A DNA stretch of 64,000 bases from assembly GCF_900100205.1 (NCBI RefSeq), contig NZ_FNEQ01000002.1, forward strand, positions 1-64,000, given 5' to 3'. The notes under the pieces were generated by a model. It was not told the DNA's origin. It saw only the letters and a list, made by a program, of their open reading frames with translations, and did not search any database. Of the stretch, positions 1 to 64,000 are shown piece after piece (within the stretch, counting starts at the first letter, position 1; each line of letters begins with the position of its first letter). The DNA comes from Duganella sp. OV510 (lineage in GTDB: Bacteria > Pseudomonadota > Gammaproteobacteria > Burkholderiales > Burkholderiaceae_D). A program made the translations under genes and the position numbers.

Positions 1-86
1 CAGGGGAAAATGTACGTCTTTGCTTGCTCATCAAACACCTCTCCATGGCGAGCATTCTCGCCTAAATTGGTGTCCGGGTACATTAA

Positions 87-1331
87 ACCACTACAAAACA
101 GCTTCAGCCCATCGATGCGGGTGGCATGTTTAAATCGCTCACTCAAAGGCACGGCAAAGCGGAGCTCTCCAACATTCAGCGGCAGAAAACCGACTTTGCA
201 CCGCTCCTGAATTGGCTTTGCAAACGAGGAAGTCTCTCCAAGCAGAAGGCTGACGTTTTGAAAACGCTTCCCGAAAATATCCGGGTTCAGGCCTTGGAGA
301 GCCTATGCACGCAAGATGAGAAGCTTCAGCGAGCCTTTGATCGCTGGCAGAAGCGATTCGATTATTCTTGGCTGCGTGAAGTGGTGGAACTGTTCGCAAG
401 CGGTAAAGCGAAGGACGCTTTGCAAACACTGGATGAACGCGGGCGGCTGCAAATCATCTCGGGCCACACCGCCACTGTTGATGCACTGATCTCTGACTGG
501 GCTCAAGATAGAACACCGATTGATCGCAAGACCATGATCGCCGCCACTCGGCTTGAGGTTGCAGCATTGAATGCTAAAGCCAGATCTCTTTTGATCGATC
601 AAGGTGTGGTGATTGATCGCATGGGGCTGGATCTGGAGATCACGCACCGCGACGAGTCGCGAGAGACTAAGCGTTTTGCACCTGGCGATCGTATCGTCTT
701 TTCTAAGAACGATAAGGTGTTGGGTGTAGCGAATGGCATCACTGGAACCATTCAAGGCATCGAGCAGGCTCGATTCACTTCACTTCTACGCGTGCAGCTT
801 GATGAGTTGAACGAGCGAGGCGAAAGCGTTGTGATGGTGCCCGCTTCATTCAGCTACTTTGATTACGCCTACTGTCTGACGAATCATAAGAGCCAGGGCC
901 GCACCTTCGATGCAGCTTACACGCTTGCGAATCCATCGATGTGTGATCGTGAGTGGATCTATGTCGCAGCAAGCCGATCTCGATACGCCACGACGATCTA
1001 TGCAAATCGAGCTGATCTTCAAACGGTCGATATCGAATCGCACCGCGAACACGATGCAAAGAAAGAAGGTGACAGCCGCACCGCTATGATCGATGCCCTG
1101 GCACTGCGTATGTCCCGCAGCCGTGCCAAAGGGACCACTCTAGATTACGACACCGCGATCGAACCGCATGCAGAGCTCCGCACCACTCCAGTCCCGATAA
1201 GCCTTCGAATCGCAAGACGATTTCTGCAAGCGATATCACCAAGGTCGAGAGTCCAAGAGACAGCTTTAGAGATGGTTGCGGAGCTGGATGTGCCGCCCAC
1301 TCAGGACCAGTGGCTAGAGCTAGGGCGGTAG
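87..1331 (+). pseudogene. MobF-type relaxase/helicase, 3' fragment (5' part broken or missing)
   Basis: This is the C-terminal helicase half of a TraI/TrwC-like conjugative relaxase, which nicks and unwinds plasmid or ICE DNA during transfer. Codons from 87 give KQLQPIDAGGMF (superfamily 1 helicase motif III region), followed by an AELSNIQRQ stretch, YCLTNHKSQGRTFD (motif V) and EWIYVAASRSR (motif VI). The reading frame is closed by TAA at 84-86, directly before the conserved motif, and bases 1-84 show no helicase-like sequence in any frame. Either a frameshift or rearrangement has broken the gene, or the upstream part is lost. The first ATG of the open frame, at 126, lies inside the conserved motif and is not a natural start. 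Relaxase assignment follows from the family; the N-terminal relaxase domain would lie left of the window. Confidence 0.68.
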
Positions 1332-1371
1332 ATCAAAACCTTCTAAACAATAACAACAATGAGGAGACATG

Positions 1372-2091
1372 ATGAGCACATCAGAAAACGCAAAGGCAAA
1401 GGGATGGGATCGATCGGCAGTGACGTTTAGACTCTCGGTCAAGCGAGTCAATGAATTGAAGATACTGTGTGATGATGAGCAGCTATCCCCGACGGCAGCA
1501 CTCGATCTGGCGATCAACTTGGCCAGGAGCACAAAGGAGGATCATGACTCCGACAACTCCTCCGCAGAGATCGCAAAGATTCAGGATCTTATTGTGGCTC
1601 AGGCTTCACATACACACCGCACTGAGGAACTGTTGACGGTGATGGCTCAGCAGATCCATGAGCTCAAAACGACCATCACCACTGTCGCGAATGCGGATCT
1701 CGGGATTGGTCAGCGGCCTGGCCCCGACGTTCCGAGAGCATCCAATTTGTCGCTCAGATCATGGTTGGATCGTGAGGCTGTCCAATCAACGCTAACAAGC
1801 TTTGTTGTGAAAGCACAGTGGCGAGGCATAAAGCGATTGGAAAAAAATCGTATGCAGTTGGAGCTCCTGACTGAACGACTAATCGCCGCAAACACCTGCA
1901 ATGCGATCAAGGGAAAGCAGCAACTAGTTCAAGTTCTTCTCCCTCAGCAGCCCGGTATTTTTTCACAGCTCACCAGCATGCAGTCGCTTTATTTCAAATG
2001 CAAACAGAACGAGAAAAACGAATGGCACATCACGGTTCATGAGGCTACCGATACAGGACTAGGGTCTCCATTACTTATCTTACGGGCTTGA
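1372..2091 (+). CDS. hypothetical protein downstream of relaxase, possible mobilisation accessory protein
   Basis: I do not recognise a family for this 239-residue protein. It starts 40 bases after the relaxase fragment. Two ATGs stand in tandem (1369 and 1372); the second is preferred because GAGGAG at 1361-1366 is then five bases upstream. The N-terminal 60 residues (RSAVTFRLSVKRVNELK, then a helical stretch with Leu/Ile spacing) could be a small ribbon-helix-helix-like DNA-binding region. Residues about 65-110 look like a coiled coil. The C-terminal third is mixed and unremarkable. Position next to a relaxase suggests a role in DNA transfer or its control, but this is inference only. Confidence 0.6.
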   Translation: MSTSENAKAKGWDRSAVTFRLSVKRVNELKILCDDEQLSPTAALDLAINLARSTKEDHDSDNSSAEIAKIQDLIVAQASHTHRTEELLTVMAQQIHELKTTITTVANADLGIGQRPGPDVPRASNLSLRSWLDREAVQSTLTSFVVKAQWRGIKRLEKNRMQLELLTERLIAANTCNAIKGKQQLVQVLLPQQPGIFSQLTSMQSLYFKCKQNEKNEWHITVHEATDTGLGSPLLILRA

Positions 2092-2097
2092 ACATCC

Positions 2098-3126
2098 TCA
2101 GATATCTGCCGTCAAACCATGTGGGGTCGCATAGATTTGGATGCCCGCATCCCAGTAGACTAGCCGGCACGTCTCAGCAAAGTCGTCAAACACTTCAATA
2201 CCAGACCAGCTCCCGAAGGACTCATATAATGTGTTTAGCTGCTCTATGCTCTCAGCTTCTAACAGACTGGCAAGCCATGTTTGACGAAGGAAATCATAAG
2301 AGGCTTGATCGAACTCCTGCAGGCTGATTCCCCTTCCAGATAAGCTCCCAAGAACATATCCCAGCAGCTTGAACAAGTGCCCAAAAGAGTCCGCTAGCTC
2401 AGTGAAAAGCTGACGCATATCTCTATGGTTCCGCCATGCCTCGATAGACGAAACGATTTCCTCATTTACTCTTGGATACTCATTAACTACCAGCTCTAGC
2501 TGTGCTTGCTCGACTAATTTTTGAGAGGTGCTTACTGATCTTCGATTGGCGGAGTATTCGTCCCATAACAAGATCATTATGCCGATCATCCGGTTGGTCA
2601 ATGGTAGTCCTGACATCTGATCTTTCCACCCCGGCATAGCTTTTCGCACAGCATAGTCATGAACGTGACAAAGCTCATGATGCAATAAATTGAGGGCATA
2701 CTGTGCTACACCGTCTGGCCCATCCACCAAGCTCCTCATCGTTGATGCAGGCACCAAAATAATAACGCCTTCGTTGGTCTCAATGGTGCGGCCTCCAGAC
2801 ACGCTATTTTCAGTCTTTGTAAGCGTCACTTCTCGACCCAATTCCGTAGAGATCCGAGCTGCGGCTTTGTAGATGTCCTCAGAAACCTCCCACCGCAGCA
2901 GTCGCCTAAGATCTAACGTCGGGTCCATATCTTGAACAAGCATGGTTACGCAACTTGCAGCAAGCCCCAAATCCATTTTGGAAGAGTCACTTCCCAGTAA
3001 TTTACGAAACGCCCCCGTCAATGATTCAGGTGGATGGCCTTCCTTCTCTGGGAGACTTTCTGGCTCTGGTGCCATCGCGTCTTCCGCAGGCATCGGCAAA
3101 TTCGTATCTTCGTGCTCTAAACTCAT
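2098..3126 (-). CDS. putative zinc metallopeptidase-like protein (HELCH motif)
   Basis: This protein has 342 residues from the ATG at 3126; TTG at 3189, just after the upstream stop, could add 21 residues. The N-terminal 60 residues are acidic and probably disordered. The centre carries LLHHELCHVHDYA, a HExxH zinc-binding and catalytic motif, followed about 35 residues later by WDEYSANRRS, whose Glu is well placed as the third zinc ligand of a gluzincin. The rest is helical. It follows the membrane protein at 3193-3753 on the same strand with almost no gap, so the two are probably co-transcribed. No signal peptide is visible, suggesting a cytosolic location. The substrate is unknown; protease activity is inferred from the motif only. 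Its 3' end is separated by 6 bases from the convergent gene ending at 2091. Confidence 0.62.
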   Translation of the reverse strand: MSLEHEDTNLPMPAEDAMAPEPESLPEKEGHPPESLTGAFRKLLGSDSSKMDLGLAASCVTMLVQDMDPTLDLRRLLRWEVSEDIYKAAARISTELGREVTLTKTENSVSGGRTIETNEGVIILVPASTMRSLVDGPDGVAQYALNLLHHELCHVHDYAVRKAMPGWKDQMSGLPLTNRMIGIMILLWDEYSANRRSVSTSQKLVEQAQLELVVNEYPRVNEEIVSSIEAWRNHRDMRQLFTELADSFGHLFKLLGYVLGSLSGRGISLQEFDQASYDFLRQTWLASLLEAESIEQLNTLYESFGSWSGIEVFDDFAETCRLVYWDAGIQIYATPHGLTADI

Positions 3127-3192
3127 GGGGGTATGTTCGTTGAGATGGAAAATAAAGTGAGGGCTTTTCGAGAGATCAATCACTCTCAAAGC

Positions 3193-3753
3193 TTATCTTA
3201 CACTGCGACCAGTAGTAACCGCCTGGCTATCGTTGATCGGCATCGACTCAGGTTCTTCGATGTCGTAGCAGGCAAATCCGAATAGTGCTAAACCTAGGAC
3301 GATCATCATTCTTTCGGTAATCTGCGAAGGAGATAACTGCACGATGTCTTGCCAGTAAATAGAAGCGAAAAGTGCCGCCGCCGCGTGCGTGGATGCGGAT
3401 GATACTTCATCCCATAAGTGCCGCGTGACGGCTTCAATTCGTCCTAAGTTGATTGACTTGCGATTGACATTGGCTTTTACGAGCGAGCTGATTCCCATCA
3501 CAGTTAGCACGGAGAGCGTGAGAAGAAGAACGACTCGCCCATCACCGAACGTTGATAGATCAACGAGATGAAAATTGGAGTGCTCTGCCGCTGATAGATA
3601 GCCGGCGCCCAAAAATAGACCTCTATACACCAGTAAACTGCAAGCCCACAGCAGCAAGATGGGAAAGAGACGACGGTTGCAGTATGGTTTTATTTTTCGA
3701 TAGATCTTGCTGTTTTTCATCTCAGATAGTCTTTCAAAACTCAAAGCGACCAT
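3193..3753 (-). CDS. hypothetical membrane protein
   Basis: I recognise no family for this 186-residue protein. Hydrophobic segments occur around residues 30-50 (FPILLLWACSLLVYRGLFL), 75-92 (VVLLLTLSVLTVMGISSLV) and 150-162 (MIVLGLALFGFACY), so it is probably an inner-membrane protein with three or four spans and short polar ends. ATG at 3753 and ATG at 3720 are both possible starts; neither has a clear Shine-Dalgarno sequence. It lies directly upstream of the HELCH protein on the same strand, which suggests the two work together, for example as a membrane component with a cytosolic peptidase. Function unknown. Confidence 0.6.
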   Translation of the reverse strand: MVALSFERLSEMKNSKIYRKIKPYCNRRLFPILLLWACSLLVYRGLFLGAGYLSAAEHSNFHLVDLSTFGDGRVVLLLTLSVLTVMGISSLVKANVNRKSINLGRIEAVTRHLWDEVSSASTHAAAALFASIYWQDIVQLSPSQITERMMIVLGLALFGFACYDIEEPESMPINDSQAVTTGRSVR

Positions 3754-3896
3754 TCGCTTTGACGCAAGTGTAGCGGGACAATGGGCTCACGCAAGAAGGT
3801 CTCCAGCAAGTCCTACCTCCTCATTGCTGACAAGCAAACAGTTCTTAAAAATCTCCTTTATACTTATCAAAAGGAAAATTTTCAACCCATCTTGAG

Positions 3897-4655
3897 ATGA
3901 TACTGATGAGCTTTAAAAAAGACACTACAGCAACGCCTTTCACCCTCGAAACTCTCGACGACGTAAAGAACTTTGAGCAGCGTCTAAAGAACTACACAAA
4001 GCGGAAAACTGGCATGTCTCTTCCGTATTCGTTTCTAGAAAACGCCTTTAAATATTGCCAAAACTTAGATCATGGAGGAAAGCTATTTTCGGCGGTATTC
4101 GACATCCACATCAATTGTGCTCTCATGTATAGAGAAATCATCGATGCAGGCGGAACCTGGAACGAGAACTTTTCAAAGGCAAAAAACAATGGCATCCCAG
4201 TCTTGAAGTCAACCATCAACTTTGAGAAAAAAATGGACATTCATCGGCACAACACCGCCTTCATTTTTCGGTATCGTGCAATGTGGGACAAACTGATGGG
4301 GCTGCTGGTTCTGTATTTTTACCCAGATCGATATGACAGCTTTGTTAGCAGTCAAAGCCGCAAAAAAGCCTTTGGCAAGATATGGCAAGACCATCATTTT
4401 GTGACACCAGGATTTCTTGCAGATTTTGCGCAACGATTGACAGCATTCGACAATACATTTCGCACGCCTGAGGCCCACGGAACTGGTTCGCTTCGGAAGT
4501 GGTCGTTCACAATGCACTCCTTGGATGAAACGCCTCAGATAGACTTGATTCGTCAATGGAATTATTTCATCGAAATCTTCCCCATCATTGAGAAGATTTT
4601 TCTCGAGGTATCCCCCTTACCGAGTGCGGAGCAGCTGGCTATAGATCAGTCTTGA
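3897..4655 (+). CDS. hypothetical helical protein paired with DUF3800 gene
   Basis: The 252-residue protein has no name I can give with confidence. It is largely alpha-helical. The stretch HNTAFIFRYRAMWDKL, followed by LLVLYFYPDRYDSF, recalls the conserved helix of some HEPN-like (Cthe_2314-type) proteins, but no clear R-x4-6-H catalytic motif is visible, so this is a weak suggestion. Start choices are ATG 3897 or ATG 3906. The next gene begins 13 bases after its stop with its own AGGAGG, so the two form a compact operon. The pairing of a helical protein with a DUF3800 protein in an island suggests a two-component conflict module; this is inference. Confidence 0.6.
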   Translation: MILMSFKKDTTATPFTLETLDDVKNFEQRLKNYTKRKTGMSLPYSFLENAFKYCQNLDHGGKLFSAVFDIHINCALMYREIIDAGGTWNENFSKAKNNGIPVLKSTINFEKKMDIHRHNTAFIFRYRAMWDKLMGLLVLYFYPDRYDSFVSSQSRKKAFGKIWQDHHFVTPGFLADFAQRLTAFDNTFRTPEAHGTGSLRKWSFTMHSLDETPQIDLIRQWNYFIEIFPIIEKIFLEVSPLPSAEQLAIDQS

Positions 4656-4668
4656 ATCAAGGAGGCAC

Positions 4669-5799
4669 ATGGATATCGATCTGAACAGACAAAGGCAATT
4701 CATGATCCAAGCCTTTGGTTTGCAGCACGTAGACAAGCGGTTTACCTTCTTCTACGACGAGACGAACAACATCCGTAAGTTCTATCTCACTGATGATGGA
4801 ACGAATGTATCCGAGCACAAAAATTTTGTCATCGGTGGAATCGCACTTCGAGAGGGTCAACAGCTTCCCGACATCGATGATCTGCGAACGAAAATGCGGA
4901 TGCAGGAAAACGCCCCTGAAATCAAATTTTCCCATGTTGCAAAGGGGGACTTCGAACAGGTCCTCGCCTCCAAAAAATTAGGCATCGCTCTTTCCTGGCT
5001 CATCGAGCACAACGTCCTCATTCACTACTCCAGTGTAAACATCATTAGCTGGTCGCTTTCCGACATCATTGATTCCGTTCTGATGGAAGATCGATTCCAG
5101 CACTATGGTCCCTATCAGCGAGTGCTGAAAAATGAGCTCTACCGAGTCGTCAGCAGGGATAAGCGGCGCTTCTTAGCATTGATGAAGCACTACGGTTATC
5201 CTGACATACAGCGTGATCAAACGGGCAGCTTCCTAAGCGACATCTGTGCCCTCTTAGATGCACATGGATCAGAAGACGATGACTTGCCCATGCTCGTTCT
5301 TCGGGACATGATGAAGGAGGCGTCAACGCTCTCCGAGCTGGCGGCCCTCACTGGCAATGAGAAAAATGTGCTCATCGCTGACTTCGAGATTTTTTACACT
5401 CGCCCGGTCATGCTATTTCAAAATTCCGTTCACATCTTCGACCACGAGCTACAGATCGAAAAAGGACTCGCCGGCACTCGCTTCAAAAAAGATGATGGCT
5501 TTGTGGACTTTAGCTTCTCTGATTCCAGGCAGCAGTCTGGTATCCAAGTGGCGGATGTGGTCACTGGACTCATAGGAAAGTATCAGAGCTTTGTGGAGGA
5601 GCATTCGCTCCCAGAACTTCTTGAGCGAAAAGCCAACTGGAGTGCGGAGCAGATGGCTAATTTCCAGATGCTCCGCGAGCTGATTGACCGAGCTCACGCC
5701 GAGAGTAACGCTTTGATTTTCCGATCCACGACAGAAGATAGCCAGTGGCGAAATGACACGTTCATGCACGACCTCCCAGCAGCCCACCGTAAGCTCTAA
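4669..5799 (+). CDS. DUF3800 domain-containing protein
   Basis: This 376-residue protein has the DUF3800 architecture. Near the N-terminus is FFYDETNN (D30-E31) followed by FVIGGIAL; near the C-terminus is FSFSDSRQQSGIQVADVV, in which D285 and D296 occupy the positions typical of the family's second acidic motif. DUF3800 proteins are thought to have an RNase H-like fold and occur widely in phages and mobile islands; their activity is not well defined. The start is secure: ATG 4669 is preceded by AAGGAGG at a normal distance. It is the second gene of a pair with 3897-4655. A run of eight T bases right after the stop could contribute to transcription termination. Confidence 0.75.
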   Translation: MDIDLNRQRQFMIQAFGLQHVDKRFTFFYDETNNIRKFYLTDDGTNVSEHKNFVIGGIALREGQQLPDIDDLRTKMRMQENAPEIKFSHVAKGDFEQVLASKKLGIALSWLIEHNVLIHYSSVNIISWSLSDIIDSVLMEDRFQHYGPYQRVLKNELYRVVSRDKRRFLALMKHYGYPDIQRDQTGSFLSDICALLDAHGSEDDDLPMLVLRDMMKEASTLSELAALTGNEKNVLIADFEIFYTRPVMLFQNSVHIFDHELQIEKGLAGTRFKKDDGFVDFSFSDSRQQSGIQVADVVTGLIGKYQSFVEEHSLPELLERKANWSAEQMANFQMLRELIDRAHAESNALIFRSTTEDSQWRNDTFMHDLPAAHRKL

Positions 5800-5874
5800 T
5801 TTTTTTTGGTCTTAAAGTGAGTATCGTGTCACCCATACCAGCATACAATTAACTGTTTTCCGCCCTAAGCACTC

Positions 5875-6858
5875 ATGCCATCAAAAACAAACGCTTACGC
5901 TGCAACACTTGACCTCGTCTGCACACCGCTGGCAAACAGCCTGGTTTCGCACATCACAGGTAATAAACAGGCCGAAGCCATTTTGCGAGAGAGCGACTTT
6001 TACATGATCGCTGGCCGAGCACAGGCGTCGTTTAAAGACTTTGACTTCGACAACGATTCAGGGCTCCTGAGCTTCACGATTGAGGTAGCAGGAGGAAAGA
6101 GCGATAGAGGGGCCATCGACATTCCTGAGTTCTTCAGACTCAAAGGTGTGCAGGCAGGTTGGAAATATTCGATTCGACCTGAGAGCTCGCAGATCGGAGT
6201 CTTTGTGCAGGAGAGCGATAATGACAAAGCCAAAATCATCCAAGCCTTCATACCTGATGATGTTTTGATGCGTCGTGGCCGCAAAGACGAACTCATTCTA
6301 GGATTTGACAATTTTCTTGACCTCGCCACCTACGACCTACTCTACGTCGGCATCGCAAAGGTCGGGGACACCTACGATCGTCTTTTCGCGAGTGCTCACA
6401 AGGCTAGGACTCAGATCCTCTCAGACGAGCCTCAGCGTTTTCCAGGGGCCAGAGTCAGTGATGAGATCTATCTTTTTGCCTTCAAGGTCGAGCCTCTGTT
6501 GATGCGAGTCTTTACGGAGGAGACTGAAATAGAAAATGACGATGTAGATTTTTCTTACGATCCTAAGCGGCTCGTCGCCGATGCTGAGAAAGCGGTGGTC
6601 AGTCTGCTGAAGCCGCGATACAACCGTGAGCTTTACCCAAACTATCCGAAGGGAAAAGACGGTCTCTATAACACGGGACTGACAAGCTACAGCTACTCCA
6701 TCTCAGAAGGCATGGCGTTTAGAACGGCATACGGGACCATCAAAGGCGGTCGTCGAAAAAAAGAATTCACCATTTCCAGTGAAGCGGACTACATTTCGGT
6801 CCAAGGTGACAACGTAACCTTCCGAATTTCCGGGATCGATTTTTTAGCGGGGCCATGA
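5875..6858 (+). CDS. hypothetical protein with GIY-YIG-like C-terminal region
   Basis: This 327-residue cargo protein has an N-terminal part (residues 1-145) I do not recognise. From residue 153 the sequence reads YDLLYVGIAKVGDTYDRL, then H175, and later DAEKAVVSLLKPRYN (235-250). That order (YVG turn, R169, H175, Glu238 and a lKPxYN end) resembles the layout of GIY-YIG nucleases, although the canonical first GIY strand is replaced by YDL. If correct, it would be a metal-dependent DNA endonuclease with an added N-terminal targeting domain. It stands 75 bases after the DUF3800 gene and could share its transcript. The next gene on this strand is about 200 bases away. Nuclease function is inference. 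Confidence 0.55.
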   Translation: MPSKTNAYAATLDLVCTPLANSLVSHITGNKQAEAILRESDFYMIAGRAQASFKDFDFDNDSGLLSFTIEVAGGKSDRGAIDIPEFFRLKGVQAGWKYSIRPESSQIGVFVQESDNDKAKIIQAFIPDDVLMRRGRKDELILGFDNFLDLATYDLLYVGIAKVGDTYDRLFASAHKARTQILSDEPQRFPGARVSDEIYLFAFKVEPLLMRVFTEETEIENDDVDFSYDPKRLVADAEKAVVSLLKPRYNRELYPNYPKGKDGLYNTGLTSYSYSISEGMAFRTAYGTIKGGRRKKEFTISSEADYISVQGDNVTFRISGIDFLAGP

Positions 6859-7057
6859 GGCATGACTGCCGGACAGTCATTCATCTTAGGCACACATACA
6901 AGGCGTCTTAACTTGAGATATTTCTGCGTTCCACCGCAGCTCAAAAAAAATTCTAGACTTCGAAATCTGATCTAGTAAATACGAGTTGCCACGAACAGAA
7001 AAAGCATTTCGCTACTCTGCATCCTACGGCATTTTCATCACACTGAAAGGAAATACA
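6859..7057. other. intergenic stretch with small hairpin
   Basis: No gene is supported here. A 7-bp inverted repeat (ATGACTG at 6862-6868 and CAGTCAT at 6874-6880, 5-base loop) lies just after the stop of the preceding gene but has no following T tract. The remainder is AT-rich and should contain the promoter of the gene starting at 7058. A longer in-frame opening from 6986 exists, but the Shine-Dalgarno favours 7058. Confidence 0.4.
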
Positions 7058-7414
7058 ATGAGCAAAGAGTTTATGCGTGGAGCCAGTGCTTCACTGAACA
7101 AGACGATCAGCGAAATCGAGTCAATACTAGCTGGCGAGAAGATAGAAAAAAGTGGCAAGCTCCGCAAAAAACTGCGGGAAAAGCTTAAGGAGATGTTGGA
7201 AGAGGTTGCTATGGACTGGGTCAAGCACGGATTCAAAGGTGGACACGCAGTGGCTGCCAGAGATTTTGTCGAGACGCAGGCCTTTCCTCGCAATATTGAG
7301 ATCACTGTCACTCGCCAATTCCCACTTCGCAAAGTCAGTAAGAAAAGTAGGCAGCTAACTCTGAAATCGAAGATCCCAAAGAAGTATGCCGGCCCTCTTG
7401 ATGAGATGGAGTGA
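7058..7414 (+). CDS. small basic helical hypothetical protein
   Basis: The 118-residue protein is strongly basic and has no recognised family. The start at 7058 is chosen because AAAGGA lies seven bases upstream; an in-frame opening from 6986 lacks such a signal. Residues 12-60 form a predicted amphipathic or coiled-coil helix rich in Lys and Glu (GKLRKKLREKLKEMLEEV). The C-terminal half ends in several Lys clusters, so nucleic-acid binding is possible. It is flanked by an unusual inverted repeat at 7468-7513 and by the convergent membrane protein gene. Function unknown. Confidence 0.55.
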   Translation: MSKEFMRGASASLNKTISEIESILAGEKIEKSGKLRKKLREKLKEMLEEVAMDWVKHGFKGGHAVAARDFVETQAFPRNIEITVTRQFPLRKVSKKSRQLTLKSKIPKKYAGPLDEME

Positions 7415-7467
7415 TTGACATCGTGAAGAAGCCTTAATGCTGTCAGCTTGAGGAAAAACTAAACGGG

Positions 7468-7513
7468 ACACCTGACGCACCGCGTTGACACCGCATCTAG
7501 GTGCGTCAGGTGT
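7468..7513. repeat. 14-bp perfect inverted repeat between convergent genes
   Basis: The arms ACACCTGACGCACC (7468-7481) and GGTGCGTCAGGTGT (7500-7513) are perfectly complementary, with an 18-base loop. GGG before the left arm and CCC after the right arm extend the pairing with a two-base bulge. There is no T tract, so it is not a classical terminator, but its position between the convergent genes ending at 7414 and 7562 would suit a bidirectional transcription barrier. It may also be a REP-like element or an end of a small mobile element. Confidence 0.6.
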
Positions 7514-7561
7514 ATCCCTTAAAAGGCATGATCGACTATCAGCAGAAAACAGCACTCGCGA

Positions 7562-8395
7562 TCACGTGCAGCTTACTCGTCTGAACGATTTCGGCACTTC
7601 CACCTGCCTGAAAATCGATTTTCCATTGTGCTGCTTTACGATGACAGGCGGTGCAACCAGTGCCGAATCTTGTGAAAGTCCAATGAATGCCACGCTGTCT
7701 TTTCCGAGCATCGCCTTCTCGCATCTGAAGTGACCATTGAAGTCCATCGCCAAAGCGATCTGATAGATGTTATTTTTTCTGACTGGCTCGGTCCCCATTT
7801 GGTATTCCACGAAGATAGAAAAAGTGAAGAGTTGAAGGCCGACTGTCAATGCAATCAACACCATCCCCCACCGCGATCTAAACACGCTATAGACGCCATA
7901 CAGAAAACTAGCTGCGCCAACTAGGACAGAGGGCCACAGCGTCCAAGACGCCATGATCATTGCGGCTGTAGCTGTCGTGGCATAGGGGAACGTAGAGGCG
8001 TCTTGACTGAATATTGCATTCACTTCGTCGCCCGCTTGCCCGTGAGCGATGAAGGTCAAGAACGCGATCACCCCCAACCAGAATAGCTGCGTCGATTTGA
8101 AGTCGATAAAATGCTTGGCAAAGACCTTCTCAACAAACGAGACAAATACGTAGAGGCCCAAAAACGTCATCCCGAAGAATAATGCGAGCAGATGGCTTGG
8201 CTGCAAAAGACCAAGACTATCGCTACTCAATGCAAAGAAAAGCAGGCCAAGACTGATGAGAGAGGCCCAGTTCAGAACCGCTGAATAACCATCGGTGTTC
8301 ACAAAAAAATGTCTATACAGTGATGCTCTTGCTCGCCGTGCTCCACGCGATAAAAATACAAATACTCGCCTCTTCTTTCTTCGCAAACTGCTCAT
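7562..8395 (-). CDS. hypothetical multi-pass membrane protein
   Basis: This 277-residue protein begins with a very basic region (MSSLRRKKRRVFVF...RRARASLYR) and then has about five hydrophobic segments: around residues 40-58, 66-85, 100-116, 140-165 and 176-196. The basic N-terminus before the first span suggests the N-terminus is inside. The last 75 residues form a soluble C-terminal domain ending in basic residues. No family is recognised. ATG at 8395 is the start; it is divergent from the gene at 8411 with only 15 bases between the two start codons, so the promoters overlap the opposite genes or the two share a very compact control region. That arrangement suggests it belongs with the 8411-10905 pair, perhaps as a membrane effector or sensor; this is inference. 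Confidence 0.6.
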   Translation of the reverse strand: MSSLRRKKRRVFVFLSRGARRARASLYRHFFVNTDGYSAVLNWASLISLGLLFFALSSDSLGLLQPSHLLALFFGMTFLGLYVFVSFVEKVFAKHFIDFKSTQLFWLGVIAFLTFIAHGQAGDEVNAIFSQDASTFPYATTATAAMIMASWTLWPSVLVGAASFLYGVYSVFRSRWGMVLIALTVGLQLFTFSIFVEYQMGTEPVRKNNIYQIALAMDFNGHFRCEKAMLGKDSVAFIGLSQDSALVAPPVIVKQHNGKSIFRQVEVPKSFRRVSCT

Positions 8396-8410
8396 TTCCT
8401 GCCCCGATAA

Positions 8411-9553
8411 ATGGAAAAGAATAGCATGTCAAATTACGCGACCGAAAAGACCAATATCATGCCTCGTCGGGGAGTTGAGTGTATGCTGAGGGATCATTTA
8501 TCAGAAAGCTTTGAAGTGTCACAAGACAGATTTTTCCCCGATCTTTACAAGAGGTGTCTCAAGTCTGGCCTGCTGAAGCAAGGAGCGGCAGCTATTCAAG
8601 CAGAGGCCGAGAAAATGGGCGTGGCTACATCAGTCGAAGCCGTAAAAATGCTCGCCTTCCTCAACTTAGAGGGATATCGCATCCAACGAGGTGACACTGT
8701 GGCTTTCTTCCCTTGCACGGTCGAAATCAGTGAAGCCAAGAAGAACACGCTGGTCGCTCGCATGAGAAAGAATTTTTTAGAGGTCGACGTTGTGATACCT
8801 CCTTATGTGGGTATGGGATACCTTTCCCGTTACGCGGCCCTCATCGAGAAATCCTCCAGCCGAGAGGAACAGGAGAGCTTGATCGCTGAGATGCTTAAAG
8901 AACTCTACGGCGAGCCGCTTAACTTGGCCGACCTCTGCGTCAGCTACAAACTTAATCCCTGTATCGCTCCGTTCTACGACAATATTGTAGAGGCCATCAA
9001 AGCTCATTTCCTGGGACTTCGAAGAGCGTCAGTGCTCACACTAATACCCTGCATCGAAGGCGTCATCCGCAACCTCGCAGAAAAGGTCGGCCGCAATATC
9101 CGAGACAGAATCGATGCTCCGAGTTTTCTTGACGTGCTGGGCCGAGTGCAAAAGCACTACATCAAGAGCGTAGCACTCCGAGGGATCGCTTGGGTGCCGA
9201 GCGAATTGGAGACCGTCGCTCTCTTCGATCAATTCCATGAGCTCCTCCAGATGGTCGAGAGCATCCGTGTATTTGTAGAGCATGCGATGTATAAGCACAC
9301 CGCCGACTACGACAGGTCAAGCCAACTCAATCGGCATGGCATTGTTCACGGCCTTCTATCCGACTACAACACGGAGACTAATTTTTATCGCCTGATAGTT
9401 TTGCTCAACGGGCTCTCCGTGGCATCCATTGTTGCAGGACACGAGGCAAGCCTCTTTCATCCAGAGCCGACAGACGAAGCTCGCAAGCTTGCTAGCCATT
9501 TCAAGTCGTGCATGTTGTCATCGTCAACCATCACCCCCATCACGAGACTGTGA
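8411..9553 (+). CDS. HEPN-like domain protein (RHGIVH motif)
   Basis: The 380-residue protein is mostly helical. Near its C-terminus is LNRHGIVHGLLSDY, where R308-x4-H313 fits the R-x4-6-H active-site motif of HEPN RNases, and about 95 residues earlier is LIPCIEGVIRNLAEK, a helix with conserved-looking Glu and Arg, as in several HEPN-type families. The N-terminal 130 residues resemble no domain I can name. HEPN proteins commonly act as RNA-cutting toxins in abortive-infection and toxin systems; here that is inferred from the motif. Start choices are ATG 8411 and ATG 8426; neither has a strong ribosome site. The next gene begins eight bases after its stop, and a membrane protein gene diverges 15 bases upstream. 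Confidence 0.62.
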   Translation: MEKNSMSNYATEKTNIMPRRGVECMLRDHLSESFEVSQDRFFPDLYKRCLKSGLLKQGAAAIQAEAEKMGVATSVEAVKMLAFLNLEGYRIQRGDTVAFFPCTVEISEAKKNTLVARMRKNFLEVDVVIPPYVGMGYLSRYAALIEKSSSREEQESLIAEMLKELYGEPLNLADLCVSYKLNPCIAPFYDNIVEAIKAHFLGLRRASVLTLIPCIEGVIRNLAEKVGRNIRDRIDAPSFLDVLGRVQKHYIKSVALRGIAWVPSELETVALFDQFHELLQMVESIRVFVEHAMYKHTADYDRSSQLNRHGIVHGLLSDYNTETNFYRLIVLLNGLSVASIVAGHEASLFHPEPTDEARKLASHFKSCMLSSSTITPITRL

Positions 9554-9561
9554 GCCATCCC

Positions 9562-10905
9562 ATGAATGAATCAGACGAAATAGAGGCCGCACTACGTTGG
9601 TTTTTCGAGATCTGCGACAACCCCTTGGAGCTTGCTGAACGCATTGAAGCAGCACGGTCTTACTATCGGGATCAGACAAATTTCGCAGATGGCCGCTGGG
9701 CTAGCCGTGATCCCTTCGAAGGTTTTGACGATCGTATGGCGGTCATCCTAGCTCAGGCGGTTGGAGACCTAAGAGACATCAGAACACGCGATCTCTACCT
9801 GGCTGCTGAGGCCCTACCCTTTCTAAAAATGATCGGTGCTCACCTTGATCTGCTCCGTCACATCCCTGGGGCCACAGAACGGGCCAGGCGTATGCTCCGA
9901 CCGAGAGAACAACATCCTGATGGCGGAATTTTCGAGCTCGTCGTTGCCTTACGCTATGCCAGAGAGGATGAGCTTCTCGTTGAGTTCATCCCAGAGCAAA
10001 ACCGCCGAATGGCTGACTTTCTGATTCGGCCTGCCGACGATGATCCGCTTGAGGAAGTCATCAAGGAAATACATGTCGAATGCAAGCGGCTACGGCCAAG
10101 CGAATATGAAAAAACTGAGGAGCAGAAGGCTCAGGAGATTCTAAACGGTATAAATAATTTTGTTCACGAAAACAAGATCAGCGTTTGCGTTGACGTTACA
10201 TTCACTTCAGAGCTAAGAGAAGTCCCAGCCGATTATCTGCTCAGAAGGATAGATGCCATTACGAACTCGAAGGTTCTCGTGCCAGGGAGCTACCCATGGA
10301 AAGACGAATTTGGCGAAGGAATTGTCAAAGCTGCTGATACCGCTGCCGTCGAGCGAGATGTTGCTGACACCTTCCTTATCGTCGGCAGCAAGCTTGCACG
10401 CCTGTTGGCTGGTGGTGAGCGGCTGGAAGAACATTTTCATTTGATATGTGGGGGCACTCCTCACGCTGGAGATCCCCGCTTCATTGATCAAATCGAATAT
10501 GGCACAGTCGTGTTCTGGCGATGCCTGGCTGAGGAATCGGTTGATGCACGTGCCCGCTACATTAGAACTAAACTTGCCGATATTGATCGGCAAGTGGAGC
10601 ATGCTCCCTTGGCAATTGCTCACATTGGAATGGATGTTGAGCGAGACACGAAAACCGCCGATCTGAGGCGAGAACGAAACCTCGTCACGGCTTCCAGCTA
10701 CCATCCAGACTCACAACTCATGGAGGTGGATCTTCATTATTTCCTTCCTCGGACATCTGAAGTAACGGGCTGGATTATCGATGAAACGGTAGAACCATGC
10801 AGCCGTGCAAACGGCCCTTTTCTGGATAATCCTCGTGTCCTTGGCGGCACTGAAGATGGAATAATGCATAATGAGCCCGCTTGGAGACAGCCGGCTACTC
10901 GATAG
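9562..10905 (+). CDS. putative PD-(D/E)XK nuclease-fold protein
   Basis: The protein has 447 residues from ATG 9562; an in-frame opening from 9508 overlaps the upstream gene and is less likely. Residues 120-180 show a PD-(D/E)XK-like layout: GIFELVVALRYA (Glu125 in a helix), then RRMADFLIR (Asp152), then a strand with HVECKRL (Glu173-x-Lys175). This is the arrangement of restriction-enzyme-like DNA endonucleases. A helical N-terminal region (1-115) and a long C-terminal part (200-447) are unrecognised. It is the second gene of a tight pair with the HEPN-like gene. A perfect terminator follows 125 bases after the stop. Nuclease activity is inferred from the motif alone. Confidence 0.62.
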   Translation: MNESDEIEAALRWFFEICDNPLELAERIEAARSYYRDQTNFADGRWASRDPFEGFDDRMAVILAQAVGDLRDIRTRDLYLAAEALPFLKMIGAHLDLLRHIPGATERARRMLRPREQHPDGGIFELVVALRYAREDELLVEFIPEQNRRMADFLIRPADDDPLEEVIKEIHVECKRLRPSEYEKTEEQKAQEILNGINNFVHENKISVCVDVTFTSELREVPADYLLRRIDAITNSKVLVPGSYPWKDEFGEGIVKAADTAAVERDVADTFLIVGSKLARLLAGGERLEEHFHLICGGTPHAGDPRFIDQIEYGTVVFWRCLAEESVDARARYIRTKLADIDRQVEHAPLAIAHIGMDVERDTKTADLRRERNLVTASSYHPDSQLMEVDLHYFLPRTSEVTGWIIDETVEPCSRANGPFLDNPRVLGGTEDGIMHNEPAWRQPATR

Positions 10906-11029
10906 TGTTGTTCTAATGATCTTAGAAACAGACATGTCTAACGCACAGTATGAAGGTGGGCTCGGGGTATGCCCCGCCTGTTTACAACTTATTCAGTTCC
11001 CTGGATAGTATTCAAGCCATCCATAAATG

Positions 11030-11057
11030 AAAAAGGTCGGCAGATGCCGACCTTTTT
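11030..11057. terminator. bidirectional Rho-independent terminator
   Basis: A perfect 11-bp stem (AAAAAGGTCGG at 11030-11040, CCGACCTTTTT at 11047-11057) encloses a six-base loop. The A tract on one side and T tract on the other let it act on both strands: for the plus-strand pair ending at 10905 and for the minus-strand gene whose stop is at 11073. Bases 10906-11029 contain no supported gene. Confidence 0.85.
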
Positions 11058-11072
11058 GCTTGATTTCCAATC

Positions 11073-11297
11073 TTAACCGAAGACTTGCTTCATTGCAGCT
11101 TTAAATTCTCGAGGATTTTTAACATCTACCCCATTAGGAAAGAGAGTAAACATCCGAATCATCTTTTCAGCTCGTTCCTTCTCCTCCGCTACTGATCTAT
11201 CCCGCGAGAACTTAGGCGACAACGTATTTAGCCTATCGAGCCATGCTTGCCAAGCAGCAACGCCATCACTTACAGCTGGGCTTTCGAGTAGAACCAT
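11073..11297 (-). CDS. small hypothetical protein, partner of JAMM-like gene
   Basis: This 74-residue protein has an excellent ribosome binding site: AAGGAGG lies six bases before ATG 11297. It starts 18 bases after the stop of the JAMM-like gene on the same strand, so the two form an operon that ends at the terminator at 11030-11057. The sequence is helical, with a charged middle (RDRSVAEEKERAEKM) and no Cys or membrane segment. No family recognised. In size and position it could be an immunity, adaptor or substrate partner of the larger protein; this is inference. Confidence 0.6.
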   Translation of the reverse strand: MVLLESPAVSDGVAAWQAWLDRLNTLSPKFSRDRSVAEEKERAEKMIRMFTLFPNGVDVKNPREFKAAMKQVFG

Positions 11298-11315
11298 GTT
11301 TGCCTCCTTCGCAAT

Positions 11316-11885
11316 TCACAGATAAATATAATCAACAACCAAGTCGCAGTAGTCCTTATTAACAATATACCTCCTCTTGAGATTCTTGTCAAGGACGTAG
11401 TCGTATTGGATAAGTCGAGCTCGATCGAGCAACAAACAAAAAACATGGGTCTCCAAGGCTCCATCAAATCCAGCAGGTGCCCCATAAGCTGTTTGCATAG
11501 CAAACGTCTGATTGAGCTTCACGAGCCTGCTCAGCCATGTAGTCTTCCATCGCTCAAGGCGGCGAGCCCTAAATACCCCGCCGGCCAGCGTGTGAGCTGA
11601 AATTTCATTTATTCCACCAAAATTACCCAACAACTTTAAGTCTCCATAACTTAAAGGCATTAAACCCGGATGATTATGATGAAAAGAAACGATCTCCGTG
11701 ATGCTTTTACAACGGTTCAGAACAGCTGGCGGAATTCTCACCAAATCAGGCTTACCATCGGTATGATGAGCAAGAAATTTGACATTCTTTCTACAATAAC
11801 AATAAGCGTGCTCGTGACCATTCTTTCCTCGTCCTAGCACAAAAGATCTAGCCCGCCACCGAATTCTCCCCTCCCCCTTACTCAC
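11316..11885 (-). CDS. JAB/MPN (JAMM)-like metalloprotease-fold protein
   Basis: The 189-residue protein contains SFHHNHPGLMPLSYGDLKLL: H70-x-H72, S79 and D82 fit the JAMM zinc motif H-x-H-(6-7)-S-x2-D found in MPN+ deubiquitinase-type peptidases and in RadC-related proteins, with one residue fewer in the spacer than usual. The upstream catalytic Glu could be E64 or an earlier residue and cannot be assigned by eye. The start is GTG at 11885 with AGAGGG just upstream. It is followed by the small gene at 11073-11297 in the same operon. Prokaryotic JAB proteins occur in sulphur-carrier, ubiquitin-like and phage-defence contexts; no ubiquitin-like or E1/E2-like partner is visible here. Confidence 0.6.
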   Translation of the reverse strand: MSKGEGRIRWRARSFVLGRGKNGHEHAYCYCRKNVKFLAHHTDGKPDLVRIPPAVLNRCKSITEIVSFHHNHPGLMPLSYGDLKLLGNFGGINEISAHTLAGGVFRARRLERWKTTWLSRLVKLNQTFAMQTAYGAPAGFDGALETHVFCLLLDRARLIQYDYVLDKNLKRRYIVNKDYCDLVVDYIYL

Positions 11886-11931
11886 CCTAGCCCTCTTAAC
11901 TGTTTACTTAACACAAACTCTATCGCTCTTT

Positions 11932-12498
11932 TTATCCGAGTGCAATGTCCGTGGCTTCGACTCCAGCCGCTACGCGATCCAACTGATGACGCATGACGGA
12001 GGTCACTTGCGAGGCAAGCTCCTTATGAGCGCCAAGCTCTGACCACTCTTGCGAAATGGCGTCAATTACCGGCATCCAAACGATGTCGAATAGCCCCAGA
12101 CGATCGATAACCAGCCTCACTGGAGATGACTCAACCATGCCGACAATACGCCGCTGCTCATCAAGCCAGAATGCCTCCTCATTCACTACGTCGTGCAGTG
12201 TCAAGAAGAGCTGACCTCTGCGAACGGCCGCCTCCATGGTGGAGCTGAGTTTGTTTGCCTCTTGCCAGGCTAGAAGGTCAGATTTGTGATACAGACAGGT
12301 GTGGTTAGAACCAGCTCCTTTACCTCCTGGCTGAATATATCGAGGTCCATTGCCCTTCACACGCAGCGACTCAAGAGCACTCACAGAGGAGCGAAGGAAG
12401 ATGGCAGCTTCACTGGTCCTAAGCGAAGCGGTATCAGGAAGGCGATGAAGTCGCTCCAAGATGTCGAGCTCAGCAAGAATCTTTTCCATCGAACCCAT
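11932..12498 (-). CDS. excisionase/MerR-type DNA-binding regulator of the element
   Basis: This 188-residue protein has an N-terminal winged-helix region like AlpA/Xis proteins: LRTSEAAIFLRSSVSALESLR, then GNGPRYIQPGG and LYHKSDLLAWQEAN (residues about 26-82). Such domains control excision or integrase expression. The C-terminal 100 residues are helical and unrecognised, making the protein longer than a bare excisionase. ATG 12498 has GGAG eight bases upstream. It lies 65 bases downstream of the integrase on the same strand, the classic place for a recombination directionality factor. Role as an excisionase is likely but not proved by sequence. Confidence 0.65.
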   Translation of the reverse strand: MGSMEKILAELDILERLHRLPDTASLRTSEAAIFLRSSVSALESLRVKGNGPRYIQPGGKGAGSNHTCLYHKSDLLAWQEANKLSSTMEAAVRRGQLFLTLHDVVNEEAFWLDEQRRIVGMVESSPVRLVIDRLGLFDIVWMPVIDAISQEWSELGAHKELASQVTSVMRHQLDRVAAGVEATDIALG

Positions 12499-12563
12499 GC
12501 AGCAATCTCCGCGAATGATGTTATCGAAAGAATACCATCATTCACGGAGGCAACGAGAATATT

Positions 12564-14111
12564 TTAGACGGCCACTGTGCTGGATGCTGTAGTCTTCTTA
12601 GGCCGTCCCGTGCGAGGCTTCTGTGGTTTGCACACATGCGGTTCTGGGGCCGCGATCGGCGGCCAATGGGTAGGCTTCAAGGCGTTATAGACGTTGGGGG
12701 CAGTGAGAAGAATCGCTTGCTCGATTTTTGTCATCCAGCTTCTGAGCTCGTCCCACTCTGCTTCGGTGTAGCGATCAGAGACAGTTGCATGAGCGTGGTT
12801 GAAGAAAGTGCCCTTAATCACTTCGGGGACCTGCAAGGAGGTCATCAAAGCTCCGAAGGTTCGACGCAAATCGTGATTCGTCAATCGCTCGATGCCCGCC
12901 TCTTCCATAATCGCATGTCGGAGTTCATCGGGATTGATGTAGTGCCCCGTCTTCGAGAACTTATTTCGAGCTGGGAATACGTAAGACCTAGAATGCGAAG
13001 CAAACCCTCGCTTCAAAGCCTCGTCTTTCGCTGCCGTTTGCCTCAGCCGCAGCAAGCCCACTGACATGGGACCAATCGGCAAACGATGATTCTTTCCTCC
13101 CTTGGTGCCATAAAAGAAAACGTGATCTCCGTATTCATCATCGCCAAAAGCGACATGACTCGTTACCTTCTTCTGGTCGGCATCAAGCAACTCGCCCCAC
13201 TGGCATTGAGCATGTTCGGACTTACGACAGCCCCAAAGCAGCATCGCGATAAGGAAGTGAACTCCAGTCAGATTATCGTTCGTCTGCCCTTTGCTCCACG
13301 CCGCCTCAAGGAACGGTCCGAGCGTCTTCTTCGGCGAGAGCGGATTACGCTTCTTCCCTTCTTTGTAGATGGTCTCCTTCTGCTGCATCGTCGGATACAT
13401 TTTGTCGATCACTAGGATCGTGAACGGATTCGCTTTCAGCATCGGAGAGCGATTCGCTGCGGCGGCGTTAAGAGCCTCAGTGCCCATGTGCCAGGCGATA
13501 GCGGCAGAAGCCCAGCGAAATGCTTGTTCATTGGCGACGGGATAAATGTCACGACCCACCAAAAATTTTGCTTTCACTTCTTCTGCGGTAATTTCTTTGA
13601 CCTTGCGAGTCAGCCAGCCCCAAGGCTTGAACTTGTTGATGGCCCGGTCAATTACGCGAACGGTTTCGGCGGATGCTGGTTTTACTGTGCGAGTTCGCAT
13701 GTGCTCACGATAAGCCTTAAAGACCGCCTCTAGCGTCACTTCCGCAGCGACAGCCTTACGAGCCGACTCGTTAGGATTCTGCCCCGTCTCAACCATTTCA
13801 AGAGCCATTGCAGCCGCTTTGCTACGAGCAAGAGTTAGCGGAGCCTTGCCCCCATCAGCCATGAAGTCAGCCACATTGCCGACAGTGGGCATAATGGATT
13901 TGCCGTGAATCTTTCGGCGAATGATGAAGGTCTTCTTTCGAGCGATCTTGACCCCAAAGCCAGGAGGAGCCTCTTGGTTGGCGTCATACACGATGTAATC
14001 TTTCTTGCTGGGATTGGCCGCAAAAACCAGATTACCATGAGCGTCCACACCGGTCGGCCGCTGATCCAAAGTTAGCCGCTTAATCAAAGGCATTGTCAAT
14101 TCGACCTTCAT
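12564..14111 (-). CDS. tyrosine recombinase (integrase) of the island
   Basis: The 515-residue integrase catalyses site-specific insertion and excision of the element. The catalytic set is complete: R296 (LLWGCRKSEH), K337 (GTKGGKNHRLPI), H413-x2-R416 (TNHDLRRTF), a further His in FNHAHATVSDRY and the nucleophile Y448. Residues 1-110 resemble the arm-binding region of P4-type integrases, and 125-245 form the core-binding domain. The C-terminus carries a proline/lysine-rich tail after the catalytic domain. ATG 14111 has AAGGAG six bases upstream. It is the last island gene and is divergent from mutS, 337 bases away. Confidence 0.93.
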   Translation of the reverse strand: MKVELTMPLIKRLTLDQRPTGVDAHGNLVFAANPSKKDYIVYDANQEAPPGFGVKIARKKTFIIRRKIHGKSIMPTVGNVADFMADGGKAPLTLARSKAAAMALEMVETGQNPNESARKAVAAEVTLEAVFKAYREHMRTRTVKPASAETVRVIDRAINKFKPWGWLTRKVKEITAEEVKAKFLVGRDIYPVANEQAFRWASAAIAWHMGTEALNAAAANRSPMLKANPFTILVIDKMYPTMQQKETIYKEGKKRNPLSPKKTLGPFLEAAWSKGQTNDNLTGVHFLIAMLLWGCRKSEHAQCQWGELLDADQKKVTSHVAFGDDEYGDHVFFYGTKGGKNHRLPIGPMSVGLLRLRQTAAKDEALKRGFASHSRSYVFPARNKFSKTGHYINPDELRHAIMEEAGIERLTNHDLRRTFGALMTSLQVPEVIKGTFFNHAHATVSDRYTEAEWDELRSWMTKIEQAILLTAPNVYNALKPTHWPPIAAPEPHVCKPQKPRTGRPKKTTASSTVAV

Positions 14112-14448
14112 CCCATCTCCTTAGAAGAATTGAAGCAGGCAAGAGAGTCCATGGGGGACTGCGTCTCAACTTTAACGTATAATCCGTCCTCCCCTTACAG
14201 CCCCCTAATGGGGACTGTAAAAATCAATGAAACTCATTGATTTTTAAAGATTTTTCTAAGGATAAATCAAAAAAATGGACTGGAAATTATTATAGCCTGA
14301 ACTTGCTTTCTACAGTTCCCTTTTAGCCCCCTTTTTCGGGGCAGAACTTTAGGGCAAACAGGGGTGACTCAGTGGCAAACCAAGGAATGACCAACGTGCT
14401 TAAATCATTGATTAAAAAAGAGAAATCAGAAAAATGCGAGATATCACA
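14112..14448. other. AT-rich integrase-mutS intergenic region, probable attachment-site end of the island
   Basis: No gene is supported here. The AT-rich composition of the island continues up to about 14,430 and changes abruptly at the first mutS codons, so the attachment junction is expected in or near this stretch. It holds two adjacent hairpins (14195-14220 and 14218-14246), a TATAAT at 14178-14183 without a convincing -35 box, and repeated AGCCCCCT-type runs near 14200 and 14325. No tRNA or tmRNA gene is present as the target. The core att sequence cannot be fixed without the left end. Confidence 0.5.
14195..14246. repeat. two back-to-back hairpins upstream of the integrase
   Basis: The first pairs TTACAGCCCC (14195-14204) with GGGGACTGTAA (14210-14220) with a one-base bulge. 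The second is a perfect 13-bp stem (14218-14230 with 14234-14246, built on AAAAATCAATGA) with a three-base loop AAC and a T-rich right arm. They lie between the integrase and mutS start codons. They may be integrase arm-type or core binding sites, or a transcription barrier between the island and mutS. Confidence 0.5.
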
Positions 14449-17094
14449 ATGAGCACGAAACCGGTCGAAAAACTGACCCCGATGATGCAGCAATATATGG
14501 GCATCAAGAACCAGCATCCGGACATGCTGGTGTTCTACCGTATGGGCGATTTCTACGAGCTGTTTCATGAAGACGCGGAAAAGGCTGCGCGCATCCTCGG
14601 CATTACGCTGACCGCGCGCGGTTCGTCGGGCGGCCAGCCGATCAAGATGTGCGGTGTGCCGTTCCATTCGCTGGAAGGCTATCTGGCCAAGCTGGTCAAG
14701 ATCGGCGAATCCTGCGCCATCTGCGAACAGATCGGCGATCCGGCCACCAGCAAAGGCCCGGTCGAGCGCAAGGTGATGCGGGTGGTCACGCCAGGCACGC
14801 TGACCGATGCCGACCTGCTGCCGGAAAAATCGGAACGTCCGCTGCTGTCGCTATGCGTCATCAGCCAGCGCAAGGTGGCGACCGCCGGCCTGGCGTGGCT
14901 GTCGCTGGCCAGCGGCGCGTTGCGCCTGATGGAGTTCTCGGGCGACAGCCACACCGTTAATACGCGCATCCAGCAGGAGCTGGAACGCATCTCGCCAGCC
15001 GAGATGCTGCGCGGCGATAACGGCGAGCTGTTTGAGGAATACACGGCCTGCCACGTCAACCGCGTGCCGGAGTGGCACTTTGACGTGGTCAGCGGCCACA
15101 AGGCGCTGCTGGACCAGCTGGCCGTGTCGACGCTGACCGGTTTCGGCGCCGATGGCCTCGGCGCGGCCTTTGGCGCGGCCGGCGCGCTGCTGCGCTACGC
15201 GCAATCCACGCAAGGGCGCGGTCTGCAACACGTGCGCACGCTGACCACCGAAACCGAAAATGAATTCATCGGCCTGGACGCCGCCACCCGCCGCAACCTG
15301 GAACTGACCGAAACCATTCGCGGCCAGGAATCGCCGACGCTGTTCTCGCTGCTGGACCACTGCCGCACCGCCATGGGTTCGCGCCTGCTGCGCCACTGGC
15401 TGCACCACGCGCGCCGCGACCAGAACGTGGCCCGCTCGCGCCACCAGGCCATCGCCGCGCTGACGCAGGCCGACGCCACCGGCTCGCTGTCGCACACGCT
15501 GGCGCAGGTGCCGGACATCGAACGCATCACCACCCGTATCGCGCTGCTGTCGGCGCGTCCGCGCGACCTCGCCAGCCTGCGCGACGGTCTGGCGCAACTG
15601 CCGGCGCTGCGCCACGGCATGCAGCGCACGCTGACCGACGCCAACGGCCTGCTGGCCAACATCCACGCCGACCTGGCCACGCCGGCAGCCTGCCTCGACC
15701 TGCTGCAACGCGCCGTCATGCCGGAACCGGCGGTGATGGTGCGCGACGGTGGCGTCATCGCACGCGGCTTCGACGCAGAACTGGATGAACTGCGCGGCCT
15801 GTCGGAAAACGCCGGCCAGTATCTGGTCGACCTGGAGACGCGCGAACGCGCCCGCACCGGCATCGCCAACCTGCGCGTCGAGTACAACAAGGTGCATGGC
15901 TTCTATATCGAAGTCACCAATGGCCAGGCCACCAAGGTGCCGGACGATTACCGCCGCCGCCAGACGCTGAAGAACTGCGAGCGCTACATCACGCCGGAAC
16001 TGAAAGCCTTCGAGGATAAGGCGCTGTCGGCACAGGACCGCGCACTGGCGCGCGAGAAGATGCTGTACGACCAGCTGCTGGGCGACCTGGCGCCATTCAT
16101 CGGCACATTGCAAACCATCGCCCGCGCACTGGCGCAGCTGGATACGCTGACTGCGCTTGCCGACCACGCACTGCGCCACAGCTGGTGCGCGCCGGAGCTG
16201 GTGGCAACGCCATGCATCAACATCAGGGAAGGCCGCCACCCGGTGGTCGAGAACCAGATCGAACGCTTCATCGCCAACGATTGCCGCTTTGTCGACGAAC
16301 GCCGCCTGCTGCTGATTACCGGTCCTAACATGGGCGGTAAATCGACCTTCATGCGCCAGGTGGCGCTGATTACGCTGCTGGCCTACATGGGCAGCTACGT
16401 GCCGGCGCAAAGCGCCGTCATCGGCCCGATCGACCGCATCTTCACCCGCATCGGCGCCACCGACGACCTGGCCGGCGGCCGCTCGACCTTCATGGTGGAG
16501 ATGACCGAAGCCGCCGCCATCCTCAACGGCGCCACCGAACACTCGCTGGTGCTGATGGACGAAATCGGCCGCGGCACCTCGACCTTCGACGGCCTGGCGC
16601 TGGCCTGGGCCATCGCCCGCCACCTGATCGAGACCAGCCGCAGCTTCTCGCTGTTCGCCACCCATTACTTCGAGCTGACGCAACTGCCGGACAGCCACCC
16701 GACTGCTTCCAACGTCCACCTGTCGGCGGTGGAGCACAAGGACACCATCGTGTTCCTGCACGCGGTGCAGGATGGCCCGGCCTCGCAGAGCTACGGCTTG
16801 CAGGTGGCACAGTTGGCCGGCGTGCCGCAGCCGGTCATCAAGGCCGCGCGCAAGCACCTGGCGCGCCTGGAAGCGCAGGCGCTGGACGCCACGCCGCAGC
16901 TGGACCTGTTTGCCGCGCCGTCGGTCGACGCCAACGATGAGGAAGTCGAAGCGCCAGCGGCAAGCGCCGCCAGCCCTGCCATGCGTGAACTGCTGGATGC
17001 GCTGGACGATCTCGATCCGGACGCACTGACGCCGCGTGAAGCGCTGGACCGTCTGTATCAGCTGAAGCGCCTGACGGAGTCGGCGCAGGCATGA
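14449..17094 (+). CDS. mutS: DNA mismatch repair protein MutS
   Basis: MutS recognises base mismatches and recruits MutL. The 881-residue protein is full length: the mismatch-reading Phe-x-Glu motif is GDFYELF (F35, E37), the Walker A is GPNMGGKST (about 625-633), followed by [14 protein letters not shown] (Walker B and signature) and LFATHYFEL. The start is taken at ATG 14449 ([16 protein letters not shown]), matching the usual MutS N-terminus; ATG 14434 would add five residues. Neither has a good Shine-Dalgarno, and the upstream DNA is island-like, so the native leader may have been replaced. The stop overlaps the next gene by four bases. Confidence 0.97.
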
Positions 17095-18068
17095 ACGTCG
17101 TCGTGCGCACTCACCTGCTGCTGGCCGCTATTGCGGCGCTGGCCGCAGCGGGCGCGCACGCCATGCCGCCGATTACCAAAGCCGCGCCAGCGCCAAAGCC
17201 TTTCCTGTTCGGCGTCATCGGCCATCCGCTGCAACATGGACGCGACGAGGCGGTGCTCAAGCGCGCGATTGTCGACGCCTCGCAAAACTATCCGACCTTC
17301 GTGGTCGCCACCGGCATCAAGGCCGTCAACGAAACGTGCGGCGACAAGCTGTACGCGCAGCGTCGCGAACTGCTGAACGAATCCTCGGCGCCGATGGTGG
17401 TGTCGCTGGCCGGCAGCGACTGGAGCGCCTGCCTCAACTCCGCCGGCCGCTCGAACGCCATCGAGCGCCTGAACCGCCTGCGCGAAGTATTCTATGCCGA
17501 TGCTGAATCGCTGGGCATCCGCCGCATCCAGGTGACGCGGCTGTCATCCACCGCCAAGTTCCGCAGCTATGCGGAGAATGCGCATTGGGAAGTCAACAAG
17601 GTGCTGTTCGCCACCATCAACCTGCCGGCGAATAACAACCACTATCGCCCGGAGGCGGGCCGCAACAGCGAGTACGAAGACCGCCTGGTGGCCAACCGCG
17701 CGTGGCTGCATCGCCTGTTCGCGCTGGCCGAGCGGCAGAAAATGTACGGGCTGGTGCTGTTCTCGGACGGCGATCCCGGCGTAACGGCGGAGGAAGCCTT
17801 CTCCCTGCTGCCATCGTTCCAGACCAAGCAGGACGGCTTTGCCGAAGTACGCAAGCAGATACGCACGATGGCGGAAAAATACAAGGGGAAGGTGCTGCTG
17901 GTGGATGCACAAGCGGCCCAGGCGGGCGCGCAGCATGCTGAACCGGCCATTCAATGGCGCGGCAATGTGGGACACGTGAACATGGCCGCCGATTGGGCCG
18001 AAGTCCGCGTAACGCCGGGCGCCGCCACCCTTTTCACCATCAAGGGCGGCAGCGCAAGCTCCGATTAG
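17091..18068 (+). CDS. conserved secreted hypothetical protein downstream of mutS
   Basis: The 325-residue protein starts with a Sec signal peptide ([24 protein letters not shown], cleavage after AHA). The mature part begins [12 protein letters not shown] and contains conserved-looking short motifs such as [18 protein letters not shown] and GNVGHVNM, which recall the metal-binding turns of calcineurin-like phosphoesterases, though a full set of His/Asp ligands is not clear. It overlaps mutS by ATGA and is therefore translationally coupled to it. Its 3' end overlaps the convergent slyD stop by three bases. I cannot give a firm function. Confidence 0.75.
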
Positions 18069-18610
18069 TGGATCGGGTGGATGGCGACGTGGTCGCCCTC
18101 TTCGCCTTCGTCGTCCTCGTCACCGTGGTGGTGGCCGTGGGCGCCGTGCACGTGGCCGTGGGCGATTTCTTCATCGGTGGCTTCACGCACATCGGCAACG
18201 CTCAGCGAGAAGCGCAGCGCCATACCGGCCAGCGGGTGATTGCCGTCCAGGACCACTTTGTCGTCAGCGATGTCGGTCACGGTGAAGATCATGGCCTCTT
18301 CCGCGCCAGCTTCGCCGTCCGGCATGCCTTCGAACTGCATGCCGACTTCCAGCGGTTCCGGCAGGCGGTTGCGTTCTTCCACCTTCACCAGCGCGGCGTC
18401 GTAGTCGCCGAACGCATCTTCCGGTTCAATCTGGATGATGGACGAGTAACCGACTTCCTTGCCGTCCAGTTCTTCTTCGATTTTTGGCAGGGTGTTCTCG
18501 TAACCGCCGTGCAGGTAAACCATAGGCTGACGGCCATCTTCGATCAGATTGTCCTGGGCATCGGACAGTTTGTAATTCACAGTCACGACTGTATTCTTGG
18601 CAATCTTCAT
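18065..18610 (-). CDS. slyD: FKBP-type peptidyl-prolyl isomerase SlyD
   Basis: SlyD is a cytosolic prolyl isomerase and chaperone that also handles nickel. The 181-residue protein has the short FKBP core (VVTVNYKLSDAQDNLIED, then GNHPLAGMALRF) with the IF (insert-in-flap) chaperone domain between, and a C-terminal His-rich metal tail (AHGHVHGAHGHHHGDEDDE). The start is ATG 18610 because AAAGGA lies nine bases upstream; ATG 18619 would abut the ribosome site. The stop overlaps the stop of the convergent gene. The 200 bases upstream, 18611-18812, hold no further gene. Confidence 0.95.
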   Translation of the reverse strand: MKIAKNTVVTVNYKLSDAQDNLIEDGRQPMVYLHGGYENTLPKIEEELDGKEVGYSSIIQIEPEDAFGDYDAALVKVEERNRLPEPLEVGMQFEGMPDGEAGAEEAMIFTVTDIADDKVVLDGNHPLAGMALRFSLSVADVREATDEEIAHGHVHGAHGHHHGDEDDEGEEGDHVAIHPIH

Positions 18611-18812
18611 GTTGTGCATCCTTTCTGTAATTAGCCCGCGATTATACCTTGGATCGCGGATGGGCCTCCGGTGCCGGGGTGCCGCATCATCCGCATAAGG
18701 ATATGCCGATTCCGTTCTGGCCGTAGCACGCCACGCCGCCTACAATCTGCCCTAAAGTAGCGAAATTGCCCGAGACTGATACTATGTCGACACCATTTCA
18801 GAAAAAAGTTGA

Positions 18813-19373
18813 ATGATTATGCCCCGCCTGACTTTACACACCCTCGACACGGCGCCGGAAGACAGCCGCCCCTACATCGAAAAAGCCATCGCCAACAACG
18901 GCTACCTGCCTAACCTGATCGGCGTGCTGGCCAACGCGCCGGTGGCGCTGGAAACCTACCTGACCGTCTCCGGCATCAACTCGCGCGCCAGCCTGTCGCT
19001 GGCCGAGCGCGAAGTGGTGCAGATCACGGCCGCGCGCATCCACGGCTGCGATTTCTGCGTTGCCGGCCACACCGCCATCTGGCTGCGCAAGGCTGGCCAA
19101 TCGGTGGAGGCGGTGCGCGCGCTGCATGAAGGCCGGCCGACCGGCGACGCCAAACTGGATGCGGTGGCTGCGTTTGCCGCCGCCGTCATCGCCCGCCGTG
19201 GCGCCGTTGATGACGCCGACCTGCAAGCCTTCCTGGCGGCCGGCTACAACCAGCAACAGGCGCTGGAAGTGGTGCTGGGCATCAGCCTGGCCACGCTGTG
19301 CAACTTCGCCAATAGCCTGGCGGGCACGCCAGTCAACCCGCAGCTGCAATCGTTCCTGCCGGGAGCAGTCTAA
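18813..19373 (+). CDS. AhpD/carboxymuconolactone decarboxylase family protein
   Basis: The 186-residue protein contains the AhpD-like redox motif HGCDFCVAGHTA (CxxC followed by His three residues later), typical of alkylhydroperoxidase-type proteins of the CMD family. The rest is the expected all-helical fold. ATG 18813 or ATG 18819 could be the start. It is the first gene of a tight five-gene run: the acyl-CoA dehydrogenase-like gene starts two bases after its stop and each later gene overlaps the one before. In such organosulfur/ABC clusters it may detoxify peroxide formed by a flavin enzyme; this is inference from context. Confidence 0.85.
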   Translation: MIMPRLTLHTLDTAPEDSRPYIEKAIANNGYLPNLIGVLANAPVALETYLTVSGINSRASLSLAEREVVQITAARIHGCDFCVAGHTAIWLRKAGQSVEAVRALHEGRPTGDAKLDAVAAFAAAVIARRGAVDDADLQAFLAAGYNQQQALEVVLGISLATLCNFANSLAGTPVNPQLQSFLPGAV

Positions 19374-19375
19374 GC

Positions 19376-20446
19376 ATGGCTGCGCTGCACGACTGGCTGG
19401 CGCAGAATGCCGACACGCTGGACCAGACCGAAACGCTGAATGACCAGGTGATGCCGGCGCTGGCCGCACATGGCTGCTTCCGCGCAGGCGTGCCACTGGC
19501 GCTCGGCGGCGAGCCTGGCGTGCATAACGATGTCCGCGACGCCATCCTCGGCATCGCCGACGTGGCACGCTACTCGGTGACGGCGGCCTTTGTCTACTGG
19601 GGCCAGCGCAGCTTCATTGAATACCTGCTGCAGAGCCCTAACACCGCCTTGCGCGACCGCTTGCTGCCGTCGCTGCTGGACGGTACGCTGGCCGGCGCCA
19701 CCGGCCTGTCGAATGCCATGAAATTCTTGTCCGGCATGGAGCCTTTGTCGGTGCAAGCCAAGGCCGACGGTGATGACTGGGTACTGAACGGCAAACTGGC
19801 GTGGATCACCAATCTGTGGCCGCAACGCTTTGTCGCGGCGGCGGCAGTGGCGCCGGTCGACGGCGCCACGCCGCTGGTGGCGATGTTCGCCAGTGACGAC
19901 GCCGGCGTGCAGCGCAGCACCAACCTGCCGCTGATCGCGCTGCGTGGCAGCCATACCGCTGCGATACAGCTGGACAACGTGAAGGCGCCGGCTGATTACA
20001 TCATCGCCACGCAGGCGCCGGAGTGGCTGGCGCGCGTGCGTCCGGCCTTCCTTGGCATGCAGTGCGGGATGTCGCTGGGACTGGCGACGGCCGCGCTGGA
20101 CAAGGCTGCGGCGGTGGCGGCGCATGGCCGCGGACAGCTGAGCGACAGCATCGCCAACGCCCGGCAGGCACTGGCCGGCGTCACCCAACAGTTGCTGGAT
20201 GGCGTAGCCGATGGCCGCTTCGTCAGCGCCGCGCCGCAGATGTTCAAGCTGCGCATCGCGCTTGCGGAGCTGGTGCAGCAGGCGGTCACGCTGGAGCTGC
20301 AAGCCAAGGGCGGCCACGCCTACCTGACGCAGGAGGAAGATGGCTTCGCGCGCCGCTGGCGCGAATCGGCCTTCATTCCGGTGATCACGCCGAGCATCAC
20401 GCAACTGCAAGCGGCGCTGGCCAAACACGCCGCAGCGACGCAATGA
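19376..20446 (+). CDS. acyl-CoA dehydrogenase family flavoprotein (SfnB-like)
   Basis: The 356-residue protein has the acyl-CoA dehydrogenase fold: a helical N-terminal domain, a middle beta domain (SNAMKFLSGMEPLSVQAKADGDDWVLNGKLAWITN) and a C-terminal four-helix region. Relatives next to ABC genes of the sulfonate type often act as flavin-dependent oxygenases or desulfurisation enzymes rather than fatty-acid enzymes. No active-site Glu of classical acyl-CoA dehydrogenases is obvious at the usual place. It sits between the AhpD-like gene and the ABC ATPase, with ATGA overlap to the latter. Substrate unknown. Confidence 0.8.
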   Translation: MAALHDWLAQNADTLDQTETLNDQVMPALAAHGCFRAGVPLALGGEPGVHNDVRDAILGIADVARYSVTAAFVYWGQRSFIEYLLQSPNTALRDRLLPSLLDGTLAGATGLSNAMKFLSGMEPLSVQAKADGDDWVLNGKLAWITNLWPQRFVAAAAVAPVDGATPLVAMFASDDAGVQRSTNLPLIALRGSHTAAIQLDNVKAPADYIIATQAPEWLARVRPAFLGMQCGMSLGLATAALDKAAAVAAHGRGQLSDSIANARQALAGVTQQLLDGVADGRFVSAAPQMFKLRIALAELVQQAVTLELQAKGGHAYLTQEEDGFARRWRESAFIPVITPSITQLQAALAKHAAATQ

Positions 20447-21393
20447 GCGCCACGGAACCAGCACGCGACGCCGCGACTTCCGGCGCAGCGGCAGCCGGCC
20501 GCGCCGGCGATACACCGGACCACGCTGCGGCAGCCGGCCGCACCGGCGATATTCAGGGCGGCACTGCGGCGCGTCTCGGCACACAGCCGGCGCCACGCTC
20601 GGCGAATGATGGCTGGGCCTTGCATGCCGAACGCCTGTCCTTTGCTTACGGCGGCGCTAGCAACACGTTTGCAGACATCACGCTTGGCGTACGTCCGCGC
20701 GAAATCGTTGCGCTGCTGGGCGGCAGCGGCTGCGGCAAGTCGACGCTGCTGCGCGTGCTGGCAGGCTTGCTGCCACCCAGCGCCGGCGCCGTCCAGTTCC
20801 TCGGTGCGCCGCTGACCGAGCCGAATCCACGCAGCGCCCTCGTCTTCCAGCAAGCCAGCCTGCTGCCCTGGTTGAACGTCACGGCCAACGTCGGCTTCGG
20901 ACTGGACTTCGCACGGCAGCCGAAGATCACGCGCCAGCAGCACGAACAGCGCGTACAGGACGCCATCACCGCCGTGGGCCTGGCGGGCAACGAGAAGCGC
21001 TATCCGGCCGCGCTGTCCGGCGGCATGGCGCAACGGGTCGCCCTGGCACGCGCCCTGGCGCGCCAACCGGAACTGCTGTTTGCCGACGAGCCCTTCTCCG
21101 CGCTGGACGCCATCACCCGCGCCGACATGCAAACCCTGCTGGTCGACGTGGTCCACCGCTGGCACACCGCCGCGCTGCTGGTCACGCACGACATTGATGA
21201 AGCGCTCCTGGTTGCCGACCGCATCGTGCTGATGGGCGGCCGTCCCGGCGCCATCGTGCGCGAATGGCAGGTCGACCTGCCGCGTCCGCGCCTGGCCGAC
21301 AGCGATGCCCTCGGCAAGCTGCGCCTCGATATCCTGGCCGCCCTGCAAGGCGTCAGCACCACCGCATCAACATCCACAGAAAGCACCATATGA
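20443..21393 (+). CDS. ABC transporter ATP-binding protein (nitrate/sulfonate/taurine type)
   Basis: The 316-residue ATPase powers import through the permease two genes downstream. Motifs: Walker A GGSGCGKST, Q-loop QQASLLPW, signature LSGGMAQRVALARAL, Walker B LLFADEPFSALD and switch His LVTHDIDEALL. This is the SsuB/TauB/NrtD class. The first 60 residues form an unusual Ala/Gly/Thr-rich extension containing two near-repeats (AAGRAGDTPDHAA and AAGRTGDIQGG) that normal SsuB proteins lack. The start ATG 20443 overlaps the upstream stop (ATGA), and its own stop overlaps the next start the same way. Confidence 0.92.
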   Translation: MSATEPARDAATSGAAAAGRAGDTPDHAAAAGRTGDIQGGTAARLGTQPAPRSANDGWALHAERLSFAYGGASNTFADITLGVRPREIVALLGGSGCGKSTLLRVLAGLLPPSAGAVQFLGAPLTEPNPRSALVFQQASLLPWLNVTANVGFGLDFARQPKITRQQHEQRVQDAITAVGLAGNEKRYPAALSGGMAQRVALARALARQPELLFADEPFSALDAITRADMQTLLVDVVHRWHTAALLVTHDIDEALLVADRIVLMGGRPGAIVREWQVDLPRPRLADSDALGKLRLDILAALQGVSTTASTSTESTI

Positions 21394-22619
21394 CCAAGCC
21401 ACCTCACATCTGCGTTTCCTCCGATTGCGACTGCGGCATGACCCGCCGCGACTTCCTGCGCGTATCGGCGCTGGGCACCGCCAGCGTGGCCGCGCCGCTG
21501 CTATTCGCCGGCGACGCCATGGCGCAGCAAGGCCCGAAAGGCGACGACCAGCCGGTGAAGATCGGCTACCTGCCGATCACCGACGCCACGCCTCTGCTGG
21601 TGGCGCATGGCCGCAAGCTGTTCGAGGCCGAAGGCCTGCAAGCTGAAACGCCACGCCTGTTCCGCAGCTGGGCGCAGATCATCGAGGCGTTCGTGTCAGG
21701 CCAGGTCAACGTGATCCACCTGCTGTCGCCCGCCACCATGTCGGTGCGCTACGGCGCCAAGTTCCCGGCCAAGGTGGTGGCGTGGAACCACATCAACGGT
21801 TCGGCGCTGACCGTCGCCAAGGACATCAACTCGGTCGCCGACCTGGGTGGCAAGACGGTGGCGATTCCATTCTGGTACTCGATCCACAACGTGCTGCTGC
21901 AACAGATCCTGACCAAGAACGGCCTGTCGGTGGTGAGCAAGGGCCGCGAAGGCAATATCGGTCCGAAGGAAGTCAACCTGGTGGTGCTGGCGCCAGCCGA
22001 GATGGTGTCGGCGCTGGCCAGCAAGTCGATCGCCGGCTTCATCGTCGCCGAGCCGTTCAACGCGCTGGCGGAAACCACCGGCGTCGGCAAGGTGCTGCGC
22101 TTCTCCGGCGACGTGTGGAAGAATCACGCCTGCTGCGTCACCTTCCTGTCGGAGCGCGACATCAGCACCCGTCCGGAATGGGCGCAGCGCGTCACCAACG
22201 CGATCGTCAAGGCGCAGCTGTGGACGCGCTCCAACCAGCTCGACACCGCGCGCCTGCTGTCGAATGGCGACAGCCACAAATACACGCCGCACGCGCTGCA
22301 AGTGCTGTCCAAGGTACTGACCGTGACCGACTATGCCGACTACGAAAAGAGCGGCATCATCGTGCACAAGGACTGGAACCAGCGCCGCATCGACTTCCAG
22401 CCTTACCCGTTTGCCTCGTACACCGAGCAGATGGTGCGCGCGCTGCAAAAAGTGCGCGTGGAAGGCGACACCGGCTTCCTGCAAAAACTCGATCCAGCCT
22501 TCGTCGCCAAGGATCTGGTGGATGACCGCTTCGTGCGCAAGGCGCTTGCCGCAGTCGGCGGCCCGCAAGCGTTCGGCCTGCCGGCCAACCTGCTGCGCAC
22601 TGAAACGCTGGCGATCTGA
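21390..22619 (+). CDS. Tat-exported ABC substrate-binding protein (NitT/TauT family)
   Basis: The 409-residue periplasmic binding protein delivers the substrate to the permease. It starts with a twin-arginine signal (MTRRDFLRVSALGTASVAA) preceded by a Cys-rich leader (CVSSDCDCG), and the mature part opens with VKIGYLPITDATPLLVAHG, typical of NMT1/NrtA-like binders. Tat export suggests folding or cofactor loading before export, less common for this family, which usually uses Sec. ATG 21390 overlaps the ATPase stop. The actual ligand (sulfonate, nitrate-like anion or other) cannot be read from the sequence. Confidence 0.9.
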   Translation: MTKPPHICVSSDCDCGMTRRDFLRVSALGTASVAAPLLFAGDAMAQQGPKGDDQPVKIGYLPITDATPLLVAHGRKLFEAEGLQAETPRLFRSWAQIIEAFVSGQVNVIHLLSPATMSVRYGAKFPAKVVAWNHINGSALTVAKDINSVADLGGKTVAIPFWYSIHNVLLQQILTKNGLSVVSKGREGNIGPKEVNLVVLAPAEMVSALASKSIAGFIVAEPFNALAETTGVGKVLRFSGDVWKNHACCVTFLSERDISTRPEWAQRVTNAIVKAQLWTRSNQLDTARLLSNGDSHKYTPHALQVLSKVLTVTDYADYEKSGIIVHKDWNQRRIDFQPYPFASYTEQMVRALQKVRVEGDTGFLQKLDPAFVAKDLVDDRFVRKALAAVGGPQAFGLPANLLRTETLAI

Positions 22620-23371
22620 TGCTGCTTCGTCGTTTTGGTTTGCCGCTGCTGGGATTTGCGGCGGCGCTGCTGTTGTGGCAAACCGGCGTGACCGCGCTGG
22701 AGAAGGACACGCCGATCGCGGCCGCCTTCGCGCCGCTGGAGGCGGGCCGGGCGCTGTTGCAGATGCTGCAAGGCCCGGACATCTGGCGTGATATCGGCCT
22801 GAGTCTGCGGCGCGTGGGCTACGGCCTGCTGGCGGCGGCGCTGATCGGTATTCCGCTCGGTGTGCTGGTGGGCAGCTCGAAGCGCTTTGCGGCAGCCACC
22901 ATGCCGCTGTTCCAGCTGCTGCGCATGGTGTCGCCGCTGTCGTGGATGCCGCTGGCGGTGATGACGCTGGGCGTCGGCGACGCGCCGGTGTACTTCCTGC
23001 TGGCGTTTGCGGCGGTGTGGCCGATTCTGCTGAACACCGCCACCGGCGTCGCCCGGCTCGATCCAAACTGGCTGCTGCTGGCGCGCAGCCTGTCGGCCAC
23101 GCGGACCGAAACGGTGCTGCGGGTGGTGCTGCCGGGGATCACGGCCGACATCCTGACCGGCGTGCGGCTGGCGATCGGCATCATCTGGATTGTACTGGTG
23201 CCGGCGGAGATGCTGGGCGTATCGGCGGGACTGGGTTATTTCATCCTCGACGCGCGCGACCGGCTGGCGTACAACGAACTGATGGCAGCCATCGTTTTGA
23301 TCGGCATCCTCGGCTTCGCGCTGGACTGGCTGGCCCGCGCCGCCCATGCAAAGTGGCTCCACACGCGCTGA
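22619..23371 (+). CDS. ABC transporter permease (SsuC/TauC-like)
   Basis: This 250-residue inner-membrane permease has about six spans and a BPD_transp_1 domain; the EAA-type loop reads LDPNWLLLARSLSATRTETVLRVVLP. It closes the transporter operon. ATG 22619 shares one base with the upstream TGA. The palindrome at 23399-23428, 28 bases after the stop, could end the transcript. Together with the ATPase and the binding protein it forms a complete importer. Confidence 0.92.
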   Translation: MLLRRFGLPLLGFAAALLLWQTGVTALEKDTPIAAAFAPLEAGRALLQMLQGPDIWRDIGLSLRRVGYGLLAAALIGIPLGVLVGSSKRFAAATMPLFQLLRMVSPLSWMPLAVMTLGVGDAPVYFLLAFAAVWPILLNTATGVARLDPNWLLLARSLSATRTETVLRVVLPGITADILTGVRLAIGIIWIVLVPAEMLGVSAGLGYFILDARDRLAYNELMAAIVLIGILGFALDWLARAAHAKWLHTR

Positions 23372-23398
23372 TTGGCACCCCGCACGTCGATATGCTGC

Positions 23399-23428
23399 GG
23401 GGTCTGACCCCGTACGGGGTCAGACCCC
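23399..23428. repeat. 30-bp perfect palindrome built from GGGGTCAGACCCC
   Basis: Bases 23399-23411 (GGGGTCTGACCCC) and 23416-23428 (GGGGTCAGACCCC) flank GTAC, and the whole 30 bases are self-complementary. Each half is itself nearly palindromic. I recall GGGGTCAGACCCC as a recurrent intergenic motif in Oxalobacteraceae and other proteobacteria, where it behaves like a REP element. Here it lies between the ABC permease and roxA and may end the first transcript while occupying the -35 region of the second. Confidence 0.8.
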
Positions 23429-23445
23429 TCTATCGCTTGGGGGTT

Positions 23446-23451
23446 TATAAT
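23446..23451 (+). promoter_or_regulatory. -10 box of roxA, possible leaderless transcript
   Basis: TATAAT lies only five bases before the roxA start codon at 23457, so a transcript begun the usual six or seven bases downstream would start at the ATG itself. No Shine-Dalgarno is present. A good -35 box is not visible; at the right distance is the right arm of the palindrome. Confidence 0.5.
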
Positions 23452-23456
23452 GCGGT

Positions 23457-24578
23457 ATGAACAAATTACCGCTCCTCGGCGACATCACGCCTGCGCAGTT
23501 CCTGCGCGACTACTGGCATAAAAAGCCACTCCTGATCCGCAACGCCATCCCCGGCTTCAAGCCGCTGCTGAGCCTTGACGCGCTGGCCAAGCTGGCCTCC
23601 ACCAACCATGCCGAATCGCGCCTGGTCACCGGTTTCGACGGCGCATGGTCGCTGCAACACGGCCCGCTGGAATCACTGCCGCCGCGCGACAAGAAAGAAT
23701 GGACCATGCTGGTCCAGGGCGTCAACCTGTTCGACGCCAAGGCCGATGCGCTGCTACGCCAGTTCCGCTTCCTGCCGGATGCCCGCCTCGACGACCTGAT
23801 GATCAGCTTTGCCACCGATGGCGGCGGCGTCGGTCCGCATTTCGACTCCTACGATGTGTTCCTGCTGCAGGCCCAGGGCCAGCGCCGCTGGCGCATCGGC
23901 AAGCAGAAAGACCTGACGCTGATCGAAGGCCTGCCGCTGAAGATTCTGGCCAACTTCGAGCCGGACGAGGAATTCGTGCTGAATCCGGGCGACATGCTGT
24001 ACCTGCCGCCGCAATACGCGCACGACGGCATCGCCATCGGCGACTGCCAGACCTATTCGATCGGCTTCCGCCTGCCGTCCTACCAGGAACTGGGCGAAGG
24101 CTTCCTGCAGTTCATGGCCGACTCGATCGACCTGCCGGGCCGTTACGAAGATCCGGACCTGAAAGCCACCGACAAGCCGGCTGAAATCCCGCGCCAGATG
24201 CTGACCGACCTCGCCGAAGAACTGAACAAGGTGCGCTTCACCGAAGAAGACATCACCATCTTCTTGGGCGAGTACCTGTCCGAACCGAAGCACAATGTGT
24301 TCTTCACCGCCCCGGCCAAGCCGCTCACCGTCGGCAAGTTCGGCGAAGCGGTGATGAAAAAAGGCCTGGTCCTGTCGCGCAAGACGCAGATGCTCTATCG
24401 CGGCAAGAACGTCTTCATCAACGGCGAATCGTTCGGCGTCGGCAAGGCCGACAAGGCGACGCTGGAAGCGCTGGCCAACAACCGCCGCCTGGCGCCGGAA
24501 GAATTCGCCGCCGCTTCGGACGACGTGCTGGAAGCGCTGTACACCTGGTATCAGGACGGCTGGGCCGAACTGGGCTAA
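23457..24578 (+). CDS. roxA: ribosomal protein L16 arginine hydroxylase RoxA (YcfD-type JmjC oxygenase)
   Basis: RoxA is an Fe(II)/2-oxoglutarate oxygenase that hydroxylates an arginine of ribosomal protein L16. The 373-residue length and cupin/JmjC domain match the YcfD family. The iron ligands are visible as GPHFDSYDVF (HxD) and the distal His in PPQYAHDGIA. The N-terminal LRDYWHKKPLLIRNA is characteristic. A C-terminal winged-helix dimer region follows. The start ATG 23457 has no ribosome site and follows a TATAAT box at once. The DUF7931-type gene follows 16 bases after the stop. Confidence 0.93.
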   Translation: MNKLPLLGDITPAQFLRDYWHKKPLLIRNAIPGFKPLLSLDALAKLASTNHAESRLVTGFDGAWSLQHGPLESLPPRDKKEWTMLVQGVNLFDAKADALLRQFRFLPDARLDDLMISFATDGGGVGPHFDSYDVFLLQAQGQRRWRIGKQKDLTLIEGLPLKILANFEPDEEFVLNPGDMLYLPPQYAHDGIAIGDCQTYSIGFRLPSYQELGEGFLQFMADSIDLPGRYEDPDLKATDKPAEIPRQMLTDLAEELNKVRFTEEDITIFLGEYLSEPKHNVFFTAPAKPLTVGKFGEAVMKKGLVLSRKTQMLYRGKNVFINGESFGVGKADKATLEALANNRRLAPEEFAAASDDVLEALYTWYQDGWAELG

Positions 24579-24594
24579 ATCACGCGGAGGCAAG

Positions 24595-25071
24595 ATGGAC
24601 AGGCAGGTCATTCCCTTCAGCATGCGGGTGGAATTCCAGCAGCACCTGGCCACTTGCCTGGCGCGCGCCGAACAGACGCTGCAAATGTTCGACCCGGATT
24701 TCAGTATCTGGCAACTGGGCAGCAGCGCCACCGATGCCCAGTTGCGCCGCTTCTTGCAGGGCGGCGGCCGGCTGCAACTGGTCGCCCACGACGGCAAGCC
24801 GGTCGAACGCGACGCGCCACGCTTTCTGCACCTGATCAAAGATTATGGCCACCTGATCGAAGTGCGCCGCACGCCAGCGCAATTACGCCAGTTAACCGAC
24901 TCTTTCTGCATCGCCGATCAGCGCGATATTGTCCGCCGTTTCCATGCCGATCATTTCCGTGGAGAAGCCGTTTTTAACGGGCCTCAAGACCTGCAAATCA
25001 GCCTGGAACGTTTCCTTACAATTTGGTTAGAATCAAGCGCCGGATTGTACGCAAACTCAACTGGATTATGA
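24595..25071 (+). CDS. conserved hypothetical protein downstream of roxA
   Basis: The 158-residue protein has no enzyme motif I can name, but its fold pattern (FDPDFSIWQLGSSATDAQLRRFLQGGGRLQLV) is like the phospholipase-D-like DUF7931 proteins often found next to roxA in betaproteobacteria. ATG 24595 has GGAGG five bases upstream. It is co-transcribed with roxA. Residues 90-130 contain RRFHADHFRG. Function unknown. Confidence 0.8.
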   Translation: MDRQVIPFSMRVEFQQHLATCLARAEQTLQMFDPDFSIWQLGSSATDAQLRRFLQGGGRLQLVAHDGKPVERDAPRFLHLIKDYGHLIEVRRTPAQLRQLTDSFCIADQRDIVRRFHADHFRGEAVFNGPQDLQISLERFLTIWLESSAGLYANSTGL

Positions 25072-25355
25072 GCAGTTTGGGAGTAAAATGCTGTCAACAC
25101 GGTAGTTCTATGGACTTAGCCGCAAGCAGGTCCTAAACGAAATGTTGCGATACCGCAAAATAGTTGAGTGTTAGGCTTGTTGAACTATTGCGATGCACTA
25201 AAAATCGCTATAATATTCGGCTAGGAAGTTTCCGTTGTCTGGCAGGCACCTTTTAAGGTACGAAAGCCTTCGAAGACGACCTAATTGAGCGATAATTACC
25301 GGTAATTATTAATCGCAACACTGTGTTTAATTTTTGAATTAACTAAGGAAAACCC
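25072..25355. other. intergenic region with promoter and hairpin for the AP-rich lipoprotein gene
   Basis: No gene is supported here. TATAAT at 25209-25214 is a good -10 box, with TTGCGA 15 bases upstream as a possible weak -35. This would give a 5' leader of about 135 bases. In it lies a hairpin: GCGAT-AATTACC (25289-25300) pairs with GGTAATT and ATCGC (25301-25316) across a small bulge. The long leader suggests post-transcriptional control. Confidence 0.45.
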
Positions 25356-25598
25356 ATGAAAAAATCCCTGCTGATCGCCTCCCTGCTGGCTGTGGCTCTG
25401 GCTGCTTGCTCGAAAAAAGAAGAAGCTCCTGCTGCTCCAGCTCCAGTAGCTGCTCCAGAAGCCGCTGCTCCTGCCCCAGCTCCAGCTGCTGACGCTGCTG
25501 CTCCAGTAGCTCCAGCTGCTGACGCTGCTGCTCCAGCCGCTTCGGCTCCAGCTGACGCTGCTGCTCCAGCCGCTTCGGCTCCAGCTGCATCGAAGTAA
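25356..25598 (+). CDS. small Ala/Pro-rich repeat lipoprotein
   Basis: This 80-residue protein has a lipoprotein signal peptide (MKKSLLIASLLAVALAAC, lipobox LAAC), two Lys and Glu after the Cys, then a low-complexity tail of Ala, Pro, Asp and Ser in which ADAAAPVAP and ADAAAPAASAP units repeat. Codon use in the repeats (GCT, CCA) differs from the GCG/GCC/CCG-rich neighbours, as expected for a highly expressed or slippage-made repeat. AAGGAAAA precedes the ATG. A strong terminator follows 12 bases after the stop. It is probably an abundant inner- or outer-membrane-tethered periplasmic peptide; its role is unknown. Confidence 0.8.
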   Translation: MKKSLLIASLLAVALAACSKKEEAPAAPAPVAAPEAAAPAPAPAADAAAPVAPAADAAAPAASAPADAAAPAASAPAASK

Positions 25599-25610
25599 TA
25601 TCAGCTTGAG

Positions 25611-25642
25611 AAAAAAACCGGCCTTTCAGGCCGGTTTTTTTT
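25611..25642 (+). terminator. Rho-independent terminator of the AP-rich lipoprotein gene
   Basis: CCGGCC (25618-25623) pairs with GGCCGG (25629-25634), with seven A before and eight T after the stem. This is a textbook intrinsic terminator with a five-base loop. Confidence 0.9.
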
Positions 25643-25678
25643 CGTCCGCAGATTGATCGATTAATATCTCGGGCGAAT

Positions 25679-25735
25679 AAAAAAACCGCCAGCACAGAGC
25701 GCGATCTTGAACGCGTTCAGGCTGGCGGTTTTTTT
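25679..25735 (-). terminator. terminator of bamC
   Basis: AAAAAAACCGCCAGC (25679-25693) is complementary to GCTGGCGGTTTTTTT (25721-25735); the loop contains a second small GCGC/GCGT pairing. It lies 20 bases after the bamC stop on the minus strand and has runs of A and T on both sides, so it can act both ways. Confidence 0.85.
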
Positions 25736-25755
25736 CGCCGCATTAGCGGCGAATC

Positions 25756-26949
25756 TTATTTCAGCTGTTCGTGCAGCAGGGTCAGAATCTTTTCTCCGAC
25801 CGGGCCGGTTTCAGTCGCGCCGGCATTGCTCAATACCTTGACCACGCTGGTATTACCCTCAGCCGCCTTGACCGAAATACGGTAACGCTGCGCTTCTTTC
25901 TCCGCCTCGTCCGACGAACCCCAGCTAAACAGCTTGCTGAAGAAGCCTTTCGATTCCGCCGTATCGTTGATATAGCGGACGAAGTAAATACCTTGGGTGC
26001 GGTCGCGGTCCTCGACGGTAAAGCCGGCACGGTCCAGCGCCAGGCCGACACGGCGCCAGGCGCGGTCGAAGCCCTCGTCGACCTGTACCACGCGGTCGGC
26101 GCCAGCGCCCACCAGCGAAGCGTGCTGAGGCTGCACAATCGCGCTGTCGACAGCACCCTTGGCATCCGCCAGCTGTTCGCCGCCATTGCCCAGCTTGTTC
26201 ATCATGCGCGCCAGGAATTCGGCTTCCAGGCCAGGATCGTTAGGACGCGCCATCCACTTGGTGCTTTCCTTCTCGGCGCCGACGGACACCTCCTGCACGC
26301 CGCGATGGCTGATGTAGATCTCGCTCGAACCGTCGGCACGGCGCTCGATGCGGGTACGGAACTTGTCACGCTCGCCGCTCGAATACACCGAGTCAAATAC
26401 CTTGCCGATGGTGTTGCGGATCCAGTCCTGCGGAATCTTGGCGCGGTTCTCGTTCCACTCAGTTTCCATGATGCCTGCCGTCGGCAATTCCTGCGACAGC
26501 GTGAAGCCCGAATCTTCCCAGAACGATTTCAGCTGCGGCCACAGCTGCTCCGGCGTCTGCTTGATCACCAGCCAGCGCTGGTTGCCGTCGCGCTCGACCT
26601 TGATATCGCTCAGCGCGGTCTGCGCCACGGTGCCGGCGGCCGGCTGGCCTGGCACCACCACCTGGTTCAGCGCACCCGACTGGGCGGCCTTCGAGGCGTT
26701 GTAGCCGGAAGCGGTGGCCACGCCGTTGTTCGAATCCGGCAGCGAATAGCGGTTATCCTTCTGCAGTTGCGTCAGGTCCGGCGGCACGTCCAGCGTGCTG
26801 GCCTTCTTGGCGGAACGGTAGTCCACCTTGTCGTTGCCAATCACCGAACCAAGCATGCCGCAGCCCGTCAGGCTGGTCACGGTAGCCACCACGGCGCCGG
26901 CCACCAGGGCGCGCTGCGAGGAAATGAAAGCTGTCTTGCGAATAGTCAT
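25756..26949 (-). CDS. bamC: outer membrane assembly lipoprotein BamC
   Basis: BamC is the lipoprotein of the BAM complex that inserts beta-barrel proteins in the outer membrane. The 397-residue protein has a signal peptide ending in the lipobox LTGC, then the conserved disordered segment (VDYRSAKKASTLDVPPDL) that binds BamD, then two helix-grip domains (about 110-230 and 270-397; RWLVIKQTPEQLWPQLKSFWE and DEGFDRAWRRVGLAL). It is the last gene of the dapA-bamC unit, 80 bases after dapA, and ends at the terminator at 25679-25735. Confidence 0.93.
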   Translation of the reverse strand: MTIRKTAFISSQRALVAGAVVATVTSLTGCGMLGSVIGNDKVDYRSAKKASTLDVPPDLTQLQKDNRYSLPDSNNGVATASGYNASKAAQSGALNQVVVPGQPAAGTVAQTALSDIKVERDGNQRWLVIKQTPEQLWPQLKSFWEDSGFTLSQELPTAGIMETEWNENRAKIPQDWIRNTIGKVFDSVYSSGERDKFRTRIERRADGSSEIYISHRGVQEVSVGAEKESTKWMARPNDPGLEAEFLARMMNKLGNGGEQLADAKGAVDSAIVQPQHASLVGAGADRVVQVDEGFDRAWRRVGLALDRAGFTVEDRDRTQGIYFVRYINDTAESKGFFSKLFSWGSSDEAEKEAQRYRISVKAAEGNTSVVKVLSNAGATETGPVGEKILTLLHEQLK

Positions 26950-27029
26950 GTCGTTACTGTTTTAAGAAGCTGAGGTGCAGCAAAATATGATCCGACCAGG
27001 TCGGGGCTAGTTGCTTGTCGCTACGGATA

Positions 27030-27905
27030 TTACAGCACGCCGGCTTCTCGCAGGGCCGAACGTACTGCCTCGTGGTAGCCATCGGCCAGTTGGACCAGCG
27101 GCAGGCGGATGCCGGATGGCATCTTGCCCATGGCCGCCAGCGCCCACTTGACCGGCACCGGATTCGGTTCAATGAACAGTTTCTGGTGCAGCGGGAAAAC
27201 TTTATTGTTCAGCGCGACTGCGGTGGCGACGTCGCCGGCCATCGCCGCGCGGCACATGTCGGCCATGGCGCGCGGCGCCACGTTGGCAGTCACCGAGATA
27301 TTACCGGCGCCGCCGGCCAGCATCAGCGCCATCGCGGTTGGATCGTCGCCCGAATAGACGGCAAACGATTTCGGCGCCAGGCGCAGCAGGTCGTAGCCGC
27401 GGCCGATGTTGCCGGTCGCATCTTTCACGCCAACGATGTTCGGGATCTCGGCCAGGCGCAGGATGGTCTCGTTGCTCATGTCGGCCACGGTGCGGCCCGG
27501 CACGTTGTACAGGATCACCGGCAGGTCCACCGCTTCGGCGATGGCCTTGAAGTGCTGGTACATGCCTTCCTGTGTCGGACGGTTGTAGTAAGGAACCACT
27601 TGCAGCGTGGCGTCAGCGCCTGCTTCCTTGGCGTAACGGGTCAGCTTGATCGCTTCGGCGGTCGAGTTGGCGCCAGCGCCGGCAATGATCGGGATGCGGC
27701 CCTTGGCGTGCGCCACGGTGGCCTTGATCAGGGCGCAATGCTCTTCCACGCTGACGGTGGCCGATTCACCGGTGGTGCCGGCGATGACGATGCTGTCCGT
27801 ACCTTCGGCAATGTGCCAGTCGATCAGCTGATGCAAACCCTCAAAGTCCAGACTGCCGTCTGCGTGCATCGGGGTGACGATTGCTACGATGCTGCCCTTA
27901 ATCAT
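27030..27905 (-). CDS. dapA: 4-hydroxy-tetrahydrodipicolinate synthase
   Basis: DapA condenses pyruvate and aspartate semialdehyde in lysine and diaminopimelate synthesis. The 291-residue TIM barrel shows the Schiff-base Lys in GVKDATGN, the catalytic Tyr and Arg in [10 protein letters not shown], and the opening [17 protein letters not shown] with GTTGESATV. Length is normal. It precedes bamC on the same strand, an arrangement common in betaproteobacteria, and supplies the meso-diaminopimelate for peptidoglycan. Confidence 0.97.
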
Positions 27906-27989
27906 AGGAAATCACTGCGTAAAGTATTAAAACAACGATTGTAGTCGATAGGTCGCGCGCGTGGTGCATTCCGGCGGACAAATCGGCGC

Positions 27990-28538
27990 TCAAAATGGCG
28001 GTAAAAGCGCCGCCTCGCGGGGAAATTCGGGCTTGACGGCACACAATCGTTGCACCATGGCAGCTTTTGGGCTATCGATGATGCCGTCTTCAAAGGCCAC
28101 CACCCGCAGCCCATGCTCGGTGGCCAGCGCCAGCAGCTCGCCCGGCTGCAGTAAAAAGTCCGGATTCGAAGGCTTGCCGAACTGTCCGTTGCCGTCGGCG
28201 AAGGTCTCGTAAATCAGCACGCCGTTCGGCGCCAGGCTGGCCAGCATGCCGGAAAATAACGGGCGATGCAGGTAGTTTGTGACCACGATGCCGGCAAAAC
28301 GGTGCGGGCCAAACGGCCAGGCGGCGCCTTCTTCTTCCAGGTCGATGGCGCTGGTGGTAATGCCCTGGCCACAAGTGGCGGCCAGCGCAGCCGGATCGCG
28401 GTCCACTGCCACCACTTCATGCCCCAGTGCGGCCATGTGACGCGAATGGCGGCCGTTGCCGCAAGCGAGGTCCAGCACGGCGCCGCCGGGGACCAGCGGT
28501 GCGTAACGTTGCACCCACGAAGAGATTTGATCACTCAT
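27990..28538 (-). CDS. class I SAM-dependent methyltransferase
   Basis: This small 182-residue methyltransferase has motif I VLDLACGNGRHSRHMA, the acidic end of strand 2 in VVAVDRDPAAL, and a motif resembling post-I/II in GIVVTNYLHRPLF. The protein is a minimal Rossmann methyltransferase without an added domain, so the substrate cannot be told. It lies between trpS and dapA, 16 bases after trpS, on the same strand and is probably co-transcribed with them. Confidence 0.85.
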   Translation of the reverse strand: MSDQISSWVQRYAPLVPGGAVLDLACGNGRHSRHMAALGHEVVAVDRDPAALAATCGQGITTSAIDLEEEGAAWPFGPHRFAGIVVTNYLHRPLFSGMLASLAPNGVLIYETFADGNGQFGKPSNPDFLLQPGELLALATEHGLRVVAFEDGIIDSPKAAMVQRLCAVKPEFPREAALLPPF

Positions 28539-28554
28539 ATGTTTTTACCTGCTT

Positions 28555-29757
28555 TTACGTATAGGCCAGGCCCATGGCCTCGCGCACATCGCGCATGGTT
28601 TCCAGCGCCAGTTTGCGGGCCACGTCATTGCCGTCGGCAACGATGGCGCGCACCAGCGATGGATCGTCCAGATACGGCTGGGCGCGCTCGTGCATGGGCT
28701 CCTGTTCCTTGATGATGGCGTCGATCACCGGCTGCTTGCATTCAATGCAGCCGATACCGGCCGAAGTACAGCCCTTGACTACCCATTCCTGGGTCGGCTT
28801 GTCGGAATATACCTGATGGAATTGCCAGACCGGGCACCGCGCCGGGTCGCCGGCATCGCTGCGGCGCACGCGCGCCGGGTCGGTTGGCATGGTCTTGATT
28901 TTCTTGCTGACCGAGTCCTTGTCCTCGCGCAGCGCAATCGCATTGCCATAGCTCTTGGACATCTTGCGCCCATCCAGCCCCGGCAGGCGCGAGGCTTCGG
29001 TCAGGCGCGCCTGCGGTTCGACCAGGATCAATTTGCGGCTGCCTTCCAGATAGCCGAACAGCCGCTCGCGGTCGCCCAGCGACAGGCTCTGGGCGTCGTC
29101 CAGCATGGCCTTGGCCTGCTCCAGCGCCTCGTCCTTGCCATCCTGCTGGTATTCGGTGCGCAGTTCGTTGTACAGTCTGGCGCGCTTGCTGCCCAGCTTT
29201 TTCACCGCTTTCTGCGCCTTCTCCTCGAAACCTTTTTCCTTGCCGTACAGGTGATTAAACCGGCGCGCGATCTCGCGCATCATTTCAATGTGCGGCAACT
29301 GGTCCTCGCCCACCGGCACCTGGCTGGCGCGGTAGATCAGCACGTCCGCCGCCTGCAGCAGCGGATAGCCGAGGAAGCCGTAGGTGGCCAGGTCTTTGTT
29401 CGACAGGTTGTCGATCTGGTCCTTGTAGGTCGGCACGCGCTCCAGCCAGCCCAGCGGCGTGGCCATCGACAGCAGCAGGTGCAGCTCGGCGTGCTCCGGC
29501 ACGCGCGACTGGATGAACAAGGTCGATTGCGACGGGTCGATGCCGGCTGCCAGCCAGTCGACCAGCATGTCCCAGGTGCTGCGCTCGATGACGCCGGGAT
29601 CGTCGTAATGCGTGGTCAGCGCGTGCCAGTCGGCCACAAAGAACAGGCACGGCAGTTCGGTCTGCAGCCTGATCCAGTTTTTCAGCGCCCCGTGATAGTG
29701 GCCCAGATGCATGGAGCCGGTGGGACGCATGCCAGAGACGACACGATCGGGGTACAT
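28555..29757 (-). CDS. trpS: tryptophanyl-tRNA synthetase
   Basis: TrpS charges tRNA-Trp. The class I signatures are PTGSMHLGHYHG (HIGH) and GRKMSKSYGNAI (KMSKS). At 400 residues it is about 65 longer than E. coli TrpS, with the extra helical stretch (KGFEEKAQKAVKKLGSKRAR onwards) between the two signatures; Burkholderiales TrpS enzymes are known to be of this longer form. The region CPVWQFHQVY with CTSAGIGCIECK contains four Cys that could bind zinc or an iron-sulphur cluster, as reported for some long TrpS enzymes. It begins seven bases after the site-2 protease gene. Confidence 0.95.
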   Translation of the reverse strand: MYPDRVVSGMRPTGSMHLGHYHGALKNWIRLQTELPCLFFVADWHALTTHYDDPGVIERSTWDMLVDWLAAGIDPSQSTLFIQSRVPEHAELHLLLSMATPLGWLERVPTYKDQIDNLSNKDLATYGFLGYPLLQAADVLIYRASQVPVGEDQLPHIEMMREIARRFNHLYGKEKGFEEKAQKAVKKLGSKRARLYNELRTEYQQDGKDEALEQAKAMLDDAQSLSLGDRERLFGYLEGSRKLILVEPQARLTEASRLPGLDGRKMSKSYGNAIALREDKDSVSKKIKTMPTDPARVRRSDAGDPARCPVWQFHQVYSDKPTQEWVVKGCTSAGIGCIECKQPVIDAIIKEQEPMHERAQPYLDDPSLVRAIVADGNDVARKLALETMRDVREAMGLAYT

Positions 29758-29764
29758 GGCAGGC

Positions 29765-30439
29765 TCAGCTAAAAAGCGCCATCAGCGGATAGACCAGCAC
29801 ATGCCAGGCGCCCTGCACCAGGTGCATGCCGCGCACCAGGAAGCCGGTCAGCAGGCCGAACTGCAGCATCAGCACCAGGCCAATGAAGACAAACACGCCG
29901 TAGCGCTCGATGCGCGCATAAGGACGGGCCAGCGACATCGGCAGCAGGCCGGTGACGATGCGGCCCCCATCCAGCGGCGGGATCGGCAGCAGGTTGAACA
30001 CGCACATGGCCGAGTTGACGTAGATGCCGGCGCGCGTCATCTGGATGAAGAAATCGCTTTGCTCCATCTTGAACACATAGGTCAGGACCACCCACAACAT
30101 GGTCCAGCCCAAGCCCATGGCGAAGTTGGCAGCCGGCCCGGCAGCGGCCACGAAGGCCATCTGTTTTTTCGGATTGCGCAGGTTGCCGTAGTCGACCGGC
30201 ACCGGCTTGGCAAAGCCGAGCGGCGGCAGCGTCGCCACCGCCAGCAGCAGCGGCAGGATGATGGTGCCGAACAGGTCGATATGCTTGAGCGGATTGGCGG
30301 TGAGCCGGCCAAGATTGGCGGCAGTGGGGTCGCCGAAATATCGGGCAACATAACCATGCGCGGCTTCATGCAGGGAAATTGCAAAAAGAACAGGAATGGC
30401 GTAGACCGTAGCGGTCTGAATAATGCTATCTATATCCAT
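29765..30439 (-). CDS. site-2 protease family (M50) membrane metalloprotease
   Basis: The 224-residue protein is a polytopic inner-membrane zinc protease. The zinc motif is HEAAHGYVARYFGD (HExxH) in the first membrane region and the third ligand lies in NLLPIPPLDGGRI (LDG). It has about five hydrophobic spans and no PDZ domain, unlike RseP. This small form is typically found beside trpS and yciO-like genes in Burkholderiales. Substrate unknown. Start ATG 30439; spacing to the YciO-like gene is 80 bases and to trpS 7 bases. Confidence 0.9.
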   Translation of the reverse strand: MDIDSIIQTATVYAIPVLFAISLHEAAHGYVARYFGDPTAANLGRLTANPLKHIDLFGTIILPLLLAVATLPPLGFAKPVPVDYGNLRNPKKQMAFVAAAGPAANFAMGLGWTMLWVVLTYVFKMEQSDFFIQMTRAGIYVNSAMCVFNLLPIPPLDGGRIVTGLLPMSLARPYARIERYGVFVFIGLVLMLQFGLLTGFLVRGMHLVQGAWHVLVYPLMALFS

Positions 30440-30519
30440 GGAGCGTGATTTTACCAGAGGCTGGCTTGCCTACTTGCGGCGCCGTCAAAGGCCGGCGCCC
30501 TCGCCTGATGTGGGATGGT

Positions 30520-31143
30520 TCAGAGTCCGAAGGCCGCCGCGTCGCCGCGCCCCTGGCGCACCAGCACGGCTTCAGCGCCGGTCAGGTCGATCACCGTGGT
30601 CGGCTCCATGCTGCAGGCGCCGCCGTCGATGACCAGCTCCAGTTGCTTGCCGAGGCGCTCGCAGATGACGTCGGCATCGTTCAGCGCCTCGGTTTCATCT
30701 GGCATGATCAGCGTGCTGCCCAGCAGCGGCTGGTCCAGCTCGGCCAGCAGCGCACTGATGATGGGGCTTTCCGGCACCCGCAGGCCGATGGTCTTGCGCG
30801 ATGGGTGGCTGAGCCGGCGCGGCACGCACTTGGTGGCTTCGAGGATGAAGGTGAACGGCCCTGGCGTAGCCGCCTTCAGCAGGCGGAACTGGCGGTTGTC
30901 GACGCGGGCGTAGACGCCCAGCTCGCTCAAGTCGCGGCACAGCAGCGTCAGGTGATGTTTCTCATCGATGCGGCGGATGCGGCGCAGGCGCTCGACCGCG
31001 CCCTTGTCGTCCAGGTGGCAGACCAGCGCGTAGCAGGAATCAGTCGGCACGGCGACGATGCCGCCGCCGTGGATGATTTGCGCCGCCTGCTTGATCAGGC
31101 GGGCTTGCGGATTGACCGGGTGGACCTGGAAGAATTGGCTCAT
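30520..31143 (-). CDS. YrdC/Sua5 family protein, YciO subgroup
   Basis: This 207-residue protein has the YrdC fold (IVAVPTDSCYALVCHL, HHLTLLCRDLSEL, GPFTFILEATKCVPRRL, VIDLTGAEAVLVRQGRGD) that makes threonylcarbamoyl-AMP for tRNA t6A in TsaC. It fits the YciO subgroup better: where TsaC has a Ser-x-Asn signature near residue 145 it reads GSTLIMPDE. YciO proteins do not always replace TsaC in vivo. It starts three bases after htpX and is followed by the M50 protease. A PHP phosphatase and this gene together resemble the yciV-yciO pair of enterics. Confidence 0.85.
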   Translation of the reverse strand: MSQFFQVHPVNPQARLIKQAAQIIHGGGIVAVPTDSCYALVCHLDDKGAVERLRRIRRIDEKHHLTLLCRDLSELGVYARVDNRQFRLLKAATPGPFTFILEATKCVPRRLSHPSRKTIGLRVPESPIISALLAELDQPLLGSTLIMPDETEALNDADVICERLGKQLELVIDGGACSMEPTTVIDLTGAEAVLVRQGRGDAAAFGL

Positions 31144-31146
31144 ACC

Positions 31147-32031
31147 TTACGATTGTACGCTACGCAGCGCCGCAATGCGTTCCTCGAACGGCGGGTGGGT
31201 CGAGAACAGCGCGCCCCAGCCGCCACGGCCGCTGCTGATGCCGGACGCGGCAAACGACTGCGGCAAGGTGCCAGGCTCAACGCCGTTCAGGCGCGCCAGC
31301 GCATGCTGCATCGGCACGGTGCTGCCCAGCAGCTTGGCCGAGCCGGCGTCGGCGCGGAATTCGCGCTGGCGCGAGAACCAGGCCACGATGATCGAGGCCA
31401 GCAGGCCGAACACGATCTCGCAGACAAACACGGTGATCATGTAGCCGATGCCGGGACCACGGCGCTCTTCGTTGCCCTTGTTCAGCATATTGTCGACAAA
31501 GAAGCCGACGATACGCGCCAGGAACACCACAAAGGTATTGGTCACGCCCTGGATCAGCGTCATGGTCACCATGTCGCCATTGGCGATGTGCGCCACCTCG
31601 TGGCCGAGTACGGCCTCGACTTCGTCGCGGTTCATGCTTTCCAGCAGGCCGGTCGAGACGGCGACCAGCGCCGAATTCTTGAACGCGCCGGTGGCAAAGG
31701 CGTTCGGCTCGCCTGGATAAACCGCCACTTCCGGCATGCCGATGCCGGCGCGCTCGGCCAGCGTGCGCACGGTATTCACCAGCCACAGCTCGGTGGAATT
31801 GGACGGATTGTCGATCACGCGCGCGCCGGTCGACCACTTGGCCATCGGCTTGGAAATCAGCAGCGAGAAAATGGCGCCGGTAAAACCGACCACCAGCGAA
31901 AACGCCAGCAGGCTGCCAAGTTGCAGCTCGCCGCCTGAGCCTGGACGGCCGATGCCCAGCAGCGACAGGACGATGGACAGCACCAGCATCACGGCCAAAT
32001 TGGTGGCGATAAACAGGACTATGCGTTTCAT
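31147..32031 (-). CDS. htpX: protease HtpX
   Basis: HtpX is an inner-membrane zinc protease in quality control of membrane proteins, working with FtsH under envelope stress. The 294-residue length is normal. It starts with two membrane spans ([20 protein letters not shown] and [20 protein letters not shown]), the active site is [13 protein letters not shown] (HExxH), two more spans follow, and the third zinc ligand is the Glu in [14 protein letters not shown]. The final part [13 protein letters not shown] is typical. The stop is three bases before the YciO-like gene, so the two are probably co-transcribed. Confidence 0.96.
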
Positions 32032-32109
32032 GTAAGGGTCTCCAGTACGGGCAATAGCCCCAGATGATAAGGTAAGACCGGCTTAACGCAAAATCAAGAT
32101 GGTGCTCGA

Positions 32110-32134
32110 CGGTAATCCAGCGGGCGGATTACCG
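32110..32134. repeat. 9-bp hairpin between htpX and the PHP gene
   Basis: CGGTAATCC (32110-32118) pairs perfectly with GGATTACCG (32126-32134), seven-base loop. It lies just downstream of the PHP gene stop on the minus strand. No T tract follows, so termination is uncertain. Confidence 0.45.
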
Positions 32135-32150
32135 CGCTCAGAACCCGCGC

Positions 32151-32981
32151 TTAGAACCAATCGTGCCAGACCGGCGTCACATTCGCGGGCAGCGATGGCA
32201 GCGCGGCGAAATCCACGCGCGATTCGCCCGGCGCATGGAAATCCGTGCCGCGCGACGCCAGGAAGCCGTAATAATTGGCCAACTGCGCATACTCCGGATA
32301 CTGGTCCGGCGTGTGGCTGCCGGTCACCACCTCGATGGCGCTGCCGCCCAGCTGCTTGAATTGCCCGAACAGCTCGCCCTGCGCCAGCGGCGTGAAGCGG
32401 TAGCGGCCCGGATGCGCGATGACGGCAATGCCGCCGGCGTTGCGTATCCAGTTGACCGCCTGTTCCAGCGTCGCCCAGCAATGCGGCACGTAGCCCGGCT
32501 TGCCTTCAGACAGGTATTTCTTGAACACCTCGCCGGTGTTGGCGCAGGCGCCGATTTCCACCAGGTAGCGCGCAAAGTGGGTGCGCGACATCAGGTCCGG
32601 ATTGCCGACATACTTCAGCGCGCCTTCATAGGCGCCTTCAATGCCGATCAGCTCCAGTTGTTTGGCGATCTCGCGGCCACGGTTGTCGCGGCCGGAGCGG
32701 GTGCAGGCCAGTCCGTCGACCAGCGCCTGATTGTTCTCATCGAACTGCAGGCCGACGATGTGGACGGTTTCATTCGCCCAGGTAATCGAGATTTCGACGC
32801 CGGTAACAAAGCGCATGCCCTGCTCTTTTGCCGCCGCACGCGCGGCCGGAATGCCGCTGACCTCATCGTGGTCAGTCAGCGCCCACACATCCACGCCCGC
32901 CTTGCGCGCGGTTTCCGCCACGGCAGCAGGAGCAAGGACGCCATCTGAGACGTTGGAATGACAATGCAGATCGACTTTCAT
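32151..32981 (-). CDS. PHP-domain phosphoesterase, YciV/RNase AM-like
   Basis: The 276-residue PHP protein starts MKVDLHCHSNVSDGVL with the metal-binding HxH, then ALTDHDEVSG (D-H-D), then GVEISITW, then IAVIAHPGRY and finally RGTDFHAPGES, the full set of PHP metal ligands. Homologues hydrolyse 3',5'-nucleoside bisphosphates and trim 5' ends of ribosomal RNAs. The start is put at ATG 32981 so that the protein begins with the PHP motif, as in relatives; ATG 32990 would add three residues. It lies upstream of htpX and the YciO-like gene on the same strand. Confidence 0.9.
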   Translation of the reverse strand: MKVDLHCHSNVSDGVLAPAAVAETARKAGVDVWALTDHDEVSGIPAARAAAKEQGMRFVTGVEISITWANETVHIVGLQFDENNQALVDGLACTRSGRDNRGREIAKQLELIGIEGAYEGALKYVGNPDLMSRTHFARYLVEIGACANTGEVFKKYLSEGKPGYVPHCWATLEQAVNWIRNAGGIAVIAHPGRYRFTPLAQGELFGQFKQLGGSAIEVVTGSHTPDQYPEYAQLANYYGFLASRGTDFHAPGESRVDFAALPSLPANVTPVWHDWF

Positions 32982-32999
32982 ATCAGGCATTGTACATGG

Positions 33000-33887
33000 T
33001 TAGCTGGCGAGGAATTCCTCTATCATCTGCGCCAGTGCTTGAGGCTGGTCATGGTGCAGCATGTGGCCGGCGTCGCAGACCAATTTTTTGGTAACGTCGC
33101 GCAGGTGGCCGAGGCGGCGCTCCAGTTCCACGCGGCCGGCCGGCTTCGCGCCCATCCAGTCCCACATATTGGTCTGGTCGGCTTCCACCCACAGCACTGG
33201 CGCGGTGATCGCCTGCCAGCAGGCCATGACGTCATCGACGTGATATGGCAGCGGGCCGGCCTGCTTGTGCACCGGATCGCCGAGAATTTCCCATTCGCCC
33301 GCATCATTCTGCGCCGACCAGTGCTGCGCCAGGAAGGCGGCCTTGTCGTCGCTCAGGCGTGGATTGGTTTTCTGCAGGCGCGCGGCGACGGCGGCCTGGG
33401 TCGGATAGCTGCGCATTTCCGGCTGTTCCAGCAGGCTGTCCATCCATTTGGCGTAGCGGCCCGGCGCCTGCTCCGGCTTGGCGGCACGCAGTCCGGCGCC
33501 TTCCAGGTTAATCAGTTTGCGGATGCGCTCCGGCCGTGCGCCGGCGTACAGGCCGACGATGTTGCCGCCCATGCTATGCCCCAGCAGATATACCGCCTGG
33601 TCCGGCGAGTAATGGCGCAGGATGGCGTCCAGGTCGGCCAGGTAATCCGGGAACCAATAGGTATCCAGCCCGCTGCGCTGCGACAGGCCGAAACCGCGCC
33701 AGTCCGGTGCGATGACGTGCCAGTCCCCCTTCAGCGCATCCACCACGAACTGGAACGAGGCGCCAACATCCATCCAGCCGTGCAGCATGAACAGCTTGGG
33801 CGCGCCTTCCTTGCCCCAATGGCGCACATGGCAGCGCAGGCCGCGGATGGTCAGGAATTCGGAACGGGAAGAAGTGTGCTGGCTCAT
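33000..33887 (-). CDS. alpha/beta hydrolase
   Basis: The 295-residue enzyme has the alpha/beta hydrolase fold: oxyanion region LFMLHGWMDVG, strand-turn APDWRGFGLSQ, nucleophile elbow LLGHSMGGNI, acid in VEADQTNMW, and the terminal His in DAGHMLHHDQP. ATG 33887 is taken as start because it begins just before the fold; upstream codons to 34010 have no domain sequence. It ends nine bases before the PHP gene codons. Substrate unknown; esterase-like or haloalkane-like specificity cannot be told apart. It diverges from the gamma carbonic anhydrase gene at 34023. Confidence 0.88.
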   Translation of the reverse strand: MSQHTSSRSEFLTIRGLRCHVRHWGKEGAPKLFMLHGWMDVGASFQFVVDALKGDWHVIAPDWRGFGLSQRSGLDTYWFPDYLADLDAILRHYSPDQAVYLLGHSMGGNIVGLYAGARPERIRKLINLEGAGLRAAKPEQAPGRYAKWMDSLLEQPEMRSYPTQAAVAARLQKTNPRLSDDKAAFLAQHWSAQNDAGEWEILGDPVHKQAGPLPYHVDDVMACWQAITAPVLWVEADQTNMWDWMGAKPAGRVELERRLGHLRDVTKKLVCDAGHMLHHDQPQALAQMIEEFLAS

Positions 33888-34022
33888 TTCTATGACCTTG
33901 AAAATGGGTGGGCTGGCGCCATATCGGAACCTTGCTAGCCGTAAAGCAAAATAATAGCACGACCGTTCGCTATGCGCGCAAGCGTAAAATAGCGTCATCC
34001 CACCGCACACAGCCAGGTTCCA

Positions 34023-34547
34023 ATGTCAATATACCAACTGGGCGATCACACGCCCGAGATTGCTGCATCGTCATTTGTTGCCGATACTGCCACTGTGATT
34101 GGCAAGGTCAGCCTGCACGAGCACAGCTCGGTGTGGTTCGGCGCGACGCTGCGCGGCGATAACGAGCGTATCACCATCGGTGCCAACAGCAATGTGCAGG
34201 AAGGCACGGTCATGCACACGGACATGGGCTACCCGCTCACCGTGGGCAGCAACGTGACCATCGGCCACCAGGCCATGCTGCATGGCTGCACCATCGGCGA
34301 CGGGTCGCTGGTCGGCATCCAGGCGGTGATCCTGAATGGCGCGAAGATCGGCAATGGCTGCCTGGTCGGCGCCGGCGCCTTGGTCACCGAAGGCAAGACA
34401 TTCCCGGACCACTCGCTGATTATCGGCGCGCCGGCCAAGGTCGCGCGCCAACTGACGCCGGAAGAAGTCGCCGCGCTGCAAGGCAGCGCAGACAGCTATG
34501 TCAAACGCGGTCAACTGTTCAAGACGCAACTCAAAAAGATCGGATAA
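34023..34547 (+). CDS. gamma carbonic anhydrase family protein (YrdA-like)
   Basis: The 174-residue protein is a left-handed beta-helix of hexapeptide repeats, with the zinc-site region [19 protein letters not shown] and [16 protein letters not shown] giving the three His ligands (H in MHTD, and the two in GHQAMLHG). It is one of two homologues in this window (other copy 45147-45677). Whether YrdA/PaaY-type proteins hydrate CO2 is unsettled. The gene ends four bases before hslO, with which it forms an operon. Confidence 0.92.
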
Positions 34548-34551
34548 AACA

Positions 34552-35514
34552 ATGAGCATCACCCCAACCACCACTGGCCAGGACACCCTGCAGAAATTCA
34601 TCTTCGACAACGCCGCCGTGCGTGGCGAGCTGATTGACATCTCCGCCACCTGGCGTGAAGTACAAGCACGGCATGACTACCCTGCCCCGGTCAAGAAAGT
34701 GCTGGGCCACATGACGGCTGCCGCCGCGCTGCTGTCGGCCAACCTGAAGTTCAACGGTTCCATCATCATGCAAATTCATGGCGACGGCCCGGTCAGCCTG
34801 CTGGTGGTCGAATGCGACGCCGAACTGCGCCTGCGCGCTACCGCCAAGCTGAGCCCTGGCGAGACGGTGGCCGACGACGCCACGCTGACCTCGCTGCTGA
34901 ACGCGCACGGCAAGGGCCGCTTCGTCATCACGCTGGACCCGCTGGAAAAAGTGCCGGGCCAGCAGCCCTACCAGGGCATCGTGCCGCTGGACGGCGACGA
35001 CGTGGCGACCGTCATTGAAAACTACATGCTGCGTTCGGAACAGCTGGACACCAGGCTGTGGCTGGCGGCTGACGATAATGTCTCGCGCGGCCTGCTGCTG
35101 CAAAAGCTGCCTTACCACGGCGGCAAGGCTGAAGCCACACCGCTGAACGAGGAAGAAGCGCTGGAAACCTGGAACCGCGCCGTCATCCTCGGTTCAACGC
35201 TGAAGGAGCAGGAGCTGCTGGAAACCGGCATCGACGTGCTGATCCAGCGCCTGTTCTGGGAAGAGACCATCCGCGTGTTCGATCCGCTGCATCCGCAATT
35301 CCATTGCAGCTGCACGCGCGAGAAAGTCGGCAATATGCTGAAGATGCTGGGCCGTGAGGAAGTGGAAAGCGTCATCGCGGAGCAAGGCCATGTTGGCGTC
35401 AACTGCGATTTCTGCGGCCAGCACTACGAGTACGACAAGGTCGATTGCGCGCAGCTGTTTGCCAGCGATGCGCCAGTCGAGACCCTGATCCCTGCCGGCG
35501 ACGCCAAGCACTAA
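34552..35514 (+). CDS. hslO: redox-regulated molecular chaperone Hsp33
   Basis: Hsp33 is a cytosolic holdase activated by oxidative unfolding. The 320-residue protein has the N-terminal chaperone domain and the C-terminal zinc switch: HCSCTREKVGN (CxC) and GVNCDFCGQHY (CxxC). The start is ATG 34552 with GGA upstream; longer openings run into the carbonic anhydrase gene. The stop overlaps that of the convergent symporter gene by four bases. Confidence 0.96.
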   Translation: MSITPTTTGQDTLQKFIFDNAAVRGELIDISATWREVQARHDYPAPVKKVLGHMTAAAALLSANLKFNGSIIMQIHGDGPVSLLVVECDAELRLRATAKLSPGETVADDATLTSLLNAHGKGRFVITLDPLEKVPGQQPYQGIVPLDGDDVATVIENYMLRSEQLDTRLWLAADDNVSRGLLLQKLPYHGGKAEATPLNEEEALETWNRAVILGSTLKEQELLETGIDVLIQRLFWEETIRVFDPLHPQFHCSCTREKVGNMLKMLGREEVESVIAEQGHVGVNCDFCGQHYEYDKVDCAQLFASDAPVETLIPAGDAKH

Positions 35515-36479
35515 TCCACTTCTTTGGCGTAGCGCTGCGCCAGCACGGCGCAGACCATCAGCTGCAACTGGTGGAACAGCATCAGCGGCAGCACCACGGC
35601 GCCCAGCGCGCCGCCGGCAAACAGGACCTTGGCCATCGGCACGCCGCTGGCCAGGCTTTTCTTGGAGCCGCAGAACACGATCGCAATCCGGTCTTCGCGA
35701 TTGAAGCCCAGGCGCCGCGCCGCCTGCGCGCTAATCGCCATCACCAATCCCAGCAGCAGCACATTGATGAACATCAGGCCGGCCAGCGTGCCCCACGACA
35801 CCTGATGCCACAGCCCCTCGCCTACCGCCTCGCTGAAGGCGGTGTACACCACCAGCAGAATCGAGCCCTGGTCGACCAGGCGCGTCAACGGCTTGTGCTT
35901 TTCCACCCACGCGCCGATCCAGCGCCGCGCCACCTGGCCAGCGATGAACGGCAGCAGCAGCTGCAAGGCAATCTGCAAGGCTGACGCCAGCGGCGAGCCG
36001 CCCGACATCTGCGCCGTGGTCAGCAAGCCCACCAGCACCGGTGTAATGAAGATGCCGAACAGGTTCGACGCCGAGGCGCTGCAAATCGCCGCCGGTACAT
36101 TGCCGCGCGCCGCCGCCGTGAACGCAATCGACGACTGTACGGTCGACGGCAGCATGCACAGGAACAGGATGCCCAGGTACAGGTCCGGCGTCACCAGCGG
36201 CGTCAGTACCGGCTTCAGCAGCAAGCCCAGCAACGGGAACAAGGCAAATGTGCACAGCATCACCAGCAAGTGCAGGCGCCAGTGCGTGACGCCGGCAATC
36301 ACCGCCTCGCGAGACAGCTTGGCGCCATGCAGGAAAAACAGCAGCGACACCGCCACGTGCGTGACGTTGTTGAAGATCACGGCGCCCTGGCCGTGGCAGG
36401 GAAACAGGCTGGCCGCGATCACGGTAACGATCATGGCCAGCGTAAAGTTATCCGGCAAAAAACGGGGGCGCTTCATCAT
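35511..36479 (-). CDS. bile acid:sodium symporter family (SBF-like, YfeH-type) transporter
   Basis: The 322-residue inner-membrane protein has about ten spans and belongs to the BASS/SBF-like superfamily, with the conserved crossing region CMLPSTVQSSIAFTAAARGN and the second motif FCGSKKSLASGVPMA. Such proteins move organic acids with sodium ions; the natural substrate in bacteria is mostly unknown. ATG 36479 overlaps the stop of the small lipoprotein gene (ATGATGA), so translation is coupled. Confidence 0.9.
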   Translation of the reverse strand: MMKRPRFLPDNFTLAMIVTVIAASLFPCHGQGAVIFNNVTHVAVSLLFFLHGAKLSREAVIAGVTHWRLHLLVMLCTFALFPLLGLLLKPVLTPLVTPDLYLGILFLCMLPSTVQSSIAFTAAARGNVPAAICSASASNLFGIFITPVLVGLLTTAQMSGGSPLASALQIALQLLLPFIAGQVARRWIGAWVEKHKPLTRLVDQGSILLVVYTAFSEAVGEGLWHQVSWGTLAGLMFINVLLLGLVMAISAQAARRLGFNREDRIAIVFCGSKKSLASGVPMAKVLFAGGALGAVVLPLMLFHQLQLMVCAVLAQRYAKEVD

Positions 36480-36787
36480 CCGGGGCACTTCACTTCCAGC
36501 ACGTCGATCGCGCCGACGGTTTTAGCAGCGGTGGCGCTGCGCACCAGGTCTACCCGCTCCAGGCAATCACGGCGGAACGGACGCTTGTAGGTGCGCGTAC
36601 ACGGCGTCACCACACCAACGTCGCTGCCGGCGTTGCAGTAAAAGCCCTCGGCCTGCATGCGCACCAGCGCCTGCTCCATCGGCATACCGGGCTGCACGGT
36701 CTGGGTGACGAAGTGGCCCAGCTTCGACTGGTCGATTGAGCAGGCTGTCAACACCAGTGGCAAGGCTGCCAACAAAAATCTCCGCAT
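36476..36787 (-). CDS. small lipoprotein
   Basis: This 103-residue protein has a lipoprotein signal with lipobox LVLTAC (Cys at residue 16). The mature part has three pairs of Cys (YCNAGSD, TPCTRTY, RDCLERV, KCPG) that could form disulphides in the periplasm. GVVTPCTRTYKRPF is basic. It is translationally coupled to the SBF-like transporter gene (4-base overlap). Function unknown. GGAGATCG lies just before ATG 36787. Confidence 0.78.
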   Translation of the reverse strand: MRRFLLAALPLVLTACSIDQSKLGHFVTQTVQPGMPMEQALVRMQAEGFYCNAGSDVGVVTPCTRTYKRPFRRDCLERVDLVRSATAAKTVGAIDVLEVKCPG

Positions 36788-36898
36788 CTGCGATCTCCTT
36801 ATTTCCAGACAGCAGTGTAACGCATGTGCGCGTCATGATCCGGTCACACTCCACACCTATGATGCCCAGCGTTATTCATCCATCAACCTGAGCAAATA

Positions 36899-39280
36899 AT
36901 GAACAAAAAATTCTCCGTCGTCCGTTTTGCCGCACTGAGCATCCCTATGCTGGCCATGGCCGCCAACGTTGCAGCCGCAGTTGCCGACATGGCCGACACG
37001 CCCGCCGCTGAAACAGTCACGGAAGCCGCTGCCGCCGCGCCGATCGCCAGCGTTGAAGTCGCCACTCGCAAGACCCGTTCGTCGGTTGAACTGGGCAAGA
37101 ACGAGATGCAGAAAATACTGCCGGGCGTGAATCCGCTGAAAGCGCTGCACACGCTGCCAGGCGTCAGCTTCCAGACCGCCGACCCGTGGGGCAATAACGA
37201 GCAAAACCTGTCGCTGTTCATCCACGGGTTCAGCGGCTCGCAACTGGGCTACACCATGGACGGCGTGCCGCTGGGCGACCAGCAATACGGCAACTACAAC
37301 GGCCTGTCGCCACAGCGCGCCGTCATCAGCGAAAACGTCGGCCGCGTGATCCTGTCGTCGGGCGCCGGCGATCTGGCCACCGCTTCCACCAGCAACCTGG
37401 GCGGCACCATCGAGACTTTCTCCAGCAACCCGCTGCCGAACGCCAATTTCTCGGCGCAGCAGACGGTCGGCAGCTACAAGACCTCGCGCACCTTCCTGCG
37501 CTACGACACCGGCAACTTCGGCGACGGCAACAGCGCCTACATCTCCGCCACGCACCACGAGCAGAAAGCCTGGGACTTCGACGGCCGCCAGGGCGGCGAC
37601 CAGATCAATGCCAAGTTCATCAACAACAGCAGCCTGGGCAAGCTGACGCTGTACGTCGCGTACTCGGACAAGATCGAGCCGAACGAAGACAGCACCGTGC
37701 GCTCGGCCACCGAGAAGTATCAGCCTTACACCCGTCCGTTCATGTATCCGAACTTCCAGCAGGCGCTGGGCTACCTGTCGGCCACCGGCGCTACGCCGGC
37801 TGCGGAAGGCAACAACTACCGCAACTACTACAGCGACGCGCAGCGTACCGACTATCTGACCTACGCCAAGTTCGACATGAACCTGGGCGAGGCGACCACC
37901 TGGTCGAACCAGGTCTACTACCACAACGATGATGGCGTCGGCGTGGTGGCTGGGCCGATCGGCGTAGCTGGCCTGCCGGCACTGTTCGCGGTCTACTTCC
38001 CCGGCCAGAACCTGAAACAGGTGTTCGGCAACTCGGGCTACGCCACCCGCACCACCGAATACGAAATCAACCGCAACGGCTGGCTGTCGACCTTGAAGAC
38101 CGAACTGGGCGACCACAATCTGCAAGCCGGCCTGTGGTTCGAGCACAACCGTTCGTCGGCGTATCGCCGCTGGTACGCGCTGGATGTCAACAATCCAAGC
38201 TCGCCATACGACCGTCCGGCCAATCCGCTGATCACCCAGTACGGTAGCGAGATCGACAACAAGGTGGTGCAGCTGCACCTGCAGGATGAATGGCGCATTC
38301 GCCCTGACCTGTCGCTGCAAGCCGGCTTCAAATCGAGCCTGCAATTTGCCGATGGCCAGTTCCCGGTACAGCCGAAGAACGGCGCGATCGCCAACTCGAC
38401 CGCCCTGCCAGTCGGCAAGATCGACACCAAGAAATGGTTCCTGCCGCAGATCGGCGGCCGCTGGGATATCACGGCACAAGACCAGGCTTTCTTCAACATC
38501 CAGAAGAATATGCGCCAGTTCGTCACCTACGGCGGTGGCGGCGCATCGCCATGGAGCTTGTCCAGCCAGGGCGCGTTCGACCTGTTCAAGTCGACTGCAA
38601 AGCCTGAGACTTCGATCACCTACGAAGCCGGCCTGCGCACCAGCCACCAGCTGAACGGCGACGTGTTGACCGGCTTTGATGGCCAGATCAACGTCTACCA
38701 CGTCAACTTCAAGGACCGCCTGTTGCAGATCAGCCCGACCTCGGTGATCTCGTCGATTATCGGCGGCAACCTGGCGGTGCTGACCAACGTTGGCGCGGTC
38801 AAGACCAACGGCATCGACTTCTCCGGCACGCTGCACTTCGGCCGTACCTTCTCGCTGTACAACGCGCTGTCGTACAACCAGTCGAAATACGACGACAACT
38901 ACATGAACGGCAACGCCGTGGTGCCGACCGCCGGCAAGAAAGTCCCGGGCAGCCCGGAGTGGATGGATAAATTCGTCGCCACGCTGAACCTGGCCGATAC
39001 CGAGTTCCAGCTGGGCGGCGACTACGTCGGCAAGCGCTACGCCACCTACACCAACGACCTGCAGGTGAAGAGCTACTTCCTGATGAACCTGGGCGTGTCG
39101 GGCAAGCTGCCATTCCTGAATGGCGGCTGGGTGAGGAACGCGCGCTATCGCCTGAACGTCACCAACCTGACCGATCGCAAGGGCGACCTCAACGTAGTAG
39201 TCGGCGCGGCCAGCGGCACGTACAATACCTTCCCGATTGCACCTCGTCAGGGCTTCCTGACTTTGATGGCGGACTTCTGA
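36899..39280 (+). CDS. TonB-dependent outer membrane receptor
   Basis: The 793-residue protein has a signal peptide (MNKKFSVVRFAALSIPMLAMAANVAA), a plug domain (LGKNEMQKILPGVNPLKALHTLPGVSF, MDGVPLGDQQYG, GAGDLATASTSNLGG) and a beta-barrel ending in Phe (LTLMADF). The plug lacks a strong TonB box at first sight; EVATRKTRSSVEL may take its place. The glycerophosphodiesterase gene shares one base with its stop (TGATG), which suggests the receptor imports a substrate handled by that enzyme, such as glycerophosphodiesters. Specificity is inferred only. Confidence 0.9.
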   Translation: MNKKFSVVRFAALSIPMLAMAANVAAAVADMADTPAAETVTEAAAAAPIASVEVATRKTRSSVELGKNEMQKILPGVNPLKALHTLPGVSFQTADPWGNNEQNLSLFIHGFSGSQLGYTMDGVPLGDQQYGNYNGLSPQRAVISENVGRVILSSGAGDLATASTSNLGGTIETFSSNPLPNANFSAQQTVGSYKTSRTFLRYDTGNFGDGNSAYISATHHEQKAWDFDGRQGGDQINAKFINNSSLGKLTLYVAYSDKIEPNEDSTVRSATEKYQPYTRPFMYPNFQQALGYLSATGATPAAEGNNYRNYYSDAQRTDYLTYAKFDMNLGEATTWSNQVYYHNDDGVGVVAGPIGVAGLPALFAVYFPGQNLKQVFGNSGYATRTTEYEINRNGWLSTLKTELGDHNLQAGLWFEHNRSSAYRRWYALDVNNPSSPYDRPANPLITQYGSEIDNKVVQLHLQDEWRIRPDLSLQAGFKSSLQFADGQFPVQPKNGAIANSTALPVGKIDTKKWFLPQIGGRWDITAQDQAFFNIQKNMRQFVTYGGGGASPWSLSSQGAFDLFKSTAKPETSITYEAGLRTSHQLNGDVLTGFDGQINVYHVNFKDRLLQISPTSVISSIIGGNLAVLTNVGAVKTNGIDFSGTLHFGRTFSLYNALSYNQSKYDDNYMNGNAVVPTAGKKVPGSPEWMDKFVATLNLADTEFQLGGDYVGKRYATYTNDLQVKSYFLMNLGVSGKLPFLNGGWVRNARYRLNVTNLTDRKGDLNVVVGAASGTYNTFPIAPRQGFLTLMADF

Positions 39281-40467
39281 TGACCAAACTTTATTTACCG
39301 CAGCGACTATCGCGTCGCGGCTTCATCCAGACAGCGGCGGCGGCGGCAACCGCTGCGGCAGCAGGTTCGTCGTTGCTGCTGCCGGCGGCGGCGTTCGCAG
39401 CCGGGCCGGTGGCAGGCGACCAGTCCGGCCTGCCGGGCGTGGGCCCGGTCGGCGCCGGCACTGGCCGCCCGCTGGTATTTGGCCACCGTGGCGCCAGCGC
39501 GCTACGTCCCGAGCACACGCTGGCCGCGTATGCGAAAGCCATCGCCGATGGCGCCGACTACGTGGAACCCGACCTGGTCAGCACCAGGGACGGCGTGCTG
39601 GTCGCGCGCCACGAAGCCTTCCTCAGCGAAACCACCAACGTCGGCACGCGTCCCGAATTCGCCAGCCGCAAGACCCGCAAGACCATCGACGGCGAAACGC
39701 ACGAAGGCTGGTTCGTCGACGACTTCACGCTGGCCGAACTGAAAACGCTGCGCGCGGTGGAGCGCATCCCGCAATACCGTCCGGGCAGCGCGCAGTACAA
39801 CGGCATGTTCCAAGTGGTGACGTTTGAAGAAATGATCGACTTCGTGGCGGCCGAAGCGGCGGCGCGCGGCCGCATCATCGGCATCGTGCCGGAGCTGAAG
39901 CACTCCACCTACTTCGCCAGTGTCGGCCTGCCGCTGGAAGACCGCTTCCTGTCGATTCTGGCGGCACACGACTACACGCGCCGCAACCCGGTCGAGATCC
40001 AGTCGTTTGAAGTGGCCAACCTGAAATACCTGCGCGGCAAGCTGGGCCGCCGCGCCAATCTGCGTCTGATGCAACTGGTCATCGGTGAAAACGTGCGTCC
40101 GATGGATGTGGCGGCAGCAGGCGGCACGCTGACCTTCGCCCAAATGTGCACGCCGGCCGGCCTGCGCGATATCGCCCAGTACGCTGACGTCGTCGCACCG
40201 CCAACGCGCGCCATCATCCCGCTGAACAAGGACGGCACGCTGGCCGCGCCCTCCTCGCTGGTGGAAGATGCGCACAAAGCCGGCCTGCGCGTGGAACCCT
40301 GGACCTTCCGTCCAGAAAACCAGTTCCTCGCCGCCGACTTCCGCAGCGGTGCCCTGACGGCCCGCAACGAAGCCGGCTCCATCGCCGAAATAAAGCGCTA
40401 CATCGCCACCGGCATCGACGGCTTCTTCACCGACGACCCCGCCCTAGGCCGCGCCGCCCTAGGCTAA
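39280..40467 (+). CDS. Tat-exported glycerophosphodiester phosphodiesterase
   Basis: This GDPD-family enzyme splits glycerophosphodiesters into glycerol 3-phosphate and an alcohol. The 395-residue protein starts with a twin-arginine signal (LSRRGFIQTAAAAATAAAAG), so it acts in the periplasm. The GDPD signature is GHRGASALRPEHTLAAY (catalytic His), VEPDLVSTRDGVLVARHE (metal ligands Glu, Asp and second His) and later GIVPELKHSTYF. It follows the TonB receptor with a one-base overlap, an arrangement that couples uptake and hydrolysis. Called glpQ-like; the exact substrate is unproved. Confidence 0.92.
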   Translation: MTKLYLPQRLSRRGFIQTAAAAATAAAAGSSLLLPAAAFAAGPVAGDQSGLPGVGPVGAGTGRPLVFGHRGASALRPEHTLAAYAKAIADGADYVEPDLVSTRDGVLVARHEAFLSETTNVGTRPEFASRKTRKTIDGETHEGWFVDDFTLAELKTLRAVERIPQYRPGSAQYNGMFQVVTFEEMIDFVAAEAAARGRIIGIVPELKHSTYFASVGLPLEDRFLSILAAHDYTRRNPVEIQSFEVANLKYLRGKLGRRANLRLMQLVIGENVRPMDVAAAGGTLTFAQMCTPAGLRDIAQYADVVAPPTRAIIPLNKDGTLAAPSSLVEDAHKAGLRVEPWTFRPENQFLAADFRSGALTARNEAGSIAEIKRYIATGIDGFFTDDPALGRAALG

Positions 40468-40473
40468 GCAAGA

Positions 40474-40776
40474 TCACACTGGCGGGACTCCGTCTCTGCT
40501 GGTGTGCCAAAGCGCAACAACTTCGACCACGTTGCCGCGTATGCGGTAATACACATGATGGTGGATTTTAGGGAGATGAATCCGCCGCACAGCACTCAGT
40601 TTCGCATTGCGAGTGCGCGCCCCTAAGTTCGGATTTACTTCGAGCAACGCAAACGCGCGCTCCAGTTCAGTAGCTACAGTTCCCGGTGCAGACAGTCGAT
40701 TCTGCTGCCACCACGTAGACAGTTGCTGTATTTGTGCAGCTGCGCGAAAGGTAATCCTGACGGAATATTGGGGCAT
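40474..40776 (-). CDS. ParE/RelE superfamily toxin
   Basis: The 100-residue protein has the RelE/ParE fold pattern: YSVRITFRAAAQIQQLSTWWQQN (helix 1 and 2), then RRIHLPKIHHHVYYRI and VVEVVALWHTSRDG, the conserved strand before a C-terminal Arg/Trp/His patch. Such toxins either block gyrase (ParE) or cut mRNA (RelE); the ParE-like WHTSRDG ending slightly favours ParE. Its start codon shares one base with the stop of the antitoxin (TAATG), and the pair is on the minus strand downstream of the antitoxin. Confidence 0.87.
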   Translation of the reverse strand: MPQYSVRITFRAAAQIQQLSTWWQQNRLSAPGTVATELERAFALLEVNPNLGARTRNAKLSAVRRIHLPKIHHHVYYRIRGNVVEVVALWHTSRDGVPPV

Positions 40777-40994
40777 TAGGCTTGCGAACGCAAACTCTTC
40801 AGCAAGTCGGATGCTGACACCGTCTCGCCACGGTCTGCCTCCTCCAGGGAAAGCAGCATGTCCGCCTCCTGTTGCGGCGTCAACTCGAACTCACTCTCCT
40901 CACCTGAAAGCACGATGACAGTAGCCCCTTCGTCAAAAGGCATATCCTCGACGACAACCTGGCCAGACACGATTTTTCCGGTGATGAGTTTCAT
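40776..40994 (-). CDS. antitoxin of the ParE-like module
   Basis: The 72-residue protein is acidic, with an N-terminal MKLITGKIVSGQVVVEDMPFDEG strand pattern like AbrB/addiction-module antitoxins and a C-terminal helix (LTPQQEADMLLSLEEADRGE) that should wrap the toxin. It is encoded just upstream of the toxin with overlapping stop and start codons. ATG 40994 is the start. It probably represses its own operon; no operator could be assigned. Confidence 0.82.
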   Translation of the reverse strand: MKLITGKIVSGQVVVEDMPFDEGATVIVLSGEESEFELTPQQEADMLLSLEEADRGETVSASDLLKSLRSQA

Positions 40995-41029
40995 GGAAAA
41001 ATAGTAGTCCCATCTGCGCCAGAAGTCAA

Positions 41030-41052
41030 AAAAGGGGCTTGCGGCCCCTTTT
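41030..41052 (-). terminator. Rho-independent terminator of the haem utilisation operon
   Basis: AAAAGGGGC (41030-41038) pairs with GCCCCTTTT (41044-41052), five-base loop. On the minus strand, the T-rich arm follows the stem and continues as a T run. It lies four bases after the stop of the HmuS-like gene. Confidence 0.85.
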
Positions 41053-41055
41053 GTT

Positions 41056-42237
41056 TTAGTTGCTGGCTTGACGCGGCGTTTCCAGTTTTGGCAGCGCTGC
41101 GGTCAGGTCGATCCAGGCTTGCGGCACCGGTTTTTCGCGGCTGCGCACGCCGAAGAAGCTGACCACTTCGCGGCCATCCTTGTCGTAGAATTCGACGTTG
41201 ACCACGCCGGCGCGCTTGACGACATAGCCGCTGACGAAGTTGGTGTCGCGCAGGTGCAGGTTGAATTCCGGGTCCAGCACATTGAAGTAGCCGCCGGTTT
41301 CCTGCACTTTGTTGATCTTGCCGCTGAAGATCTGGATCGTCGCATCATTGCCCAGGAAGGCCATGATTTCCACTTGCTGCTTGGCTGCCTGCTCCAGCAG
41401 CTGGCGCACTGCCAGCGGCGCAATGCGCTGTACCTTGTCAGCCGGGCCCAGACGCAGGCCCTGCTCACGCGTCACGCCGAATTCGCTCAGCAGACGGTTG
41501 AACTGGTGCACATCGTTGATCTCGTTCCAGGCCTGCTGGAATTCCTTCACGTCCACCGCGCTGTCCGGCTTCAGCGCCGGCTTGGCTGGCTCGGCAGCCA
41601 CTTTCAGCTCGGCGCTTTGCACCGGATTGCGGAAGTCGGCGACGATCTTGTCGAACACCGGCACGCCGGCATCGCTCTTCACGTAGACCTTGTGTGCCGC
41701 ATTGCCGTACTGGTCGAAGAATTGCAGGCTGCGCGACACTACGCCATCCTTGCCAGGCTGGACCACCGCAAACGCGTATTTCCAGTTCTTGAAGGTGAAG
41801 CGCAGGTCGATTTCGCCGCCCAGGTAGCCGCCGGCGATGTTGCGCATGCGCGCTTCCCGTTCTTTTTCCTTGTCCGCGTCGAGGCCGGTGACCGGCTCCT
41901 GCGGTTTCATTTTGGTGGCGATGCCGGTGCGTTCCAGCACGCCGTTTTCATTGCGCGTCAGTGCCATGACTTTGCCGAGGTCCAGCGCGCGACGCATGAT
42001 TTCACGCGGCACGGTCTCGCCTTCCTGCAAACGGGTCACTGTCTTGCCGATGCCGTTGGCGGCCAGCAGTTCCGCTTCCGACACGTTCAGCTTGGCCGCA
42101 GCGTCGCGCAGCGCCAGACGCGGTTCCGCAGCGCGCAGCGCTTCGTAACGTTCGGTCAGACTGGCTGCACCCGCCGGCAGAGAGGAGATCAGCAAGGCGC
42201 CGGTCAGCGCCAGGACAAATCGATGGTGGGGTTTCAT
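41056..42237 (-). CDS. HmuS/ChuS/HemS family haem-binding or haem-degrading protein with signal peptide
   Basis: The 393-residue protein has the tandem HemS/ChuS domains: RYEALRAAEPRLALRDAAAKLNVSEAELLA, VMALTRNENG, IDLRFTFKNWKYAFAV, SLQFFDQYGNAAHKVYV (H182, the usual haem ligand place) and, in the second domain, FNVLDPEFNLHLRDTNF. Relatives are normally cytosolic. Here residues 1-25 (MKPHHRFVLALTGALLISSL then PAGAA) form a clear Sec signal, and AGGAG lies six bases before ATG 42237, so this start is well supported. It begins 11 bases after the haem receptor gene and ends at a terminator. A periplasmic site of action is inferred. Confidence 0.87.
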   Translation of the reverse strand: MKPHHRFVLALTGALLISSLPAGAASLTERYEALRAAEPRLALRDAAAKLNVSEAELLAANGIGKTVTRLQEGETVPREIMRRALDLGKVMALTRNENGVLERTGIATKMKPQEPVTGLDADKEKEREARMRNIAGGYLGGEIDLRFTFKNWKYAFAVVQPGKDGVVSRSLQFFDQYGNAAHKVYVKSDAGVPVFDKIVADFRNPVQSAELKVAAEPAKPALKPDSAVDVKEFQQAWNEINDVHQFNRLLSEFGVTREQGLRLGPADKVQRIAPLAVRQLLEQAAKQQVEIMAFLGNDATIQIFSGKINKVQETGGYFNVLDPEFNLHLRDTNFVSGYVVKRAGVVNVEFYDKDGREVVSFFGVRSREKPVPQAWIDLTAALPKLETPRQASN

Positions 42238-42248
42238 GGGCTAGCTCC

Positions 42249-44558
42249 TTAGTAAATCACTTTGAGGTTGAATGCATAGTTGCGGCCTGGGCGCGCCTGA
42301 CGTTCGATATCGGCCAGCGTTGCCGCCGAAGTTGCCGCGACCAGGGTGCGCGACGAGGCGTAGTCCCAGAATTTCCGGTCGCCCAGGTTGTAAATGCCGC
42401 CGCTGAGGACGACGTGCTTGTTGATGTTCCAGTACGCTGTCAGGTCAAACACGGTATAGCCCGGCACAGCGAACATGGTGTTGGTGCTGCCGGTCAGCAC
42501 ATCGCTCTCGGCACGCTTGCCGCGCGCGGTGCTGGCGGTGAACGCGGCGCCACCACGCAGGCCCGGATCGTCATAGGCGAAACTGGCGTTGGCCTTGTAC
42601 GGCTGCACCGACGGCAGATCGGCTTTGTTGCCGGTCTCGGTGTTTTCCGACGTGCCTTTCGACGCGCCGGCCGCTACGTTGACGCTGTAGCCCTTCATGT
42701 CCTGCAGCCACTGGCCGAGCGCGAAGCGCGAACTGAATTCCACGCCGTAGATCTTGGCCTTGCCAATATTCTCCGGACGGAACAGGCCTTGCACGATGGT
42801 CGGGTAGTTGACCCTGTCGATCGGCTGCGTCACATATTCAATGAAGTTGCTGTAGCGGGTATTGAACGCCGACACGCTGAATTCCACGCCCGGCGCAGGC
42901 GCACCTTTCAGGCCGACTTCAAACGCGTTGCTGGTTTCCTTGTCCAGGTTCGGATTGCCCAGCACGGCGTAGCCGGTGGTGCTGGTGTAGCTGAAGGAAT
43001 CGTAGGTGCCGGTGCGTTCGGCCGCCGATGGCAAACGGGTGCCGCGCGAATATTGCGCGTAGGCGTTGAAGTTGGGCACCAGCTCCACCGACAGGTTCAG
43101 CGATGGCGTCAGGAAGGAATCGCTGTCCTCCTTGATTTCCTTGGCGGCGGCCGGCACGGCAACCACGTACTTGTCGAGATTCTTCGGCGTCAGCTTGCGG
43201 TGTTCGGCGCGCAGGCCCGGCGTCAGCGTGGCCTGGTGGCCGGCCAGTGCGAAGCCGAACTCGCCACGCACATAGGCCGCATACTTGTCGGTGTCCATGT
43301 CGGCCATGCGCGACTTGCTCGTGTACTGATGCGCGCCGGTGGCAACCACCAGCCGATCCTCGGTCCACGGACGGCGGCTTTCCAGGCGTTCGTACTGCAC
43401 GCCGTAGCTCAGAAGATTGCCGGGGCTGAGCTGTTTGGTGGCGTCCAGCGCCAGGCCCTTGCTGTCGTTGTAGTAGCCGGTGTTGATGTCGCGCACATAG
43501 CGCTGGCCACCGCTGACGTAGTCGCCATGGGTCAGGTCTTCCACTTCGGCTTTTTGCGTGTACAGCCTGGTGTCCAGCGTGTCCAGCAGCGCGAAGCCGC
43601 TTGGCGTCCATTGGTGCTCGACGCTGAAGCGGGTGCGCCTGGTATTCGATTCCTGCGTGACGCCGGTTGGATACAGCGCACTGGTCTTGTTGTCGTATTC
43701 GCGGTCGTGTTCGGCCTTGTAGCTGTCGACGGTGAAGTTCAGCTTGTGTTCCCTGGAGATGGTCCAGTTCAGTTTGGCCAGCACGGCGTCCGAATTCCAG
43801 TCGTCCGGATTCATCGGCACGGTGCTCAGGCTTTCCGAGTGTTCACCGCTGCGATGCACGGCAACAATCAGCGCCTTCAGGTGCGGATTGATCTCGGTGG
43901 CGGCGGTGACCGCGTGCATGCGGCTGGCACGGTCCGAGGTGTAGCCGAATTTGTAGTCGGCGTACAGCTTGCGGGTGCCGTCCAGATAGTCTTCCGGCGC
44001 CTTGGTGATGAACGATACCGCGCCGCCCAGGCCTGGCGAACCAGGGCCGCTCGGGCTGGCGCCGGAACCGATTCGCACTTCGCGGAAAGTCTCCGGATCG
44101 AAATAGTCGCGGCCGATGCCGAAGGCGTTATTGGTCGAACCGTCCGGCTTGCCGGCGGCGTCCGGCAGCGAGATGCCATCCAGTTCAAGGCTGACGCGAT
44201 TGCCTTCGACACCACGGATGTTGAAGCCGGTATTGGCGGCGCTGTCCCACACGCTGCCACCGCCACTGGCTGCCGCCGGCACGCTGATCAGCGGCGAATA
44301 ACGGGCGATACTGGCCATGTCGACCGCGCTGTTCTGTTCCAGCTGGCGCACGCCGATCACCGTGGTGCTGCCATTACGGGTGGAGTTGGCGTCGTCGCGC
44401 TTGGCTTGCACCAGGATTTCCGACAGCTCGCCGGCGGATTTGGTTTCCTGCGCAAAGGCAGGCGTCGTGATAACGCCCAGCATGACCAGCAGCGCGGAGC
44501 GGACGTGAAGAGACAAAGGCGCGGCCTGCTGCCGGGCGCCCGTATGGGTAGCGACCAT
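42249..44558 (-). CDS. TonB-dependent haem/haemoglobin receptor
   Basis: The 769-residue receptor takes up haem through the outer membrane with TonB-ExbB-ExbD energy. It has a signal peptide ending PAFAQ, a TonB-box-like SEILVQAKRDD, a plug (NSAVDMASIARYSPLISVP, GVEGNRVSLELDGI, GAVSFITKAPEDYLDG) and a barrel with the haem-receptor type repeats, closing RNYAFNLKVIY. ATG 44558 is chosen since the signal peptide follows; codons upstream to 44633 have no signal. A Fur box lies 74 bases upstream. HmuS-like protein follows in the same operon. Confidence 0.9.
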   Translation of the reverse strand: MVATHTGARQQAAPLSLHVRSALLVMLGVITTPAFAQETKSAGELSEILVQAKRDDANSTRNGSTTVIGVRQLEQNSAVDMASIARYSPLISVPAAASGGGSVWDSAANTGFNIRGVEGNRVSLELDGISLPDAAGKPDGSTNNAFGIGRDYFDPETFREVRIGSGASPSGPGSPGLGGAVSFITKAPEDYLDGTRKLYADYKFGYTSDRASRMHAVTAATEINPHLKALIVAVHRSGEHSESLSTVPMNPDDWNSDAVLAKLNWTISREHKLNFTVDSYKAEHDREYDNKTSALYPTGVTQESNTRRTRFSVEHQWTPSGFALLDTLDTRLYTQKAEVEDLTHGDYVSGGQRYVRDINTGYYNDSKGLALDATKQLSPGNLLSYGVQYERLESRRPWTEDRLVVATGAHQYTSKSRMADMDTDKYAAYVRGEFGFALAGHQATLTPGLRAEHRKLTPKNLDKYVVAVPAAAKEIKEDSDSFLTPSLNLSVELVPNFNAYAQYSRGTRLPSAAERTGTYDSFSYTSTTGYAVLGNPNLDKETSNAFEVGLKGAPAPGVEFSVSAFNTRYSNFIEYVTQPIDRVNYPTIVQGLFRPENIGKAKIYGVEFSSRFALGQWLQDMKGYSVNVAAGASKGTSENTETGNKADLPSVQPYKANASFAYDDPGLRGGAAFTASTARGKRAESDVLTGSTNTMFAVPGYTVFDLTAYWNINKHVVLSGGIYNLGDRKFWDYASSRTLVAATSAATLADIERQARPGRNYAFNLKVIY

Positions 44559-44631
44559 AATTATCCAAGAGAGAGAGTTATACGGCTGGCTCTCGGAATT
44601 GAACGATCGCTGGCAAAGAACGCATCCTAAC

Positions 44632-44650
44632 AATAATGATTCTCATTTAC
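44632..44650. promoter_or_regulatory. Fur box for the haem receptor operon
   Basis: AATAATGATTCTCATTTAC matches the 19-base Fur consensus at 14 positions. It lies 74 bases before the haem receptor start and 47 bases before the divergent gene at 44697, so iron could control both. A clean -35/-10 pair could not be set. Confidence 0.75.
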
Positions 44651-44696
44651 AAGTCATATTATCGTCAAGATTGGCAAATCCGCTACAATCCGTAGC

Positions 44697-45146
44697 ATGA
44701 ATCGCGTTTCCCTGATGATGCCCGCCCCTGTCACCCGCAATAATCGCGGCCGCGCTGTGGGCATGATGCTGGCTTTGCTGTGCGCACTCGGCAACCTGGC
44801 GCTGGCGATGCTGTTGCCGGCCATCTGGCCGTTGTCGCTCAGTCTCGGGTCGGTGCTGGCGTTGGCCTGGCTGATACACACGCAGCCGCTGGTACAACAC
44901 GTGGAATATTTTTCGGCCGATGAGGATGGCCTGCGCTATGTGCATGCGCCGGGCCAGGATGGCCGCGTGCTGCGCTACAAGTGGACCGAAATCATCAGCG
45001 TGGCCGCCGCCAAGGGCGGCCTGCGGGTCGAAACCGGGCGTGGCGCGCAGAAAGGCGCCACCGTGTTCCTGTCGATGCCATCCGAGGCGGATTGCCAGGC
45101 CGCCAGCCAGGCGGCCGCACACTGGCTGTCGGCTTACCGGCTGTAA
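44697..45146 (+). CDS. DUF2244-like two-span membrane protein
   Basis: The 149-residue protein has two neighbouring spans (about residues 21-42 and 45-61: ALLCALGNLALAMLLPAIW and SLSLGSVLALAWLIH), then a soluble C-terminal PH-like domain (VEYFSADEDGLRYVH ... GRVLRYKWTEIISV). Its size and layout match DUF2244 proteins, found near cytochrome oxidase genes in other bacteria; here the neighbours are haem uptake genes. Function unknown. The stop is directly next to the convergent carbonic anhydrase gene. Confidence 0.72.
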   Translation: MNRVSLMMPAPVTRNNRGRAVGMMLALLCALGNLALAMLLPAIWPLSLSLGSVLALAWLIHTQPLVQHVEYFSADEDGLRYVHAPGQDGRVLRYKWTEIISVAAAKGGLRVETGRGAQKGATVFLSMPSEADCQAASQAAAHWLSAYRL

Positions 45147-45677
45147 TCAGCCAGCCAGGTAATTGTTCTTCACGCGCACATAGTGCTCGGCGGAATACTT
45201 GAGGTAGGCAATCTCTTCCGGCGTCAGCGCCCGCACCTTGACTGCCGGCCGGCCGACATACAGGTGGCCGCTTTCCAGCACCTTGCCCGGCGACACCAGG
45301 CTGCCTGCGCCCACCATCACCCGGTCCTGCACCACCACATCGTCCATGATGACGGCGCCCATGCCGATCAGGCATTCGTTGCCGATACGGCAGCCGTGCA
45401 GCATGGCCTGGTGGCCGATGGTGACGTAGTCGCCGATGATCAGCGGCGAACCTTCCGGCTTCTTGTCGTTCTTGTGCGAGACGTGGCCCATGGCAAAGTC
45501 CTGCACATTGGTGCAGTCGCCGATGACGATGCGGTTGACATCGCCGCGCAGCACCGTGTTGCACCAGATCGAGCAATCCTTGCCGACGGTGACGTCGCCG
45601 ATCACCTGTGCCGACGGGTGCATGTACAAGCCCTCGCCCAGTTGCGGCGAAGTGTTGAGGTAGGAAGATACGGACAT
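45147..45677 (-). CDS. gamma carbonic anhydrase family protein, second copy
   Basis: This 176-residue hexapeptide-repeat protein shares the layout of the copy at 34023-34547: NVQDFAMGHVSHKND in place of [11 protein letters not shown], and [18 protein letters not shown] carrying the zinc His residues. It differs in the loop before the second His (longer, DKKPEGSP). The gene is 10 bases after the binding protein gene in the same direction (it lies downstream on the minus strand of nothing closer). Function as for the other copy; the two may have different partners. Confidence 0.9.
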   Translation of the reverse strand: MSVSSYLNTSPQLGEGLYMHPSAQVIGDVTVGKDCSIWCNTVLRGDVNRIVIGDCTNVQDFAMGHVSHKNDKKPEGSPLIIGDYVTIGHQAMLHGCRIGNECLIGMGAVIMDDVVVQDRVMVGAGSLVSPGKVLESGHLYVGRPAVKVRALTPEEIAYLKYSAEHYVRVKNNYLAG

Positions 45678-45687
45678 GCGGGAATCC

Positions 45688-46473
45688 TTATTTGCGGGAA
45701 TATTTGTTCAGCAGGTTGCTCAGTTCGTTTTGATGCGTGCTCATCCAGTTCCACAGCGCTTCCACCTGCTCGCGATGGACGGCATAGTAGGCCGGATTGG
45801 TGGCCAGCCAGATATTGCCGCTGAACAAAGGCACGCGCAAGCGTACCACTTCGCTGCCATAGCGTTCGGCGACTGACTGGTCCATGTCGCCGGCCGCGCC
45901 GACTGTCAGCGCCACGCCATCGACGCGCTTCAGTTTGAGCTTGCCGACATTGCTTTCCAGGTCGCGTCCGCCCTCGTCCACCTTGATGCCGGCCTCGCGC
46001 AAGGCGTCGGCATACGGCGCGCCATACGGCACGCCCATGACGCGGCCCTGGAAGTAGCGCGGCGTGAAGGTATCGGCCGGCAACTGGTCGGCAGCGCGCA
46101 CCAGCACGATGATGCTGGTACGGATGGCGCGGTTGCGGTCCAGTGCACCGCTGCGGTCGCGCGGCAGCACCACTTCGGGCGGCAGTTCGGCGCGTTCCTC
46201 GATCGGCAGGAAGTCGATGGCGCCGGTCTGCAGGGCGATACGCAGACGGTGGGCGGGCAGGCGCACCAACTGCACCTGGCAGGGAATGGTGGCAGCGGCG
46301 GCAGCGCGCAAATAGTCGACCGCCACGCCGGCTGGCTCCGGCACCTCGGCGCCTTTGCCCAGCCAGTAAGGCGGGCGGTCCTGGTCCATATAGCCGATGC
46401 GCACCGGCGGGCAGGCGGCGTGGGTGCTGGTAATGGTGAGCAGGGAGAGGGCAAACAGGATGGGGCGCAGCAT
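45688..46473 (-). CDS. periplasmic substrate-binding protein (SBP_bac_3-like), copy 1
   Basis: The 261-residue protein has a signal peptide (MLRPILFALSLLTITSTHAA) and a binding-protein fold: VRIGYMDQDRPPYWLGKG, then VAVDYLRAAAAA, LRIALQTGAIDFLP and RYFQGRVMGVPYGAPYADALREAG. No ABC transporter genes stand next to it, so it is an orphan receptor-like protein. A clear paralogue lies at 49316-50122. The carbonic anhydrase gene follows on the same strand with a 10-base gap. Ligand unknown. Confidence 0.82.
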   Translation of the reverse strand: MLRPILFALSLLTITSTHAACPPVRIGYMDQDRPPYWLGKGAEVPEPAGVAVDYLRAAAAATIPCQVQLVRLPAHRLRIALQTGAIDFLPIEERAELPPEVVLPRDRSGALDRNRAIRTSIIVLVRAADQLPADTFTPRYFQGRVMGVPYGAPYADALREAGIKVDEGGRDLESNVGKLKLKRVDGVALTVGAAGDMDQSVAERYGSEVVRLRVPLFSGNIWLATNPAYYAVHREQVEALWNWMSTHQNELSNLLNKYSRK

Positions 46474-46527
46474 GACGAAAAGGCTTTGTTTATGACAAAG
46501 CCTTCATTATAGCTGCCTGAAAGTCTA

Positions 46528-47160
46528 TCATCCCTGATAAGTGCCATCGCTATGCGGCGCGGCGCGGAATTCCGGCAGCGCCTCGGCCCGGCGCGAGTAC
46601 TCGGCCAGCGCCGGATAATCGGCCGGGGACACCACGTCCGGCAGCATTTGCTGGATAAAGTGCCAGGTGATGGCCTGCATCACGCCCGGCGGCGTTATGG
46701 TGTCGCTGGTGACGTCCAGCGGCAGGCTGGCCTGTTCGGCTTCCAGCACATCGAGCGCGGCGCGCAGTTGCTGGATCACGCGGTCGGCCCAAGGCTGATG
46801 CAGTTTTTCCGCCGGCCGCAGCTTGCGCTCGTACACCAGCTGCACCGACTTGTCGCAGGCCGCCAGCGCCAGGCCCAGCAGGCGCTGCGAGCGCCACAGC
46901 TCGGTCGGCATGGTTGGCGTGCGGCGCGATGATGGACGGGCGATCGATTCGGCGTATTGCAGGATCAGCGTCGAGTCCATCAGCGCCGCGCCCTCCTCAT
47001 CGACCAGCGTGGGCGCCTTGACCACCGGATTAATCTGGCGGAACTGATCGTAGGTGCTGAACACCGACAGCGACTGGTGCTCGAACTTCAGCCCCAGCAA
47101 CTGCAGCGACACCGCCACGCGGCGGACATAAGGGGAATCCAGCATACCGATCAGTTTCAT
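46528..47160 (-). CDS. glutathione S-transferase family protein
   Basis: The 210-residue protein has the thioredoxin-like N-terminal domain (MKLIGMLDSPYVRRVAVSLQ, then NPVVKAPTLVDEEG and the Glu-Ser-like MDSTLILQYAES) and an all-helical C-terminal domain. Ser9 in LDSPYVRR may be the catalytic residue that activates glutathione. Start ATG 47160; longer openings in this frame run into the racemase gene and are not used. Neighbours: racemase upstream, binding protein gene downstream. Substrate unknown. Confidence 0.92.
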   Translation of the reverse strand: MKLIGMLDSPYVRRVAVSLQLLGLKFEHQSLSVFSTYDQFRQINPVVKAPTLVDEEGAALMDSTLILQYAESIARPSSRRTPTMPTELWRSQRLLGLALAACDKSVQLVYERKLRPAEKLHQPWADRVIQQLRAALDVLEAEQASLPLDVTSDTITPPGVMQAITWHFIQQMLPDVVSPADYPALAEYSRRAEALPEFRAAPHSDGTYQG

Positions 47161-47203
47161 AGCATTTCCTTCAGGGAGAGATCCGGGAATATACAGCGGC
47201 GCA

Positions 47204-47902
47204 TCACTTCTGCTCAAGTGCAAACAGCGCCGCGCCGTGGGCATGGATGGCGGTGGTGTCGTACAGCGGCACCGCCGCGTCCTGCTGCCCCACCAGCAGC
47301 GAAATTTCGGTGCAGCCCAGGATGATGGCCTGCGCGTCCTGCACCACCAGGTCCGCCATGATGCGGCGATAGGCGTCGCGCGATGTAGCGCTGATGCGGC
47401 CCAGGCACAGCTCTTCGTAGATGATACGGTGCACGATGTCGCGCCCGTCCGCCGGTGGCACCACCACGTCCAGCCCGTGCAGCTCGCGCAGGCGCTCCTT
47501 GTAGAACGGCTGTTCCATGGTGAAGCGCGTGCCCAGCAAACCAACCTTGCGCAGGCCGGCGCGTTTGATTTCGTGCGCGGTCGAATCGGCGATGTGGAAT
47601 AGCGGAATTCGCACGGCTGCTTCGATTGCCGGCGCCACCTTGTGCATGGTGTTCGTGCACAGCACGATGAAATCGGCGCCGGCCGCCTGCAAGGCACGCG
47701 CGGCATCGGCCATCATCGCGCCCGCCGCGTCCCAGTCACCGGCGTGCTGCAAACGTTCAACCTCGTGAAAATCCACGCTGTACAGCACAACCTTGGCCGA
47801 GTGTAGGCCGCCCAGCTGCTGCTTGATGGTCTGGTTGATCTGGCGGTAGTACGGCACCGTCGATTCCCAGCTCATGCCACCTATCAATCCGATTATCTTC
47901 AT
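47204..47902 (-). CDS. aspartate/glutamate racemase family protein
   Basis: The 232-residue enzyme has the two catalytic Cys of the family in VLCTNTMHKVAPAIE and AIILGCTEISLLVG, and the opening IIGLIGGMSWESTVPYYRQINQ of the YgeA-like amino acid racemases. It may make D-aspartate or D-glutamate, or act on other amino acids. Together with the L,D-transpeptidase upstream, a role in cell-wall D-amino acids is possible. Gaps are 43 bases to the GST and 36 bases from the transpeptidase stop. Confidence 0.9.
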   Translation of the reverse strand: MKIIGLIGGMSWESTVPYYRQINQTIKQQLGGLHSAKVVLYSVDFHEVERLQHAGDWDAAGAMMADAARALQAAGADFIVLCTNTMHKVAPAIEAAVRIPLFHIADSTAHEIKRAGLRKVGLLGTRFTMEQPFYKERLRELHGLDVVVPPADGRDIVHRIIYEELCLGRISATSRDAYRRIMADLVVQDAQAIILGCTEISLLVGQQDAAVPLYDTTAIHAHGAALFALEQK

Positions 47903-47938
47903 GGCACCTCCGTGCCCTATTCTATCGGCAAACGATGG

Positions 47939-48904
47939 CTACGCTTGCAATAAAACCGCAGCACCACGGCCGAGCGAGCGGACCACTTGCAAAACGTCCC
48001 AGTTGGTCAGGCGGATGCAGCCGTGGGACTGGGTCTTGCCGATCTTGCCTGGCTCGGGCGTTCCATGGATGCCGTAGTGGTCAATGCTCAGCTCGATCCA
48101 CGCCAGGCCGACCGGGTTGTTCGGGCCAGGCGCGATGCGCGCCTTGGTGTCGCCAGCCTTGGCATCCCAGAACAGTTTCGGGTTGTAGCGGTATTCCGGA
48201 TTGGTGGCCACGCCCAGCACGGTCCAGCGGCCTTCCGGCAACGGGTCATGCTTGCTGCCGGTGCTGGCGGGGAACTGCGCGAACGGCATGCCGCCGGCGT
48301 CCAGCAGCGTCAGCGTGCCCTCTTTCGCATCGACCAGCACCGATGCGGCTTTCGGCAGCGGCTTGATGGATGATATGGCAGGCACCAGCAACTGCTCGCC
48401 CACCTTGTCCAGCTTCTTGCCTGGATTCAGGCGGCGCAACAGCTCCGGGCTGCAATGGAAACGCTCGCCCAGCGCTTCGGCCAGGCTGGCATAGCCCAGC
48501 GTCGGCAGTCTGGCCTTGCCAGCCATGTCGGACGGCACCGGCTTGTAGGGGCCGGCGACATCCTTGGCGGTGACGGTGTAGACATCTAGCACCGGCGCCT
48601 GGTCGCGCTCCAGTTCCTTCCAGGTGGTGGCATCGATATTGCCGCTGACCGGCAACTGCCGCAGCTTCTGGAAGCCTCGGATGGCGTGGTGCATATTGCT
48701 GCCATAGGCACCGTCCATCTCGCCGGGAGAAAAGTGCGCACGATCCAGCAGCACTTGCGCGCGCAATACATGCGGACCACTCGACTTGGGCGTCACCGGC
48801 TTCGCGCGCTGCGCGGCACTCAACGTATCCGCAGCAGACAGCGCCGGCTCGGCGGCATGCGCGCTGGACGCCACCAGCATCACTGCAAAAAATAAAGCTC
48901 TCAA
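47939..48904 (-). CDS. L,D-transpeptidase with peptidoglycan-binding and LysM-like domains
   Basis: This periplasmic enzyme cross-links peptidoglycan or anchors proteins to it. Order of domains in the 321-residue protein: signal peptide (RALFFAVMLVASSAHA), a PG_binding_1 domain (VLLDRAHFSPGEMDGAYG, HHAIRGFQKL), a LysM-like segment (LAEALGERFHCSPELLRRLN), and the YkuD domain with IHGTPEPGKIGKTQSHGCIR, where the Cys in SHGCIRL is catalytic. The start is taken at TTG 48904 because an ATG is available only inside the signal peptide and longer openings overlap the upstream VOC gene. Confidence 0.9.
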   Translation of the reverse strand: MRALFFAVMLVASSAHAAEPALSAADTLSAAQRAKPVTPKSSGPHVLRAQVLLDRAHFSPGEMDGAYGSNMHHAIRGFQKLRQLPVSGNIDATTWKELERDQAPVLDVYTVTAKDVAGPYKPVPSDMAGKARLPTLGYASLAEALGERFHCSPELLRRLNPGKKLDKVGEQLLVPAISSIKPLPKAASVLVDAKEGTLTLLDAGGMPFAQFPASTGSKHDPLPEGRWTVLGVATNPEYRYNPKLFWDAKAGDTKARIAPGPNNPVGLAWIELSIDHYGIHGTPEPGKIGKTQSHGCIRLTNWDVLQVVRSLGRGAAVLLQA

Positions 48905-48935
48905 ACCAGACTCGGAGAAAAACAGGGAGCTTATT

Positions 48936-49316
48936 CTAGCCGATGGGACGGTTGATGACCGCTTCGATACGGTGGCCGTCAGGGTCAATCAGGAACGCGG
49001 CGTAGTAGTGGTCGCCATAGTCTTCGCGCAGCCCGGCAGCGCCGTTGTCGACGCCGCCAGTGTCCAGACCGGCCGCATGGAAGGCATCGACCGCCGCGCG
49101 CGACGGTGCGGCGAAGGCAAGGTGTGCACCGTCGCCAGGCGGTGTGGCGTTGGGCCGCAATTTCAGGCAAAGCAGATCATTGCCGTCCTCGACACCATAG
49201 CCGATGGCGGTATCGTCCTCGAATACGCGGCGAAAACCCAAGGCGCCCAGCACGGCGTCATAGAACGCACCGGCCAGCGCCAGGTCGCGCACGCCAAAAG
49301 ATAGGTGGTGTAGCAT
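48936..49316 (-). CDS. VOC (glyoxalase/bleomycin-resistance) family protein
   Basis: The 126-residue protein has the VOC beta-alpha-beta fold: MLHHLSFGVRDLALAGAFYD (metal-ligand His), GDGAHLAFAAPSR and YAAFLIDPDGHRIEAV (metal-ligand Glu). Metal-dependent VOC dioxygenases or lyases have this pattern, with substrate unknown here. Its start codon shares a base with the stop of the binding protein gene (TGATG), placing it in the eno-ftsB operon. Confidence 0.9.
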   Translation of the reverse strand: MLHHLSFGVRDLALAGAFYDAVLGALGFRRVFEDDTAIGYGVEDGNDLLCLKLRPNATPPGDGAHLAFAAPSRAAVDAFHAAGLDTGGVDNGAAGLREDYGDHYYAAFLIDPDGHRIEAVINRPIG

Positions 49317-50122
49317 CAGTTCTTGTTGTAACGTTGCATGACGTAGCCGAGCCGGCCCTTATTGGTGTCCAGCCAGGTCCACAGCGCTTCGCATTGCTGC
49401 GGGTGAGCGCGATAGAAGCTGTCGTTGAAAGCCAGCCACAGGCGGATGTTCAACAGCGGTTGCGGCAGTTGCTCGATGCTGCCCCGGTGCTTGTCCAGCG
49501 CCTGCTTCAGGTGGGCTGGCGAGACCGCCGCCACCACCACGCCATCGACCCGGCCCAGCTTGAGTTTTTCGATATTGCGGTCGAGGTCGCGTGCGCCTTC
49601 GTCCAGCGTCAGGCCGGCCTCGCGCAGGCGGCCAGCGTAGCTGTTGCCCATCGGGATGCCCAGCGTCTTGCCCTTGAAATACTGCATCGGATTGGTATTG
49701 GCCGGCAGCTTGTCCTTGCTGCGCACCAGCACCAGCACCTGATTGTGCAAGGCGCGGTTCAGCTCGATATTGCCGGCCTTGTCGCGCGGCAGCGCAATCT
49801 CGGCCGGGTAGAAACTCATCTCGCCGATCGGCGCCAGGTCGATGTCGCCGGCAGCCAGCGCCACTTTCAGTCGCGCGGCCGGCAGGCGTACCCAGACCGG
49901 CGTGCAACCGAAGCCGGCGCCCAGCACGGCATCGCGTATCAGGTCGACAGCGGCGCCAGGCGGATCGGGCACCTTGTCGCCTTCGCCCAGCCAGTAAGGC
50001 GGACGGTGCTGGTCCATATAGCCGACGCGGACGGGAATGCATCCCTTGGTCTGCTCAGGGCGGGCCACTACGGGAGCGGCGATGACGGCTAACATCAGCA
50101 AGAGGCCAGCGCGCAGCTTCAT
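49316..50122 (-). CDS. periplasmic substrate-binding protein, copy 2
   Basis: This 268-residue protein is a clear paralogue of the one at 45688-46473: both begin with a signal peptide and then read (I/V)RVGYMDQxRPPYWLG(E/K)G, and share a longer C-terminal LWLAFN or IWLATN segment. It carries the same bilobal binding-protein layout and no transporter genes stand beside it. It lies eight bases after ftsB and shares a base with the VOC gene. Ligand unknown. Confidence 0.85.
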   Translation of the reverse strand: MKLRAGLLLMLAVIAAPVVARPEQTKGCIPVRVGYMDQHRPPYWLGEGDKVPDPPGAAVDLIRDAVLGAGFGCTPVWVRLPAARLKVALAAGDIDLAPIGEMSFYPAEIALPRDKAGNIELNRALHNQVLVLVRSKDKLPANTNPMQYFKGKTLGIPMGNSYAGRLREAGLTLDEGARDLDRNIEKLKLGRVDGVVVAAVSPAHLKQALDKHRGSIEQLPQPLLNIRLWLAFNDSFYRAHPQQCEALWTWLDTNKGRLGYVMQRYNKN

Positions 50123-50130
50123 CGGGATTC

Positions 50131-50460
50131 TCAGTGTTGGGGTGTTTCGGCTGGCTTCGGCGCCAGCGGTGCAAGAGCGGCAGCTTGGCCCTTGCCAACG
50201 ATCTGAACGAAGATTTCGTTCTGCTTGATCATGCTCAGTTCATAGCGCGCCCGTTCCTCGACTGCGCCGGTGCCGTCCTTGAGGTCGCGCACTTCGGAAT
50301 CGAGCTTGGCGTTGCGGGCGATCAGCTCCGTATTCTTCTTGTGCGCCACCTCCACCTGGGCCTCGAAATCGGCCACGCGCAGCCAGCCGCCCTTCCCCAG
50401 CCACAGCGGGTACTGTATCAGCAACAGCAGGAAAGCCAGTCCGAGCGTAATCAGGCGCAT
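50131..50460 (-). CDS. ftsB: cell division protein FtsB
   Basis: FtsB is a bitopic division protein that joins FtsL and FtsQ. The 109-residue protein has one N-terminal membrane span ([20 protein letters not shown]), then a coiled coil ([28 protein letters not shown]) and the family's ending [24 protein letters not shown]. Ends in a Pro/Ala tail. It is 41 bases after eno, as in many proteobacteria. The start ATG 50460 is unambiguous. Confidence 0.95.
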
Positions 50461-50469
50461 GAGGTGAAT

Positions 50470-50491
50470 GCGGCCGGACTACTCCGGCCGC
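50470..50491. repeat. 9-bp GC-rich hairpin between eno and ftsB
   Basis: GCGGCCGGA (50470-50478) pairs perfectly with TCCGGCCGC (50483-50491), loop CTAC. It lies between the eno stop and the ftsB start on the minus strand. No T tract follows, so it more likely trims or stabilises the message (or weakens read-through) than ends it. Confidence 0.6.
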
Positions 50492-50501
50492 GCTTGCTTA
50501 A

Positions 50502-51827
<1,326 letters not shown>

Positions 51828-51907
51828 TTACGCGCGTTGCGAGCGATAACGGGAATTGTACCCGGTGCGGAGAAGATTGATAAAATTTCCACACCGGGCA
51901 AGCTGCT

Positions 51908-54468
<2,561 letters not shown>

Positions 54469-54571
54469 TTATATCCTAAAACGCCCGATTCTTCATCTTC
54501 GATGTGCATCAGCGTACAGACTCGGCTTGCGTAAAAGAACAAAATGATAACTCAATAATGAAAGGAGATTC

Positions 54572-54994
54572 ATGATGAGCTACGAAGATCGTGATCAATA
54601 TGGCATGTATGTGGACAATGGCCACAAAGGCCCTGGTCCGGAACTGATGGGCGCCGACACCCTGATCGGCGACCACGTGCACAACCTGAAAAACGAGCAC
54701 CTGGGCGAGATCAAGGAGATCATGCTCGACATGCGCACTGGCAAAATCGCCTATGCGGTGATGGCCTATGGCGGCGTGCTGACCATCGGCGAGAAGCTGT
54801 TTGCCGTGCCATGGGAAGCGCTGACGCTGGACACCGTCAACAAGCGCTTCACGCTCAACCTCGACAAGGAGCGCATCGAAGCAGCGCCTGGCTTCGACAA
54901 GGATGACTGGCCGGACATGGCCAACCAGACCTGGGCCAGCCAGGTGCACAGCTACTACGGCACCGGCATCGACACCCGTCCGGGAGCGCGCTGA
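54572..54994 (+). CDS. PRC-barrel domain protein
   Basis: The 140-residue soluble protein holds a PRC-barrel domain (ADTLIGDHVHNLKNEHLGEIKEIMLDMRTGKIAYAVM, GEKLFAVPWEAL). Such domains bind other proteins, and small stand-alone ones are often stress-induced in Burkholderiales. Acidic N-terminus (MSYEDRDQYGMYVDNG). AAGGAG lies five bases before ATG 54572. The short membrane protein gene begins at its stop (TGATG overlap), so the two are made together. Confidence 0.85.
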   Translation: MMSYEDRDQYGMYVDNGHKGPGPELMGADTLIGDHVHNLKNEHLGEIKEIMLDMRTGKIAYAVMAYGGVLTIGEKLFAVPWEALTLDTVNKRFTLNLDKERIEAAPGFDKDDWPDMANQTWASQVHSYYGTGIDTRPGAR

Positions 54995-55170
54995 TGTTTG
55001 CCGCCATCCTGGTGCTCTCAGGCATCGCCGGTCTGGCGGGCCACTGGCTGTATCGCAACTACCTGCGCCGCCCGACGCGGCTGCGGGATGGCATGCCGGT
55101 CATGCTCAGCAGTTGGGCGGACGGGCAGGAGTCCATGGTGGCGGTACATTTGCGACGTCGTTCGCGCTAA
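54994..55170 (+). CDS. 58-residue single-span membrane peptide
   Basis: This short gene starts in the TGATG overlap with the PRC-barrel gene. The peptide begins MFAAILVLSGIAGLAGHWLY, a membrane span, followed by basic RNYLRRPTRLRDG and a mixed polar part ending HLRRRSR. It has the codon use of its neighbours. It may anchor or partner the PRC-barrel protein at the membrane; this is inferred from coupling only. It ends 10 bases before the convergent dnaE2 stop. Confidence 0.6.
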   Translation: MFAAILVLSGIAGLAGHWLYRNYLRRPTRLRDGMPVMLSSWADGQESMVAVHLRRRSR

Positions 55171-55180
55171 CCAGCAGAAA

Positions 55181-58100
55181 TCAGCAGAAATCGCGGCTGG
55201 TGGTCGGCAGCCTGCCCAGCAGGTGCGACATGTCAACCAGCCGCTTGGCAACCAGATGGCGCACCGTGCCTTCCTGTTGCCATATCCCATACACCCCCAG
55301 CAGCGGTGCGCTCAGTACTTCGCGCCGCTGTTGTTCCAGCAGCGCCGGCCAGATGATGACGTTGACGTTGCCGGTTTCATCTTCCAGTGTCATGAAGATC
55401 ACGCCCTTGGCGGTGCCGGGGCGTTGCCGCACCGTGACCATGCCGCAGGCGCGCGCCAGCATGTTGTTGGCGTACGTGTTGAGCACTTCGGCCGGCATGA
55501 AGCGGTGTTTCAGCAGCGTCTCGCGCAGCAGCGCCAGCGGATGGCGGCGCAGGCTCAGGCCGTGCGAGCGGTAATCGCCAAGGATGTCTTCGCCTTCGCT
55601 GGGCGCTTGCAGCTGCGGCGTTTCCTCGTCCGGCATGGTGGGCCGCAGCAGATCCTTGTCCGGCACCGCACCGACCGCCTGCCACAGCGCCTGGCGCCGA
55701 TGGCCGGACAACTGGCGCAACGCATCGCCACCGGCCAGCACCTGCAGCGCATGGCGGTCCAGGTCGGCGCGCCGCGCCAGGTCGGCGACGCTGGCAAAAG
55801 GCCCGCTGGCGCGTGCGCGTTCGATCCGCGCCGCCGTCTCGGCGCTCATTCCCTTCAGCATATTCAGCCCGAGCCGCACCGCCGGCTGCCCGCGCTTGCC
55901 CGCCGGCCCCTCCAGCGTTGTCTCCCAGCCGCTGATGGTCACGTCGATCTCGCGCACCACCACATCATGCCGCCTGGCATCCTGCACCAGCTGCGACGGG
56001 CTGTAAAAGCCCATCGGCTGGCTGTTCAGCAGCGAGCACAGGAAAGCAGCCGGCTCGTGACACTTGATCCACGAGCTGGCATAGCTGAGCAGTGCGAAAC
56101 TGGCCGAGTGCGATTCGGGAAAACCGTATTCGCCGAAACCTTTGATCTGTTCGAAAATCGCGTGGGCAAACTTCACATCATAGTCCCGCTCAGTCATGCC
56201 GTTGATGATGCGATCCCGGTACTTATCAACGCCGCCTTTGCGCTTCCAGGCCGCCATGGCGCGGCGCAACTCATCAGCCTCCCCTTCGGTGAAGCCGGCT
56301 GCGATCATGGCAATCTGCATCACCTGCTCCTGAAAAATGGGCACGCCCAACGTGCGTCCCAGCGCCACCTCCAGGCCCTTCGGGCAATCCACTTTCTGCA
56401 GCCCCATGCGCCGTTGCAGATACGGATGGACCATGCCACCCTGTATCGGCCCCGGCCGTACAATCGCCACCTCGACAACCAGATCGTAAAACTCCCTGGG
56501 GCGCAGCCGGGGCAGCATACTCATCTGCGCGCGCGATTCGATCTGAAACACGCCGATGGTGTCGGCTTCGCAGATCATCTGGTAGGTTGCACGATCTTCG
56601 GGCGGAATATCATAAATGCCGATGGTTTTCCCATGCCGCGCACTGACCAGCGCCAGTGCGCGCCGCAAGGCCGACAACATGCCAAGCGCCAGTACATCCA
56701 CCTTCATCAGGCCCAGCTCTTCAAGATCGTCCTTGTCCCACTGAATGACATGACGCCCTTCCATGGTTGCAGCCTCGACCGGAACCAGCCGGGTCAGTTT
56801 TTCGTGCGAAATCACAAAACCGCCAGGATGCTGTGACAGGTGGCGCGGAAAACTCAGCAACGCAATCGCCAGGGCCGCCCATTGCTGTGCCAGTTGCGAC
56901 GCGGGATCGAGTCCACATTCGGCAAGCCGCTCCACCAGGTCATGTTTGCTGTCGAACCAGCGCTGCGACTTGCAAACTTTTTCGACGATGGCCAGATCAA
57001 CGCCCAAGGCCTTGCCGCTATCGCGCAGCGCGCTCTTGGGCCGATAGCTGATGACCACGGCGGCCAGTGCAGCACGGTCACGGCCATATTTTTCGTAAAT
57101 GTATTGAATCACCTCTTCGCGCCGTTGATGCTCGAAATCCACATCAATATCGGGCGGCTCATTACGCTCCCTGGAAATGAATCGCCCCATCAGCAAGGTG
57201 CCGCGAGCAGGGTCGACGGCCGTCACACCCAGGCAATAACAGACAGCCGAGTTGGCCGCCGAACCTCGTCCCTGGCACAGAATGCCGTTGAGGCGCGCAA
57301 ACTTTACGATGTCATATACGGTGAGAAAATAAGACTCGTATTCCAATTCGGCAATCAGCGTCAGCTCCGCCTCGATTTGTGTGCGGACGTTGTCGGGAGC
57401 GCCTTGCGGCCAGCGGCGCAATACACCGAGCTCAACTTCCTGCCGCAGATAACTGGCAGGGCTATGGTCGGCCGGGATCATCTCTTTCGGGTAGTGATAA
57501 CGCAACTCCGTCAGGTTAAACTTGCATCTGAGTGCGATGCTCAGCGTTTCAGCCAAGGCCGCTGGCGGATACAGATTGGCCAATTGCACGCGTGGCCGCA
57601 GGTGCTGTTCGGCGTTCTGTGCCAGCGCATAGCCACACTCGGCAACCGGCTTGCCGACGCGGATCGCGGTCAGCGTGTCCTGCATCGGTTTGCGTGAACG
57701 CACATGCATGCAGACGTGGCCCACCGCCACCACGCGCATCTGGTGCTGCGAGGCCACCTCGGCAATGCTGATACGATGCGCTTCATCGAAGGAACGCAGC
57801 AGCAGGTTAAGTCCCATCCAGACACGGCCGGGAAAAGTTGCCTCCATCCATGCGGCCTGCGCGTGCAACTGATCGACATCCTCGGCACGGTAAGCAGGAT
57901 ATTCAGGCAGTAAGATGAACAGGCAATCCGGCAAGCCTTGCAGATGCGAAAACTCAGGCGGCGGCGAAGCCAGATCGGCCGGCGTCAACAAATAGCTGCC
58001 TTTGACGACGCGGTTGCGTCCTATTGTGATCAGCTCACACAGATTGCCGTAGCCATTCCTGTTGCTTGCCAGCGCCACAAAGGACAAGGCTGGACTGCCA

Positions 58101-58348
58101 TCCGGATTGGTGAGCCGGAAATAGCTGCCGATAATTAGCGGCAGCCCGGCTTCCTTGGCTGCGGCGTGAGCACGCACTACGCCGGCCAATGAACATTCAT
58201 CGGTGATGGCCAATGCGGCATACTCCAGCTGCCGGGCGCGTGCGACCAACTCCTCGGCGCGTGACGCGCCTTGCAGGAACGAGAAATTGGACAAACAAAA
58301 CAACTCGGCATAGGCCGGCAGACCGGCGGCGGGCATTGGAGCAGTCAT
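55181..58348 (-). CDS. dnaE2: error-prone DNA polymerase DnaE2
   Basis: DnaE2 is a C-family polymerase for translesion synthesis and SOS mutagenesis. The 1055-residue protein has an N-terminal PHP domain (AELFCLSNFSFLQGASRAEELV), the polymerase region with GRGSAANSAVCYCLGVT and the catalytic Asp residues in PPDIDVDFEHQRR (D400, D402), and the C-terminal OB region and RLVDMSHLLGRL. ATG 58348 is the start; ATG 58336 is a second choice. A LexA box sits seven bases upstream. Unusually, no imuA or imuB precedes it in the window. Confidence 0.96.
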   Translation of the reverse strand: MTAPMPAAGLPAYAELFCLSNFSFLQGASRAEELVARARQLEYAALAITDECSLAGVVRAHAAAKEAGLPLIIGSYFRLTNPDGSPALSFVALASNRNGYGNLCELITIGRNRVVKGSYLLTPADLASPPPEFSHLQGLPDCLFILLPEYPAYRAEDVDQLHAQAAWMEATFPGRVWMGLNLLLRSFDEAHRISIAEVASQHQMRVVAVGHVCMHVRSRKPMQDTLTAIRVGKPVAECGYALAQNAEQHLRPRVQLANLYPPAALAETLSIALRCKFNLTELRYHYPKEMIPADHSPASYLRQEVELGVLRRWPQGAPDNVRTQIEAELTLIAELEYESYFLTVYDIVKFARLNGILCQGRGSAANSAVCYCLGVTAVDPARGTLLMGRFISRERNEPPDIDVDFEHQRREEVIQYIYEKYGRDRAALAAVVISYRPKSALRDSGKALGVDLAIVEKVCKSQRWFDSKHDLVERLAECGLDPASQLAQQWAALAIALLSFPRHLSQHPGGFVISHEKLTRLVPVEAATMEGRHVIQWDKDDLEELGLMKVDVLALGMLSALRRALALVSARHGKTIGIYDIPPEDRATYQMICEADTIGVFQIESRAQMSMLPRLRPREFYDLVVEVAIVRPGPIQGGMVHPYLQRRMGLQKVDCPKGLEVALGRTLGVPIFQEQVMQIAMIAAGFTEGEADELRRAMAAWKRKGGVDKYRDRIINGMTERDYDVKFAHAIFEQIKGFGEYGFPESHSASFALLSYASSWIKCHEPAAFLCSLLNSQPMGFYSPSQLVQDARRHDVVVREIDVTISGWETTLEGPAGKRGQPAVRLGLNMLKGMSAETAARIERARASGPFASVADLARRADLDRHALQVLAGGDALRQLSGHRRQALWQAVGAVPDKDLLRPTMPDEETPQLQAPSEGEDILGDYRSHGLSLRRHPLALLRETLLKHRFMPAEVLNTYANNMLARACGMVTVRQRPGTAKGVIFMTLEDETGNVNVIIWPALLEQQRREVLSAPLLGVYGIWQQEGTVRHLVAKRLVDMSHLLGRLPTTSRDFC

Positions 58349-58374
58349 AACATATACTGTGTTTTTATACAGTA
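58349..58374. promoter_or_regulatory. LexA (SOS) box of dnaE2
   Basis: TACTGT-N8-ACAGTA at 58355-58374 contains CTG-N10-CAG and fits the proteobacterial LexA consensus. It overlaps the promoter and ends seven bases before the dnaE2 start codon, leaving almost no 5' leader, so DNA damage should control this gene directly. No ribosome site is visible in the short leader. Confidence 0.9.
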
Positions 58375-58639
58375 TATTATCAAGTATCAGGATGCAGGTA
58401 CAGTAACTTCTTTGTTTGGCATGGCGGCCGGTGGCGGCAGAACGCGAACTTCGGACAGAGTTCCGCGCTGAAAGTATTTTAATCGGAGGAAAAACCGAGT
58501 TTGCGTAGTGCTACGTAAGGGAAACACGGAGGTGGCGCAGATATACAACACAAAATAATGTGCACACGAAAAATTGCTATCAAATCACTTAGTTGTATAT
58601 GTAATTTGCATAGAATAAAATTTTTCAGGGAGAGGCCTC
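58375..58639. other. intergenic region between dnaE2 and the TonB receptor, with promoter
   Basis: No gene is supported here. TTGTAT (58593-58598) and TAAAAT (58616-58621) with a 17-base spacer form a likely promoter for the receptor gene at 58640. Further upstream, 58443-58467 folds as a hairpin (CGCGAACT with AGTTCCGCG, one bulge), and 58514-58528 contains CGTAG/CTACG. These lie upstream of the promoter and may be an operator-like or transcript-end structure. The DNA is less GC-rich than the flanking genes. Confidence 0.45.
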
Positions 58640-61021
58640 GTGCTCAAAACAACAATCCTACGTAAAGCCGTGCTGGCCAGCCTGTACGGCGCCGGCGCAC
58701 TGGCCGCCATGCCAGCCACCTCTTATGCGCAAAGCGAGATGCAATCGATCAGCGTGGTCGGCTCGCGCCGCGCCACCAGCTCCGCCACCGACACTGTGTC
58801 GCCAGTCGATGTGATTCCAATGACCAAGGCTGGCGAATCCGGCGGCCAGTTCGATCTGGCGCAGACGCTGACCTATATTTCCCCATCGTTCAACTCGACC
58901 CGCCAAACTGGCTCGGACGGCGCCGACCTGGTCGACTCCGCCGCGCTGCGCGGCCTCGGTTCGGACCAGACGCTGGTGCTGGTCAACGGCAAGCGCCGCC
59001 ACACCACCGCGCTGGTCAACCTGTTCGGCGCGCGCAACCGCGGCAACACCGGCACCGACATGAACGCCATCCCGATGCTGGCCATCAAGGACGTGCAAGT
59101 GCTGCGCGACGGCGCCGCCGCCCAGTACGGCTCCGACGCCATCGCTGGCGTGATGGACATCGGCCTGAAAAAGTCCAAGGGCTGCGAAGCGGTCACCGGC
59201 TACAGCCAGTACAGCAAAGGCGACGGCAAGAACTGGCTGGCTTCGGCCTACTGCGGCTTTGATATCGGCAACAACGGCGTGCTGGGCATCACCGGCGAGT
59301 ACCTGGACCGTGGCCGCTCGAACCGTGCCGAAGCCGGCAATCCGCGCACCATCGGCGACAGCAAAACCGAAAACCAGACCATCTACCTGAACGGCGAGCT
59401 GCCAACCACTGGCACCGGCCGCCTGTACTTCACCGCCGGCGCGCAAAAGCGTGACGCCTCGTCCGGCGCCTGGGCGCGCGATGGCATCGGCAGCGACGAC
59501 ATCCCGTCGCGCAACTCGGCCGCCATGTACCCGAACGGCTTCGTGCCCTTCATCAACGCCCGCATCGACGATTACTACGCCATCCTCGGTCACCGCAACC
59601 AGATCGGCTTGTGGAATATGGACTTGTCGCAAACCTACGGCAAGAACAAGATGATCTACGACATCAGCAACACGCTGAATGCGTCGATCGCCAACCAGGA
59701 CTTGCTGGCCGGCGGCAAGGGCATCAGCCCAAGCAGCTTCAATGCCGGCGGTTTCTCGTTTGAACAGCTGACCACCAACCTCGATTTCAACCGCTACTTC
59801 GAAGGCGTTGCCGGCCAAGGCCTGAACGTCGCCTTCGGCGGCGAGTACCGTCACGAGAACTACAAGATCTATGCCGGCGAGCTCGGCTCCTATATCGACG
59901 CCGATGGTGTCGGCATTGGCGGCAACGCCGGCAGCCAGGGCTTCCCAGGCTTCCAGCCAGCCGACCAGGTGAACGCCAACCGTCACAGCACCGCCGCCTA
60001 TCTCGACCTGGAGGCGGACCTGACCGACGCCGTCAAGGCACAAGGCGCGGTCCGCTACGAGAAATACAGCGACTTCGGCTCGACCACCACCGGCAAGCTG
60101 GCCGGCAGCTGGCGCATGGCGCCGACCGTGCTGTTGCGCGGCTCGGCCTCGACCGGCTTCCGCGCGCCGTCGCTGCAACAGATGTACTTCTCGTCGACCT
60201 TTACCGACTTTATTGGCGGCGTGCCGACCGACGTGGTGCTGGCGCCAAACAATAGCGCCGTCACCAACCTGGCCGGCATTCCCAAGCTGACCAAGGAGAA
60301 GTCGACCAGCTACACGCTGGGCACGACCTGGACGCCGACGCCATCGCTGTCGCTTACCGCCGACCTGTACCAGATCAAGATCAAAGACCGCATCGTGCTG
60401 TCCGGCCGCTTTGACGACAGCAACTATCCGGACCTGGCGACCAAGCTGGCCACGCTGGGCGTCGGCCAGGCACAGTTCTTCGTCAACTCGGTCGACACCA
60501 AGACCCGTGGCCTGGACCTGACCGCGTCGCACAAGGCCACGTTTGGCGCCGACAAGCTGAACACCTTCCTGGCGCTCAACGTCAGCAAGACCGAGGTGAC
60601 CGGCATCCACGCGCCGGCTTCGCTGAAGGGTTATGAGGATGTGCTGTTGTCGGAGAAGGAGCGCCTGTACATCGAGCAAGGTGCACCGCGTTCGAAGGCA
60701 ACGCTGGGCTTCGACTTCACGCACAATGCCTGGAACACCGACTTCAAGATCATCCACTTCGGTCCGCAAACGCTGGGCACCTACAGCGGCACCGCTGCCG
60801 GCGTGGCCAACCAGCACTACGATGCGAAGACCTCGGCTGACCTGGCGTTCACCTACACCATCAACAAGAACATGAAGTTCTCGTTTGGCGGCAACAATAT
60901 CTTCAACGTCAAGCCAACCACGCAGAATCCGGACGAAACCGACAACGGCTTCAAGTACGAATCGGTACAGTTCGGCCTGAACGGCGCTTCCTACTTTGGC
61001 CGTCTGTACGTGAAGTTTTAA
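58640..61021 (+). CDS. TonB-dependent outer membrane receptor
   Basis: This 793-residue protein has a signal peptide (YGAGALAAMPATSYAQ), a short TonB-box-like MQSISVVGSRR, a plug (SPVDVIPMTKAGESGGQFD, TLVLVNGKRRHTTALVN, GAAAQYGSDAIAGVMD) and a barrel closing in Phe (YFGRLYVKF). The start is GTG 58640 with GGGAGAGG upstream. The receptor is of the CirA/ferric-siderophore or vitamin-like type, but the substrate cannot be read. No Fur box was seen upstream. An inverted repeat ends the gene. Confidence 0.9.
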   Translation: MLKTTILRKAVLASLYGAGALAAMPATSYAQSEMQSISVVGSRRATSSATDTVSPVDVIPMTKAGESGGQFDLAQTLTYISPSFNSTRQTGSDGADLVDSAALRGLGSDQTLVLVNGKRRHTTALVNLFGARNRGNTGTDMNAIPMLAIKDVQVLRDGAAAQYGSDAIAGVMDIGLKKSKGCEAVTGYSQYSKGDGKNWLASAYCGFDIGNNGVLGITGEYLDRGRSNRAEAGNPRTIGDSKTENQTIYLNGELPTTGTGRLYFTAGAQKRDASSGAWARDGIGSDDIPSRNSAAMYPNGFVPFINARIDDYYAILGHRNQIGLWNMDLSQTYGKNKMIYDISNTLNASIANQDLLAGGKGISPSSFNAGGFSFEQLTTNLDFNRYFEGVAGQGLNVAFGGEYRHENYKIYAGELGSYIDADGVGIGGNAGSQGFPGFQPADQVNANRHSTAAYLDLEADLTDAVKAQGAVRYEKYSDFGSTTTGKLAGSWRMAPTVLLRGSASTGFRAPSLQQMYFSSTFTDFIGGVPTDVVLAPNNSAVTNLAGIPKLTKEKSTSYTLGTTWTPTPSLSLTADLYQIKIKDRIVLSGRFDDSNYPDLATKLATLGVGQAQFFVNSVDTKTRGLDLTASHKATFGADKLNTFLALNVSKTEVTGIHAPASLKGYEDVLLSEKERLYIEQGAPRSKATLGFDFTHNAWNTDFKIIHFGPQTLGTYSGTAAGVANQHYDAKTSADLAFTYTINKNMKFSFGGNNIFNVKPTTQNPDETDNGFKYESVQFGLNGASYFGRLYVKF

Positions 61022-61028
61022 GCTGTAT

Positions 61029-61057
61029 CAATTGTGCCCGCTTGACGGGCACAATTG
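61029..61057 (+). terminator. inverted repeat after the TonB receptor, possible terminator
   Basis: CAATTGTGCCCG (61029-61040) and CGGGCACAATTG (61046-61057) form a perfect 12-bp stem with a five-base loop, eight bases after the receptor stop. No T run follows, so termination may be Rho-assisted. Confidence 0.6.
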
Positions 61058-61078
61058 GCGGGGAATACGATCCTGGTT

Positions 61079-61504
61079 ATGGAAACCAGGATCGCAAAAC
61101 TTGAAGAGTTCGCAGATGACACCAAGCAACGACTGACGAAACTTGAGGAATTCGCCGAAGACGCCAAGCAACGACTGACGAAGCTTGAGGAATTCGCCGA
61201 AGACGCCAAGCAACGGCTGACGAAGCTTGAGGAATTCGCTACCGATGCAAAACAGAGACTGGTGCGCCTGGAAGAAAATGTGGCTGTCCTCAACGAGAAG
61301 CTCAACGCTTTGCAGGTTGAAATGCGCAAGGGCTTCGCCGGGATGATCAAATGGGTGGTCGGTACAGCCATCGTGCTGGGCGGCACCGGCATTACCGTCA
61401 TCACCTTTGTGCTTAACAATGCCACGCCAAAGGCGCCGCCGCCTGCGCCATTGCCACCGGTAGTCATCTACACCCAGCCTGCCCCGCCACCGCCGCAGAT
61501 GTAA
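61079..61504 (+). CDS. coiled-coil repeat protein with one membrane span
   Basis: The 141-residue protein begins METRIAKLEEF and has four near-identical 14-residue units (KLEEFAEDAKQRLT), i.e. two heptads each, that make a long coiled coil, followed by NVAVLNEKLNALQ, a membrane span (MIKWVVGTAIVLGGTGITVITFVL) and a Pro-rich C-terminus (APPPAPLPPVVIYTQPAPPPP). The topology recalls small DUF1640-like or anchoring proteins. ATG 61079 is the best start but lacks a clear ribosome site. It is read on the same strand as the TonB receptor. Function unknown. Confidence 0.6.
   Translation: METRIAKLEEFADDTKQRLTKLEEFAEDAKQRLTKLEEFAEDAKQRLTKLEEFATDAKQRLVRLEENVAVLNEKLNALQVEMRKGFAGMIKWVVGTAIVLGGTGITVITFVLNNATPKAPPPAPLPPVVIYTQPAPPPPQM
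61097..61264 (+). repeat. four tandem 42-bp repeats within the coiled-coil gene
   Basis: Four units of 42 bases begin at 61097, 61139, 61181 and 61223 and encode the KLEEFAEDAKQRLT units. Units 2 and 3 differ by only a few bases and the outer ones are more diverged, which suggests duplication of the inner units and variable copy number among strains. Confidence 0.85.
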
Positions 61505-61587
61505 CGTTTTCTTACATCTCGCTAACTTAACCCAACGTCCGCGCGTTCTACACTTCATTGTCTTTATTTTCGGCAATGGAGTTCCCT

Positions 61588-62055
61588 ATGCGCCGCGCAT
61601 TCACTTTGATGTTATTACTGTCCCTGCTACAAGGCGCGCTGGCCTGGGCCGCGCTGGGCAGCTCACCTTCCGATTTCGGCGGCAGCGCCACCCAGACCAA
61701 AATGGCAACCCGCAGCCTGGCTACAACGACAGCTGCCACCACCTCGGTCTACACCGTCAGCCAATCAACGCTCGACAGCGGCACCATCGTGCGCGAATAC
61801 ATGGACACCAACAACGTGGTATTCGCCGTCAGCTGGAAAGGACCGACGCTGCCCGACCTGCGCACACTGCTCGGCGACAAGTTCGCCGTCATGACCAGCA
61901 ATGCCGCCAAGCGCCCCAAGGCCGGCCACTCGCAACTGGCGGTTGACCAGTCGGACGTGGTGATCGTCTCCAACGGCCACATGCGCGCCTACGCCGGCCA
62001 GGCCTGGATACCCAGCGCGCTGCCAGCCGGCTTCGATACCTCGACCATAGAATAA
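61588..62055 (+). CDS. DUF2844-type secreted protein
   Basis: The 155-residue protein has a signal peptide (MRRAFTLMLLLSLLQGALAWA) and a mature part in the style of DUF2844 proteins (ALGSSPSDFGG, YTVSQSTLDSGTIVREYMD, VFAVSWKGPTLPDLRTLLG). ATG 61588 is the start because GGAG lies seven bases upstream; ATG 61576 and 61558 lie further up. It is directly followed, two bases after its stop, by the DUF3443 gene, the usual partner. Function unknown. Confidence 0.8.
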   Translation: MRRAFTLMLLLSLLQGALAWAALGSSPSDFGGSATQTKMATRSLATTTAATTSVYTVSQSTLDSGTIVREYMDTNNVVFAVSWKGPTLPDLRTLLGDKFAVMTSNAAKRPKAGHSQLAVDQSDVVIVSNGHMRAYAGQAWIPSALPAGFDTSTIE

Positions 62056-62057
62056 CC

Positions 62058-63770
62058 ATGAAATATATCCAACTGGCAGGCGCCTTGCTGTGCCTGGCGC
62101 TGGCGGCATGCGGCGGCGGTTCGGCGTCCGGCAGCAGCAGCAGCACCTCGACCACCGAAGCGATGTCAACGCCAACCTCGGTGGTCAGCATCAGCGCCAC
62201 GCCAACCGCGACCACCAGTGGACAAGTCATCACGCTGAGCTGGAGCGTCAGCAATCCCACCACCAGCACCTGCACCGCTTCCGGAGCCTGGAGCGGCAGC
62301 GTCGCCACCAGCGGCACGCAGGCTGTCACAGCCGGCGATGTGGGCAGCGCCAACTACACGCTCACCTGCGGCAGCGTCAGCAATACCGCAGTGGTCACGG
62401 TCAGCACACCGCCACCAACGCCGAGCGTCAGCCTGACGCTGGCGCCGGCCAACATCACCACGGCTCAGACCAGCGTGTTGAGCTGGTCATCAGCCAATGC
62501 CAGCAGTTGCACCGCCAGCGGCGCCTGGAGCGGCAGCAAGGCCACCTCGGGCTCAGTGCTCATCACGCCGTCAGCGGTGGGCAGCTTTACCTACAGCATG
62601 AGTTGCAGCGGCGATGGCGGCACGGCCAGCGGCAGCGCCGCGCTCAGCGTCACGGCGGCGCTCAGCAACAGCACCGCCATCATCGTCGACAGCGGCCCGA
62701 GCGGCGTCAGCGGCGTAATTAACGTGCCGTATGTCAGCGTTACCGTCTGCCGTCCCGGCACCACGGTCTGCCAGACCATCGACCACGTGCTGCTGGACAC
62801 CGGCTCCTACGGTCTGCGCCTGCTGGCCAGCCAGATGAGTTCGACACTGGCGCTGCCGGCCGTCACCACCGCATCCGGCGCAGACGCAGGCGAGTGCGGC
62901 AAGTTCATCAGCGGCTACACCTGGGGCGCGGTGCGCCAGGCCGACGTCAAGATGGCCGATGAAGTGGCTTCCGGCATCTCGATCCAGGTCATCGGCGACA
63001 CCGGCGCCAGCTATGCCAGCACACCGTCCACCTGCAGCAGCGCCGGCACCAACCTCGGCACGCTGGCGACCATCGGCGCCAAGGGCATCCTTGGCGTCGG
63101 CATGTTCAAGCAGGATTGCGGCACGGCGTGTGCCAACGCCGCCATCAGCGGCGTCTACTATGCCTGCGCCAGCGGCAGTTGCAACGCCAGCGCCATGCCG
63201 CTGGCAAAACAGATCAGCAACCCGGTGGCCTCCTTCGCCATCAACAACAACGGCCTGATGATGCAGATGCCGGCAGTCAGCACCGCCGGCGCCACCTCGA
63301 TCAGCGGCACGCTGTACTTCGGCGTCAACACGCAGAGCAACAACACCATCGCCAGCGAAACCATTTTCAAGGCCAACAGCAGCGGCGACTTCACCACCAC
63401 TTACAAGGGCAAGGCTTACACCGCCAGCTTCATCGACAGCGGCTCGAACGGCTATTTTTTCAGTGACAGCACGATACGCACCTGCTCCGGCGGCGACTTC
63501 TACTGCCCGGCATCGACACTGTCGCTGAGCGCCACCAACAGCGCGGCCGACGGCAGCGCCAGCGGCGACGTCAGCTTCAACGTGGTCAACCTGGTTGGCC
63601 TGGCCTCGACGGTCACGGCGGCGCAGGTCGGCGGCACGCTCAGCAGCGGCAGCGTATCGTCCAGCACTTACTTCGACTGGGGCATGCCGTTTTTCTACGG
63701 CCGCCGCGTGTTTGTGGTGATGGAAAACAATACCGTGGCCGGCAAGGCCGGGCCGTACTGGGCTTACTGA
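62058..63770 (+). CDS. DUF3443-type lipoprotein with pepsin-like aspartic protease motifs
   Basis: The 570-residue lipoprotein (lipobox LALAAC) has two Ig-like repeats (each with CTASGAWSGS) up to residue 200, then the DUF3443 domain. That domain shows HVLLDTGSYGLRLL (D247-T-G-S), AKGILGVGMF and SFIDSGSNGYFF (D460-S-G-S), the layout of the two active-site loops and the DGILGL turn of pepsin-like proteases. It lies in a pair with the DUF2844 gene. The protein is probably on the outer face or in the periplasm. Protease activity is inference; confirmation needs structure or assay. Confidence 0.82.
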   Translation: MKYIQLAGALLCLALAACGGGSASGSSSSTSTTEAMSTPTSVVSISATPTATTSGQVITLSWSVSNPTTSTCTASGAWSGSVATSGTQAVTAGDVGSANYTLTCGSVSNTAVVTVSTPPPTPSVSLTLAPANITTAQTSVLSWSSANASSCTASGAWSGSKATSGSVLITPSAVGSFTYSMSCSGDGGTASGSAALSVTAALSNSTAIIVDSGPSGVSGVINVPYVSVTVCRPGTTVCQTIDHVLLDTGSYGLRLLASQMSSTLALPAVTTASGADAGECGKFISGYTWGAVRQADVKMADEVASGISIQVIGDTGASYASTPSTCSSAGTNLGTLATIGAKGILGVGMFKQDCGTACANAAISGVYYACASGSCNASAMPLAKQISNPVASFAINNNGLMMQMPAVSTAGATSISGTLYFGVNTQSNNTIASETIFKANSSGDFTTTYKGKAYTASFIDSGSNGYFFSDSTIRTCSGGDFYCPASTLSLSATNSAADGSASGDVSFNVVNLVGLASTVTAAQVGGTLSSGSVSSSTYFDWGMPFFYGRRVFVVMENNTVAGKAGPYWAY

Positions 63771-63854
63771 TCTTACTGATTGGTAATGTCATGCTGTTGT
63801 CACGATCAATAGCTAAAGTCGCAACCTTGAATTTTCCCACTCTTCGAGGTTGCG

Positions 63855-64000
63855 ATGAAATTGAATTTGGTGATGCTGGCGGCCCTGAGCGCTGCCGGCC
63901 TGGTAGCATGCGGCGGCGATAACAATCCTGTTGCGGTGACGCCACCAGCCACGCCGGCGATCCCGGAAGGCACCACGGTCACGCTGGCACTGTTGGAAAC
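63855..64000 (+). CDS. lipoprotein, start only (runs off the window)
   Basis: The first 48 codons are visible: signal peptide MKLNLVMLAALSAAGLVAC with lipobox LVAC, then GGDNNPVAVTPPATPAIPEG, a Pro/Thr linker. GAGG lies seven bases before ATG 63855. The rest is outside the window, so no function can be assigned. It is the third secreted-protein gene in a row with the DUF2844 and DUF3443 genes, 84 bases after the latter. Confidence 0.7.
   Translation, partial: MKLNLVMLAALSAAGLVACGGDNNPVAVTPPATPAIPEGTTVTLALLE

Follow-up and report, generated by a model that had tools for sequence, protein, structure and literature searches.

A candidate cassette of HEPN-like, PD-(D/E)XK-like and membrane protein genes in an integrative element at mutS of Duganella sp. 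OV510

Do a HEPN-like gene and a PD-(D/E)XK-like gene that follow each other in the genome of Duganella sp. OV510 belong to one defence system, and does either of them need the other? The window, by which we mean the whole stretch of 64,000 nucleotides analysed here, lies at the beginning of a 620-kb contig. The initial annotation had described two plus-strand genes in it, separated by eight bases, and both ORFs (here P1 and P2) are present as described, on the same strand and with this gap. A gene for a membrane protein (M) diverges from them (Table 1).

Gene boundaries and the element at mutS

The probable start codon of P1 is the ATG at 8483 and not 8411, because GGGGAG lies 8 bases upstream of this ATG, the database copy of the protein (P0001) has 356 residues, and the first 24 residues of the ORF are absent from all 14 homologues in the alignment A1. 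P1 residues are numbered here from the ORF opening at 8411. M is indeed divergent, and its distance, which had been given as 15 bases, is therefore 87 bases from the probable start of P1. A pattern search found no promoter-like match within this intergenic region. The stem behind P2 would end a P1-P2 transcript, and P1 and P2 are thus probably transcribed together; five terminator-like patterns were found in the region, with 3.6 expected in shuffles.

Table 1. Coordinates of the genes, repeats and other features of the locus (window positions unless a contig is named)
Feature	Position	Strand	Remarks
TraA-type relaxase/helicase, C-terminal part; element cargo near contig start	126-1331	+	E 9e-51, below the model's curated cut-off
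PDC-S51/DUF3800 candidate defence gene on the element	4669-5799		PADLOC E 2.2e-119
M, divergent membrane protein	7562-8395	-	277 aa
Divergent region between M and probable P1 start	8396-8482	.	87 bases; rests on start-codon choice
P1, HEPN-like	ORF 8411-9553, probable start 8483	+	356 aa from ATG at 8483
P2, PD-(D/E)XK-like nuclease (predicted)	9562-10905	+	447 aa
Terminator-like stem after P2	11030-11057	+	12 pairs and T run; pattern match only
Tyrosine integrase of the element	12564-14111	-	
Right attachment repeat, 26 bp	14470-14495	.	within the first codons of mutS
Left copy of the 26-bp direct repeat	contig C16 near 1516037-1516062		

The proposal that these genes reside in an integrative element is borne out by an integrase, a 26-bp direct repeat and a junction with mutS. 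The GC content is 45-53% in the first 15 kb and 59-70% between 15 and 25 kb, where the profile ends. The mutS gene begins at about 14.45 kb, and homology to 14301-16433 starts at 14461-14467 in all six chosen same-genus relatives. The sequence that precedes mutS in a relative (L080 1364-1499) is found at 83% identity on another contig of the window's own genome (C16 1515895-1516032). The element in the 5' end of mutS spans 21 kb or more, with an assembly gap in addition, because C16 (1522554 bases) continues for about 6.5 kb beyond the left repeat, and mutS would start inside the element. Integration at the 5' end of the mutS coding sequence (14434-14495) would supply a new mutS start, and the expression of mismatch repair could change. 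Genes of the DUF3800 type recur near P1 or P2 loci, namely in the window, in L003 (6749-7945, 40% identity to the window's gene) and in L031 (12535-13692, spotted by eye alone, PADLOC match absent).

Motifs and predicted folds of P1 and P2

P1 is HEPN-like by its motifs, and a putative RNase. An N-terminal alpha/beta part is followed by a helical part with E216-x3-R220 and N307-R308-H309-x3-H313. The R-x4-H motif RHGIVH, which had first drawn attention to this gene, is R308-H309-G-I-V-H313, and N307, R308, H309, H313 and E216 are retained in all 24 aligned P1 rows (15 rows of A1 and nine fetched rows, omitting P0001, P0009 and weak genome matches below 50 bits), down to about 20% identity. Position 220 is R or K in 21 of the 24 rows, with N, D and S once each. 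A bare R-x4-H is at chance level, P1 having three of them and shuffles averaging 0.67, with at least one in 51%. HEPN domains, in the definition given by PMC3710099, have Rx4-6H with a polar residue (N, D or H) after the Arg and often Ex3[KR] upstream; P1 has a conserved Rx4-6H, the polar H309 after the Arg, and the upstream Glu/Ex3[KR].

In the P1 model (pLDDT 80, residues 299-311 under 50), the motif comes behind a long helix. Residues 174-357 gave weak structural matches to Csm6 (4.6), TT1696 (4.3), HepS (3.5), Csm6 of E. italicus (3.3) and AbiV (2.9), and the fold evidence taken alone is weak, because non-HEPN folds score similarly (GPCRs up to 4.3, lyases 2.9). Foldseek returned no match of the model in the PDB at E <= 0.001, the A1 sequence profile found nothing among PDB chains, and Pfam HEPN models matched none of 15 P1 family members up to E 1; the best Pfam match of the family is a chance one (T9SS_plug_1st, 0.0027, 3 members). 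HEPN models of NCBIfam and PADLOC do not match the window's P1, and one of three P1 relatives scanned has a weak PADLOC match, 'Unk_05' (0.0096). Such missing model matches do not exclude a HEPN domain, because HEPN families are highly diverged (PMC3710099). The part of the HEPN reading that holds is thus the motif, conserved in homologues, and the fold is represented by weak matches that are similar in score to those of GPCRs.

Some relatives of P1 have a different outline or different neighbours. A longer P1-like subfamily of about 440-500 aa (L055 4539-5966, L032, L034, L050) combines NRH-x3-H with a C-terminal extension, and the L032 member has close downstream a gene that starts HHFVPKAYLRAF (DUF4238-like by eye). 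In L031, in a genome without P2, a 253-aa gene (10251-11012) overlaps the 5' end of the P1-like gene and could be an alternative nuclease partner; it has a 'PDF...GVELTE' stretch, the canonical Lys is absent, and it matches phrog_35865 (function unassigned), with no PADLOC match and a single chance-level Pfam match.

P2 is PD-(D/E)XK-like according to its conserved residues and its predicted model, and a putative DNase. Glu125, Asp152 and Glu173-x-Lys175, which had been picked out as a catalytic set, are present, with Cys between Glu173 and Lys175: E125, E173 and K175 occur in all 80 aligned P2 rows, and D152 in 78 of them with Glu in the other two (P0036, P0056 and P0068-P0072, which are short, and weak genome matches below 70 bits are omitted). 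The P1 and P2 counts both leave out the weak loci L020-L024 and L051-L053 (below 50 bits for P1, below 70 bits for P2) and the fragments L048 and L049, and the aligned rows include at least two repeats (L007 = P0011, L001 = window) and near-copies (L026/L027, L028-L030). The PD-(D/E)XK core runs alpha-beta-beta-beta-alpha-beta, with the catalytic residues in set elements. The P2 model, confident in blocks of pLDDT 87-98 except for 67 at 161-170, shows this order in a predicted core at 119-214 (H119-133, E138-142, E153-157, E170-176, H181-195, E208-214; coordinates not inspected), which agrees in core order with the fold that had been suggested for P2. The protein further comprises a helical N-terminal part and a C-terminal alpha/beta domain (290-415).

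In the structural search, P2 matches restriction enzymes such as BstEII, HindIII and HinP1I, and acetyl-CoA carboxylase scores better. Foldseek found no match of the model in the PDB and BFVD at E <= 0.001, and the A2 sequence profile retrieved two ribosomal S16 matches only from the PDB chains (E 0.5-0.6). P2 residues 79-224 match phrog_37220 (E 5.6e-11), as does a relative on a viral contig (3.4e-15); this family has no assigned function and therefore says nothing about the mechanism of P2. PADLOC gave no match to seven P2 relatives up to E 0.1, and PADLOC-DB 2.0.0 none to the window's P1, P2 and M up to E 1. That neither protein matches a familiar named system, as the initial annotation had it, agrees with P1 and P2 being unmatched at E 0.001 in Pfam, NCBIfam (window proteins only) and PADLOC.

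Linkage of the three genes and relatives of P2 elsewhere

M has at least three hydrophobic spans and a C-terminal tail with two cysteines that are invariant in 18 aligned rows; one of its loops is very conserved (AHGQAGDEVNAIF-DAS-FPYA). The protein database listed 16 relatives of P1 (one of them the window's own), 56 of P2, for which the search scored only the 7998 candidates with the most words in common, and 17 of M. Taking identical contig sizes in this database as co-location (the contigs themselves are unread), P1 and P2 share three contigs (26886, 21824 and 18734 bases), M and P1 four (26886, 21824, 4977 and 2620 bases) and M and P2 four (26886, 21824, 23434 and 21222 bases), where jittered sizes gave 0.05, 0.02 and 0.05 chance coincidences on average. 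All three genes are together on two other contigs, and M is with P1 or P2 on six; the database shows the longest contig per 90% cluster, so that a P1 copy on the contigs of 23434 and 21222 bases may have escaped notice. The genes of Duganella sp. FT94W carry the consecutive tags GTP38_24380, 24375 and 24370. M reassorts, because the identities to the window are discordant among M, P1 and P2 (58%, 89% and 93% in FT94W; 82%, 67% and 81% on the 21824-base contig). The suggestion that M may be a third part is strengthened by this linkage in close relatives, and M is likely the third part of a cassette. The family sample has M relatives without P1 or P2 in four genera. In L033 and L054, the gene directly 5' of the P1-like one encodes a hydrophobic protein that the M profile does not match.

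P1 and P2 are not an obligatory two-gene system. P2 is present on three of seven contigs of 11 kb or more that carry P1 relatives (window excluded). In the fetched stretches, some of them short (e.g. 3.8 kb for L050), none of 26 P2 loci had P1 or M, none of nine P1-like loci had P2 or M, and none of six M-like loci had P1 or P2. Counted per genome as lower bounds, because in many genomes part of the first-look candidates was scored, and with several matches weak, P1 relatives occur in at least 5/392 (family), at least 3/74 (genus), 0/40 (genus of a same-family genome, G005) and at least 4/369 (class), and P2 relatives in at least 13/392 (family), at least 5/74 (genus) and at least 2/369 (class); the window genome is included in all of these counts except that of 0/40 and is the only one with both P1 and P2. 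M relatives occur in at least 7/279 genomes. Six plasmid records have a P1 match and 23 a P2 match, 19 of the latter being typed conjugative, and no plasmid record matched M or the DNA of the region. Viral contigs held five P2 relatives and no confirmed relative of P1 or M, and phage records held no P2 match. As a paired module, P1 and P2 thus recur on three further contigs, and the pairing is not general.

We also examined the neighbourhood of 26 P2 loci outside the window, where P2 often stands alone or as the last gene of a defence operon. A PADLOC scan of the neighbours in 12 of these 26 loci, hand-picked as defence-like (not blind, no random control), gave a match at E <= 0.001 near P2 in all 12, two of them weak or generic (L035, L036). 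The P2 relative overlaps the preceding same-strand gene or follows it within 0-70 bases in six loci: directly 3' of Hp1-Hp2-Hp3 (L002; E 1.8e-62, 9.6e-48, 9e-6), after a split IetS gene (L042; 7.7e-68 for the first part), after an AbiJ-type gene (L044; 6.6e-14), after a SIR2-like gene (L035; 2e-4, weak), after an SMC-like gene (L036; best LmuB, 3.2e-19, generic) and after a DGQHR/DpdB-like gene near dndB and dndC (L063). In L040, 162 bases separate the P2 relative from GajA-GajB ahead of it, and in L039, 222 bases separate it from a preceding PDC-M62A/B pair. A TIR-type short-Argonaute partner is encoded divergently from P2 in L058, and a type IIG enzyme (L041), a Ppl-like gene (L062) and an RmrA-like gene (L003) lie near P2. 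The 3HP, IetAS, AbiJ-type, Dnd/Dpd-type, SIR2-like and SMC/LmuB-like systems are known without a P2-like gene.

Other P2 relatives have simpler surroundings. Among 5426 E. coli genomes, three have the relative from L028, and in both regions read it stands alone behind an integrase at tRNA-Arg; that in L047 matches four of the 5426 genomes, at two places each, none covering 80%. On several plasmids, P2 relatives have no recognisable partner. DGQHR-domain genes near P2 relatives (L063, L078, L079) are found both at a Dnd/Dpd-like locus and within the tRNA-Arg element of E. coli, and the label 'transposase' on P2 relatives of Rhizobiaceae plasmids is the annotators' name. The proposed search for conserved co-occurrence in defence islands thus finds the pair again in close relatives and P2 relatives beside known defence genes, and does not support a general pairing.

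These counts bear on the reading that two or three independent single-gene systems are stacked in one transcription unit, with P2 as a free-standing nuclease and P1 as an uncoupled abortive-infection RNase. The solo P2 genes, the P2 genes within unrelated operons, and the fetched loci outside the window, where the three genes are never together, would fit it. However, close relatives have the set again on further contigs, with diverged sequences, and just 8 bases separate P1 from P2; we consider stacking a serious alternative that falls well short of an even chance. The co-occurrence counts in the fetched loci slightly raise its standing, at the cost of the reading preferred below. Unlikely, and broader in scope, is the idea that P2 represents a new family of portable PD-(D/E)XK nucleases. 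These would be placed last in many unrelated defence systems (3HP, Gabija, IetAS, AbiJ-type, Dnd/Dpd, SIR2-like, SMC-like and, in the window, the HEPN-like gene with the membrane protein gene) and would serve them in common as an accessory or back-up, while also being functional on their own; the cassette described here would be the HEPN-coupled, membrane-gated form. If true, an add-on nuclease of this kind would matter for the question of how effectors pass between defence systems, and it would be a DNase family that is nameless in Pfam, NCBIfam and PADLOC yet recurrent beside many kinds of defence genes.

Possible roles and comparison with known systems

The reading that we prefer, with slightly better than an even chance of being right, is that P1 and P2 are a co-transcribed active HEPN RNase and PD-(D/E)XK DNase which, together with M, form a mobile defence cassette at mutS. 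A putative role in phage defence is probable for P1 and P2. P2 may respond to a cue of its own and cut the DNA of phages or plasmids, since it stands alone in many genomes, and its C-terminal alpha/beta domain could be the sensing or DNA-binding part. P1 would cut RNA as a second, growth-stopping line, and M, at the envelope, might tune or trigger the response. The two nucleases are more likely complementary, semi-independent arms than subunits of one obligatory enzyme. Of the RNase-like and DNase-like defence module first envisaged, the motifs, the mobile setting and the linkage argue for the module itself, and its obligatory two-gene form is not upheld. If this reading is true, a small cassette would join an RNase arm, a DNase arm and a membrane component in a short, testable gene set with mutable residues.

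HEPN toxins are also found in two-gene modules such as HEPN/MNT (PMC7641770), and P1 adjoins P2, which could suggest a toxin-antitoxin-like pair with P1 as the toxin, restrained by P2 or M. We regard this as highly improbable, as the catalytic set of P2 is complete in 78 of 80 rows (Glu-for-Asp in two), P2 matches no nucleotidyltransferase model, and P1 relatives are found without P2. Least probable of all is a role in the maintenance or conjugation of the element (e.g. keeping related elements out, or processing the DNA of the element) in place of phage defence, which the integrase, the TraA-type relaxase fragment and the conjugative typing of 19 of the 23 P2-matching plasmids would fit, and against which stand chromosomal P2 relatives that immediately follow an annotated integrase, and others that follow the final gene of a defence operon.

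For the preferred cassette of an RNase arm, a DNase arm and M, both effector superfamilies have precedents. Validated systems tabulated in PMC13092281 include PD-(D/E)XK in 13/31 and HEPN in 4/31, and HEPN similarity is given for 6/21 validated systems in PMC9519451. Fold alone is limited evidence, because one of 24 low-score remote homologues protected in PMC13092281, six of the 24 being PD-(D/E)XK. Our literature search, with most subscription papers outside its scope, found no HEPN, PD-(D/E)XK and membrane cassette of this kind.

With the HEPN RNases Csm6, HepS and AbiV, P1 shares N-R-H-x3-H, the polar residue after the Arg, the upstream Ex3[KR] and a helical C-terminal part, and it matches them weakly in structure; unlike them, it has an N-terminal alpha/beta part of its own and no Pfam HEPN match. 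UniRef names one of its relatives, P0007, 'Apea-like HEPN'. The window's pair differs from HEPN/MNT in that no nucleotidyltransferase partner of P1 was seen, neither P2 nor M matching a nucleotidyltransferase model. P2 resembles the restriction enzymes BstEII, HindIII and HinP1I in core order and catalytic set, with structural matches to them that score below that to acetyl-CoA carboxylase, and differs from them in its second alpha/beta domain (290-415) and its helical N-terminal part; no methyltransferase was recognised among the scanned neighbours in the window. In the 3HP, IetAS, AbiJ-type, Dnd/Dpd-type, SIR2-like and SMC/LmuB-like operons, the P2 relative comes last, as it does behind P1 here, where in contrast the partner is a HEPN-like gene together with a divergent membrane gene. 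P1, P2 and M are thus most likely a putative composite defence cassette, built from two known effector superfamilies.
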